Positions 1-64,000 of a stretch of DNA of 64,000 bases are shown one piece after another (position 1 is the stretch's first letter; each line of letters starts with the position of its first letter). The notes under the pieces are model-generated. The model did not search any database, was not told the DNA's origin, and saw nothing but the letters and a program-made list of their open reading frames with translations. Position numbers and translations under genes: made by a program. The stretch covers positions 256,026-320,025 of the forward strand of contig JAAOMT010000561.1 in the NCBI GenBank assembly GCA_016748015.1, in the 5' to 3' direction. The DNA is from Geosiphon pyriformis. Taxonomy: Eukaryota > Glomeromycota > Glomeromycetes > Archaeosporales > Geosiphonaceae.

Positions 1-1700
1 GGGCAATATTTAAAAAAAAGATATTTTAATTATATCAATTTTTTAAACTTCATTCTAACTTATAACTTATCTTTTATTACTATAAAAATACAACTGCATA
101 ATCGCGATATGAATTTTTAGAATCAATATTAATTATATTATAGGCAAGTTATTTTATATAAATACTCACTTGATCCGATGTTCTGGATGACTTGATGTTT
201 TATTCCTAATTTTTTGGGAAAGAAAATCAAACTCTATCACTTGATTTAGTCAAACTTTTGAATAGCATGCTTAACCCGTAATTTTTTTGAATTTCCTTTA
301 ATATTAAGGAATATTAGCAAAGTATTTTTTTAGACATATTTTTAATAATTAAAAGTTATCTAATTTCTAATGTACAGTAGATAAGAAAAATTTCCAGTTT
401 ATGAATTGAATTTAATTGACGAGACTTTATAATCTTAGCGATTCAAATTTTTTCAACTTTTAACCAAGAATTTATTAATTTCAATATATATCAATACCTC
501 CATAAGTACACCCTCTATAAGTGGACTCTCTCTCTCCATACGCACACTATTGCCTAGTCTATAAATGCATGCATATGACAATTGTATAATAATGACTAAT
601 CAGAAGTTTCTAAAAGTTTTTTAGGTAATGATAACATAATGTTAGATTTAGTTTTGATAGTTTTGATTGTATTTGGCATTGAAAAAAAGGTTATTTATGA
701 AAAAATTTCTATTTTATTATTGGCTATTCTTTAAATGTATGCTCTCTCTAAGTATATTATTGCAGTGATTACCAAATTTATAATAATTTACACATATTGC
801 AAAATTTGCAGTTTTAATTAAAAGTAAAAGATAAAAGAATGGCTAAAAATAATATTTAACAATATATTCACTTCATTTAATATCATGCAAAGTATAAAAA
901 ATATACATATATCTTATAATTTAAATATATAAAAAATTAATTGTTAAAAATATTTGTATTATAAAAAGATTAATTAATTACACACAAAAAAAAATTTTAA
1001 TTATGCCTAAATATCAAAATTAACAAAGTCGACAGTAGAATATAATAATTTAATAACTCAAAATTTTTAAAAACTTTTATAATCATATTCTATTATAAAT
1101 ATCTGTAATAAAAATTTTATATATAACAAGAAATACAGTAGCGAATTTACTTTACTATTTATAAGTTAATATATTATTTTTATAATTCAGGTAATTTAAA
1201 AACTTCTAATATTAAAAAATAAAATGCTAAAAATATTTCCGCTTTATTTTATATAATTTGAATTGATATATCTTGTCAAAAAATTACATATATCAAAAAA
1301 GTAACTTTAATTATGTTATAAACACGAAATACTATAAGAATATTAATAGGGTTAAAAATCGCATGTTATAAAATAATTTTTTTCACAAATTAAGCAGTTG
1401 TATCTGAGATTCACAAAATTTTTTGAAGCTTTATTAACTACTGGATGGAGTAAAGGAATGCCTAGTTACTTTTTGCGGGTTCTTTATTTAATCCATAATG
1501 AGAATTTCTTAAAATAGGACTCATGACATATTGTATAAAAGTTTTCTGTTACATAAATAAATAATAAATGATAAAGGCAATTATTAGATTTTTGAAAATT
1601 TTCCTGCAGGGGGTTTATCATTTTGTGCATTTTTTTTGACTAAATGAATACAAATATTAATAATAAAATTCATTATTTTTAAGATATCTTATTTTAAACT
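1..1700. other. AT-rich intergenic sequence, no gene seen
   Basis: No open frame of useful length is visible on either strand. The last ~330 bases (about 1375-1700) resemble the sequence upstream of the two broken BTB-TLDc copies: a stretch reading 'ttaagcagttg...ggatggagtaa' recurs near 6310-6365, and a 'cctgcag' block plus the 'atatcttattttaaac' stretch recurs before the copies at 6413 and 23275. The duplications therefore carried 5' flanking DNA, probably including the promoter. No clear TATA box was identified. Confidence 0.6.
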
Positions 1701-1715
1701 TCTCATATGTTATCA

Positions 1716-3209
1716 ATGGCACCTCAACAACTCTTTCGCGCTTTATCTCACGATTTCGGGAAATTATTGAATAGTCAGAATTTTTCTGATGTTAGGATTA
1801 TTGCTGGCGAAACGCCTAATATTAGAACTTTCCATGTCCATTCCCAAATTTTAGCAGCAAGATCCTCGTATTTTGCTATAGCGCTCTCTAATGATTGGGT
1901 TAAAAGAGAAAATAACACCATCGTCTTTTCTAAGCCTAATATATCACCCCACATTTTTGAGGTGATTCTTCGGTGAGTATTTTTTGCTTGATTGATATTT
2001 CTATTTCTAATTATTGAATTTTTTATTTTATTTAGATACATTTATAGTGGTGAAATATCTCTTAATGAACACGGAGTACTTACAATCTTAGAATTGCTTA
2101 TTGCTGCTGATGAACTTATTCTAGAAAACCTTATTAATCACCTTGAAGATTATCTAATTGGACAACAGGCAAAAGAGTTGAAAGAAAATTTCGCCACTTT
2201 TTATGAAACATCCTTTATGCATCATTCGTTCAAAAAGCTACAAAAGTTTTGCACCGAAATATCTATCAAAAATCCATCTGCATTTTTTTACTCTCAAGAT
2301 TTTACCTCCCTCAATAAAAATGCTCTTTGCTCAATTTTATCCCGGGATGACCTAAATATGGAAGAAAGTGAAATATGGGATAAGATTTTAGAATGGGGAA
2401 TCGCTAAATTAAGCAATGAAATTCAATTAGAAAAAGTTCTTAATTGGACAGATGAAAACTTTGAAGCTTTTAAGGAATCTATCGAAGAACTTCTACCTTT
2501 AATCCGGTTCTTTAACATCTCTTCAGTTGACTTTTATCATAAAGTAAAGCCATTTGCGAGAATTTTACCTGGAACCTTATATGAAGATCTTTTACATCAT
2601 TATCTACCAGGGAGTCGTCAAATATCTATTGACGCTAAGCCATTACGTTTTTCACAATTAAAAATTGAATCAGTGCTTCTTCAACCACACAATATAAAGC
2701 AGCTTGATCACTGGATTCAAGGCAGAGACGAAAACACTCCTTTTCAAAACCGACTTGGAAATGATTTTAAATTACTACTTCGAGGCAGTCGAGACGGATT
2801 CTCACCAAATGATTTTCATCGGTTATGTGATAAAAAAGGAGCAACAGTTACTTTAATCAAAGTTAAAGGGACTGGTCAATTGATTGGTGGCTATAGCCCA
2901 GAATCTTGGGACTCTTTAGGTTCATATTTAAATGGAGAGGGAAGTTTTATTTTTTCCCTTGGAGATGGCAAAGCTCAAAATGCTAAACTTAGCAAATCTG
3001 TTGGCAGATTTGGATCTTTTAGTCATAAAAAATTTGGACCCCAATTTGGCCCTAATAGTATTCAAACCAATAGTAATAATTTTCAATTTATTCCATGCAG
3101 TTGTCGAAAGGAAACATATTATGAGCACGTTATAATGCCTGGGTCAGATAATAAAAAAGTAGATTTTTTTTTTGATGAGTATGAAGTTTTTCAAATCATT
3201 AAATTTTAA
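1716..3209 (+). CDS. BTB-BACK-TLDc protein, intact, two exons
   Basis: Exons 1716-1972 and 2036-3209 (476 aa). The 63-nt intron starts GTGAGT and ends TTTAG; splicing is phase 2 and joins an ILR codon to YIYSG without breaking the BTB fold. An earlier in-frame ATG exists at 1707, but the related copies start at the Met of MAPxQLF, so 1716 is preferred. Seen: an N-terminal BTB/POZ domain (about residues 20-115, with DVRI, FHVHSQILAARSSYF and the YIYSGEISL turn), a helical BACK-like middle, and a C-terminal TLDc domain (about 310-476, with LLLRGSRDGF, LIGGYSPESW and FIFSLGDG). BTB proteins of this type usually act as Cullin-3 substrate adaptors; TLDc domains are linked to oxidation resistance and V-ATPase control. 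The target is unknown. Related broken copies lie downstream. The family is strongly expanded in arbuscular mycorrhizal fungi. Confidence 0.9.
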
Positions 3210-3480
3210 TTCACTGAATTAGATTCCCAATTTTGAAATTTGTAACTCCAGAATTTATTAGTCTATCGTACTCAACTTTGTCCAAGAAATTTAAAATCGC
3301 ATATTTTAAACGCAGTACATTCTGTATAGGTTTACCCTATGAACCTTTTTTTAGAGAACATTTTCTTAAATTTTCAAAATGAAAAAATAAGAATTTTTAT
3401 ATTAAATTTTAATAGAAAGTGATCTTTCGAAGTTTATATTTTATATATAGGAGCCGAAATATAAATTAGAGAATCTTATT
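3210..3480 (+). repeat. Conserved 3' flank shared by the three related BTB-TLDc copies
   Basis: The DNA after the stop codon can be aligned by eye with 7865-8100 and 24790-25020: shared landmarks are 'attctg(t/a)ataggttta' and 'tttttttagaga' followed by an A/T run and 'gatctttcgaagttta'-like text. This shows that the three gene copies arose by DNA-level duplication including 3' flanks, not by retrocopying; all also keep the intron. Confidence 0.65.
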
Positions 3481-3571
3481 TATTAACAAACTCAAAAAAG
3501 TCTAAAAATAATTATTAAATTACTCTATATATATATCTTCAAGCTAATTAGGTCTTGATATTTATTATCAC

Positions 3572-3765
3572 TAAGTTCTGCAACGAAATAGCTTTTAACA
3601 ATGCAACTATAGTCTTTAACTCTTACGATTTAATAAAATGCCCTTTTCTCACTTTTATCTAGGAATGAATTGAATATATAGACGTAAGTGAAAATACGGG
3701 GGAAAGACTGTAGAATGGGAAGTCACTAAATTAAGTAATGGTATTCTATTAGAGAATATTGCCAT
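3572..3765 (+). pseudogene. Eroded internal fragment of a BTB-TLDc gene
   Basis: This stretch matches the BACK-region coding sequence of the intact gene (about 2245-2440): text for 'ttctgc(a)acgaaatagc', 'gtctttaactct', 'cttttatc', 'gatga..taaatat', 'gtagaatggg(g)agtc' and 'ctaaattaag(c/t)aatgg' follows in the same order but with many indels and no open frame. It shares private changes ('ttttaacaatgca(a/g)ctatag') with the fragment at 9622-9830, so the two fragments are closer to each other than to the genes. No BTB or TLDc ends are seen. Confidence 0.75.
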
Positions 3766-6290
3766 GGAGTTCAAAAATAATAATTAAAACTACCAGAAAC
3801 GTAATCATTATTACTCGCAGGTGAATAATAGATTGGATTCTTAATTATTTCGTCAACTACTTTATTGCTGCTTAAAAATTTTTCAAAAAAGTTCTTAAAA
3901 AAATATGAACCAGCATGCTGCACGCCAATTCTTTTTATTATTTTGGAATGCTCTTTTAATACCGTTTATATTCGTCGTAATAATGAGCTCCCGGACGAGT
4001 TCTTTGCCTTTCGTAATGTGGATAAAGGACAAAAGATAAAATATGAATAAGTTATTATTCGAAAAACTTTTTTTAATAACTTTGTATAATAGTAAGTTTA
4101 GAAAGTAACTTTTAAAGGTAGCTTATATTTATATTAATCAATTATTGTTTTTTTAAAGGAAAAATTTTAAATACTTTTTTTAAATGATCTAATTAAAAGA
4201 AACAATTTTTAGCTACATCAAAAACTCATAAAAGATGTTAACTTTTTTAAATATTCAAAACTTTATATTATTTTTAACAATTTTAAGTTTTTTAAATATT
4301 CTCATTTTGAATAATTTTATTATTAATGTTCTTCAAATTTAATTAGTAATTTTTTCTTTTAAAATATTAATAAAATATTTATATGATATCATTAATATGA
4401 GAGTATATTGCTGTTTTAAATATTTCTTTTAAATTTTACTCTGCTTTTATATCATATACTAAATATCATAGATATATTTAACCAGCAACGGCTTTAAAAT
4501 TCTAGTTTTAATAGCTCAATTCTTTATGAAATTTGTGTAAGAAGTTTTTTAATGATGTTAAAAAAATTGAATAAAACCTATATTATATTTCTTACAAAAA
4601 AAATAGGCTTTAAAATAAAAATAATGTTTTAAAAAACACCAAAAAATAACTTTTCTTAATATTAAAAAGAAATTAGTTGTTTTGAATAAAAAAAAAGCTG
4701 TTTCTTTATTTTTTGGTTTTCTTGATTTTTAAACAGATATAAAAGAAATAATAAAGAAAAAATTAGTCTTGCTACCAGTTTATTGTTAAAAACTCTTGAA
4801 TTGTTTATAATAATAGCGATCATACTAAAACTGGTTTTAATTAGTTATTTTAAAGAATACAGTCTAGCTATTTTTACTTTAAAAAGTTTTTGATTATTTA
4901 AACTAGTAAAAACAATATTAAAAATAGAAGTTATAACTATTTTATTTTTTGTTTTAATTGTAAATTAATAAAAAACTATTATTATTAATTTTAAAATATT
5001 AATAAAAAATATATTTATATTAATTGTGTTATTTTTTATTTTTTTATTAACTATGCTAATTATATTAAAATCTTTATAAACATAAATTATGTGTAATCAA
5101 CTGCATAAATCTATGTTAATAAATATTCATCTATTTTTTAAATCAAAAGTACTTAATATTTTTATTTTAACAAAAATATTTAACAAATATTTGCTCATTT
5201 TTAACACATTTTTACATTTATTTTTTAGTAGTATTTTTATAAAATTCAAATACATTATTTTATATGTTATATATATTATATAATTTTTTTTAATTAATAA
5301 TATTTACCCAATATTACAAAACTGTAAATATTTACAAAGTAAGTTTTGTATCTGTTTTGAATTGGTTAAAATTTTTAAGAATACTAGTAATTAAGTTAAC
5401 TATATATTTAATTAAAACTTTTAAAAAATAAAATAATTTTTTATGTTTATAAAAATATTTGCTTTGGAAGTTACAAAAAAGTAATTGAATTACTAAAGAA
5501 CTCATTTTTACCACCATTAACTTGCTTAAATTACAAATCACGCAATTTAAATTACAAAAAATTCAATTTAAATTCATATATTTTATTAATAAGACTATTG
5601 AAAAAACAGCAGCTTTGACATAAAGCTGGTAAACCAAATAATATAAAACGTGAATACAACAAAAGACTTAAAAAATTGCTTTATAAAACCAGGAAAAACA
5701 GCTTTATAATTAAAAACTAGATAATTTAAACTTTTAATACTTATAATAAGACTAACATCCAGAAATTTCTTGTTGCATACAATGTGTACATAAAGTATAG
5801 GTTTTAATAATTGCTTTATTAAATGTTTTTTTGGATTTAAAAGTATTAAAAACAATAATTAATATTAAAAAACCAGAAAATAAAACAAATTACTGATTTC
5901 AAAGACTGTATAACTAAAAAAAAGATTAATCAACGTGGTCTTAAATATTTTAAAAACAATAATTCTTTTTTTAATTAACCAAAAAAATTTTAATATAATT
6001 TTTTATTATTAAAATTGATCAGTATTACCAGTAAAAAAAATATGAGTTCAAAAATAGCCAATAATAAAAAAAATATTGTTTTACAAATAACATTTTTTTT
6101 CTGATGCCAAATACACAATCAATGCAGACCATGGAGTTTTACATATGACTAGCCATAAAGCTACTTAAAACTATCTTATTATTAATAATTAAACAATTAG
6201 AAACTTTTAATTGATAACTACTCTAAGAATAAAAAATTGCAGTTTAAAGTAAACCATTTTCTTTAAGTATAATAAATATAAACGAGTTTT
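3766..6290. other. AT-rich stretch without a supported gene
   Basis: Only very AT-rich sequence with short chance frames rich in Phe, Ile, Asn and Lys. A 61-codon frame at 3865-4050 (plus) has somewhat higher GC and could be a relic: around 3990-4015 its bases resemble 45072-45092 in the Fanzor-like relic ('ggacga(a/g)tt(t/c)tt(c/t)gcctttc'), but the match is too short to call. Confidence 0.45.
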
Positions 6291-6412
6291 GGCTATCATA
6301 TCTCAAAAAATTAAGCAGTTGCCTCTGATATTTTGAAGCCTTATTAAATAGTGGATGGAGTAAGAGAATTCCATTTTAAGATATCTTATTTTAAACTTTT
6401 CATATCTTATCA

Positions 6413-7832
6413 ATGGCACCCCGACAGCTCTTTCACGCTTTATCTCACGATTTCGAGAGCTTATTGAATAGTCTGAATTTTTCTGATATTAGGATTATTT
6501 TTGGCGAAGCGTCTAATACTAGAACTGTTTATGTTCATTCGCAAATTTTAGCGGCAAGATCCTCGTATTTTGCTATAGCACTCTCTGGTGATTGGGTTAA
6601 AAGAGAAAATAACACTATCGTCTTTTCTAAACCTAATATATCGCCAGATATTTTTGAGCTGATTCTTCGGTGAGTAATTTTGTTTGCTTAATAATTCTAT
6701 TCATGACTATTTAATTTATTTTATTTTATCTAGATACATTTATAGTGGTGAAATATCTCTTAATGAACACGGACCACTTACAATCTTAGAATTGTTTATT
6801 GCCGCTGACGAGCTTATTCTAGAAAAACTTATTGATCACCTTGAAGATTATTTAATTGAACACCATGTAAAAGAGTTGGAAGAAAATTTTGCCACCTTTC
6901 ATGAGACATCCTTCATCCATCATTCGTTCAAAAAGCTACAAAAGGTCTGCATCGAAATAGCTGTCAACAATTCATCCGCAGTCTTTAACTCTCAAAATTT
7001 TACTTCCCTTAATAGAAATGTCCTTTGCTCAATTTTATCCTGGGATGACCGAAACATGGAAGAAAGTGAAATATGGGAAAAGATTATAGAATGGGGAGTC
7101 GCAAAATTAAGCAATGACATTCATTGGAAAAAGTTCTTAATTGGACAGATGAAAACTTTGAAGCTTTTAAGGAATCTATTGAAGAACTTCTACCTTTAAT
7201 CCGATACTTTAACATCTCTTCAGTTGACTTTTATCATAAAGTAAAGCCATTTGCGAGAATTTTACCTGGAATCTTATATGAAGATCTTTTACAGCATTAT
7301 CTAGTACCGGGTAGTCATCAAGAGTCTATGGATGCTCAGCCATTACGTGTTTCCTTGCTTAAATATTGATTCAAAGCTTTTCCAATCGCATAATAAAAAA
7401 CAGCTTGATCATTGGATTCGAAAATACTCCTTTTAAAGATCAACTTGGAAATGATAACAAAGGATCAAAAATTACTGTAATCAAAGTTAAATGGACTGGT
7501 CAATTGATTGGCGGCTATAACCCAGAATCTTGGCATTCTCGTTGGGATTGGATAGATGGAAAAGAAAGTTTTATTTTTTCCCTTGGAGATGGCAAAGCTC
7601 AAAATGCCAAACTTAGCAATTTAGTTAGCAAAAATGGACCTTTTTGTCATAAAGAGCTCGGACCCCAATTTGGCTATGATAGTATTCGAACCTATAGTCA
7701 TAATTTTCAATCTATTCCATGCAGTTGTATAAAGGAAACAAATTATGAGCACGTTATAATGCCTGGGTCAGAAAATACAGCGGTAGAATTTTTTTTGATG
7801 AGTATGAAGTTTTTCAAATCATCAAAAATTAA
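6413..7832 (+). pseudogene. BTB-BACK-TLDc pseudogene, copy 2
   Basis: Exon 1 (6413-6669) is open and starts at the conserved MAPRQLF. The 64-nt intron (6670-6733, GTGAGT...CTAG) is identical to that of the copy at 23275. Exon 2 is open from 6734 to about 7123, where one A is lost compared with the intact gene (caattgg to cattgg) and the frame shifts. The shifted frame continues as LNWTDENFEAFKES until a TGA at 7367-7369. In the TLDc part, about 11 bases after 'ttggattc' and 66 bases near 7458 are missing compared with the copy at 23275; the second loss removes the LLLRGSRDGFSP core. A shortened T run near 7788 shifts the frame again before the final coding bases. Several independent lesions argue against sequencing error. 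A truncated N-terminal BTB-BACK product of about 240 residues could in principle still be made. Confidence 0.88.
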
Positions 7833-7864
7833 ATCACTGCATAAGATATTTTCTAAAGGTTAGG

Positions 7865-8100
7865 CTAAATAGGACTCACAATTTTGAAATTTATACTTAT
7901 AAAATCTTTTATAATCTATCCCTCTTGTCCCCCATCCAAGAAAGCCAAATTCACAAATAAAATCTTATTTTAAACGTGGTACATTCTGAATAGGATTACT
8001 AATGAATCTTTTTTTAGAGAACGCTTTATTACTTTTTGAATAAAAACATAAGAATTACCCACATTAAATTTTTAATATAGAGCAATCTTTTGAAGTTTAG
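7865..8100 (+). repeat. 3' flank of BTB-TLDc copy 2, shared with the other copies
   Basis: Alignable by eye with 3210-3480 and 24790-25020 (see that entry). It ends near 'gagcaatcttttgaagtttag'-like text, after which similarity is no longer visible. Confidence 0.6.
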
Positions 8101-9590
8101 GCATAAGTCAAACTCAATAAACAATACGTTATCAAAATAAAAAGTCGAGAATAAATAGTAATAGAAATTGATAAATTTGGATAAAAATTTAAATATACGC
8201 AACCAGTATAAGTTTTTCCTAGAAAAAGTAAACTATTTATAAAGTATAAGCTATGATGGAACTTGTAAGATATGTTATATTCATAAAAATCAGTGATCCA
8301 TTTCATATATTTTATAAATATCAAATAGTTATTAATTTTTATTTCAATCTATTTTTCAATTTTTGATAAAAAGACCTTAATTTTAATAAACCCAAACCAT
8401 CAATCTTTTCAAAAGCCAGATATTTATAATTTTTATTATTACTGTGTTTGCATAAAATTCAGGTAATCTAATTTCCAATTATATCCAAAGAAAAACAAAT
8501 GTTTGTAATGAATGGCGATTCCAATAGTATAACAATCCGAAGCATAGCTTAAAAATCATTTTAAATTTTTTTCAGAAATGATCAATAATATGTGGAGTAT
8601 AGTTGTGGAAATGTAAAAAAACGGATGCTAAGATATCTATTAGAATTTGAGCATTTTGTAATGAACGAGAGAGAAGATATTTTGCATGATATTTTAAATA
8701 AGTTAAATAACTACTAATAAAACTTTGGATTGTACATATGATAAGTACAACCGTTTTCAATTACCGAACGAGCCATTTAGTGTAAAACCGTCATTACCCA
8801 ATGTAATTATCATTATTATTTTTATTATTATTATTATACACTTAATATCTAATTTTAATTTACTCTATATATTCTAATTTATAGATTTCAAAGAACTTGT
8901 GTATCTCCTTGACAGCAAGAATTTAATAAAATTGAGAATATAATTAAATATAATTATTTATTGGTTATTATTTAAATGACTCTTAATAAATTTAATAGCA
9001 ATCTTTTCAAAAGATATATATATATTTTAAATTATATTGACTATTCCATATTTATATTCGTTTCTATATATTTTGAAATAAATTATATATATACTTAAAA
9101 GTGATTTTTACATTTTAATTTTAAAATTTAATAATAATTTTCATATTACATTAAAGTAAAGATATTCTCAAGAAAGTTTAATAAATACAAAAAACTAAAT
9201 TATGTTTCAAAAAAAATTATGTTTTTAAAATTGACTTTTATTGTGGTTTAAGAATTACGAAATTTGTTAATTTTGATTTTTGATAAATTGAATTAATTTT
9301 CATTTAAATTTGGTCTATAAATTGATGATTATTAATATACCACATCAATTTGAAATATACTGTAGCAGATTTAATATAAATTTAAGCTTTAAATTTGTGC
9401 GTAAAATTATATTCTGACTTTATTAACTTTATTAATTTTTTCTTTAAGAAAATATAAATTACAAATACATTTTGAAGCGTTTATTTTATTAATGGATCGA
9501 ATAATTCAATTACAAATTCTAATATATATAAATTACAAAAATAACTAGTTGAAAAATAAATGATTTAAGCAGTTAAAAGACAACTTATAT
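8101..9590. other. AT-rich sequence, no supported gene
   Basis: No gene was recognised. Short frames at 8097-8324 and 8572-8760 (both minus) are low in complexity, and a short minus-strand kinase-like phrase near 8500-8560 does not continue. A TTA microsatellite lies around 8815-8838. Confidence 0.4.
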
Positions 9591-9621
9591 AAACTAGGCC
9601 TTGATGATGTATTGCCATAAA

Positions 9622-9830
9622 ATTTCTGCAATGAAATAGCTTTTAACAATGCAGCTATAGTCTTTAACTCTCGAGATTTTACCTCCTTTAATAAAATGCT
9701 TTTTCCTTGCTTTTATCCCGGGATGACTTAAATGTGAACGGAAGTAAAATATGGAGAAAATTGTAGAATGGGGAGTCGCTAAATCAAGCAATGGCATTCA
9801 ATTGGAAAGAGAGAGCTTTAAGGCTTTATT
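9622..9830 (+). pseudogene. Second eroded internal fragment of a BTB-TLDc gene
   Basis: Follows the BACK-region coding order of the intact family: text for 'gaaatagc', 'gtctttaactctc(a/g)agattttacctcc', 'tttatcccgggatgac', 'taaat', 'gtagaatggggagtcgct', 'aagcaatggcattcaattggaaa' and 'gctttaaggc'. The frame is broken repeatedly and both ends of the gene are missing. It shares distinctive changes with the fragment at 3572-3765, including upstream 'taggccttgat(g)at'-like text, so one fragment may be a copy of the other made after the loss of the flanking domains. Confidence 0.78.
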
Positions 9831-9984
9831 GAAGTATCTGAAACTAATATTTTTATTTTCTAGCTTAATAAATTACTTTTGTAAAATTTAAAGTTTAGTA
9901 TTGAATTACTTATGATTTAATAATGATAGTTTGATAGAAATACGAACTTCGAGTGTTAATGGAAACAAATCCCATTTTAAGTTT

Positions 9985-10335
9985 AAAAATGCCATGGTAG
10001 ATCCCCCACTGCGGCTGCCTTCTGATACCAATAGAATGCCTTAAGACTATTTGCATTAATTCCTCGTCACTGTTTATAGCAACTGACAAGATTAATATGG
10101 ACTACACTATTACAAGTCTTGGCTGCTTTATTGAACCAGACAAAAGCTTGGTGCTTATCTTGACTGGTTCCAACCAAGGCAATATAACAATACCTATATC
10201 GAGCTTGACCTAATGAATAACCAGTTTCAGTGCTTTTTTGTTAGAAATTAAAGGATTGCTATTATCACATATTGTGCCCAATCCGTAGTTATAAAGATAC
10301 CTAAGCAGACGAGCGAATTTTGGCTGATAAATTTT
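9985..10335 (-). pseudogene. Sel1-repeat protein relic
   Basis: Reading the minus strand from about 10320 downward gives YLYNYGLGTICDN, then after a frameshift GYSLGQARYRYCYIALVGT, DKHQAFVWFNKAAK, CYKQ-stop-RGINANSLKAFYWYQ and KAAAVGDLPWHF. The spacing and the A-F-x-W-(F/Y)-x-K-A-A signature are those of Sel1-like (TPR-class) repeats, at least two and a half units. Sel1 proteins are protein-interaction scaffolds and are abundant in arbuscular mycorrhizal fungi, often behind a kinase domain; no kinase is seen next to this relic. At least one frameshift and one in-frame stop mark it as dead. Confidence 0.75.
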
Positions 10336-10339
10336 CTTG

Positions 10340-10730
10340 GAGAAGAGTTGAAAAACGCCTTTTAGAATTTGATTTTGTGAGAAAATCTACTCTTTGATAT
10401 TTCAAACTACATAAAAATCTGATTTTTCCCATTTTTCATTCTTTTTTCAAAAATTTCATCTTTTAGTAAAGATTTTAAAGTAATAGTTACAGTATTTAAT
10501 TAGTATTATAAATCCAAATTTAAACTTCTAAAAACCTTTGCTAGCCAATAAAAATTGCTAAAATTTTCAGCTTCAAAAAAAAAAGAACCATAATACCAGT
10601 CATCTTTACGAGCACTGCTTATAGTATACTCCTCCTATAGTACCCTCCATATTCACAAATATTGACACATGAGTTCTGTAATTAAGATTCTAAACAATAA
10701 TGATGAGAACACGGATATGGCAGGGAGATG
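10340..10730. other. Spacer between Sel1 relic and 140-bp repeats
   Basis: No gene or known element is recognised here; the sequence is of mixed composition with scattered stops in all frames. Confidence 0.4.
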
Positions 10731-10734
10731 ACAA

Positions 10735-11165
10735 AAAAAAATTTCTCGTTTAGGAAAATTTTAAAGGTTCGGAGTTTGTGCTTTACGCCCATGTAGTTTT
10801 GTGTGAACCTAACACAGCTAACATGAGATAGATATTGATAGACATTTTCTATCTTCCACTTTATCTTCGCTCATAAAAAAAATTCCTCGCTTAGAAAAAT
10901 TTTAAGAGTTCGGAGTTTGTGCTTTACGCCCATGTAGTTTTGTGTGAACCTGGCACAGCTGACATGAGATATATATTGATAGACATTTTCTATCTTCCAC
11001 TTTATCTTCGCTCATAAAAAAAATTAGTGCTTAGAAAAGTTTTAAGGGTTCGGAGTTTGTGCTTTACGCCCATGTAGTTTTGTGTGAACCTGACACAGCT
11101 AACATGAGATAAATATTGATAGACATTTTCTATCTTCCACTTTATCTTCACTCATAAAAAAAATA
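10735..11165. repeat. Three tandem copies of a ~140-bp repeat
   Basis: The phrase 'ggagtttgtgctttacgccc' begins at 10771, 10912 and 11052, giving periods of 141 and 140 bases. Each copy ends with 'cttccactttatctt(c)g/actcat' and an A run, and contains a short inverted repeat, GATAGA-CATTT-TCTATC. Divergence among copies is low (a few substitutions and a shortened A/T part), so amplification is recent. No coding frame is conserved. Confidence 0.9.
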
Positions 11166-11319
11166 GGGATTAAAAATATTTTTGATCAAAACAACAAATC
11201 CTTTTTTGGTTAAGATTAGCTGCTGTTCTAAAATCACATTATTTCAAAGGCAGGGCTATGTTTATAACGAATGACCTAATAATTCGAAAAATTTTTTATA
11301 TAAAAACAGCCCTTGCTTC

Positions 11320-11700
11320 CTTTATCGTTCCATTCCTTCCCCTTATTGCCTCTCTTCATTTCTTTATCACTTCGCTTCCCTTCTTTCTTTTCCTTCCTTT
11401 ATCACCTCCCTTTCTTCTCTTCCTTTCTTTATCGCTTCCCTTCTTCTCTTCTTTATCACCTCCCTTTCTTCTCTTCCTTTCTTTATCGCTTCACTTCTTC
11501 TCTTCTTTATCGCTTCCCTTCTTCTCTTCTTTATCGCTTCACTTCTTCTCTTCTTCATCGCTTCCCTTTCTTCTTTTCCTTTCTTTATCGCTTCCCTTCC
11601 TTCATTCTTTCCCTTCCTTTTTTTCGTCCCCCGTTTCTTCCATTCTCTCATTTTTTCTTTTTTTTTGTTCTCCCTTCCTGTCCTTTTCTCCATCTTCGTT
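11320..11700. repeat. Pyrimidine-rich minisatellite
   Basis: Variants of a roughly 24-27-base unit such as 'ctttatcgcttcccttcttct' repeat along the plus strand, making a nearly pure polypyrimidine strand and polypurine complement. Frames are open on both strands (Leu/Ser/Phe-rich one way, Lys/Arg/Glu-rich the other) purely because of this composition, so no protein is called. Mirror-like purine tracts of this length can form triplex DNA; that is inference. Confidence 0.85.
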
Positions 11701-11853
11701 CCTATATAAGGTGAGTTTCGCTGGGTATTGTACTTGTTAAAAAGTTTAAGCGTTAAAAAATAAAAAGATGAAAAAATGAAAAAAAATAAAAAAAAAGATT
11801 TTTTCGGGCGATTTTTTAAGATAATTGTCCTCTATAATTATCTTGGACTTGTC

Positions 11854-11950
11854 GCGTGCACATTTCTTTTTGATTAATCACAAATACAAACTTGATCATG
11901 TGACAATACTCATATGCATCTTTTTTATAGATGACTTATTTACAACAAAA
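11854..11950. repeat. 'GTGCACA' flank module, copy 1
   Basis: First of three ~85-95-base copies (others at 13785-13880 and 14147-14232). All share 'cgtgcacattt', 'ttgattaatc(a/g)caaatacaaac', 'ttgatcatgtgacaatactc' and a 'tttttatag' end. Copies 1 and 2 continue into 'acttatttaca(a/g)caaaagcc' and a CT-rich stretch leading to GGTGAGTTTCGCTGG. Confidence 0.85.
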
Positions 11951-12025
11951 GCCATTCGTCCTCCCTTCCTGTCCTTCCTCTCTCTCTTTGTTATGTAACT
12001 TTTTCAAGGTGAGTTTCGCTGGAAG

Positions 12026-13778
12026 GTCTATCAGGTGTTCAACGAAAGTTTCTTCTTAACAATAGAAAAGGAATGTTTCTAACAAACCCCTTGCGGCACA
12101 CCAGATAATTGAAGGTCTATCAGGTGTTCAACAAAGTTGGCCGTGTTCTTAACGATAGAAGAGGAATGTTTTTAACAAACCCCTTGCGGCACGCCAGATG
12201 ATTGAAATCTATCGGGTGATCAGCGAAAGTTGGCCGTGGTCTTCTTATCGATTGAAGAGGAATGTTTACAACAAACCCCTTGCGGCACACCAGAAGATCG
12301 AAGATCTATCGGGTGATCAGCGAAAGTTGGCCGTGGTCTTCTTAACGATAGAAGAGGAATGTTTCTAACAAACCCCTTGCGGCACGCCAGATGATTGAAA
12401 TCTATCGGGTGATCAGCGAAAGTTGGCCGTGGTCTTCTTATCGATTGAAGAGGAATGTTTCTAACAAACCCCTTGCGGCACACCAGAAGATCGAAGATCT
12501 ATCGGGTGATCAGCGAAAGTTGGCCGCGGTCTTCTTAACGATAGAAGAGGAATGTTTTTAACAAACCCCTTGCGGCACGCCAGATGATTGAAATCTATCG
12601 GGTGATCAGCGAAAGTTGACCGTAGTCTTCTTATCGATTGAAGAGGAATGTTTCTAACAAACCCCTTGCGGCACACCAGAAGATCGAAGATCTATCGGGT
12701 GATCAGCGAAAGTTGGCCGTGGTCTTCTTAGCGATAGAAGAGGAATGTTTCTAACAAACCCCTTGCGGCACGCCAGATGATTGAAATCTATCGGGTGATC
12801 AGCGAAAGTTGACCGTAGTCTTCTTATCGATTGAAGAGGAATGTTTCTAACAAACCCCTTGCGGCACACCAGAAGATCGAAGATCTATCGGGTGATCAGC
12901 GAAAGTTGGCCGTGGTCTTCTTAGCGATAGAAGAGGAATGTTTCTAACAAACCCCTTGCGGCACGCCAGATGATTGAAATCTATCGGGTGATCAGCGAAA
13001 GTTGGCCGTGGTCTTCTTATCGATTGAAGAGGAATGTTTACAACAAACCCCTTGCGGCACACCAGAAGNNNNNNNNNNNNNNNNNNNNNNNNNNNNNNNN
13101 NNNNNNNNNNNNNNNNNNNNNNNNNNNNNNNNNNNNNNNNNNNNNNNNNNNNNNNNNNNNNNNNNNNNNNNNNNNNNNNNNNNNNNNNNNNNNNNNNNNN
13201 NNNNNNNNNNNNNNNNNNNNNNNNNNNNNNNNNNNNNNNNNNNNNNNNNNNNNNNNNNNNNNAACAAACCCCTTGCGGCACACCAGAAGATCGAAGATCT
13301 ATCGGGTGATCAGCGAAAGTTGGCCGTGGTCTTCTTAACGATAGAAGAGGAATGTTTCTAACAAACCCCTTGCGGCACGCCAGATGATTGAAATCTATCG
13401 GGTGATCAGCGAAAGTTGGCCGTGGTCTTCTTATCGATTGAAGAGGAATGTTTACAACAAACCCCTTGCGGCACACCAGAAGATCGAAGATCTATCGGGT
13501 GATCAGCGAAAGTTGGCCGTGGTCTTCTTAACGATAGAAGAGGAATGTTTCTAACAAACCCCTTGCGGCACACCAGATAATTGAAGGTCTATCAGGTGAT
13601 CAACGAAGTTGGCCGTGGTCTTCTTATCGATTGAAGAGGAATGTTTACAACAAACCCCTTGCGGCACACAGAAGATCGAAGATCTATCGGGTGTTCAACG
13701 AAGTTGGCCGTGGTCTTCTTAACGATAGAAGAGGAATGTTTCCAACAAATCTCTTACGGCACACCAGATGATTGAAGG
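12026..13778. repeat. Satellite array of alternating 96/97-bp units (193-bp dimers)
   Basis: Start points of 'aacaaaccccttgcgg' fall at 12081, 12174, 12270, 12367, 12463, 12560, 12656, 12753, 12849, 12946 and 13042, then again from 13263 onward. Two subtypes alternate: one reading 'acaccagaagatcgaagatc', the other 'acgccagatgattgaaatc'. Neighbouring dimers are nearly identical, while units at both ends are more divergent, the pattern left by unequal crossing-over. The array is much richer in G and C than its surroundings. Minus-strand frames appear open for 60-90 codons, but 193 is not a multiple of three, so the frame changes every dimer and no protein is supported. Each unit has a short hairpin around the TCTTC...GAAGA arms. 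Confidence 0.95.
13069..13262. other. Assembly gap (194 N) inside the satellite array
   Basis: A run of N replaces sequence within the array. The unit starts on either side are 221 bases apart (13042 to 13263), which is not a multiple of 96-97, so the gap length is not the true one and the real copy number is unknown. Confidence 1.
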
Positions 13779-13784
13779 ACTATC

Positions 13785-13880
13785 CCGTGCACATTTTTCT
13801 TCTTGATTAATCGCAAATACAAACTTGATCATGTGACAATACTCATATATACATGCTTTTTATAGACAACTTATTTACAG
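13785..13880. repeat. 'GTGCACA' flank module, copy 2
   Basis: Second copy of the module described at 11854. It joins the end of the long array to a second CT-rich stretch (about 13890-13930) and a second full GGTGAGTTTCGCTGG (about 13950). Confidence 0.85.
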
Positions 13881-13965
13881 CAAAAGGCCTTTGTCCTCCC
13901 TTCCTGCCCTTACTCTCTCTCTCTCTTTGTTCTTATGTATCTTTTTCAAGGTGAGTTTCGCTGGA

Positions 13966-14140
13966 AAGTCGGCCGTGGTCTTTTTAACGATGGAAGAGGA
14001 ATGTTTCTAACAAACCTCTTGCGGCACACCAGATGATTGAAGGTCTATCAGGTGTTCAACGAAGTTGGCCGTGGTCTTCTTAACGATAGAAGAGGAATGT
14101 TTCCAACAAACCCCTTACGGCACACCAGATTATTAAATGT
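13966..14140. repeat. Short outlying block of the satellite (about two units)
   Basis: Two 'aacaaac(c)ctctt/cccctta' unit starts at about 14007 and 14105 with the same 'aagttggccgtggtcttctt' text. The block sits after its own CT tract and GGTGAGTTTCGCTGG motif and before a third GTGCACA module, copying the layout of the long array in miniature. Confidence 0.85.
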
Positions 14141-14146
14141 CTATCG

Positions 14147-14235
14147 CGTGCACATTTTTCTTCTTGATTAATCGCAAATACAAACTTGATCATGTGACAA
14201 TACTCATATATTCATGTTTTTTATAGATGACAAAA
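14147..14235. repeat. 'GTGCACA' flank module, copy 3
   Basis: Third copy of the module at 11854; similarity stops after 'tttttatagatgac', where ordinary AT-rich sequence begins. Confidence 0.8.
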
Positions 14236-14479
14236 TTCGTTGAAACCTTGAAAGCATTTAAAGTAATTTTGAAAAGTTTTTAGCCCTTCTTTATTTCTGT
14301 AATGTTTTATTATGTACAATATTTAAAGAATTATATAATAAAACTTGTAATTAGATAATAACTAATAATAAAGCTCTAAATAAAATTTTAATTTAACTAA
14401 TAAATAAATTTTTGTAAATTTAAATTCGTTTTATAAGAGACATATGTCGTTTGTATATTGTAATGATAAAATTAGCTTG

Positions 14480-15050
14480 AGATTGTGTTAAAAGCTAGCC
14501 ACCTTACAAACCCAAAGCTGTAAAATAGTTTCATACGTTGATCTTTAATGGTATTTCATAGGCCGGAATAATTTTTTTCGTCCAGAAAACTGTCAAACTT
14601 TTAATGTTGGGTGGTTTAGATGAAATGTTCTGTTGTCTGAAAATACAACTCAATTCCAGTCAAAACCTTTATGATTTTTAGCCCACCGCAAGCAATTTTT
14701 TTATGTTTGTCAGTGAGTAAAGGTTTGGAAAGCTTAGCTATATTTAGCTTTACCTTCACATTAACGTTGTTGAATAGGGTCTATACTAATGTTAAACTTT
14801 CGTTTTTCATTTCCCGTTGTATATCAGTGGTGGTTAGATGAATTTTTTTTTACAAGTTATACAATGTTTAAGGGCCATGATTCGATTTCGACCAGCTTTT
14901 GGTTGATCACTTAGGTCTTTTGTTTCCCCCACCTTTTTACCCAATGAAGTGCTGTAGACTTACAGCAATGGATATACTTTGCTGCGGCTATTAATCCAAA
15001 TTTCGGGGCCTTTGGGATGTTTATTTGAAAAAACGATTTTCTATCCCTTG
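14480..15050 (-). mobile_element. Tc1/mariner transposase relic 1 (N-terminal and first DDE part)
   Basis: Minus-strand translation with frame changes gives a Tc1 helix-turn-helix region (about 14920-15025: STALHWVKRWGK, then DLSDQPKAGRNRI, the usual linker to the second DNA-binding domain), then KPLLTDKHKK (about 14690-14740), and HKGFDWN-stop-VVFSDNRTFHLNHP (about 14600-14670), where the D of FSD fits the first catalytic Asp. HPTLKVxQFSGRKKLFRP follows. Many frameshifts and stops are present, and the second Asp and the Glu of the DD34E triad are not found downstream, so the copy is truncated. No terminal inverted repeats or TA target duplication were confirmed. Confidence 0.82.
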
Positions 15051-15454
15051 TGTATTGGAAGAGAAATTTTGCGTCATAGAACTTGATGATTATAAAATAC
15101 CTGATATTAATCTATAAAAGGTATGAATGATCAGCAAAGATGTCATTTTTCATCTTGGAAAATCTTAGCTCCAAATTTGTTCTACAAAGAATCGGATACT
15201 TTTGGTTACCTGACATCAATATTATAATCCGGTTATCCTGAAGCAATAAAAAGGTCAATTGTTCTTTAAACAAATTTCATATATTGGTGTCAAAGTAAAA
15301 CATGTTGCATGACAATATATCTTTTTGTTTTGAAAATTTTGGATCCATTTGTCAGCTAGAAATATGTAAATTTGAGAATTTTATCTTTGAGATGTGATAT
15401 AAAAATAAGGTAAAAAGCTATCCAGGAATTCAACCATATATAAAAAAGGGAAGG

Positions 15455-15476
15455 AAATTTTATCATGATAAAATTT
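15455..15476. repeat. Perfect 22-base palindrome
   Basis: The 22 bases are identical to their own reverse complement, centred on ATCATGAT. It lies ~400 bases upstream (in minus-strand sense) of the first Tc1 relic and could be a joined pair of terminal repeats, a protein site or chance in AT-rich DNA. Confidence 0.5.
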
Positions 15477-15839
15477 TCAACGCCCACTTTAGAGGTTGTA
15501 AAAAAAAGCAGCATTAAATCGATTTCCGAACAATAAAAAATTATTAGATAATAAATTTAACATATTGTAATTAATAAGATTAATATTCTATTTCAAAATT
15601 TTGGTGGTAAATTCTAAATAAGTTCATGAGAAAAAACAAGGATAATAGACAAATACTGAGATTATTAACCTTAAATAATAAAAGATACTTTCCAATTCAT
15701 TCCACAAAATTCTACTTAATCAAGTCGGATTTAAAAATAAAATTTATAACTTTGGGATCTTGGCTGAGATTGCATATCTTGGCTACAATCTGGATTTAAA
15801 TAATATGAACTATTTAAAAAAGTTTGACAATAAAATTAA

Positions 15840-16130
15840 TGCAAAAAATATTTTATTAACTTGAGAGGGCTCTTGGATAAAGCATAATTAAGCCAAAGAC
15901 AGACAATTTTTGTTTTATTTTCTTTTCAAGAAATTAAAAAGATCTCTTCATTACTTGTTGATCAAGAATGGTTTGAAGATATTAAGCAAATAATAAATTT
16001 TATTCTGGAAATAATTTTTCACTATATTAAAGACCACCACCAAAATTCGAATTGAATGGATTTATATTTGTTGTTAGCTATTGTAGAAAGTACACTTAAT
16101 TTTCCAAATTTAAATTGATAATCTATTTTT
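15840..16130 (+). pseudogene. Unrecognised degraded coding-like stretch
   Basis: On the plus strand a frame reads ...FSFQEIKKISSLLVDQ, EWFEDIKQIINFILEIIFHY, IKDHHQNSN-stop-MDLYLL before stops accumulate. The composition differs from the surrounding low-complexity frames and resembles real protein, but no family was recognised and no start or splice sites are clear. Confidence 0.25.
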
Positions 16131-16199
16131 TATCAAACTCTTTAGCTTTTAAAATTATTCATTTCTCTTTTATTCTATACAGTATATGATACTGTAAGA

Positions 16200-19100
16200 A
16201 ACCAACAGTAAATTATCATTGGTGCAATATATAACATGGCTAATAATCTTTAGAGCACCAAAAGTTAGAAATTCAGTATTCACCCAATTACTTAAATAAA
16301 ATTAAAATTACCAACTACTATTTTATACCATATATCTAATTTTTCTCTTAAAATTACAGAAGAGCATTTAATAGAATAGAAATTTAAATAAAGTCTGAAA
16401 CTAATTGTGAATATAAATAAGAAAAATTTAATATTTATAAATGTAAAAAAGACAAATTTAACGTTTATAGATGTCAAGATTATTGTGTTTTGCCAAGAGT
16501 TTTATAAATTCAAAAAACCTTTTAAGATATTTTAATTCATAAATTTTTTTATTTTTTATGGTTTAGATCTAAAATTTTAATTTAATAGTGAACCGCTTTT
16601 TGTATTAAAATACAAAATTACGAAAAATTTCATCTTTTATATTCAAAAATCATTTCTTGTTGATTAAATCAAAATTTTTAGTTTAAAAAAAGAATACCAA
16701 AAGCTATATTAACACACATATTCCTGTTAAAATAATTTTTAATTTTTTATTATTATCTCTTTTATTAACTAGATTTTCTATTTATAAATTGAGCTGGTTA
16801 TAATAACTAAAAACAAAGATAAATAAAAGTTTGAAATATTTTTAATTGTTATTCAAAAATATTATTTTAATATGAATAAAAATAACAGTTTGAGATGTCA
16901 ATATAACCAGTTAATCAATATTTGAAAAAAAATAGTATAATTAAAAGGTTTTTTTATAGAAATCTTTATATATACTATTTTAATTATTGGCTTAATTGTA
17001 GAAATATATGTTAACTAATTGTGAAATTTCATATTAAACTTTTTTTTATTGACATTTGTAATCTATTTTTTATATTTTAGTAAAATAATTATTCAAGTTT
17101 TACTAAAAATAAAAAACTGTATTTAAATATTATATATTAGTTTTTTATAATAATATATATATATTTGCTTTTTAATTCTATTCATTACAATAATATATTC
17201 AATAAGTTTATTTAAAAATAATGTTTTGAAGTTTTTTTTAAGTTCTTTTTGTTAATAAAAAAAACTAGAAAATAAAAACTAGTTTTATTAAAATTTATTT
17301 TGTTATTTTTTGAGAAAAAAATAGTTTTATTGTATAAAAAATTTCAAAAAAAATATCTTATTAATTTTTTATTATTGTTTAATATTAAAAATTTTTAAAA
17401 TTATTAATAAACTATTATTATTTAAAAATACTTGAATTAATTATAATATTTTATATTGATCATCTAAAAATTTTCAGTTAAAATGACCTTAATAATAAAT
17501 AGTAAATAACAAAAATTTATTAAAATTGATAATAAATAAACTGTTTGAAATTAAATTAATTTTTTTTAATAATTTTATTATATATTAATAAAATTTTATT
17601 TCTATATAAATTAAGTAAATATAAAAAAATTATTAATAAATATGATAAGCTTTCATATACAAAAATATTGAGAATCTTAAAAAAAAAATTCTAATAACTT
17701 TTTTAGTATTACAAAAATAATATCTGTTACTTAATAGTCAATTATTATAAATATCTTTATTAATTATGCTAAATTATATCTTTTTATCTCTTTTTTTATT
17801 AAACTACTTTTTTTTTACTGTTCTTTATTTTTATAAAACATAAATAAAAAACTATCAATTATTAATTTTTTATTATCTAATTTTAAAATTTAATTTTAGT
17901 TATTTGGCAATTAATTTTTTATTCTGTATTTATTATTTATTTGTTTATTATTATTAAGTTGTTAATAATATTGGTAATTTGAATTTGGTGCTTTTTAAAT
18001 TTGTAAATTATTATTTGTATTGATTATAAATATTTATATTAATAAGTTAATAGATTTAAGTAATTTTGTTTTGATTATAAATGTTTATGTTTATTAATTA
18101 ATAAATATTGGTAATTTTATACTAATTATAAATATTTATATTCGTGAATTAATATTTTGTTATTAAATAAACAAAAAACAAGAATAAATTATATTAGACA
18201 TAGCAATATTATTATTTTTTTGATATAATTATCTATATATAAAATAAAATTTGCTTAAAAAACTTATTAATAATTACATATTTGTAATTTATATAAATAC
18301 AAAAATATAAAAATAAATTAATTAAACTTTTTTAGTATAATTAATTTAAAAATAATCTTTCAAGTTTTTAATATATAGTCTTTAAATATGTTTTTAATAT
18401 AAATTGTAAACAAAATATTATTTTTATTATTATGTGTTAGGTGGCGTTTGGGCCTCATTCGTAAATAATAATAAAAATTATTAATTAAGAAATCTTTTTG
18501 ATAATTAAAATACTTATGTAGATTTTTATAACTCATTTATCCTAAAATAGCTAAATATATTTAATATAAGAAATAAAATTCATATTTTTTAAATCATAAA
18601 ACAAATAAAAAAGCAAAATAAATACTTATAATAAAATTAGTTATTAAAAACATAGATATTTATATCTTATAACAGAAAAAACCAATACATTAAACAAAAT
18701 AATTTAGATAATTACAGCATAAAAGAAAATAATATTCATATTTTATAGCTAAAAAAAATTAAAAAATACAATAAAAAACTTTTTTAAATATTAAAAAGTT
18801 TTATATTAAATATAATAATAATAAACAATATTACTTTAGTATAATAAATGTTTTCTTTTTACTTTTTTTAATTATAAAGTTTAATTTAATATTTGAAACT
18901 ATTAATTTTTTGGCATTATATTGATATTTTTTTTTGTAGTTTTAATATTAATAAAAACAACTTTTTATTGTATTATAAAAATATCAGTTTTTTAAAAAAT
19001 TTTTTATTAATATAAAAATAATTCTTATAGTTTTTAGGTTTATTATGCTGATATGTATAATTAAATTATAATAAATTGTATAAAAAATTAAAATTTTTTC

Positions 19101-21150
19101 TAATTAAGTTATTTTTTTTTTGAATTAATGTATTAAAATAAATGGTTAAAGAGTATATCATTTTTCTATAATCAGTTTTTGATCTTTAACAAATTTAGAG
19201 TTACAGAAACAGAAAATTATTTTTTTAAAAAAATTTAATAATAATAACAAATTATAAAAGGGAAACATCTTAAAAAAAATTAAATAAATCTGTTAAATAA
19301 TATGTATTGCTAAAATTTATATTTTATATGTATATTATTTAAAATTTAAATTTATATTATTAAACATTAACAATTTTTTTAATGAAAAATTTTATATTTT
19401 AATTTCAGTATAAAACTTTTCTATTTATGATGCAAAGAATAGGTTGATTAAATATTCAAAATTCTTATTAGTAAATTTTTATAACTAGTATTTTTAATAT
19501 CAATTCAATTTAAAACAAATAATTATTAAAAATTTTATTTGCAGATTTTACTATACATTGAAATTTTTTTTTAAAGTATAATTTTAGTTTTAAAATTACT
19601 TTGGCATTGATGTTATATAATTTTGACTGATAAAATATTTATTTTTATTAAAAAAATAATTTTTGAATTATAAAAAAATACTTAGCAAGTTTTCTTGTTT
19701 CTAGTTTTGGTGTTATTATCACATGCTTTTAATTCATATATTATAGTTATAAAATAAAAAATTAATATATAATATAAATTAAATTATATCATAAATAATC
19801 TCTATACCATGTAAAGCTTATTAATTTTATATTTGAAGATTTTAAAAATTTTTTTAATGAATTTGACCTTATTTTTTTGAAATTTTAATTTTTGAAAAAA
19901 CTTTTAAATTTTAAATTTTATCTGAAAAATTTATTAATTATAAGCTTAATAATTGTATTTTAATCCATAAATATTAATTTATAAAAATATGTATCAGATT
20001 ATTTTTTTATAATTTGATTTTATAAATATGTCCATAATACAAAATAGTAAATATAAAAGAATAGCAAATATAAAGTTATTTAATTTAAAATTAATTAATA
20101 TGATTATTCACAATAAAAAATAAAATATAAAGCTGAGTTTCATTGCTATTGTTACTTAATTTATGACACTTATTAATTTTTAATCTAGCAACAACAAAAA
20201 ATAATATTTTTGTTATAAGTTGAAAACAAGTTAAAAAAATAAATAAAATAAGGAACTTAAAAACTTAAAAAAAAAGCAAACTAAATATATAAGTAATTCA
20301 ATTAAAAAAGCAATTGTTATATATTAATTTATCAAAAAAAAATTGAATTAATTATTAATTTGTTAACTAATTGTTAATATATATATGAATATTACTTTTT
20401 TTCACTTTCCAATTAACTCACAAGTCTTTCTTTGAATAATTTGTTTTTTATTTTTATTTGTTAGAATTAGTTTAAAAAGAAAAAAACTTGTTGCATTGAA
20501 TTTTAAAATTGTTTATTGAGATATAAAGTTATTATTTTATTGATAATTACAAACTATTTTTATTTTTTTTATTTTTTTGAAATTAATATTTCAAAATTGT
20601 TTTTTTAATTAAATTACCTACAAATTCAATTTGCTTTTTATTTTAAGCGAATTCCAAATTAATTTTATTAATTTTTATTAATTTGTTACATTAACTCATA
20701 AAATTATAATTTATAAAAGCAAAACCTTTATTTTTTAAGCTAAATTTAATAATAATATTAAAATTTATGATAATTAATTTTACACAAAGATTTTATAAAT
20801 TTAATTTGAATATTATAAAATAGTATTAGGGTTTATAAAGTCTTATTTATATATTTAATAAAAAGAACTAAGGACCAATTAAGTGACAGAGTCAATATTT
20901 TATTCAACAAAAAATTCATTGATTAAATCAAAAATTTGGTTAAAAATATATAAAATATAAATGGCTAATACATAATTAAATATAATTAAGATAATTAAGT
21001 ATGGATGTCAACTAACAACATATTGAAAACAAAATCATCAAATTGGCTTTAAAAAGTTAAAAAATATGACGAATGAATATATAGTGTGACAAAAAAAATC
21101 AACTTTGCAAATAGATCACAGTTTCACACGGAATCTTATAATTAATATAT
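16200..21150. other. AT desert 1, no genes seen
   Basis: Nearly 5 kb of very AT-rich DNA with homopolymer A and T runs, no supported gene and no recognised element. The plus strand carries more G than C in much of it; in 17941-18060, counted by hand, there are about 15 G and 1 C. Confidence 0.7.
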
Positions 21151-21189
21151 TGTTAGGAAGGCTAAAAGCCACTGATTTTATTACTATAA

Positions 21190-21790
21190 AATTTAACGTG
21201 CATTTCGTTCGCCTTTACTCTTGATAATCAATTCATAACGCCGCAACATTGAATTTACTAAACTGTATAGCATGGTTTTCGCATCCATATTTTGTGGCAT
21301 TCACGTTTAGCGATTGCCCACAGATTTTCAATAAAATTTAGATCCAAACTACTGGACAGCCAGTCAATAACTTGAAGTATATTTTCTGCAAGAAACACCT
21401 TAGCTACTCGACCTGTATGCTTAGAATCATTATCTTATTGAATGCACCCCTTCTTCCCAAGTATTCTATTAACTTTTCTGATATTTTGTTGCAAAATTGC
21501 AATATAAAACTTAGCACGCATAATATGCCAAACAAGTAAACTGCTGTTTTTCTTCATACTATACAAATATTTTGTAGGATCTTTTCATCTTGGCCAAATT
21601 GGCTGTTTTCCCTTGTACCAATGTTGATTTCTGTTTGGGAACAGTTGAAATGCTGCTTTATCAGAAACTAAGGGTTTTCCAGTTACCATTAAGATAAAAT
21701 TTTCCCCATTCAACACATTCTTGCCTTTGAATTTGCCCGAGCATTTGCGTAGTGATTCGTAAGTTTTTCATATATCCAACTAATTTTTAA
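21190..21790 (-). mobile_element. Tc1/mariner transposase relic 2 (DD34E catalytic domain)
   Basis: Minus-strand translation gives PLVSDKAAFQLFPNRNQHW (about 21610-21670; first catalytic Asp in VSD), KNSSLLVWHIMRAKFYIAIL, then GCIQ-stop-DNDSKHTGRVA (about 21405-21446; second Asp in DND) and WLSSSLDLNFIENLWAIA (about 21310-21365; catalytic Glu in IENLW). Thirty-four residues separate the second Asp from the Glu, the DD34E spacing of Tc1 transposases. A stop next to the DND motif and a TGA after IWPR show that it is dead. The sequence is less scrambled than relic 1, suggesting a younger insertion. Terminal repeats were not identified. Confidence 0.88.
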
Positions 21791-21799
21791 ATGTCTCTC

Positions 21800-23200
21800 A
21801 ATTGTGTGATTGGAAAGATAAGAATTTTATCAACATGTTGACCCTACTTTTCTCAATATATGTTCATAATTTCTCTACGATGACTATAACCGCCTTTGTG
21901 CTCAATCCTTTTTATTTTCTCCAACCTTTTGACATTCTATAGTAAGTAGTTTAGTGATTTTAGTTTGGAGATCAGCTTTTGCTTGCTACATTCTTTGACT
22001 GACAGATTCATTTCTAATGGCAATCTTATTGAATAAAAAAAAAAAAAGTTATATATGTAGTAACTTTAAGTTTTTTTCTCACAGATTATATAACTTAGAA
22101 GAGCTATTAAACAGATTTTTAATTGGTTCTTGATCAAATATATATTTTTAAAACTTCATTTTATTTAAACATTCGAAATAAAAAGAAGCAGTTTAAAAAT
22201 ATCATTGCAAAAACATACAAAAAAACAAGAAATGAAATAATGAAAAAAATGGATTCAAAAAAATCCTAATGAATAATAGACATGAATATTGAAACTGAAA
22301 ACATAAAGAATAACATCTAATATTGAATTTTAATAATGCCAATTCAGGCATAATGCTATATCAGCTGTACTTCAGCTTATTATTTTACATAAATTCTTAT
22401 TCAATATTTGATTTGAAAATTAATAGGCAATATAAATTAGAATTTTAAAATAAATATTTATATATTATTTCACATTGTTTTTTTACATTAGAAATTTTAA
22501 TTTTAATATTATAAAAATTTAAAGTAGTCATCACGAATATTTAAATTCACAATTTTTAATTACATATAAAAAAAATTTATTAATTCACAATTTAATAATT
22601 ATTGTATGAAATTTAAAAAAATATTTTTTATTTATAGTAATTAAAAATATTATACAAATCATGAATAATAAATTATTAAGCATGATATATTTACATCAAA
22701 ATCTATATAATGTGTAAGTTATAAGAAGACATATAAAGCTGTAAGTTATTAAATGAACCATAAATACGAACATTCTTTTTGCGCCTATACAAAAGCTTTT
22801 TTAACATTTTACGTTATGCTAAATTTAATGAATTTAATGAATTTATTTTGTTTATTCACATCGAAATTTCTTTAGTTAAATTTTATTTGTGCATAGTATT
22901 TAGCACAGCTTTTATAATCTTATTTTCAAAGAAATGTAGGTGATTTCTGGTGGATTTTGATTTGAATAAAGAAAACTTCTAAAAAATACTAATATGTTGT
23001 TGTATGATAAGTGTTTTTGGAATATTATCCTTGTTCCTCAAAAATGCAATTTAGCTTACAGTGGGAATCTCTTGAAACTTCGAAATAAAATTAGTTTTAA
23101 TGGACTTATGGTTTATAAATGTTTTTTGTTAAAGAACTTTAAACGATATTAAATGATAAGGGAATTATTACCTTTTTAAAAAATTTCCTGCAGCAGGTTG
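21800..23200. other. AT-rich spacer between Tc1 relic 2 and BTB-TLDc copy 3
   Basis: No gene is recognised. The final ~100 bases (from about 23150) match the 5' flank of the intact BTB-TLDc gene ('taaatgataa(a/g)g', 'tttcctgcag'), so the duplicated block begins upstream of the start codon. Confidence 0.45.
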
Positions 23201-23274
23201 TAACCAATGCATATTAATATTAATATAAAATTAAAATACCATTCTTTTTAAAATCAACTTTTAATATCTTATCA

Positions 23275-24773
23275 ATGGCACCCCAACAACTATTTCACCC
23301 TTTATCTCACGATTTCGAGAGCTTATTGAATAGTCAGAATTTTTCTGATGTTAGAATTATTGTTGGCGAAGCGTCTAATACTAGAACTTTTCATGTTCAT
23401 TCTCAAATTTTAGCGGCAAGATCCTCGTATTTTGCTATAGCACTCTCTGGTGATTGGGTTAAAGAGAAAATAACACTATCGTCTTTTCTAAACCTAATAT
23501 ATCGCCAGATATTTTTGAGCTGATTCTTCGGTGAGTAATTTTGTTTGCTTAATAATTCTATTCATGACTATTTAATTTATTTTATTTTATCTAGATACAT
23601 TTATAGTGGTGAAATATCTCTTAATGAACACGGACCACTTACAATCTTAGAATTGTTTATTGCCGCTGACGAGCTTATTCTAGAAAAACTTATTGATCAC
23701 CTTGAAGATTATTTAATTGAACACCATGTAAAAGAGTTGGAAGAAAATTTTGCCACCTTTCATGAAACATCCTTCATCCATCATTCGTTCAAAAAGCTAC
23801 AAAAGTTCTGCATCGAAATAGCTGTCAACAATTCATCCGCAGTCTTTAACTCTCAAAATTTTACTTCCCTTAATAGAAATGTCCTTTGCTCAATTTTATC
23901 CTGGGATGACCGAAACATGGAAGAAAGTGAAATATGGGAAAAGATTATAGAATGGGGAGTCGCTAAATTAAGCAATGGGATTCAATTGAAAAAATTTCTT
24001 AATTGGACAGATGAAAACTTTGAAGCTTTTAAGGAATCTATTGAAGAACTTCTACCTTTAATCCGGTTCTTTAACATCTCTTCAGTTGACTTTTATTATA
24101 AAGTAAAGCTATTTGCGAGAATTTTACCTGGAACCTTATATGAAGATCTTTTACACCATTATCTAGTAACAGGGAGTCATCAAAAATCTGTTGACGCTCA
24201 TCCATTACGGTTTTCATGATCAAATTTTGATTCAAAGCTTCTCCAATCGCATAATATAAAGCAGCTTGATCATTGGATTCAAGGCAAAGACGAAAATACT
24301 CCTTTGGAAGATCAACTTGAAAATGAATTTAAATTACTACTTCGAGGCAGTCGAGACGGATTCTCACCAAATGATTTTCATCGGTTATGTGATAACAACG
24401 GAGCAAAAATTACTGTAATCAAAGTCAAAGGAACTGGTCAATTGATTGGCGGCTATGCCCCAAAATCTTGGCATTCTCGTGGCAATTGGATAGGTGGAGA
24501 GGAAAGTTTTATTTTTTCCTTTTGAGATGGCAAAGCTCAAAATGCTAAACTTAGCAAGCTTATTAGTGGACTTGGACTTTTTGGTTATAAAGAGTTCGGA
24601 CTCCAATTTGGCAGTTATAGTATTCGAACCTATAGTAATAATTTTCAATCTATTCCATGCAGTTGTATAAAGGAAACAAATTATGAGCACGTTATAATGC
24701 CAGGGTCAGAAAATACAGCGGTAGAATATTTTTTTTGATGAGTATGAAAGTTTTTCAAATTATCAAAAATTAA
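23275..24773 (+). pseudogene. BTB-BACK-TLDc pseudogene, copy 3
   Basis: Starts at the conserved MAPQQLF. One A is lost in the AAAA run near 23461 (VKRENN becomes a shifted frame), so exon 1 ends prematurely. The 64-nt intron (23532-23595, by comparison with the other copies) is intact and identical to that of copy 2. Exon 2 is open from 23596 through the whole BACK region to a TGA at 24217-24219. The frame then continues unchanged with LLQSHNIKQLDHWIQ and LLLRGSRDGFSPNDF to a second TGA at 24523-24525 (GGA changed to TGA in FSLGDG), and the last codons are shifted in a T run at 24728. The mutations are mostly single-base, so death is recent. Exon 2 is almost identical to that of copy 2, but this copy keeps the TLDc core that copy 2 lost. 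Confidence 0.88.
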
Positions 24774-24789
24774 ATCACTGCATAAGATA

Positions 24790-25090
24790 TTTTTTAAAGG
24801 TATGCTAAATAGGACTCCCAACTTTGGAATTTGTACCTACAGCATCTTTTATAGCCTATCGCTCTAAGGCCCCGGCCCAAGAAATTCGAAATTGCAAATG
24901 AAATATTTTTTAAACCCAGTAAATTCTGAATAGGTTTACCCTATGAATTTTTTTTTAGAGATACAATATATTTTGATAGAGAGCAATCTAAGTTTAGATT
25001 TTATTTATGAGATTCAGGAGCAGCCGAAGTATAGATAAAATAAGCTAATTTATTACCAAGCTCAAGAAAGTCTATGGGACAATTATATGA
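24790..25090 (+). repeat. 3' flank of BTB-TLDc copy 3, shared with the other copies
   Basis: Alignable with 3210-3480 and 7865-8100, including 'ataggtttaccctatgaa' (shared exactly with the flank of the intact gene) and a 'gagagcaatct' block. Confidence 0.6.
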
Positions 25091-25099
25091 GGTTAGGGT

Positions 25100-28000
25100 A
25101 AACGAAAGCCATATTGGGTTTAGGCTAAAATATAAAACACTGAATACTCAGGACGTATTATATACTTAAATTTCAGCCATTCAATGTTTTTGTTAAAATA
25201 CAAGAATCTCAAAGTAAAGGCTGTTAGTACTCAGTAAATAAACATCAAATAATTGGTAATAATTGTTTGAATTTCAATTTATAAGTTACTAAGCAATTTA
25301 AAAAGTACAATATGTAGAAATTACTTAAAGATTTAATACTTAATCTAAACAACAAAAGATTTAGTTAAAACCAAATAGACTCTTAATCGAATAACTTTGT
25401 TAGATTTAAAATAAAATAAATAAATAATTGTTTGTAAAGCTTTTTAAGATTTTTTATCCTATTGCAGTTTGTAAGATCGTTTTCCTAAAACTTTATACAA
25501 TTAATTATTCTATTAAATTATGGGTATAAGAATAATAAGATAATAATGAGAAACATGTTATTCCAAAATTTTAACTAAATTTTGAAACCTCTTACTAATG
25601 AAAATTTGACCAAAAATTAAAAAAATTTTATAACTTATAATTATTTAACATTAATTATACAATATTTTGAATTATGCAATATTGAAAAGTTTATAAAATA
25701 TAAATAGTTTGCCAAAATTTTCATAAAAATAATACTATTTAAAATAAATTAAAAAAAGCTTTTTTATTCAAAGAATATATTCTTAAGCCAAAAAGAAAAT
25801 ATTTTATTAAAATTATTAATTAAGTAAATAATGTGAATTTTACTTTAAAAAACTAGCAATATTGCTAAATTAAAAGAATTCAAAGTGATTAAATTGTTTT
25901 CAAAAGTGTTATAATATTCAAAAATAAAAACAATGTATCTTTAAATAATTTATTACAATTTTTAAAACATTTTATTAAAATAGAATTTAATAATGCTTAT
26001 GATTGTAATAAAACAGCTTGTTATTAAAAATTAGAACTCTTTAAAATTTTTCAATATTTTATTGTTAATACAAAAAAGTTAATAAAAATATTTTTATTTG
26101 TATAATATATAAATAATAACACGTAAATACAATTACACTTTTTTAAAATTGATTGAAAAATATAAAATTTCAACCAAAATATTTTATTATTTTTTAATAA
26201 TATTAGATTTTATATATTTGCAAAAATATTTTTTATTAATATATGATGTTGGAATTATTTATCTAAAATAAGTTTTTTAATTTAAAAATATATAAATCGA
26301 TTAATTAAAATGTTAATAAAAAAATTGTTTGTCATAAACAAAGTTAATATTTATATTAACATTATTGATGTAATTAGTTTTTTTTGTATAAACTTAAATC
26401 TAATTCAATTAGTACAGTTTAAAATAAAACAAATTTTTTTTACATTGGTAAATATTTTTTTATTCGATAATAATAATATAAGAATTTAATAAAGAAAATA
26501 CAAATAGTATTAAAAGCTATTTCGAAATTAATTTCATTTTAATAAAAAGATTATTAAAGTTGTTATTACTACAAAAAAACTTTAAAAGTTGAAAAGTTAA
26601 AAATATTGTAAATACAGCAAAAAGTAATTCAAATAATAATTTTAATATTGTAATTACATATATAAAATAAATTTCCAAATTTTGAAAATAAATTACATAC
26701 ACAATTATTTTTTTATTTTAATAATATCTATATTTTATATTTGTTGATTTAATTATATTTATTAATTTTTTTAATTATTGTTTTTTTTATAAATTTTTTA
26801 TTTAATTTATATAATAATAATAATAATAATAATAATTAGTAATAATAACAACATTTTATTAATTTAAAATTACTAATTTTAATTATTGCCCGAATTATTA
26901 TATATATTAAAAAGCTATAAACTAAAAATGTATTTAATTAAAAGTATTGTTAACTTTAGATTAATATAAGAAATTATAAATATATACATATTTAAATTAA
27001 ATTAAATTATATACTTTTACATATAAATAGCTATTTAATAATATAGTTATAGATTATTAACTAAAAAAATTAAATTAATAATATTAAAAATTAATAGTTT
27101 TCAATTTAAAAAATATATTTATAATAAATAAATTTTATTTTAATTATTTTTAATTTTATTATTATTAATTACTAAATACAATTTAATTATTACTTATTAT
27201 AATATAATTATAAAAAACATTAAAATAAATATAACTTATGTTTTTTTTTATACAATTAGCTACTTAACTAATCAAAACAATACTATATAGCTATAGTATT
27301 AAAAATACCAAAAAATTCTTAAAAAATAGATATAAATTAAACCAAAATTTACATAATATTTTTTAATAAAATAATTAACATAATCTAAATAATTAAAGCC
27401 AAATACAACAGAGCAACTAATATTAAATTATAACTGATTTATTATTAATTAACAAATTTTTTTATAAAAAGCTTTAAACTTAAAATTTAATAACTCTATT
27501 ATCAATTTATAATAAAGCCCTAAACCAAATTTATTATTTATAAGTTAATTATAGTAGCATTTTTAAAACTCAAAAAACCAATTTTTAAAAACCAATTCTT
27601 AATTATAGTTAAATAAATACAATTAACAAAAATAATATTATACAATAATCGCAAAATTAAGAAAAATACAAACTATAAATCAAAAATAATAATATATTTA
27701 TTAACAAAAATGGCTTTTATAATAATATTAAAAACACACAAAAAAATATAATTAAAATTTTTATACGATTTATAACAAATACAAATTATACTTAGATATT
27801 TAGAATTAAAAAGTTTTTTGTTTATAATAATATATAATAAGTTTTTATAATATATATAGAAAGACTAATAATAATATAACTTGAAAAATCTATATATATG
27901 TATTTATTAAAATATTATATTAAGCTGGTTTTTAAAGTATTTAAATTTTTTATTAATAATATATTAATAAATTTTATTACATAATTAAATTTTTAAACTA

Positions 28001-31000
28001 CAAAACTAATTGAATTAAACAAATTTTTAATAAAATAATATGTATTTTAAAAACTATTTTGTTATTTGTTAAATAATTTTTTTTTAATATTAGTAAACAG
28101 CATAAAATCTAAATTTAAAGTATTAATTACAAATATATTAGCATAATTATTATTTATATTGTCTGAATAATTTTTTATAAATGTATTATTATTTTACTTA
28201 ACAACAATTATAAAAATCAAAACTTAACAAATATTGTTTTAATTTATATATATTAAAAAATACCTAATTATTTAAATTAAAAACCATTAAGTTTTAAACA
28301 AAAATATTATTCAGAACCAAAACAATAATTTATAACTTAGCCAAAATTAATAACATTAATTTATAAATACTTATTCTAATATTTAAATTTAAATCTGAAA
28401 AATATGTAAATGTTTTATTAATAATATTAAAAAATTTTAATTTTTTAACAAAGTCATCTGTAAAAATTAAAATCAGATTTAAACAAATATTATAAAAATT
28501 TGTTTTAACTATTCTAAAGTTGTTAAAATTAGACAAATACTAATAATATAAAAAATGATACAAGTAAATTATTGTTAATAAAACTATTTTTTTAATAAAA
28601 TTTACAATAATATTAAGTTATAACATAATTAAACTTTTAAAATTAAGTTTTTTTAATAATAATAAAATTTTAAATTGAAACAAAAATCATAAAAATTTAA
28701 TAAATAGTTACAAAAACAATAACTAATTACTTAAAAAACTAGATTATATTATTAAAAATTGAACTTTTATTTTTAAAATAAAAAAAATTTAAAAAATTAT
28801 TAATAAAAATATACTATATTTAAAAAAAATATAAATTATATTAACCAAAAATTTGTTTAACAAATTTACAGATAACATAATCAAAAATATTATGCTTATT
28901 ATTATGTTTTTAACTTAAATTTGGTTAAAAGTTTTTAGATTATTTAATAAAAAATAATATACAATTTTATTTAAAAAATTTTTAAATAGATTAATTTTAA
29001 TTTTTAGTTTTTTTTTAATAATATATTTTATTTTTTACACATATTTTTTGACATAAAACTAAATTAAGTCTTATAGCTACAGAACTACCAAAACTAAATA
29101 CAAAAATTGTTTATTAAAAACAGTTTTTTTTAAAACTAAATTAGTAAAGAATTTTATATTTAAGTATACTTTTTTCAAATTAGACTTAAATAAATTATAA
29201 GTTAACAAAAAAATTTTAAAATATTTATGTATTTTACTTTTTTTAACAAAAAAATAAATAAGTCACTAATCTTTAAAAAAACTTTTTTAATTTATTAATT
29301 AATAAAAATAGCTATAATTTTCTTATTGTTAATTAAAATATTGTTAATCTAAAAAATTTATTTGTAATATTCAAAATATACTAAATAGTAATCTAATTAT
29401 TTTTAATTCAAATAATATTGTTAATAAATATATTAATTGCTAAATAAGATATTAATATTAATTTTGTAGTTACATAAACTTTTATGTCTTTAATTTTATA
29501 CAAAAAAAAATTATTGAAAATTTTTTAAAGTAATAATAAAAAAATCTTATTTAATTTAAATTATTATGTATTTTATAATTATTTATTAATCCAAAATTTG
29601 TAATTATCTAATTAATTTTATTACAATAAATACTTTTAAAAAAATTTAAAAAAACTTTTTATACATTTAACTTAAGTAAACTATTTTTTATATAAGATTA
29701 ATTTATTAAGTTATAAGTTTTATATATATTTTGCAGAATTAATTATAGCTTTCAATTTTTTTTAAAATATTTTTTATAATAGAACTTACAATAAAAACAA
29801 AAAACTAAGCTAAAATGTTTTTTAATACAAAAAAATTAGTTTTGTAAAAAATTTTTTATTTATAAAACTTAAAATTATAAATATTCAACCTTTTTTTACA
29901 ACTTTAAAACTGTTTTATATAATACACCAAATATAAAAAATTCAAAAGTAATTTTAAAACAAACTTATTACAATGTTTTTATAATTTATTAATAATATTA
30001 AATTAATAACTTTTTTATTTAACAAATTAACAATTATTTTAAACAATTTTTTATATTTAATTACATTTATTATTTCAAAAAAAATTTATTATCAACATAA
30101 TTTAAAAGCAAATACTAATAATATTAAAGATTAAAAATTATGTTTAATAATATAACTTTTATTATAAATAAAGCTTTTTATATACTTAATATAACAGATT
30201 TAATTCTAGATTTTTTAGTTTTTAAAAATTTATAAAGCTTAAATATATAATAAAACTTCTTTATTTTAAATATAACAAGCTTAATATTATTAAAATTGAA
30301 TTTGTATAAATTAAATTTTGAATATTTATAGTCTTAATATTATTAAAAAACAAATATTAACTTAACAACTTTATAAATTCATTGAAAATTCTAATTTTAA
30401 TGTATTAATAATCTTTAAAATCAAACATTCTAATTTAAAGACCTAAATAATATCTTAATCATATTATTATTAAAATTATTAAACCATAATTTAATAAATA
30501 TCTTATTAATTAAAAAATACATAACTTTTTAAATCTCTATTTTTTCTAAAATTATTAAACTTTTTAAAAAAATTAATTATTATTAATAAAAAAAATCTAT
30601 AAAATTAATTTATTTAATATTATTTGCATATTTAAAATTGTATTTTTATTGGTTTTTGTTTATATATTTTATAAAAAAATTAATTATATATTTAATAGAC
30701 TATTTAAACTTGTTAAAACAAAAATAGTTTAATAATTAATATTAAAAAATCCATTTATATTTAACATATAACAACTAATTATAACATTAAAAATATTTAT
30801 TAGAATTATTTTTATTAAAATTACTATTTAAAATCATAAAATATTCTTTAATTATTAAAAGTTAATTATATTAATTTAAATCAATTGTTTTTTTATAAAA
30901 ATATTAGCATCAAGTCTTAAAATTAAAATAAAAAACTTATTTTTAAACAACAATTTAATTAATAAAAGCCAATTAACTATTTTAAAAAATTTTATACATA

Positions 31001-33000
31001 CACTTAACCAAATTATTACTTATAATAATTGGAATTTAAATAACTAAAAGTTAGATTAAAAGTGAAAATTTTTATACTATTAAAATTGTTTTTAATTTAA
31101 AACTTAATACAATCTTTTAATTTAGTTTTAATAATAATAAATATCAAGTTATTTATATTTTTATGCTATTTTATAAGGTTATTTTGTTTTACAACATTGT
31201 ATATTTTTTTAATATTATATGTAATAATTTTTTAGATTAAATTAATTATTAAAAAAATTATTACTATTATACAATATATTTAACTTAAAAAATATTATTT
31301 TAACAAAATTTATAAGCTTAATTATTTTGGTTTTTAAGCTATTTAGCTTAAAAATGAAAACATTAAAAGTATTAATACTTTAAAATAACAAATTATCAGA
31401 TTTACCAAAAAAATTAACAAGAGAAAAAAATAAAAATTATCTATTATTATATTCAAGCCAAAATCGAAGCAAAAAAAAACAGCAGCAAAAATTAAAAAAA
31501 ATTAACAAAAATCTGGTTTACTTATTAATCCAAAAATTTTATTTAAAAAAAACTTTAAATTTTTTTTACAATACTTATTTTAATTTTCAAAAAAGAAATA
31601 ACTAATAATAAGAGAGATTTAATATTTATAAATAAATCAAACAAAAATTTAATAAAAATATTACTTGTAATTTGCATTAAAGTTATGTCATTAAATAAAA
31701 TAGAACAAGCAATTTTAACTTGTTTTTTAATATATATATATATTAATTATTGTTTATTTAATACAATAATATCTTTATTAATATAACTAAAAACTTTTTT
31801 ATTAATATTATATACAGATAAAATATGTTTATTATTTATATATAATATAATATAATATAGTTAAATTAATTTAACACAAATTCACATTTTTAAAAACTGA
31901 AATAATACAAAAAATAGCTTTTTATAAATTTTTATTTTTAAATCTAATAACTATACATTTAACATAATCATAAAATATTTAGTTTTAATTTATTATATAA
32001 ATTTTTATCATAAAATATTACAAAATTAGAAAAAATATATTTATTAATAGAATATAAAACAGTATTTTATAATTGTTTTTGAATATTTATATTTGTTTGT
32101 TAATATTAGTTTTTATTATATATATTAAATTTTTACTTATAAATACAATTATTTGAAGTTACTAACTTAATAATTTTATTATTTTTAAATTCTACTATAA
32201 TTTTTTCTTATAAACTAATAAGTTATAACTTAATTAATATTATTTTATCAAACTTAGCAAAAGTTAATTTATAATTGATTTAAAAAAATCTACTGAAATT
32301 TTCTTAACAAATACTTTTTAATTTATATGCTTGTTTACTTTTTTCAAATCAATATTTACAATAAACTTTATACTTATTACCAAATATTTAGTTTTTATCT
32401 AAGCTTAATTTAGAAGTAAAAATTAATTAAATAATCTTATAAAATTTTGAAAGAATAAAGGCTCTTTCAAAATTATTTACTTAGTGAAAAAATTTTTAAC
32501 AAATTTTAACTTATTTTTCAAATTTTTTTTAACAACTATTAAAATAATAATATCCAAAATAAAAGATTTCACAAAATTAAATACTCTTTTTTTTAGAGTA
32601 AAACCACAATAAAAAACTTCAAATTTTTGAATTTAGAAGAAAAAAACTCAAATATTTTATTATTATTTAATACACCAAAATCAGATTGTTTTTCAGATTT
32701 TTCCAACTTGTGAAACCAAGTGTAAAGTTTTTTAAAAAGTTATTTTGTTTATTAGCTTAAAAACAATCTTATACTTATTATAAAAAAAACTGGTTTCTTT
32801 CACATAAAAATTCTTTATATTATCAACTTTAGACTTATTACTAACATTACTAATTTTATTTTTTATATTACTTTTTAAGATTTTAGTTTAGAATTCTTAC
32901 CAAATTTAATAATCTTTATGACCAATGGGTTAATAAAAGAATTTACTATTAATATCTTAGCAGTAAGTTTTTAGTTTTCTTATCTGTATTTTCAAATATA
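25100..33000. other. AT desert 2, no genes seen
   Basis: About 8 kb of extremely AT-rich DNA with no supported coding sequence; visible frames are short and made of Asn, Lys, Ile, Phe and Leu. An AAT microsatellite lies at 26811-26836. The plus strand is poor in G compared with C across much of 27.2-31 kb (hand count in 28261-28380: about 15 C, 3 G), opposite to desert 1. Confidence 0.7.
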
Positions 33001-34350
33001 TACATAGAAGTATCTCTTTTTCTGGTATTAAAACAAGTCTTCATCTTATCTTTTTTTTAATTAAACTAGCATCTATTGTATTCAATATTATAAACAAAAA
33101 TGCGTCGAAAAAAAATAGCTTACGAAAAAAAAGGTAAAAAGAAAAAATAGTAAAGTATTTTTTCAATATTTTTTGCTCTCTTTATGATCAAGAAATCAAT
33201 AAGAGAAAAAGGATTTTTTTTAATTTAATTTTAAATTATAAAATTTTTATTATTAATAATTAAATTGAGTCTTTTGAATATCAACATTTATATCATAAAA
33301 AAAATTATTTTGTGTTTAATTTTGGTGAAAGTATTTTAAAACATTAAATACACTTTTTTGCGATTAATATTGACTTTTATTACTTTTTTCGAACCCGTTT
33401 TACAGAATATAAAATTTTGAGGTTTTAAATTTCCGAAGAAGTATTTCGTTGGAAATTTAAAAACTAAATATTATCTTGATATTAATGATTGTTACAATTG
33501 TATTTTTTTAGGATAAATATAATATATGAAACACTTTGTAGCAATTATTCAAAATGAAAACTTGAATAATAATTAAAATTTTCCATTTTTTATTATATTA
33601 AGCAACTAATTTTGAAACATTCAAAAAAAGCTATCTTGATGTATTTATTTTCCAGTTTAAAAATTCTAATGCTTGTGACTTGTAATGTTTTAATCAAGAA
33701 AAAACTGTTTCATTTTACGATTTCAATAATTGTATAAAGTATATTTTTACATTTAAATAATAAAATTTCAAATTCTAATAATATATATTTGGATAATATT
33801 GAAATTATTAACGCTTTGTGACTTCTCAGATGGAGTTTAGAAATATTATTACAATGTATTAGATAGATCGTTTCATAATTTTACAATTTAAACGAAATTC
33901 AAAAAATAAGTTCAAGATCCTTAATCCATATGTTTCTCATTAAGAGTTTTTATACAATTTATTGTTGTTAAAAATTTGGATTAAAAATGTTTATATTAGC
34001 CTTTTCGATTGATTTTAGGATTAATCTTTTAATATTTTTTATGGATTATTTTAATTCTGCAATTTTCAAGGAAAACGGCACTTATTTTTTTTCTTTTCAA
34101 ACCCTTGGACATATGAACTCCTCTTGTGTATAATTGATTTTCTTCTTTGGGTTGCAAAACCTTTTTTCAATCACCAAATCAATCTCGTGGTTAAACTATA
34201 TTACAAAAATCATTATTCATCACAAGGTCACAAGGTCACAAAGTCATAAGCAATTGTTAAGTATAATTAGTAGGTAATAATAAGCGTTCATCGAGTCCTA
34301 ACTTAGCTACTTGTCAAGTTCAAAATGGTACTTGGTTTTTCCCGCTCGTT
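33000..34350. other. Intergenic transition, no gene recognised
   Basis: Base composition becomes less extreme toward 34 kb. A short direct repeat, 'cacaaggt' three times with one change in the last copy, lies at 34221-34244. No protein family was recognised. Confidence 0.4.
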
Positions 34351-34388
34351 CCAAAGCCTAACTATTTTAATATATTTATATACACACA

Positions 34389-34577
34389 TTGCTCATAATA
34401 CTACATGGTCGTACATTGTACCAAAGGCAAGTTGCATGGCAAAATGACCTTGTGAAGCTGTGTCATCAAAATTTGAAAATCCCTATCGTCAAATTGGGTA
34501 AACAGCGGTTTGAAAAAGTGCTTAAAGGGGTTCTAACTTTATGCAGAGGAATCTTTATGATCGAAAGAAGTTTGTGA
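34389..34577 (+). CDS. Short open frame of unknown function, doubtful
   Basis: Sixty-two codons without a stop (…YQRQVAWQNDLVKLCHQN…) in AT-rich DNA, with balanced amino-acid composition. The only start at the listed left end is TTG; no ATG precedes the balanced part, and splice signals are not obvious. It could be an exon or a relic, or chance. No family was recognised. Confidence 0.2.
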   Translation: MLIILHGRTLYQRQVAWQNDLVKLCHQNLKIPIVKLGKQRFEKVLKGVLTLCRGIFMIERSL

Positions 34578-35220
34578 CTAAAGATACAAGATGATAAACA
34601 TTAAAGGTGATTGAGTAAAACGATTTTTTTTGAAGCCGAATATTTAATTAACAATTTGTGAAATTTAATTATTAATATTCTATGAAATTCCCGATTTCTT
34701 TTTAAAATTCAATGGAAAAATCATTTGACGGCATAGTCTAGACAATGCATCAGGAGCTTATGCGTATTAAGAAAAATAATAAATGACCTTAGAACTAATT
34801 TGACGTACGTCTGACTCTCTTGTTTGCCAAACTTTTCCATGGGGGGTTATGAAAATAATAATGTCGTGACAAATGAATGAGCGAAGATTGGGTATACCTA
34901 CAGAAGTTCCGATGCATTGAAAAATTATCTTTCTATAAGGCCATGTCGAGGTTATTGCATTGCGTATCTTTTATTTGATATTTTTTCCAATTTTTAATTT
35001 AAATATTCCGGAATTTTTCGATTTTTAGAAACCTAGGCATAAATAGACTTTATCAACATCTTGATTATCCCATTTCCTAATTGATGAGAGAAAAGGGAAC
35101 AGGAGAAAAGAAAAAAAAAAGAAAAGAAGGAAAAATTGTTCAAACAACTGATTCAACAATTTAGATTTTGATAACGGAAATCAAGTATTATCTTTTTATT
35201 GAAAAGATTATTCGGTGAGT

Positions 35221-35463
35221 TTATTTAACCATTATCACCCAAATCATAAGATTTACTATTACCTTTTTGGATTTTAGAAGACTCAACACAAGACCCTCCG
35301 GAAACAAAAGCTGAACGCAACCTATTATGATTGAACACACACATATTATCATGATGATTAAAATTACATTGTTCCCGGAGTTATTGTACCTCTCTTGAAG
35401 CCAGTTTGGGGAATGATCAGTGTAACTAGAGACAAGAAATTTATGAAAAATAATCTGTACCAT
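35221..35463 (-). CDS. Possible small single-pass membrane protein or exon
   Basis: Minus-strand frame of 80 codons with one strong hydrophobic segment (NVILIIMIICVCSIIIGC) preceded by a polar stretch (SYTDHSPNWLQERYNNSGNN, which has an N-glycosylation-type NNS). An acceptor-like TTGTCTCTAG precedes the polar part and a donor-like AAG/GTAATA follows LLKSKK, so the true unit may be an internal exon of about 160 nt; a following exon (IILDFRYQNLNC, stop) is possible near 35200-35160. No upstream exon of matching phase was found. Not recognised. Confidence 0.3.
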   Translation of the reverse strand: MVQIIFHKFLVSSYTDHSPNWLQERYNNSGNNVILIIMIICVCSIIIGCVQLLFPEGLVLSLLKSKKVIVNLMIWVIMVK

Positions 35464-35469
35464 ACCAAG

Positions 35470-36749
35470 TATAACGAATTTTAATTTATGAGGTAACGAA
35501 AGTTTCAGAATCTAGTAAATGTTAATCATAGATGGTTGCTGGATTTTCTCACACGACCAGGTGGTCGGAATGTAAATATAGAAACTGGATAAACATCTCT
35601 AAACATAAAAATATTTCTTCGATTTTTCATTGGATAAACAGGTTTTTAAAGTTACCCTTTTATTATTTTGAAAAAAAATTTCTCAATTAACAAACGGTTC
35701 ATCAATTCTAGACATGATTCCTAATTTTCTTTGAATCAAAAGAATTGGCATGGTATCGGTGACATTTATTATATAGCTTTATAGTTTTCCTAATGATTAA
35801 AAATTATTTACTTTTTAAAATATTTCCCTTAAAGTGAAAGTATTAAAATTCTTTTTTTATTATTGTATAGCTATCATTGAATAACCCCCCCTCAATTATG
35901 AAATTATTTATGATTGATTGATTGACATGTTGTTAGTTTCTGTAACCATCAACTCAATGTCAATGATTAAATATTTTCTGGCAAATAATGATCGATGAAT
36001 TTTCTATTGTTGTCCCGTGGCGGGGTGGCGCTTTTTTTTAAACACCCACACAACATAGACAAGTTGACAACAGAAAAAAAACAAATTCAAGCATCACATT
36101 TAACTTTTTCTCTCCCACCTTCTTCCTTCTTTTTTTTCCTTCAATCCCTGCCGCTATTTCTACTGTTTCTCTAGAAGTTTTCTCAACTTTCTCTTTTCTC
36201 TCCTTTTTTTTTCTTTCATCAGATTAAATAGATCATTCTAAAAATCATCACTGACAACTTTTAACCAACCAAACCCAAATATTTTTTCCAGTGCACTGCC
36301 ACTAGTAACAAGTAAAAACCAACTCTCACACAAAAACGCGATAACAACACTGCTGCCCTGCCGTCTCAACCCCCGGCCCCTCCTTTATAAACACACCTAA
36401 ACAATAGTGGATTAGGTGTTGCTCTGATTTTTATTTTTAATGTCTTACGTCATTTCACAACTTTGTATCTAAAAAAATAAAAAATATTGAAATACTAGAG
36501 TTGACAAGTCTTTTTTGACCAAAAAAAAATTAACCAAAAAATTCCAGTCTTCATAAAAAAAAAACATACACACCCACCTTTTTTTTTTGCTATATTATTA
36601 TCGTTTCCTGACGTGTTACTACTAGTTATATGAGCTTTTATCCGTTTCAAACTTAACGTGAAGAAAAAAGCAAAACAAAATAATAGGATATCACCTTTAG
36701 AAGACAACGTCACTTCAACAAATAGAATTTATCTTCATTGGACACTGTA
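35470..36749 (+). promoter_or_regulatory. Probable promoter and 5' UTR of the 36750 gene
   Basis: A TATAAA lies at 36386-36391, about 360 bases before the start codon, after a CT-rich, CA-containing zone (36100-36220) and a GC-richer patch (ccccggcccc at 36371-36380) that stand out from AT-rich surroundings. The 5' end of the transcript is not determined; a leader of about 300 bases is inferred. Confidence 0.35.
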
Positions 36750-38310
36750 ATGCCGGCAACTCGTAAGCACCTTCATGTGGCAAAGCCAAGACGTCGACAA
36801 CGCTCTGTAAGTTTAACAACAAGAGCTTCACGTTGCGGCGTCAAAAATTATGTAAACGTGTTAAAGTCACTACACCCACAAGTTGAAGAATTCTTTCCAG
36901 TTACCAAAGAATACATGCAAGAATATATTGAGGTGAAACGAAAACAAAATAGCATTAAGGCAAATTCGTTAGACCAATACTTTCAACATATCGAAAGCTA
37001 TAACATGGCTCTGGGTCATGGTTGGGACGCTGAGGTTTTCGAACCAATGATGCGTCAAGTATTGGAAAATCTTGAACAAGTCGAGGAAAAGACTCGCGTT
37101 GACCGAAAATTGGTGACTGGTGACGAAACTTCTATGGATGTGGCAATGTCGATTGGAAGTGAACACGACAGTCAATTGAATGATGTTGTAGGGGAGACTG
37201 TTGTCGATACCAACAATAATGTCAGCAGTGGTGGATATGGTAAGCAGGGCTTCTGTTCTTGTTAATTGAAATGGGTTCCTGTGTTTCATGCATGGCTTAT
37301 GCAGATCGTCCTAAATATAACGGAAGATCTCATTGTTAATCTTTTCCATTTTAATTATCTTTTGAAAAGCCCCTTCAGTTGCGCTGGTATGCTTTGATTC
37401 AACTCATGTCCCATCAACTAAACATGAGAACATATCTCAAGTATCGCTGGTAGGCATCGATCCAGATAATTTTACACTCGCGCTTCGACATATATATGAC
37501 GCCGTGAAGAATACGCGTTTTCCGAAACGTTGGGGAGATATTGACATCTCTACCATATATTATCGAAATGACGCGTGGAGTGAATCATCACCTTACCCAT
37601 TGACCGACGAAAATTCCTTTAAAATGTTTTGGACGGCATACCTGAATTCATCAACAGGTGGAGAGATTCAATTAGTTGTCTATAATAGGCGAAGTACGTG
37701 TAGGTTTTTTAGAATGGAAAATTTTTAAGTTTTAATTTTTAGTTTCCCTTACCCATTTATCATCTTTGAAATTTAATAGGCCCAAAAGCACCACTTGTAA
37801 TAGGTACCGATATTAATTCTCAATCAACATCGATACAAATCGCTCCTTTAACCCCACGAAAAAGTCCACCTCGTTTGGCGAATCCTCCTACCACAACTAT
37901 TGAAATGATCACAGGTTTGTTAACATGTATCAATGAAACCGATTTAATTAAACTAATTAAAATAATTGTAATAATTCAAAGATTTCATCAAAAACCTTCC
38001 AATTATGATCACAGAAAGTCCGGTTTTATCACCAACATTTCAACAAGTAAAAGCGGTCACGATTCGATCACCCAGTAAAGTATACAAAGCTAATATAGCT
38101 GTTACCGATAGCACTACTTTTGATTCTCTTTTAAAATTTGCAATCGGGAAACGGCCACCTGCAGGTAAACAATTTGTTCTACAAAGCGCGGACGGTGAAT
38201 TGGAGTATATGCCAGAAGATCCAGTGCGAAAAGTTATTTTTGGGACCGGTCATGCTGAGGTGATTGTTAGGATGGAGGACGTGAAAGATATCGATTTTTC
38301 TCAGTTTTAA
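36750..38310 (+). CDS. Four-exon protein of unknown function with recombinase-like N-terminal helices
   Basis: Exons 36750-37239, 37379-37693, 37780-37914 and 38015-38310 (411 aa). All introns are GT-AG (139, 86 and 100 nt) and every junction is phase 1 and keeps the frame. The start is the first ATG (MPATRKHLHVAKPRRRQ); an upstream TTG frame is ignored. Seen: a basic N-terminus (PRRRQR), then a helical segment (about residues 50-115) with KANSLDQYFQHIESYN and GHGWDAEVFEP. This order (S-L-x-Q-Y, I-x-x-Y, G-x-x-W) resembles the SAM-like core-binding domain of tyrosine recombinases, but no catalytic R...HxxR...Y half follows. The middle is a globular region (ALRHIYDAVKNTRFPKRWGD) and a Ser/Pro linker; the last ~80 residues (VYKANIAVTDSTTFDSLLKF) look like a beta-grasp or ubiquitin-like fold. 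Function unknown; a domesticated transposon protein is possible. Confidence 0.8.
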
Positions 38311-39750
38311 ATTTAAACATATATCGCGTCAAAAAAAAGGACCATAATAGCCTGCTGATTTTCATCTGAAATTATTCTCCCCAATTTAAACTCTCAACAT
38401 ACCAAAATCCTCACCAATCAAAAGCAATGCACAATTTTGGCGAGATTCGTATTTCAATGGATATTCTTCGATTGCCTACACTTTAATCTGTGGGAATCTA
38501 GGAATAGACATCTTGAACATTGCTATGCCGTGTCTTCTAAAGGCACTCTGTCTATTTGTACAAAGTTTTTTTTACATATTATAAATATTTGAACACAGAA
38601 CAATCTATACTATATAGTACTATCTTTTCCTTTTGTGCTAAAATTGTTTCTCTGATCATCCTTCCCTTCACTTCACTACACTTCCCTTCCCTTCACTACA
38701 CTTCCCTTCCCTTCATCAAGCTTAGCCTTCTACACACTTCCTTTTGATGTCTGCATTGAGCATTATCTCAGTGTTCGGGCTTTAATTTTGATCAAATTTT
38801 ATGTTCATGCAACTCACCATACTTTTATTTTAGCATTTTTCAATGCAATCCAAAAAAAAAGTTTTCTCTCTTTATCTAGGTAAATCCTAGTTTTGTGATT
38901 CTTCAATGGGTGATATAAATTACCAATCAAAAAAACCTTTGTTTTATAAATACTATTATCAAAGTATGCACATGTTGATTTTTGTACCACAACTGAAAAA
39001 AGCGCTGATCTGGATTGCAAATTCTAGAAAAAAAAATATCATTAAACGTACCACCATCATCATTAAACTAGATCGTGATATTTTTCGGGTCAAATTTTCC
39101 AAGTGTTCGGGTATAGTCGGTTGAGATTTTGGGTGGCAAATAGTAAGATTTAATTAATAATATAGAGTTCAGGGAAACTTTAGGTCTGGTTTACAGCCCA
39201 CCAAACATTAATAAATATGTAAATATTAGAAATCTCTCAAAGAATCACAATCAAAGTTTAAAATTAAAGGACTGTGTAATACCAAATAAAAATTCTAGTA
39301 AACCTTGCACATCATTGATTTGTTTTTAATGACTTGTTTTTTTCGTTTTCAAAAATACTGTGGAGGTCCGTGATATAGTAAATGATTGGATATTATAATA
39401 TTTTAGGTTCTTTTAATTTTGTGAATCGTGATATTATGTACGGTTTTTTCCAAATGAATGTCTATTAAGGAGAAGAAGGGATTATAGGGAACCAAACTTT
39501 GTTTTTAATGTTTGTTCTTTTTGATTTGTTGAACATGGTACGAAAAAGATTTTAATTAACTCAGTTTTCTGTTATCATTTTAATAGTACTTTTTTTAGGT
39601 TTTTGCAAATATGCCACACGGGTGGTACAACTTTTTTCTGCCCTTAATATTTTTGGCGGGAAAACATCTGGTAATGGGTGAACAAATCAACAGGAGCTAT
39701 ATTTGATTAAATCTTATTGTCTAATAGTAGAGGTGATATTTATGATGTTT
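38311..39750. other. 3' region of the 36750 gene and intergenic DNA
   Basis: Presumed 3' UTR then spacer. Contains a perfect double copy of a 20-base CT/AC unit at 38671-38710. Short frames here (38556-38747, 38814-39124) lack supporting features and are not called. Confidence 0.45.
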
Positions 39751-39753
39751 GTG

Positions 39754-40260
39754 TCATGTTAACGGATGGATTGCTACTATTTCCTGCAATGCCCGGAGAA
39801 AAATTCCCCGAGCGCCATTTTCATTAGTCTTACAATTTATATATTGCAGATCCTCACATGTTTTGGATGTTTCCACACCAACTTACAAGTCTTGGACGTA
39901 TAAGCTTCATTTTGGATAATAACATGAATTCCTAATTCCTCTGCTTTGGCTATTAAACGCTGTCGAAACCAATAATGTCTAGCCAAGCGTTTTTTGGACT
40001 GATTTCTATGTAATATTTCTTGTTTTTTGATTCACTATGTTATATACCTCGAACAGCAAAATGATGACAACATCGAATTCATGGGTAAAAAAAGCAATAG
40101 CTTTTCTGTGAATTTTATTTTGCAAGTGTTTAATTTTTCGTTACATATATGCTATCGCTTTATCAAGCCTTTTAGCTTTTTTCCTTTTTCCATTTAGAAG
40201 CTGATAATACCATTTTCATTTCTTCTTTTTTGCTTCATCTCACTACTGTATTAAAAACAA
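39754..40260 (-). mobile_element. TnpB/Fanzor-like RNA-guided nuclease relic 1 (C-terminal half)
   Basis: Minus-strand translation, top to bottom of coordinates reversed: KRLDKAIAYM-stop-RKIKHLQNKIHRKAIAFF, HEFDVVIILLFEV, (frameshift) LARHYWFRQRLIAKAEELG, NEAYTSKTC, then NENGARGIFLRALQE and a stop at 39754-39756. These are the hallmarks of TnpB and its eukaryotic Fanzor relatives: the helix before RuvC, the (W/R)HYxFRQRL and KAEExG stretch, the E-A-Y-T-S-K-T-C zinc-ribbon entry with the RuvC-II Glu, and the D/E-x-NGARGIFLRA C-terminus (RuvC-III). The DRD-like residues before NGA are damaged (TNENGA) and the second half of the zinc ribbon is lost. At least two stops and several frameshifts mean no active protein. 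N-terminal half not found. Confidence 0.85.
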
Positions 40261-40261
40261 A

Positions 40262-43200
40262 TCTGATCAATCCTATACATTATTTTAAGAGTTGTTTTTG
40301 AAAATAATTTGGATATATTTTAATTAATAAATTATAATTTAGAATATTTTCTGTTTTCTGGTATTTGTTATAAGTTGTTATTAATTTTTGGTTTTTGTGT
40401 TTTCAATTGTATTTTGTTTATTAATTTGCATTCTACTGTTGATGGCAAGAATATTTTTGGCCAATTTTATATTTACTTAAAATTAATTTGTTAATAAAAA
40501 CCATAAATTTTGCAAAATTAAAAAACAAGACATTTTAAAAAAAAATTGGAACAACAGTGTTAATTATAGTAACCATAATTTTTAAGACTATTTTGCAACT
40601 TGTTTATTTAAAATTTTTTTTATTTAGCAATAATAATAATAATAATAATAGTAATAATAATAGAATTAAAATTTTAGAAACTAGCTTAAGAAAAAAGAAA
40701 ATAAAAATTTACTTTTTTAACAAAAAAAAAGATATTTTTAAGATAATTTATTATTTAAGATTTAAATTGATGTTAAATACTATTTATAAGAGTTTATAAC
40801 AAACTTATTTGTTTGGAATTAAATACTTATACAAAAGCAAAGTTTTCAAGTTTGTATATTATAATTTATACAAATATTAGTAATCTTTTTAGATTATTAA
40901 AACAAAATTATTTTTAAATAATATTAGAATGTTTATTAAAAAAGTTTTACTTTAATAGTTAAAATACAAGGATAATAAAAAAATAAGATAGTTCAATTTT
41001 TTGCACTAAAAAAATTTATTAAAAAGAATTAAAAAATGCAAAAAGCAAAATTTTTATTGCATACTATAATTCCATTTTTTTATGTTAATTTAAAAAAGTT
41101 TTTTATAACTAGATAATAACTAATAATATTAGTTATTATAATATAAAATAAGCAAAATAAAAATTTTATAAATATTTGAAAAAATTAATTAAAAAGTGCA
41201 TTTATTGCTATATAATTTATTATTTAAAATAATTAAAAAATATTTTGAGCTAAGTAAAATATAACAAAAAAAAATTCTTTATTTTTTATATAATTATTTT
41301 GGTTTAAAAAAAATTGAAACTTCTTTAACATTAATTGTTTCATTTTTTCTAAGTAAATATAAATTTAATATATAGTATTTATGTTATTATAATCTTAAAT
41401 ATTCTGAATAAATTGTAATAAAAAGATAATTAAAATTTATATTTTAAAACTATTTTTGAATTTTTTCAAATATTTGTCTTAGTAACATAATTTGGTTTTT
41501 GTTTATCCAAATATTAATTATATAATTCTAAATTTTTATATAATATTTAAAAATTTTAAAAGTTTTTACCTAAAAAAATTCATAATTAACTTTTTTTTCT
41601 CTTTAGTAATTATTAATAAATTTAAAATTTGGTTTAAAATATAAATATTCTATATTGTAAAAAATTCGAAAATATATTATTTATATTTTTTGAAACTTTG
41701 GTATTATTTTTAAAATTAATTAAAATTTTAAGAATAAAAATATTATGTTATTATTTTTGTTAATGATAATTTTTTTTGGTTCGGTAAAATTATTATTGTT
41801 ATTGTCAATAGTTTCAATAGACTTATAATAAACATTGTATTCAAGTACTATATTATTATTGTAGTTATAAATAACATTTTAATAAAAAAAATACAATAAA
41901 TATGAATTTGCTTACTATTTTATCTAATTTTGTTGTTATTTCTATTTAATTACTGCAACAAAATTTCAAAAATTTCAGGTATCTGTTTGATAAGAATTTA
42001 TGATATAATTAATACTAGTTTTTTATTTAATTCAGCTTTCTTTGTAATCTGAACATTTTTGGTTTTTGCAAATTGTATTTTTTTATTAACAAAAAAATTA
42101 AAATGCAATTTAGAAAAAAAATTCGCTATAAAATTTCTGATTTAATATTAATAACTAATTTTTTGTAAAATTATTTGTTATTTTTTTAATAAAATAAAAT
42201 AAAAACTCTTTTTTTTATTGATTCTAAATCCTAAAAAAGCAAAAAAAAGCTTAAGCATATTTTATTACTTTCTTTCTATCTAATTTTTTACAAATTTTTT
42301 TGTTACATGTATAACCAAAAAAAAAGATTTGTTTTAATGTTAAGAAAAATATAATAGATTATAAGTTTAACAAATTTAATAAAAAAACCAAAAAATCTAT
42401 GTTAATATATCTATATTAATAATATTTGTTAGTAATTCAAATATAAAAGTAAATAAATTTGTTATAATTTCTAAAAAGTTTGTATTTTAAGATAATAAAA
42501 TAAGTAGCTTTTAGTAAGAAATTAAGTATTGAAAATATAAAAAATATTATATTAAAAAAATTAGTTTTATTATGAATAAAAATAAGAACAGTATAAATAA
42601 TTTGAATAATATAATACTTGTTTTAAGTTTTTTAAAAAAATAATGAAATTTGAATTTGTAAAATTAAGATTTGTCAAAAAAAATTTTATTAAGTGAATAA
42701 TTTAAATAAATTTTTGCTTTTTTATAATTTTAAAAAATTATTTAATTTATGTTTACATTTGAATTAAGCTTAAACAAAATTAAAAAATTTACTATAGAAC
42801 TTAATATATATATAAATATATACATAAATCAAAAAGTAATTGTAAAAAATATTTTGTTAATATTTTTAAATTGATATTAAAATTAGTCTTTACATATATT
42901 AATATTTTTTTTAATTTTGTTTTAAATATAAGCTATTGATAACTTTTTTCAAGCAAAATTGTATATAAAAAATATACCAATAAAAATAAGTTTAAAACAC
43001 TTATTAACAGCAAAACTATTGATAATTTAAAGCTAAAAAATTAAAAAAAAACATTAAAAAATTAAAAAAAATAATAATGAATTTAATAGAAAATGTAAAC
43101 AATCTTAATTTATCTTTAAAATTTTATAAATTACTGTTTTAATTAACTTAAAAGATTGTTATTTATAATATATATAATTAAAAAAATTCTTTTAAACAAG

Positions 43201-44690
43201 AAAATATTATTAGATAATATAAACAATTTATTATTTATTATTACTGAAAAATCAAATTATGTTTTAAAAAAATCAAAATATTTATTTTTAGTTTAAATTT
43301 TAGATAATATTATCATTAAATATATATACAAAGTTTTTAAAATATTAAATTTACTTTTGTTAATTTATCTGTCATTTAAAAATAAGCTTTTGGTTATGTT
43401 TCAGAATTTTTATACAAAAGTCTTTTTAAATATGAAATTAAAACAACTAATAATATATGTACTATAATTGTTAAGATAATAAACATAAATTTATTTATAG
43501 TATTAAATAATAATTTTAAAGAATTAGTTATTCTATTATAAGTTTAACAGCATACACAGTTTAAAATATAAATAAATAATTTAATAGCTTTTCGCAATAA
43601 TAAAATTAATACTAATATTAGTATTTAATAATATTTAAAAAAACAACTAAATTATTAGTAACAATATTATGCTATTGATTTTTGCAAATTATATATAACT
43701 GTATTAATATTTAAATACCTTCTAGTAACAAGCAATATTATTATTATTTAATTTATTATTATTATTTAGTTTTATATATGATTTTAGAAAAATTAATGAT
43801 AATAAATCAAATTAAATAAATGGATTAAATCAAATATATATATTATTTTTTTATCACATTTTATTTAGCATAGTTCCAATCGTTATATATGTACATAAAA
43901 CATATACATGTCTTAAAACAAATACAGTTTATTATGTTATAATATTTTATTTTTACCAGTTCAAATAGATTGGCAAATTTTAATTAATATATTTTTTTTA
44001 AATTTTAATTTTAACAATATCTCTTTTGAGAATTTTGATCTAACATTATTTACTTTAGAATTAAAAAAACAATATGTATATTGATCATAAAACTTGTAAA
44101 TTATTTTAATAATTTAAAAAAATTCACAAAGTACAAAAAATACTAAAATTTTAATACAATTAATAATTTCTAAAAATAAAGAAATTAAAAATCAAATTAT
44201 AGTTTATATAAATATTTAAAAAATTGAAAACACATTTTGAATTCATTGAACAATAATGTTTTATTAAAAAAAATTATATATAAAAAATGTTTTCTTAAGA
44301 AAAAAATTTATGCTAATTTATATTAACCCAAAAACAAGATATAAAAATAAGCCAACTCACTTTTCTACCTTTTTTTTTAACCTTTTTGTATTTTTTAAAA
44401 TGTTTTACAATATATATTTATTAATCATTGTTTTTAAATTCATTGATTTACTAACTTTATTATCTATGTGTATCAAAGTTTTAATTAAAAAGTGCTTAGT
44501 TTTTAATGTTTAAGAAATTAGGTAGATTTGTTTTGGATATAAAAATTATTATAGCAATTTTCAAGGTGGCTTGAAATGGTAAATTGAGGATTTTATGAGA
44601 GGTTTTTGGTTTTCGTGTTTTTGTGTTTATTTTAAAAGGCGGTTTGAGTGGTAAACACTAATAATTAACATTTTAAATTTTTCTGATAGG
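40262..44690. other. AT desert 3 between the two Fanzor-like relics
   Basis: Very AT-rich, no supported gene. An AAT microsatellite lies at 40628-40660, inside an Asn-rich chance frame (40557-40799). Parts of 41.7-42.5 kb have more G than C on the plus strand. Short frames at 44310-44513 are low complexity. Confidence 0.6.
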
Positions 44691-44999
44691 ATGTCAAACA
44701 ATCTCTTTAATAGCTTCTGAACAAAAGAGAAAACAAAGGTTGAAAGAGTGGCAAGCAATATTACAATATGATTTATCTTTCTTTCCAGTTACGTATGTGA
44801 TTGTATCAAAATGTTTCATTATCATTATGGTATTGTTTTTTTTTTCGTATTTTCACACTTTTCATTACATCAACAAAAACAATTTTTAGTCCAATTTTTA
44901 ATTTTTTTTAGAAGAAAAATAAATGCATGCTATGACATTTCGATTTCGAAACTAAACCCAGAAACATTAAGCGGTCCTACCTACACAAACCCAAACAAA

Positions 45000-45568
45000 C
45001 AGATTCGGCCATGGCTCTTATTAATCCTGTATTCTCCCTCTAAAAGGTGCGTAAATAGCCTCTGGTAACAACGGACGAATTTTTCGCCTTTCAAATATAT
45101 GAATGACCTTCTTTCGAAAAAAGCCCAACTGGCTGTTTCTCATTCAAAGCATAAGAAACGCAGGGTCCAGCAACTGGAAAAATTAGTCTCTACCACACGA
45201 CGAAAGATTCTGCATCTGCAGAATGAAATCCACAGGAAAGCGATCGTGTTTTCACTCGTTGTTTGAGGTGTCAAACATGACAAATTGTAGGTGAGAAAAG
45301 AATGTCTGGTAGGTACACTAATGTTTTCGTAAATATCTGATAGTCAAGGCCGAGGAGTTAAGAGTCGGTCTTGTCATCCAAAATGAGGTTTATGCATCTA
45401 AGGCTTGTGACTGGTTTAAATAAGATAAAAATCATTTGAAGGTCAGAAGTGTAAAACTGACAAAATTGCGGGGCTGTAATGGACAGGGATGAAATGGTCT
45501 TCTTCTTAGGTCATGGACATACTCATGAAGACTTTGATCAAATTCTAAATTTTTTGATAATACATTAG
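45000..45568 (+). mobile_element. TnpB/Fanzor-like RNA-guided nuclease relic 2
   Basis: Plus-strand translation with frame changes: GNNGRIFRLSN (about 45061-45095), KKAQLAVSHSKHKKRRVQQL (45117-45176), RRKILHLQNEIHRKAI (45199-45246), FEVSNM (about 45260), KAEELRVGLVIQNEVY (about 45346-45393), ASKACDWF, then CGAVMDRDEMVFFLG (about 45470-45515) and a stop at 45566-45568. The order and motifs match TnpB/Fanzor: G-x-I-x-R-L after RuvC-I, basic helical region, H-x-K, F-E-x-S, K-A-E-E-x-G, N-E-x-Y-x-S-K-x-C, and C-G-x-V-M-D-R-D (RuvC-III Asp). A candidate RuvC-I site at about 45022-45040 reads ALINP where ALDPG is expected. The frame is broken at least four times. Clearly the same family as relic 1, but on the other strand. 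Sequence from 44690 to 45000 may hold the N-terminal part but is not recognisable. Confidence 0.82.
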
Positions 45569-45820
45569 AAAGTAAAGGATATCTTTTTCAAACTTCAATG
45601 TTGATATAACGGGAAAACCTGAATCTACGCAAATGCTTCGTTCATACAATTCTATTCTTCACCGATAATGCATTCCACAAAATGTTATATTGTTTAAATG
45701 TTAACATAAAAAAAAAAACTGAGTCTATTGCTTCAAATAATTATTTAATTTTAAAAATATTTACACCAATTTACAAATTTTTTGGTAGAATGAAATTTTT
45801 TGTTTTAAAGATACCTCCAT
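45569..45820. other. Short spacer after Fanzor-like relic 2
   Basis: No gene or terminal repeat was recognised. This is where a 3' end and guide-RNA-like segment of a TnpB-type element would lie, but none can be defined from one decayed copy. Confidence 0.35.
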
Positions 45821-45823
45821 TTA

Positions 45824-46105
45824 TCAATTATTGAAGTACCGATTCAAAACACACATTTTTGGGCTTGCCAGGTCTAATAGGGGTTTAAGTTCCAGTCGTT
45901 TGAAATTGAGTGCTGAGCTGATATCATTGAGAAGTTCATAGGTTGGAAATCGAGAAAGGAGGTGTCGCTTTTGTCGCCGAAATGCTGTTTTGTTATCAGA
46001 GATATGCGTATTTTGGATGGATATATCTTTGGCGTTGATCTTTCCTTGCTTAAGTCAATGACGTTAGGTTGACGAGCATTACTAAGCAACTGGGCAGTAT
46101 TTTTT
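45824..46105 (-). pseudogene. Frameshifted coding relic of unknown family
   Basis: Minus strand from 46105: QLLSNARQPNVIDLSK, then after a shift near 46045 GKINAKDISIQNTHISDNKT, AFRRQKRHLLSRFPTYELLN and DISSALNFKRLELKPLLDLA, ending at a TGA at 45824-45826. The second frame is open for about 76 codons with natural-looking composition (charged helices), better than the overlapping 71-codon Met-started frame at 45874-46089. No family was recognised. It may be a C-terminal exon of a cellular gene or another transposon gene. Confidence 0.4.
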
Positions 46106-46487
46106 ATTTATAAGCTTATTCAGCAAACATTTTCAGTGTCAAGAATCCTATCCTTTTTTTAAAAACAGCCAAAATAATAAATTAGGGCCTGAACCAAATT
46201 ACCGTCTATAACATTTTGCAAACTCCAAGTTTCTAACACAAAGAAAATTTTGCGCTTCAAAACTGTATTTTATCATTATGAGGAATGATTTAAATATTTA
46301 TCAAAAAAGGTAATAAAACTTTTCAAAGTTAAAAAGATATATTTGTGTGTGTATAATCCTTTTAAGCTACTTCTTTTTCATTACGAATGAATAGATGTAT
46401 AATAGGAAATTACATCTGGACAAATTATAAAATCATATAAAAATTAAATTAATAATTATCGGAGCAGCTCCTATTACTTAAAACCAA

Positions 46488-46668
46488 CTCGACTAGCTCA
46501 ACGGTTAGAGCACTAGGCTGGCACTTATGGCCTCAAGGTTCAATCCCAGCTTGTTATGACAAAAGTCATAATAACCTGTGAGTGTACATCAGATGACGTA
46601 CCCTCAAACCCTTGAGATACAATACCTAAGTCCACCTAGAGATGTGTGGTTCAAGTCCACACGTCGAG
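46488..46668 (+). ncRNA. tRNA-like cloverleaf split by a ~117-nt insert (split tRNA pseudogene or SINE)
   Basis: Base pairing seen: acceptor CTCGAC (46488-46493) with GTCGAG (46663-46668); D stem GCTC (46496-46499) with GAGC (46508-46511) around AACGGTTA; anticodon stem CTAGG (46513-46517) with CCTAG (46635-46639); T stem GTGTGG (46644-46649) with CCACAC (46657-46662) around TTCAAGT. Six-plus-six acceptor/T pairs give the usual 12-bp stack. Box A (TAGCTCAACGG) and box B (GGTTCAAGTCC) for RNA polymerase III are present. Between 46518 and 46634 lies an insert with its own box-B-like GGTTCAATCCC (46537-46547), spaced normally from box A, and hairpins (AGGCTGG/CCAGCTT; TTATGAC/GTCATAA). If the bases after CTAGG are the anticodon loop, the anticodon would read GGC. 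It may be a tRNA with an unusually long intron, or a tRNA-derived SINE made of two tRNA-like parts. Confidence 0.6.
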
Positions 46669-46689
46669 ATTAAATATTAAATTCTTGAC

Positions 46690-48570
46690 TTCTTAAAAAC
46701 GTTTAGAAAACTCGTTACAAAAAATGATTGTCTTTGATTTCTTATCAAAGAGAAAATCTGTTATCTGAGGATCTCGATTCTTTCAGGGATCAGTTTTTTT
46801 TTTGAATTACCAGCAAGGTATTAGCTTTTGAAAGCTTTTAAAAGCTTTTAATTATTTTAACAAATTGGCATTTACTTTAAGGTATTAATCTGGTCTGGTT
46901 ACATTTGGGCACTGTAAATCTTGACTCTTGAGCCATATTATAAGACCAAATATGTATTCTGAATCTGAAACCAATCTTCCATCCATAGGTGACACTTAAG
47001 TCTAAAGCATTCTTAGATAGTAAAAAAATGAATAATAACGATATAAGTAAAAGTATAAAATATGTTTGAAGTATTTTGAACCAAATATTTTTTTTAGGGA
47101 TATATTTTATATGTCAATGTTTTTGAATGAAAATGCCCTATAAATTATTAAGGTATTTATTTCATCTCAATTAATTGTACTAATTTGAATGTTTATAATT
47201 GGTATTATCTTATTCTGTATTTGACATATTTTTTTAATTTTCCAAATGCTAGTAAGGTTATTTTGAATTATTAGTTAAACAGGTGTGTTTTAAATCAAGG
47301 TGTAATTTTCCAGTTGAGATGATTGATTCTTTGCAGAAATTCAGATCTTGAAATTTTTTAAATGATTTTAAATATTGAAAAATCAATATATATTTTTTAT
47401 ACATATTCATTAAATTGTTAGCTTTTTTTATAAATAGGTATTAAATAATTATAAAATTTTTAAAGTCACATGATAAAATTCATAAATATTTAGTTTTTAT
47501 TATTAAATAAAAGATGTTAATACGAGTAATCTTAACAAGTAAATATTTAATTATAATATATTTAAATATCAATGATAATTTTTATATTATCACTATCTAT
47601 GTAAAAACCCTAAAATTATTGAGAATTTTTTGGAAAATTAAAACAGGAGAAGCTGTAAATAAGAAGACACTTATACAATTAATTCACGGTTTTACCAAAG
47701 TAAAAAATTTCTATATATTTTCAATGGTGAGCCAAAAAAAATTAGTGTTCTCAATACCTAACTGCTGAAAGTTTATAATAACGAGTAAAATCTCACTGTT
47801 AAAATAATTCACGGTTGTAGCCAATTAGAAAAATCCCTCACCCATTTAAAAAAAAAACAATTCCTTTAAAAGCATACACCTAAATATATTATTGTTTATG
47901 CTGGTCTTCTTCAAATTCAAAAATTTAGAATATTTCGGGATCATTAAGGTCAACAATAATAAGTTATAAATTTAATTTAGCACGACAAAATTGGATTTCT
48001 AGTAAACTGATACGAGCTATTTGTTTTAACGCAATTCTGAAAGACTTGAAATTCGACCATTTCCTCACTGCATTCATAAGGTCATATTTATGCTCTAGGT
48101 TACATGAAAATCATGTTTTTTTATACGATAATGCTATATCACTCCCGGCAACAATGAGATATCTAATACTTGTCATACCATACTTATTTATTCTCCTCCA
48201 AGTAATTTTTAAAATTTCTTTTTCGTCATATGCAGACTGTTGAATCATCCGATCAAAAGCAATTCAATTTAACGTTGTGGAATCCCCTAAATCGATACCT
48301 TTTTTTTAAAGTGTCACCATCCTATTTTTAATTGGTAGCACTAAAATTACAAATAACCAATGGAGAATCATCACCCCAGTTTAATTCTGCAATGAAAAAT
48401 AATATTTAGTATTGATTTCTGCAAACATTGTTAGTGACCTTTTGAAATCTTCACCTATCACGCTTTATTCTTTCCTTTTATTTTTTCCATAGCGCTTGTT
48501 TTTTACCGAAGAGAGAATTCAAGTTAATTTAAGTTTTCACAGTCCCTTTTAACTTAATTACCCATCATTT
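46690..48570. other. Intergenic, no supported gene
   Basis: Two plus-strand frames (47514-47768 and 48046-48243) are open for 84 and 65 codons, but the first is largely low-complexity and neither starts in good context or matches a known family. The last ~150 bases, with 'ctttattctttccttttatt', are probably the promoter and leader of the BTB-TLDc gene that follows; no TATA box was identified. Confidence 0.4.
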
Positions 48571-48577
48571 TAATAAA

Positions 48578-50135
48578 ATGACTTCAAAATACCTATCAAT
48601 CTTATGCAATGATTTCGCACAAATGCTCGAAAATAGTGACGATTATAATGTGATCATCGAAGTTGGTGAAGCACCAGATATTAGATTCTTCAAAGCACAT
48701 AACAATATTTTGAAAGCGAGATGTCCATATTTCAGAGCGGCACTGTCCAGCAAATGGTCAAAATTTCATCCAGAAAATGGAATGTTTGTTTTCAGAAAAC
48801 CTAACGTGTCACCGGCTGTTTTTGCAATCATCCTAAAGTATTTTTTGGAAATCAATCTTATGAATATTTTTAAAAGAATTCAATCTGATTTCAAATTGAT
48901 TATTTAGATACATATATACCGGTTTACTTTCTCTTTCCGAGACTGCTAGCTACGACATAATGGATTTGCTGATAACAGCAGATGAGATGGTTTTAATGGA
49001 CCTGTTTGACCACGTCCAGGAATATTTGATTTCATTTCGATCAAACTGGATTTTAAACAATTTCACTTTGGTTTGCTCCACCGCATTTCAATACGATCGA
49101 TTCAACTTACTTCAAACTCATTGTCTCGATTTGCTATGCAAAGATGCTGCTCAATTTTTTCAGCCGGAATATATGTCCTTTGTCAATGAGACTTTTTTAA
49201 TTTCTGTGCTGCAGCGCCCGGACCTGGAAATGGACGAAATTGATTTATGGAAGTACTTGATTGATTGGGGAATTGCACAAACAAAGATACCTTACTCACG
49301 GGATGATTTATCGAAATGGTCTGATGATGAATTTTCAAAATTGAAATTAGCATTAGCAAATTGTATTCCATTAGTGAGATTTTCCAATATTTTACCCAAT
49401 CAATATCACCGACATATAAAAGCATTTCATCGTATTTTTCCTTGCTCCCTTCTCAATGAACTTCAACTCCATTTCTCACCCAATAAAAGAATCTCTTTTA
49501 TTGCTCCACCGCCACGAATGAACGGCATCAATTCTGTCCTACTAAAAACAAGACACTTGGCATTATTAGGACATTGGATTGGTAGAAAAGACTCGAACCC
49601 ATTTAAAGATGATAGCATAGTACACGATTTTCGAACCCTTCCATATCAGCTCAAACTCTTGTTACGAGGGACTCGAGACGGATTTTCTCCTTCGGCATTT
49701 CACAATAATTGTGATAATCAAGAAGCGACAGTGGTAGTGATGAAGATTCAAAATAATGGACATTTGATTGGTGGATACAATCCTTTTGGGTGGAATTCGG
49801 GAAATAAATGGGGGAGTGCACGGAATAGTTTCATATTTTCGCTTTCAGACGGAGTAAATTTACAGAATGCTATATTGTCTCGAGTTCAAGATCCAAAACG
49901 GGCGGTGTTATGCTCACAGGCTATCGGCGCATGTTTTGGAAGTGGAGATTTGGTAATGGGTGGCTACAGGGGGGATTTTGACATGGATTTGGCATGTTCC
50001 TCGAATCCTCAATCTTATGAACATCCGATCACCGATCTGGATCGGTTTTCTGTTGAGGAGTATGAAGTTTTCAAAGTGGTAAGGCGGTTGAAGACATGTC
50101 GAAAAGCAATCGATTTTGATCTAAGAGATGATTGA
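48578..50135 (+). CDS. BTB-BACK-TLDc protein, intact divergent member, two exons
   Basis: Exons 48578-48837 and 48908-50135 (495 aa). The 70-nt GT-AG intron is phase 2 and sits at exactly the same point as in the copies near 1.7, 6.4 and 23.3 kb, between an IL(K/R) codon and YIY(S/T)G, so the position is ancestral. Seen: BTB domain (about residues 20-120: YNVIIEVGE, FFKAHNNILKARCPYFRAAL, YIYTGLLSL), a BACK-like helical middle, and TLDc (about 320-490: LLLRGTRDGFSPSAF, HLIGGYNPFGW, FIFSLSDGV, ending EEYEVFKVVRR). Protein identity to the 1.7-kb gene is clearly lower than among the three left-hand copies. Likely a Cullin-3 adaptor type of protein; substrate unknown. No lesion was seen. Confidence 0.93.
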
Positions 50136-50771
50136 AAGAAATTTTTGGGCACTTAAATAACATTTATTCGGAATTTGAATATGTACAGTTTAGTTATGAA
50201 AAAGCTGATCCCACCTAAAAGAAAAAGATTGATTATCTGTATAGCAATAACACCAAAAATAACTGATTATCGCAACTCTCCAGAAAAATTTTAATAATCA
50301 ACATCACTTGTGAATCAAAAAATCTAAATAGATTACACCAATCTATACAACTCGAGCTTCTAACCACTGAGCTGAAGTAGCGGGGATTGGATTCTACATC
50401 TGTTTTCTCAAAGCTTAATCATCAAAATTGAACTGAGCAGAAAAAATCTCGTATGCACACCTACGATTTATTTATTTTTCCCATGTAATTCGGAAATCTG
50501 TAATGCAGTTCAAATTCGTTTACAAGTTCAATTCGCAATTACCTTGCATGAAATCATGCAGTTGAGTTTAAATTAGTTTCGATTACTTGAAATTCGTAAA
50601 TGACTTCTAATGATAATGGGTAATTTGTATTGTAAAACCCATGAATTATGTGATAAATGGAAAATCTTTCCATTTTGCGGAATAGGTTAATTTCTTCTGC
50701 CACTATTAATCTACATTTCTTGGGAACCTGAAAAATCCCAACTTTTAATTTACAATAAAATGAAATATTTG
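50136..50771. other. Convergent 3' spacer between BTB-TLDc and PTR2 genes
   Basis: Shared 3' end region of two convergent genes. On the minus strand, 50348-50390 has a tRNA D-arm-like phrase (AGCTCAGTGGTTAGAAGCT) with no matching anticodon, T arm or acceptor partner; it is a weak tRNA-fragment candidate only. Confidence 0.4.
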
Positions 50772-52605
50772 TTAATTTTGATTTAATTTATCTTGGATGC
50801 TCAATGTTTCATTCTTTCTGTCATTTATGCCTGTTCTGTAAAATATCAAGAGAGCAAAACCTGTGAGAAAATTAGTGACACCCATCCCCCCATATAGATA
50901 GGGTAACAGTGGATCTTTTGCTAATGGTACAAAAGGATAAACGAGGAGAGACCCAATTCCAGAGGAGAAAAGATAAATTGCCATGATAAAACCTTTCATT
51001 GAAGCTGGGGCTTGATTAAAACTGTACTCGAGACTCGTAATTGCCAGGAAAACTATTCAAAAATTAAAGAGTCAGAAAAAGAAATTATCCCAAAAGATTA
51101 AATATTAAAAAGAGTAATATTTACCTTCGGATGACGCGACGAGCGCGTATATAGGAAGTTGATACCAAACGCTGATTCGATTTGGTACCTGTATTCCGTT
51201 AATAGTACAAAGAGTATTCTGATAGCAAGGTGGAGTGTTATAGATAATCACTTGCAATACTGCGGCATAAGCCATTGCGGCTGTGATAAGCATAAAACCG
51301 ATAAACATTTGCATGATTGGGCTCGGTTCAATCTTGTGTTTTCGTAGAAATGGGAGAAAAATTTTATTCGCAAATGGAACCAATAAACATAAAGCAATCG
51401 GATCAAAAATATTCATCAAATCATTAGGAATAAATCCTGTTTCCATTGTAGCGGCTTGTGAAATTAGATTAGTTCCCATCTGAAAGTAAGCCATCCAATA
51501 AAATGATTGGAATAAAAGTACGCAACATGCGTGACAAGCTTGTCGCAATTCATCAATAAATTTATCGTCCCATGTGATCTTTTCGCTTGAATATTCATTT
51601 GCTGTTATATTTGATGGCTTCGTATCTTCCAATTTCCATCCATGACCGATTGCCATTCTAAAGACCAACATAATTTTCCAGAGTTCAAGTCCCTTTGTGT
51701 TAGTTTTTAATAGACATCCACGAACTCGCAAAAGTAGCACTGATCCAATCAAGAATACAACTGTAGCAACCAAAAATGCCAGCCAGAAAGAATGATATTT
51801 TTCGATGCTGGTGGTAAAAACCGGGGCTAGGTAGCCAATTGCAAGAATCATGTAAAACCAATGGTACATTGAGAGAATTGTGATTTTGGGATCTACGATT
51901 ACTTTTTCTCCGGTTGAAAGAGTTCTAAGAAAAGGTTTCTTGTGTGGATATTGTTCTCCAACGAGAGCATACAAAGTCGACTGTAGACCATCACCCAAGC
52001 CCAGAACAATCATACCGATTATCACACCGGGAAACGCAAATCCGGCCTTGATTGCTGCAGGCGTCGCAGTGACCGTTAATATGATCAGACCGAACACGAA
52101 AATAGCACTAAAGAGCATCATGGCGTTAAATTTGGTCATGTAACGGTCAGCGATCAAAGCGGCAATAATTGGGGTGGACCATGACCAGAATAGAAAGAAT
52201 GAGGTCAACGATGTAGCCATTTGTTGGCCTTTTCCTAGTGCACCGCTTTGTTGGCCAGGTTGATCAGGTACCGGAAATTGGATGTAATTTTGAAATAAAA
52301 ATGCTACACCAGAATACGCAAAAGCTTCACAGAAACAAAATGCGATATTGTACCACGCGGCTTTGGTGTAAAAAATTCAAATTATAAAATCGTGGTAGAA
52401 AAAGTTTTAAAATTTATAAAGACGAAAAAAGTATAATATATATGACAGCCCAAGTACCGGATGGTATATCATCTGACACTCTTTTCAAAGTATCTAATTC
52501 AATTTGTGTAGGATATTCCAATTTCTTTTCGTTTGTTTCAGACAGTTCAAAGGTTTCATCGTTGTACAGTTCTTTAGGCGGCGAAAGAAACTTTTCATTT
52601 TCCAT
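50772..52605 (-). CDS. PTR2/POT-family oligopeptide-type transporter, three exons
   Basis: Exons 52605-52458, 52360-51125 and 51052-50772 (554 aa). Both introns (97 and 72 nt) are GT-AG and phase 1, and joining them restores family sequence: IPS-AAWYNIAF and VASSE-VFLAITSLEYSF. Seen: a polar cytosolic N-terminus (residues 1-49), then about a dozen hydrophobic segments; the AYSGVAFLFQNY region (64-75), a PTR signature-like ALIADRYMTKF (117-127), the GDGLQSTLYALVGEQY turn, and FYWMAYFQMGTNL (about 338-350), the second PTR signature; a large cytosolic loop separates the two halves. POT proteins import di- and tripeptides (or nitrate and other solutes) with protons across the plasma membrane. The usual E-x-x-E-R proton-coupling motif in helix 1 reads C-F-C-E61-A62 here, so two of three key residues are changed. 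Transport mode and substrate are therefore uncertain. Confidence 0.93.
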
Positions 52606-53235
52606 AATGAAAGATGAAAATTAGTTTCTCTGTGACTGGTTGTGTGGTTTTATAGAATGTCTAGTTTTCGTCAGAATGTATTATCACCAAATGTAACATG
52701 CATGATACAGAAGCGATATACTATCTATCTATTATGCTATGTTAGATTAATATTTGCCGTTGGATATCAATCATTTTTCTTTTTAATTCAGTTTTAGTGG
52801 GCTTCACCATTTATCTCGATCTCAAAGCCCCTCTTCTACCAAATAAAAATACCCTACTGGTGTATTTTGATTGTAGATCGGACAATATTTTTGTCACAGA
52901 TATTTTTAGTAGATGAAGACTAAAAGCAAGTGTAACATGTGATTAGCAAAACAGTATAACAAAAGCGAGGATTTATTGCTTTAATACTTTTTACATTTAT
53001 CTTGTTATAAAATATGAAAAAGATTAGAGATAAAGAGTAAAGCTAAGCTGTATATATTTTCCTTGAAAGAAAAATATTTATCGGTGATAAGTTTCAAGTT
53101 GAGTGGAAAATATTAATTCTTGCACAATAAAACCAATCACACAAACAAAAAAGGTTACTAATTTAAGCAAGGCAAAAGCAGGCTTAATGTCCGATTACTT
53201 TTTTAAGATTATATACAAATCTAAACTTTAAATCA
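52606..53235 (-). promoter_or_regulatory. Upstream region of the PTR2 gene
   Basis: About 630 bases without a gene upstream of the minus-strand PTR2 start. No convincing TATA or operator was found. Confidence 0.3.
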
Positions 53236-53241
53236 CATTCA

Positions 53242-53481
53242 TTATTTTCGCAAAGGAATTTGAGGATTCTCTGGTTTCCAGTTTGAAACCATCCTGATCG
53301 AAATTATTTCTTCGTTACCAAGATTGTTACCATGGTCATTATTGCTACTTGTAGTAGTTCTTTCAAGAGTTCCTGGTAATTTTAAATAAATTTCGTCTTC
53401 TTCCAGGTTCCCATGAAGAAAGTAAACGTAATTTTTCGTTATAGAAATAGTTTGAATTGATTTTTCAGTTATGGAAGTTTA
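53242..53481 (-). other. Coding-like segment without a start, unrecognised
   Basis: A minus-strand frame of 79 codons runs from a TAA near 53484 to a stop at 53242-53244: TSITEKSIQTISITKNYVYF, LHGNLEEDEIYLKLPGTLER, then a Ser/Asn-rich part and SNWKPENPQIPLRK. The phrase FLHGNLEEDEIYLKLP recalls the N-terminal part of Ty1/copia reverse transcriptase, but the following residues do not. A nearby exon-like piece at about 53632-53700 (acceptor TAATTTCTAG, donor CA/GTAAGT) reads NFLRDSFAIYETFRLWISLS in one frame. Whether the two belong together is not resolved; either a small spliced gene or a retroelement relic is possible. Confidence 0.3.
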
Positions 53482-53719
53482 AGAAAAAAGGTTTAACTAT
53501 CGAATTGGATGAAGATTTAAACTAAAGCCTAACGTAAGTAAGAAGATTTCTATTCATAAAGTGTATTTTAATTTGTAGCAAGCATTTTAATAAACGTTTT
53601 TTATAATTATAATTATAAGTTACTTACTGGTGTAGATAAGCTGATCCAAAGTCTAAATGTTTCATAAATAGCAAAAGAATCTCGTAGAAAGTTTCTAGAA
53701 ATTAAAAATTTGGAAAATG

Positions 53720-55080
53720 AATAAATTTGATTAATTTTTGGCATAGATAGGGATATCAAAAAAAAAATTTATTACAAATGGATTTATATATTAAAAATCT
53801 AATAAAAGTATTAGGCGTCCGTCTAAAGCGAAGCATAATTAGTTATCGGGAAAAAATATTTTTTTAAATTATATGATAAAGGTTAATTGTAAAATTTTGA
53901 AGTGCAAACGATAACCTAATTCGTTGATAGTATGAAAAGTATAACCAACCTAACTTATAGACAAGGTTTGGATTCGAAAAAAGATGAATTTTTAAAATAC
54001 AAAAAAAAATCTCAAAATTGAAACCCAATTGCTGTTTTTTATATATTGAGAAAAATAAAAAGGAAATGAAAAGAAAATATCATGTATGTCGAAAATTAAC
54101 CCATAAAAACTCTCATTTGTATCATCATTTCTTACAAAAGGAGAATTTCATACTAGATGTCTCTTTGATTCAACATTAAAACCCAAAAGGTTTAGAGTTT
54201 AATTCTCTTAAAATAAAAATTTCCAGATGGATCCATAACTCACCACTCCATAATCCGTATCGTTAATACCTATATGAAAATATCGTCTTGATGAATTATT
54301 ATTATTATTAGTATAAGTATTAGTATTAGTATTAGTATTAGTATTAATATTATTCTTATTCTAAACCTTTACAAAAACTATCTTTCATAAAATCAATTCA
54401 TATCTCTCTCTCTCTCTCAAATAAACCCTTATTGTCACACGCCTCATTGAATTCATCTTTTTTGCTCTATTGAATCGAACTCTTAAAAAATATTTATTTC
54501 AAATGACACAACTATCACATGAAATCAAATCCCAATAGATGTCTTTTTTCGGAATTATATCCCCCTTATTTGCATATCACCATCAATCACATTTTATCTT
54601 TAAAAAACTTTTTTTAACAATCAAACCTATATCAGGTACACAGACACACACACACACTTAGTTTTTAGTTGAGTCACACAAGTGGTGGAACCATTCATAG
54701 AGGTTGGAATACGCACAAGAATAGGCCGAAATAGGAGAAAAAGTGAAAAAGAATACTTTATGTATTTTCTTGTAAGGAATCTAAAACTAAAAAGTGAATA
54801 TAATCACTTTTGTCATAGTGAACCTTGTTCGCAAAATTAGGAAATAGTCACTAACTTGAATCATTCTATTTTTATATTATTATTTTAATACCATCAATTA
54901 CATGTAAAATACATTTATAAATAGTAAAAAGGAAACAATTACAAATTCCTCAGATCAAAATAAATTCCTAAATTTGACTAACCCTCCCCCAATATTATTA
55001 TTCATTCATCAATTCATCCATCCATACATACATATATACATACATACATACATACATTCAAAAGCGTAATTACTAGTTTA
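53720..55080. other. Intergenic with microsatellites
   Basis: No gene is recognised. Contains a TAGTAT repeat at 54308-54350, a CT run near 54404-54417, a CA run at 54640-54658 and a CATA run at 55023-55058. Confidence 0.5.
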
Positions 55081-55094
55081 AAAACTTTAATGGA

Positions 55095-55439
55095 GTGAGG
55101 CAAAGAAAAACAGAGTCTGGTATTGCTAAAAGAAACGAGATTCCAGAACAAATAAAGAATTATTTTTCAAATTTGTATAGGTATTTGGAAGATGATTTAT
55201 TTTTAATATTAAAGATTTTCATCACTATGAATATAAAAGATTTAATTCATTTCTTAAGTAAAATGAATCTAGTTTCAAGGCTGCAACAGAAATATCATAG
55301 CATTGCTACAAGCTTGGAATCTTCTTTTCCAAATGTAGGAAAATCAAAAAACCTCTCAGATATATTTCCCAAATTTCAATTTCAAAGATGTTGTACTTGT
55401 GTAAATGATTTTTTTTTTAGGAATACAACTATAAAATAA
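55095..55439 (+). CDS. Open frame of unknown function, doubtful
   Basis: An open stretch of 114 codons (IPEQIKNYFSNLYRYLEDDL, HSIATSLESSFPNVGKS, QRCCTCVNDFFF). The left end is only a GTG; the first ATG is at about 55228 (MNIKDLIHFL), leaving 70 residues. Composition is acceptable for a protein in this genome and the length is notable in AT-rich DNA, but no family or splice model supports it. Confidence 0.25.
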   Translation: MRQRKTESGIAKRNEIPEQIKNYFSNLYRYLEDDLFLILKIFITMNIKDLIHFLSKMNLVSRLQQKYHSIATSLESSFPNVGKSKNLSDIFPKFQFQRCCTCVNDFFFRNTTIK

Positions 55440-57076
55440 TTCGAGTACAAAATCATCAAAATCAGAATCTCATTCAGTATTTCAATTCCTTGTAATCGAT
55501 TCATTAAGAAAGCGTTGTCATACGAAAAAGGAAATATTTTGGCTCATTGGTAAATGCTTGGTTTCCAAAATTTTCAACAAAAATATTGAATTTTAAACTG
55601 TATAAATAAATTTGACTCATTTCTAATTTTTATTCTATCATGATATTTAGTCGAGCGGGTATTTCACGAAGTGCATCAGGTATACACTAAAAAATCAGAT
55701 GTCAAATGATGAAATTCCCAACATATATTATTCTCTCTTTCATTCTCGTTCAGTAATCATCGTATGTGTAGTGAAATCAAAGGCTATGTCATACGAAAAG
55801 GCTCTGAAATTTCAATTGGAGTGAGATAAAGTTAGATTTTTTCTTTGATTAAATTCGATTATTTGGTATTCCAAACTTTTACCATCACTTCTAAAATATT
55901 CTTTGTAAATAATCTGAAAATTTATTATTTAAATAAGGACAACTCTATTAGATTCTACTTTTAAAATTTTGGTTTAACATTGACTTCTTGTGTTTATTTC
56001 TTTATGAAAGAAGGATATTACTTTTGAGGGAAAATTATTGATCTTTTTAATCCTTAAAAAAATATGTTCATTAAAGCAAAGAAAAATTTATCTCATCATA
56101 TCATCAGATGACATAACATCCAATATATGTATACATGTATATATAAACATATATATTGTTTGAATAGAATCGCCCACTGTTTTAAACCCTGCAATTTTTT
56201 GATGAGATTTAGCATGGGCCGAAAACTTACAGATTGAATGTTTTAGCATTTGGTTTTTCATACTTTATTAAATTGTGAAACTTACCCATACTAAAATCTT
56301 TACACATGTACAAAAAAGTTTTTGGATCTTTGCATTGCATTGGGAATGAGAATGAAATTGGGATTATGATCGTGATTCATCACCATTCGTAAGATCTCCA
56401 TCTTTCCTATAGACTAAAGCTAGTATTAAATATCTTTAGGATTTTTTAAAGATTTTGCTTTTGGATATGAGACAAGAAGGTAAAAACTTTATTATTTAAC
56501 CTCTATTGATTAATTTTATAAAAGGTTAGTAGGTAGCAGCTAGTATCTAATGATAGAGAAATAAAGTTTATCAATTAATCTAGGTAAAACGTACTAGATT
56601 ATAACGATCAGAATTTTTATTATATTTCTAAAAGAGATTTCAAGCAGAGTTGACTAAATAATCAAAAATTCAATAGTTTTCATTGTGAGCGTTTGAGAAA
56701 TATTTTTAAATTTGTTAAGGGATGAATCGGTGGTATCGATAAAGTAGAATATAACTAAAGTAGAATATAGCCATGGATGGATTAATTTTTATTATTTTAA
56801 AACTTGATAGAATATGATGGACTATGATGGAATATGATAGAATATAATGGAATATAATGGAATATGATGGAAGGAAAAAATTTGAAATAAACTCCTTACA
56901 GAACAGCCTTCTTTCTTTGTATTATATTGAGACAACTTTCAATAATTTTTTTTGTAAATTTTTAGACCTGATTTATCATTTAACCTTATTATATTTTATA
57001 TATACATCCATAAAAAGTTAATTATTTTAAGACTGAATACAAATCTAAAAAACCTAAATTAATTAAATAATACCAA

Positions 57077-57109
<33 letters not shown>

Positions 57110-58380
57110 TTTAATGATCATATCTTGTAATACCATTCTTCTTTCAATGCTTGAAACGTTTTTACCATTATTAGATTTTTATTATGCCTAAAAATTTTTA
57201 CTTTCTAGAGATGTTATCATATCTCTATTTGAGAACTTTTATTATTAAAGTGAAAATGATAAATAAATGATTTTGGATTTTACCCCAAAAGACTCTAACC
57301 ATTTTTTAGAATTTTTTTTATTTTTGAAACATATCCAAACACTCATTCTCACCTCACTCGTTCATTTGCCCAATTCAAGTTTGTAATGAAATTAAATTCA
57401 GTATGGGGTTATCTTATTTAGAATTAAGCCTCTTGTGCATTGCCACAAGTTTTTCTTGATTGAGAAAAAAATTTTTTTTTAAATTTTCTTCTCATCTTTG
57501 ATTTGATATTATTTGGTACAGTTGACGTAAGATTAGATAATGTGTATATATTTCAAATTGAGTTTATAAAATATTTTAGATCATTATATCTATATATATA
57601 TATATAATGAAGTGATTTCTTTGAATCAGAAAAAAAAAATTAATAGCCGCCTTTTACTGCTTGAAATATTTGGCAATCTATTCAAAGACTTGAATAGTAC
57701 ATTTTTGATTATTATTATTATTGTACATGTATATAATTCACAAATATATGTAGATTCGAAAATTAGTTTCAATTTTTAAAACAACTTAGGTCAATTTCTT
57801 TAAGTTAAGGCCTCCTTGAAGTGTGGGAAGCAGACGAAAAATGGTTAGAATTATCGATTTTTTCAATTGGAAAAATTTTTTTTATTACTCATTCTTCCAA
57901 ATTTTTTTCATCAGACCAATATTTGAGCGCAAAAATGTTTCCCCCGAGTTTAACCTTTCTGAATGAGATTTCGTCATTCTATTGTTCCTAAATATTTAAT
58001 TTTATTTCATTCAGCCTCTCCTTTTTGATTAATTTTAATTAATAATCTTGCCAGACCCTATTTTTAACCAAGTCGGGAAAAGATTTTCCTCTTACCATAT
58101 CTTTTGCCATGCATTTGAGTCTTTATTTAATAAAAACTTCCCAAAAAAGTAAGGGGCGAAAACCCTTATTTATTTCTTTTGCTCATACACTTACAAAAAT
58201 AATATTCGAATGAAATGTTCCAAAAATTTAAAAGAAAAAAAGTTCCCTATTTACATATTTAACCTAAAAAATCTATGGAATACAAAGTTTAGATCTCAAA
58301 CAAAATAACTTCAAAAAATATCCTTAAAATATCCTCATCTTATAGCTGCTTCCAACTTCATTCCTAATAACCACACACCA
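55440..58380. other. Gene-poor stretch with short repeats
   Basis: Nothing recognised as coding. Six exact-period copies of a 10-base unit (aatatgatgg and variants) lie at 56811-56870, an AAT microsatellite at 57077-57109 and a TA run near 57591-57605. Confidence 0.5.
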
Positions 58381-58383
58381 CAA

Positions 58384-58831
58384 TCAAATCATACCACGCC
58401 ACATTGCGATCTTCTTTTTCAATCTCCATACCATCATTTTAGTATTCTCCCATTCAACAACATGTTTTTTTCCGCTTGGACGAGGCTTGAAACTAGGTGG
58501 AGGGAGTTCAAATAATGTTTCTAACAAAACCTGTGCCTCATCTTGTCGCCATTCTTCACGACCAAGTGTTGCTACGCTTTCGGCGATGCTTTTTCGTGTA
58601 GGCATGTGAGAGAGTCGATAAACTTGATTTGCTTGGATGTTGACCGAAAGTTTTCGTGTCTGTTTAGGCAATGGAGTAGAATTTGGTCGTCTCAAACCAC
58701 CTCTCTTGGTAGTGTTTGAGGCTGGAATCTGAGACCAATAAAAGTATTAAAAAAACACGTGAAAAACCTTTGAAAAATATTGAAACGCATTTCAAAGAAT
58801 ATGAAATTACCAATGAGTTTGCTCTTTCCAT
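58384..58831 (-). CDS. Small basic protein of unknown function, two exons
   Basis: Exon 1 58831-58811 codes MERANSL; the intron (58810-58729, 82 nt, GTAATT...CTCAG) is phase 0; exon 2 58728-58384 codes the rest (121 aa). The product starts with a Ser/Thr/Pro/Lys-rich region (IPASNTTKRGGLRRPN, PLPKQTRKLSV), followed by a more ordered part (MPTRKSIAESVATLGREEW, QDEAQVLLETLFELPPPSFK) and a basic end (MMVWRLKKKIAMWRGMI). No signal peptide or membrane segment. No family was recognised. The clear splice signals, good ATG and absence of lesions make it likely to be real. Confidence 0.6.
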
Positions 58832-58839
58832 ATTTTCTT

Positions 58840-60515
58840 AATATATTCGTTATTTGAGAGAAAAATTTATTTTTTAAAAGGATTGATTATATCTAGTACT
58901 AATAGAAACTTGGAATAAGAATGCTAGCGGTAGGTGTCGAATAATAATTTATCAACGTATGGCTTTAACACAAACAGAATACAAGAATTTCGATTGGCTC
59001 CTTTGCGTTATGATAGATATATTTAAAAGTATCAAAAAATTTTATGGTTTTCAAACTTGGAACGCCTTCCGAGAGTAATGAACAAAGAAGATATTTGATG
59101 GTGATGATGATGATGTTGTTGTTGTTGTTATAATTATTGTGATTGAGAATTTTGAACTTTTTGAAAAAAAAAAGGGAGTACTCATTTATATATAGAAAAT
59201 CTATTCGATCTTGATAAATCATAGAATCTCTCACATCAAATTAATTAAACATCCCCATTCGCTCACTGATTAAAAGGCTGCGGGCTTAATTGTTTTTAGC
59301 TGTGAAAACCTTCCAAGAGCAAAAACAAAAACGCCTTAAAAATAAGCATCAGGTTAGCAGTTTGAGGCTTCTTGATTTCGATCATTGATCTTTTACACAA
59401 TCATCTATTACAATAAAATTCTGGGGGATGGCAAAATGCGAGCACTTTGTACCATTCCCAGGTTATCTTCAGAATTTCTATATCTTTTTTTAATACCTAG
59501 TTCCAAATATTTATGTTTCCGCCCAAGATTAAGCCTCGTTTGGCACCTTTTCATAAACAAATATCCGTGTTTGGAGGGAATTAGTTTCTTAGGTATTTCT
59601 GGAAAAGGTAAGTGAACAGCCATTTTAATCGTTTTGGCTATTTAAGCCGTCTAATTTATCTGGACGACAAGTAATGTCAGGTGACATTGCCTCATTACTT
59701 GTTCTGAACGTAATAGGGTTCTGGACATTTAATTCTACTTCCAATTTGTCGATCTACCCATTTTTTTTACTCTTTTATAAAACCACAAATTTTTTAACTG
59801 TAATTATCAAATAAGGTTTAAAATAAAAGACGAAAAATACTGTATAAATAGAAATTCTGAATTAATAAAATTTTTTGAAAAATGAATTTAAAATAACACA
59901 CATATGGGATTATGAATTCTTTTTCAAATCCATAATATCTTATCTTTAGTTTCTAAGTTGTTATTATTTGTTGTTTTTTGTTGTTATTTTTTCAAAAATG
60001 TTTCTTTCAATAAATGAAATCAAAAATAATACATTTATAAAAAGATATGAAATAAAGTTTATTTATCAGTTAAATATCAAAAGTTTTTTTTTTTTTTGAA
60101 CTAATATCTTTTTTTTAAAAGAATCACTATTTTTTTCGTCTTGAATATCGGGAATTCCTAACTAATAATAGGAAAAACTTTAAAATATTAAGAATATTTG
60201 ATAAATACTTTATCAAATTTTTTGAAATCAAAAACACGTTAAAAGAACAAATAATAAAAATATTTCTTTGAATTTTTACCATACATAAAAATTGTAAATT
60301 ACAAATATTTTTAAAAGTTGAATAAAAACTTGGTTTTCAAGCAAAGATTTGAATTTTTTCTCACTTTTTTAAAAATTTTTCATATTCAGATGTAAAAAAT
60401 TAATCTTTTCTTTCACAAATACCCATTCATTTCTTTCTAATATTCGTTTAATATATAAGCTTCACATCATTATAGCTTGAAAAAAATTGATGCTCTTGGC
60501 CTTTTTCTTAGTAGT

Positions 60516-60553
<38 letters not shown>

Positions 60554-61020
60554 AAGTCATCGGAAAATTCTAAAACTGAATGGTTCAAGTTTAAAAATAT
60601 ATATTCCTAAACAATATCAAACACAAGTTTCAATTTCACTTTTTCTCATTTTAAATAGATTACATTGATAAAATATGTTTCTTAGTAACCTTAAAAAACT
60701 TTTATTTGACCAAAAGCTGACCATGATGAATTTATTAAACCAATTTTTCATCTCACGTGAATCAAACTATTTTCAATGATCTGATTGAGTGCTTCTCATC
60801 ATTCAATCATTCTCTAGGGATGATGTATCTTTTGGCTGTGTGCTTTCTAAATCCAAAATTTTCTATCATATCGTAGGGCAACAGCTCAAAGGATTTTGAA
60901 TTCGCATGATACGAATAGTTTATAAAAAGATTGGGATTTTGCTTTACAGGATGTTAAAACTCATCTATTAAGATTTTTCTTCAATAAACCAATACCTAAA
61001 AGTTTTAAAAAACCTATTTT
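58840..61020. other. Intergenic between the small basic gene and the Myb/SANT gene
   Basis: Contains trinucleotide repeats at 59097-59130 (GAT/GTT) and 60511-60551 (ATT). At 59408-59623 both strands are open for about 70 codons; the minus frame (MAVHLPFPEIPKKLIPSKHG...) begins with ATG and has plausible composition, but neither strand can be supported. Confidence 0.4.
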
Positions 61021-61028
61021 ACCCATTG

Positions 61029-61547
61029 ATGAGTGATTCAGAACATGAGGTGCAGGAATTAAATGGCAGTGATGTAAAAATAAAAAATCTTTTTATTCCT
61101 CGAAAAATTTTCAAAGCAAAGTTTGAAACGATAAAGTTTGTTTCTCTTTGTTGAAATTTTAAAAAGGACACTACAAAATCTAACAGCTCACCACCAGCAA
61201 AAAAACGCAAAAGATTATCGTCCACAACTTCGAAAAAATCCACAGTCTCGAAGCCTAAATCTAATTCTAACTCTAAATCAGCTTCATCCTCGTCTACATC
61301 TGTTTCAAAAACAGAATCTTCCTCTGGTACCGCAAAGAAAGGAACTTCTGGTAACAAATGGTCTCAGGAGGAAGATAAAATATTGTTAACCGAGATTATC
61401 GCTTTACTGCCTCCTATTCCATGGACTCAAATTGCTGAAAAACTCGAAGGAAGAGATGCGACTAGTGCTAAGAATCGATGGGCTGGGATTCGAAGGTCAA
61501 TTGCCAAAGGTGGTGGCCTTTCAATTTTTGGTGGGGATAAGGAGTGA
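61029..61547 (+). CDS. Myb/SANT-like domain protein, two exons
   Basis: Exon 1 61029-61073 codes MSDSEHEVQELNGSD; the intron (61074-61166, 93 nt, GTAAAA...AAAAAG) is phase 0; exon 2 61167-61547 codes DTTKSNSSPPAKKRKRL onward (141 aa in total). Seen: an acidic start, a basic nuclear-localisation-like KKRKR, a long Ser/Lys/Thr-rich linker (about residues 30-80), and a C-terminal Myb/SANT domain (about 85-135) with W-S-Q-E-E-D-K-I-L at its start, PWTQIAEKLEGRDATSAKNR as the second and third helices, and W-A-G-I-R-R after them. Probably nuclear and DNA-binding, but a single repeat could also bind chromatin. The acceptor lacks a pyrimidine tract just before AG, so alternative acceptor use is possible. 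Confidence 0.75.
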
Positions 61548-62160
61548 AATATATTTGAAAAATAGTAAATTTTTGATAGTTAAAGTATTTTGAATATTTT
61601 ATAAATAATAGTTGATTTCTAATTTTCGAAAAGATGAGACATAAATCCTGCATGCAATTTCAAACCTTAGCTTCTCTCGATACGCAAGTGGTATTAATCA
61701 TTCAAATTTTTCATTGATGAATGCGTTGTTTAAGAAACGCAATTGAGATGCTGGAAACTTGAATCTATGAAAAGCCATAATGAAAGATTGCAACATAGTT
61801 AAGAATTCCCTTTTTCTCTTCTCCAACTAGAACTTTAATAATTTCAAATGGGTTAAATCACTAGAGAAAGTTTAACATATTATAAGTAAATAACCCCCCC
61901 CCCCGAATCTCATAAGTGAATAGTATTCAAAAATTAATTGCATTATAAAGAGTTTTGTTTCGTTTCGTTTCATTCAGAGATCTGAATCTTTAATATTCGA
62001 GGTTTGAAAGGTTACTATCTACCAACTGAGAAAAAGAACCAGTCGACTTTTCCAAAATATCAAGCAGAATTTTAACCTTTTTTGAAAAAGATGTAGTGGA
62101 CATCCTAAAGCGAAAATTTTCAAAAATGACAAAATTTTTGAATATTCAGCACTATCGATA
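61548..62160. other. Convergent 3' spacer
   Basis: Presumed 3' ends of the Myb/SANT and Usp genes. A run of 11 C lies at 61894-61904 and is likely to be length-unstable. Confidence 0.5.
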
Positions 62161-62162
62161 TC

Positions 62163-63190
62163 TTAACTTTCTTGTCCTTTAACTATAATTACGGTACACT
62201 GGCAACTGTGGCTGCACCAGTCACTCACGGAACCCAAAATTGTACTGAATTTAAATGAGATTGATTAAAAAAAATATTAAAATGAATGAATAAGAATATT
62301 AAGTATTTGGAAAACTTCAAGATACCGTTTTAAAGCACCTAGTCCACGAGAACCGATAACCAAAGTATTGGCATTAACCTCAGAAACTTTGCGAACAATC
62401 TCATCACGAGGGTCACCTCGCATGGCAATGGCTTTACATGCAAACTTTTTAGGTGATGGAAAATACAAAGTGAGTACTTTTGAGACAACTCCAAACTCCA
62501 ATCACCAATCATTCAAGGCATACATTTTGAGCCTTCAATATCGCAGCGTATTCTTGCAAAAGTTGATGGCTTTGTAACCGATACTAATTCCAAGGGCAAA
62601 AAATGATCAAACATATCCTCATTAAAATTAAATAAAATACAGAGTCAAAAACATGCCTGTTCTTCGAGATTCGTAATGATCTCGGTAAAGTCCATGTAGT
62701 GGGCACCTATGGCTGAGTATAATTTGAAGAATAAGGGCTCTAGTGTAGCACACAATTAGTTTGTTCCCGGATAAGGTATTTAGCCCTAACGCGGATAACA
62801 AAACTGTTTAGGTAGCAACGATTAGTAACTTACCGTACGGCCCCGGAATCGCCGGAATAGGCCTCACATTCACTAATACCGTCTAGAAATGATTATCGAA
62901 AAACAGGACATATAAAAAATAACTTTCAAAAGTTACAAATACAATCTGTTGACTGTTTGTAATAAACTCACCAAATCACTTTCTTTTCGTAATAAATTAG
63001 CAACAGTCCAATCAAAAGCTTCTTTGCTATGTTTCGAATGGTCAAGGCCAATGACAATGACACGATTAATTCTATGGTGCGTTTCGGGATCATGGGTGCT
63101 TGTCAGCTCTAAATCTGCTGTAGCAGTATTGATTGAATCATTTTGCGGAATTTGAGCGGAAGCAGCTTGTGTATCTGTGGTTGTTGACAT
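62163..63190 (-). CDS. Universal stress protein (UspA family), six exons
   Basis: Exons 63190-62972, 62882-62834, 62712-62657, 62583-62524, 62444-62326 and 62244-62163 (194 aa). Every junction keeps the frame and rebuilds one Usp domain. Seen: a Ser/Thr-rich leader (1-40), then RVIVIGLDHSKHSKEAFDWT (first strand with the D of the nucleotide pocket), TVLVNVRPIPAIPGPYG, HYMDFTEIITNLEEQ, YRLQSHQLLQEYAAILKAQ, KAIAMRGDPRDEIVRKV, and LVIGSRGLGALKR-TILGS, which gives the ATP-binding signature G-x-x-G-(9x)-G-S at residues 159-173; the end is SDWCSHSCQCTVIIVK. Usp proteins bind ATP and help survival under stress, in the cytosol. Intron 3 (62656-62584) begins GC instead of GT (CAG/GCATGT), because only that cut joins EEQ to YRLQ in frame. 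Its neighbour on the left is convergent. Confidence 0.9.
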
Positions 63191-64000
63191 TGCTGGTTTG
63201 CTTAATTTATATGATTAAAATGTTATATATTTTTAGGATCAGGGAAGCAAAGTTTTTATATTCTTTCGTATAAGTCATTATGACGTATATAATTTTGATA
63301 ACTTGATCATCCCACAAATGGGTGAGGCGTGATTTGTTCAACATTGTCAGCCCACATTGACAAAAATTCATGATCAGCTGATTTTCGCAGTAGGAAACTT
63401 TCGGAAGATATTTGCAACACACTACAAATTGCAATTAGCAATTAAATATCTTAAGTATTTTCAGAATCAAAAATTAATTCACTTATTTTTTTGAACCTGT
63501 TTTCAATTGGGAGTCCCAATTATTGTAAGAAGGATGCAAAATTCAAAATTCTTTTTATTAATAGATTCAATATTATACTTGAAATTTGATGGAAGGTAAT
63601 AGTGACACCTTTAATTAAATAATTCAAAATATTGCTTTTTTAAACAAACCAAATTCCTTGCTAAATTTTCAAAATTTTGGAATCTATACCTTTTGAATGA
63701 ATTGTGGCTAATGATAACTAATGACCTCATTGATTCATTGATTCGACTAAACTAATTAGAATGAAATATAGAATATTATAAAAAATAACCCTAAAAGATT
63801 TTCAATAGGATTCAGGTTAGAATTAAGAAAATCTATAAATTTAGAAATATTATCCCAAAGATTTTTTAGGAACACGGCTAGTGTGTTTCAAAGTTTTCTT
63901 TTATTGAAACTTCCTTTTACTTTCCAGAATTATTTTTATTCCTCTTGTTATTGTAATGTAAAAATTACATCAATTATTTGCTCAAAAAAAAACAACCATT
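63191..64000. other. Upstream region of the Usp gene and window end
   Basis: No gene was recognised. A 75-codon minus frame at 63207-63434 lacks features. Promoter elements for the Usp gene must lie here, but none is clear. Confidence 0.4.

Follow-up and report, generated by a model that had tools for sequence, protein, structure and literature searches.

What kind of element left two broken nuclease-like genes on opposite strands of a contig of Geosiphon pyriformis, and does a working relative survive in the same genome? The window, which is the whole stretch of DNA analyzed here, covers 64,000 nt of contig JAAOMT010000561.1 (GCA_016748015.1; 256,026–320,025 of the forward strand), and a first-pass annotation had placed two decayed Fanzor/TnpB-like genes within its positions 39754–45568. 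As argued below, the relics are very probably fossils of a family of IS607-type transposons carrying Fanzor2, which spread and then died.

Relics in the window

Relic 1 matched the TnpB/Cas12f nuclease domain of Pfam (PF07282) at 39840–40031 with E = 1.6e-8 and 35 bits, above the cut-off of 26.3, and the NCBIfam model guided_TnpB with E = 5.4e-7 and 29.2 bits, under the cut-off of 100 for that model. Its NEAYTSKTC and ENGARGIFLR motifs sit in two different frames, and the zinc ribbon is degraded, with the second cysteine after NEAYTSKTC lost. With itself counted, a 64-aa query from relic 1 found at least 103 genome places at E ≤ 0.01, and one locus, L031, agreed with the relic at 88% over 374 bp of DNA. 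The two open pieces of relic 2, when searched alone, gave insignificant matches to unrelated models in Pfam (best, DUF7869 with E = 0.017 and VPS51 with E = 0.19) and an insignificant best E of 0.06 in NCBIfam. Nevertheless, its positions 45307–45444 matched relic 1 with E = 1.3e-5, and a query covering 45069–45263 found at least 65 places in the genome, itself included. The loci nearest to relic 2 are L038, L049, L051, L052, and L074, the last with 67.8% identity over 413 bp at 45097–45481, while reversed-sequence controls gave no DNA match for either relic. Judged from these similarities, relic 2 belongs to the same genome-wide family as relic 1, and the two are members of different subgroups. 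No DPG site was detected in either relic, whose matches begin at core residue 164 or later.

The proposal of two decayed Fanzor/TnpB-like genes in opposite orientation therefore holds, for relic 1 through its significant profile match and for relic 2 through the family, and the motifs said to be retained, EAYTSKTC and the NGA end in relic 1 and MDRD in relic 2, were read in the translations. Relic 1 proved to be longer than described, with similarity reaching approximately 40840 and, patchily, approximately 41425, inside the AT desert (Table 1). A third relic, on the minus strand at 45862–46135, falls beyond the interval first annotated; its recombinase piece is 75.8% identical to L071 over 120 bp and 74.0% identical to L073 over 131 bp.

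Table 1. Positions of the relics and their parts in the window
Feature	Positions	Strand	Basis
Relic 1, decayed IS607/Fanzor2 copy	39763..40840	minus	DNA similarity to L002, L011, L022, L031; terminus comparison
Relic 1 3' terminus, minus-strand reading CAATCCATCCG	39763	minus	Terminus comparison
Relic 1 protein match, Fanzor core residues 167-324, 6 stops	39787..40239	minus	Core alignment
Relic 1 NEAYTSKTC, with first cysteine of the zinc ribbon and alternative glutamate of RuvC-II	39885..39911	minus	Translation, alignment
Relic 1 ENGARGIFLR, C-terminal RuvC-III end	39793..39822	minus	Translation
Possible relic 1 5' part within AT desert	40962..41425	minus	Patchy similarity to L031, L022; weak, AT-rich
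Relic 2, decayed Fanzor2 copy, subgroup other than that of relic 1	44898..45494	plus	DNA similarity to loci
Relic 2, Fanzor core residues 164-216	45093..45251	plus	Core alignment
Relic 2, Fanzor core residues 229-285, NEVYASKAC site, 3 stops	45262..45408	plus	Core alignment, letters
Relic 2, Fanzor core residues 297-313, MDRD site, 2 stops	45443..45493	plus	Core alignment
Relic 3, IS607-type serine recombinase (TnpA) fragment, reads FPTYELLNDISSALNFKRLELKPLLDLAS	45862..45991	minus	Similarity to L071, L073; translation
Relic 3, 5' end region of same kind of element	46075..46135	minus	L012 5' end, 78.8% over 66 bp, E=2.9e-8

The nuclease core and the recombinase upstream of it

Profile search found at least 123 matches to the PF07282 nuclease domain in the genome, 68 of which exceed the cut-off; all such genome-wide counts are lower bounds, and only part of the matching places was retrieved, as 70 loci. 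A majority read over 13 copies gave an open nuclease core of 332 aa containing IDPG, NEAYTSKTC, and DRDE in this order, and the read is open only across these C-terminal residues, the frame being broken further upstream. The DPG motif at RuvC-I occurs in the majority core and in several single copies, an alternative RuvC-II glutamate is found six residues ahead of the first CxxC (NEAYTSKTCSQC), and two CxxC and DRDE supply the zinc ribbon and the RuvC-III aspartate, the latter kept as MDRD in relic 2. The core residues PPFE, positioned by eye, presumably lie at the canonical RuvC-II place. One relative, L001, matched PF07282 with E = 2.5e-20, and the best solved structure for a 21-row profile was that of TnpB-like protein L79 (PDB 9b0l; E = 1.1e-19), with a match limited to the C-terminal 120 residues. 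We take L79 to be a mimivirus Fanzor2. The order of IDPG, alternative glutamate, and RD is the Fanzor signature given in PMC10711439.

For the recombinase, the NCBIfam IS607 transposase model (NF033518) matched at least 53 places in the genome at E ≤ 0.1, the best with E = 5.4e-21 and none of the 53 above the curated cut-off of 110 bits; single pieces matched it in L076 (E = 1.6e-15) and L073 (E = 1.1e-8). The match begins at model position 48 or later in 51 of the 53 places, many of which are fragments; in L074 the alignment starts at model position 14 (E = 8.8e-6). With the Pfam resolvase model, single pieces stayed under the cut-off (0.042 and 0.0096) or were unmatched, and three places in the genome pass. 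When the complete lists of nuclease-domain and relic-query matches are used, a Fanzor match follows on the same strand within 3 kb downstream of 26 of the 53 TnpA matches (24 of 49 loci), against a mean of 0.2 and at most 3 with shifted positions; none of the 53 has a Fanzor match upstream, and two have one on the opposite strand. A reading of the 5' open frame as a piece of Fanzor was rejected, the frame being that of the recombinase.

Taken together, the core signatures and the recombinase lying ahead of the nuclease indicate an element of IS607 type that carried Fanzor2, and the Fanzor/TnpB interpretation of the first-pass annotation is supported by the sequence comparisons. That the element instead carried Fanzor1, or a canonical TnpB of the IS200/IS605 kind, is highly improbable. 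Families of Mucor, Rhizopus, Phycomyces, Allomyces, and Spizellomyces are listed as Fanzor1 in the 2013 table of Bao and Jurka, and Fanzor1 (e.g., SpuFz1 of Spizellomyces) is a distant relative with the same order of RuvC and zinc ribbon, but it is found in other transposon types, and Yoon et al. (PMC10711439) report finding none in IS607 transposons. The IS607 recombinase upstream, the DPG and alternative glutamate of the core, and the want of clear terminal inverted repeats all argue against this alternative. No chain named Fanzor1 was among 24 PDB matches at E ≤ 1, some of which are named only Transposase, and PF01385 (OrfB_IS605), which matches 8 of 14 control genomes, had no match in the genome at E ≤ 1.

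Ends of the element and decay of its copies

Alignment of copies, which had been expected to define the termini, did so on one side. The right end is sharply bounded: among 36 copies with a match there, 14 end exactly at TCCG, 12 end there with changes, and 10 fall short, and the flanks beyond it diverge between copies. Left ends are few; six copies open with C(C/T)GATGA (four CCG and two CTG), but L071 disagrees, opening with AAGATTTGC. Local alignment of 58 oriented copies gave no clear terminal inverted repeats (best 30 of 58), with inverted ends exceeding shuffles clearly in L011 (53, with shuffles reaching at most 26) and weakly in L022 (39, with shuffles up to 29). L011 also holds a second, inverted 3' end. 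No target duplication was shared among flanks judged by eye, where few 5' ends survive, and no empty insertion site was found, the CCG/CTG starts and TCCG ends being the sole candidate trace of insertion at a matching dinucleotide; because so few 5' ends are left, target duplications and a target-adjacent motif are unreadable. The majority end strings, typed by hand from the alignments, share a direct motif (3 of 2000 shuffles) and an inverted motif (0 of 2000), and that of the 5' end repeats a motif (0 of 2000), all hardly visible in single decayed copies. IS607 ends are likewise described with short repeat motifs in PMC6188088.

A guide-RNA segment had been suggested at the 3' end, and the non-coding right end is conserved, but RNAalifold predicted no pairs over 31 right ends and the folds of single copies are weak; structural support for a right-end RNA is mixed. 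An Rfam search across the window gave no match.

The living element would have been approximately 2 kb long, with a 5' end, tnpA, an overlapping fanzor2, and the conserved non-coding right end. If it behaved like the named families, TnpA would cut and join the ends at a short core sequence common to them and insert the element without target duplications, and Fanzor2, with an RNA from the right end and flanking DNA as its guide, might cut matching sites that lie beside a short motif and thereby keep or restore copies at donor sites. The family would have multiplied across the genome and later died.

Contrary to the expectation of intact relatives elsewhere in the genome, none of the 70 loci and the window, 71 sequences in total, has an intact core, and across the 123 domain matches no open frame exceeds 183 aa, the length of the longest. 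Changes in the copies are scattered with an AT bias; repeat-induced point mutation was rejected as the cause of this decay, since CpA preference is absent. Open frames of 150–183 aa persist across the nuclease domain in some copies, and the sharp right end of many copies could likewise suggest that some were domesticated or that a short protein or guide RNA is still made. This is very unlikely, given the lack of an uninterrupted core and the AT-biased scatter; with their stops and frame breaks, the copies examined should yield no nuclease.

Uninterrupted relatives are bacterial and include three cyanobacterial tnpA-tnpB pairs, in a scan that covered prokaryotic and viral collections, and contigs carrying bacterial rather than eukaryotic IS607 elements might thus be imagined. 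Such contamination is, however, extremely improbable: the decayed, AT-biased copies are spread over numerous contigs, which reach 2.7 Mb in length, and the window contains BACK/TLDc genes, TLDc having at least 134 places in this genome and none in 14 control genomes. One subgroup also has an intron-like GT-AG insert, found in 13 copies, whereas a shuffled insert gave 4 under identical thresholds; this is soft evidence in the same direction.

Relation to known Fanzor2 elements

The family shares with the Fanzor2 of IS607-type elements in eukaryotes and giant viruses (Bao and Jurka 2013; Yoon et al. 2023) the DPG, alternative glutamate, and RD, the upstream serine recombinase, and the absence of clear terminal inverted repeats and target duplications. 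It differs in the many decayed copies in one genome, in the intron-like insert of one subgroup, and in its TnpA matches, most of which lack the N-terminal portion of the IS607 model. Three pro-Fanzor IS607 elements of cyanobacteria (L079, L081, and L082) are approximately 45% identical to the core from the DPG site onward and have the same tnpA-tnpB order, but they are bacterial, their frames are uninterrupted, and the N-terminal part of their TnpA ahead of the catalytic motif is longer. Viral contigs gave 31 pattern matches, none of them a relative. A more specific history, in which the fungal lineage gained a spliceosomal intron in fanzor, TnpA lost its N-terminal DNA-binding domain and the ends were read otherwise, perhaps via a Fanzor-RNA complex, before more than 100 copies arose and died, is conceivable but rather unlikely.

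Fanzor2 is broadly reported in fungi (PMC10432273), each of four budding yeasts has one Fanzor2 family, copy numbers not being given (2013 table), and some Fanzor elements reach hundreds of copies (Yoon et al., PMC10711439), so that high copy number as such is already known. Among the papers retrieved for TnpB together with arbuscular mycorrhizal fungi, none concerned the subject, judged by title. The copies of G. pyriformis offer no ready nuclease. They form a graveyard of what is very probably one IS607/Fanzor2 family, sufficient to define its right end, gene order, intron-like insert, and subgroups, and the family would provide material for asking whether Fanzor2 aided the multiplication of IS607 elements in eukaryotes, and for studying their later death.

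Identity of the relics

The motifs noted in the first-pass annotation are real, NEAYTSKTC and ENGARGIFLR being read in relic 1, and its Fanzor/TnpB-like identification was right in kind and is refined here to an IS607-type Fanzor2. Relic 1 matches the Pfam Cas12f1-like TNB domain (PF07282, E = 1.6e-8) and the NCBIfam guided TnpB model (E = 5.4e-7, under that model's cut-off), while relic 2 alone gave no significant match in Pfam or NCBIfam and was reached through relic 1, whose protein recovered it in the genome search at E = 1.3e-5. A 65-residue piece of relic 2 led to 65 places in the genome, itself counted, and reversed-sequence controls for both relics gave zero DNA matches. Relic 1 is 88% identical over 374 bp to one relative (L031) and relic 2 is closest to five others (L038, L049, L051, L052, and L074); by sequence similarity, the two are assigned to separate subgroups. 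Because the DNA similarity of relic 1 to its relatives extends to 40840, into the AT desert, part of that desert would be old, drifted element sequence.

Features of the relics in the window
Feature	Position	Strand	Basis
NEAYTSKTC (relic 1)	39885-39911	minus	translation of window
ENGARGIFLR (relic 1)	39793-39822	minus	translation of window
Right end of relic 1, retained	39763	minus	scan for family terminus
Recombinase fragment (relic 3)	45862-45991	minus	similarity to family loci
Element 5' end (relic 3)	46075-46135	minus	similarity to family loci

The 124.7 Mb assembly holds 123 PF07282 matches, 68 of them above the cut-off; the relic 1 protein found 103 matches and a 170-residue piece of locus L002 at least 156 (150 of 273 candidates scored), sets that overlap and that, for large families, are lower bounds. 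Seventy-six loci were collected for comparison. The majority read of 13 copies contains a 332-residue open frame, disrupted upstream, with IDPG, PPFE, NEAYTSKTCSQC, a second CxxC, and DRDE in that order; the Fanzor signature as described by Yoon et al. (2023 NAR paper, PMC10711439) is DPG plus a glutamate six residues ahead of the zinc ribbon. When a 21-fragment profile was compared with solved structures, the top match was the last 120 residues of the TnpB-like protein L79 (E = 1.1e-19). A profile search of bacteria found 32 loci, and in three cyanobacterial ones (L079, L081, and L082) a serine recombinase precedes a DPG/EAYTSKTC protein, judged by motif, that matches the core at about 45%.

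Recombinase gene and element ends

A resolvase search of the genome gave three places, all above the cut-off, one of which (L071) precedes a Fanzor relic by 0.7 kb; from this locus the 5' frame of the family was recognised as an IS607 serine recombinase. The NCBIfam IS607 transposase model matched L071, L073, and L076 at 3e-5, 1.1e-8, and 1.6e-15; across the genome it matched 53 places at E ≤ 0.1, none above the curated cut-off. The Pfam resolvase model was weaker on single recombinase pieces (0.042 and 0.0096) and gave zero matches on L074 and L076. With the full Fanzor lists (PF07282 plus relic 1 protein matches), 26 of the 53 recombinase matches (24/49 loci) were followed by a same-strand Fanzor match no more than 3 kb downstream, as against none upstream and two on the opposite strand. 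When the recombinase positions were displaced by 10-60 kb, downstream pairings averaged 0.2 and never exceeded 3. The first 47 positions of the IS607 model are absent from 51/53 matches, and the recombinase relic of L074 (653-1228) may retain part of the N-terminal DNA-binding region that most lack.

A right-end match was found in 36 of 59 scanned loci, 14 with the exact TCCG terminus, 12 with a changed terminus, and 10 stopping short; beyond the border the copies diverge immediately. Six copies (L005, L012, L020, L055, L064, and L066) share the left end C(C/T)GATGA, and the remaining listed left ends are not alike, L071 starting at AAGATTTGC. IS607 ends are described as carrying short direct repeats and an imperfect inverted repeat, often overlapping genes, with no target duplications (eLife 2018, PMC6188088). 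No clear terminal inverted repeats were found in oriented copies. In majority end strings typed by hand from alignments, a direct repeat lies within the 5' end (score reached by 0/2000 shuffles). A direct motif (3/2000) and an inverted motif (0/2000) are common to the two ends, the inverted one barely visible in single decayed copies. At L011, positions 942-1080 are an inverted copy of the element 3' end, upstream of a Fanzor relic.

About 70 conserved bases (counted by hand) lie between the fanzor stop and the right border. In two helices drawn by eye in this segment, 85.2% of 283 cells pair (sliding the helices gives no more than 64.5%), and 7/13 pairs vary on both sides. Against this, RNAalifold predicted zero pairs in the same 31 rows, six single folds gave z from -2.58 to 0.14, and one helix overlaps the end repeats. 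Because of its position and family, the right end likely encodes a putative guide RNA.

Decay and subgroups of the family

Intact, nuclease-making relatives had been hoped for, and no uninterrupted 300-residue core occurs in any of 71 sequences (the window and 70 loci). Among six further loci, the cores of L071, L074, and L076 are interrupted, L072 is truncated by a contig end, and L073 and L075 gave nothing beyond chance. The longest open frame across the 123 domain matches has 183 residues; among the matches listed from further genome searches, frames of more than 200 residues occurred in five places (L061, L062, L063, L064, and L071), all interrupted. The copies examined are dead, and the hoped-for nuclease is therefore not among them. 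In well-conserved columns, G/C-to-A/T transitions outnumber those from A/T to G/C by about two to one, with no CpA preference among the base changes. The contig ends L071:32-2089 and L072:1-2058 are 100% identical over 2058 bases, recombinase-Fanzor relic included, which probably reflects either a duplicate in the assembly or contigs that are allelic.

One subgroup carries a 92-base GT-AG insert that, on visual inspection, preserves the reading frame into the following exon; 13 copies passed a test for it, as against 4 when the insert was shuffled. A second Fanzor family (L001, L003, L004, and L016) has a different right end and is likewise decayed; similarity between L003 and L004 continues about 300 bases beyond the stop.

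Host setting and place of the family

Window genes include BACK, TLDc, and a peptide transporter. TLDc occurs in at least 134 places in the genome at E ≤ 1e-6, and expansions of this type fit arbuscular mycorrhizal fungi. Near-identical BACK-domain gene fragments at 6678-7199 and 23539-24219 are likely a recent duplication. Elsewhere, 12847-13491 is an open frame of repeated peptide-like units with an internal run of unknown letters, 26001-32000 has about 11% G+C over a long stretch with negative GC skew, and 36726-37265 is a 179-residue open frame with no Pfam match at E ≤ 0.001.

Bao and Jurka (PMC3627910) described Fanzor2 as confined to IS607-type elements, and Yoon et al. (PMC10711439) later placed some Fanzor2s in other transposons. 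We are highly confident that the relics derive from an IS607-type Fanzor2 element, with a slight reservation, since both the glutamate test and the end repeats depend in part on visual judgement. Literature searches found nothing joining Fanzor with Glomeromycot-, or IS607 with Rhizophagus or arbuscular mycorrhizal fungi. Fanzor2 has already been reported as widespread in fungi by Saito et al. (PMC10432273), and the Geosiphon family is an addition to a known type.
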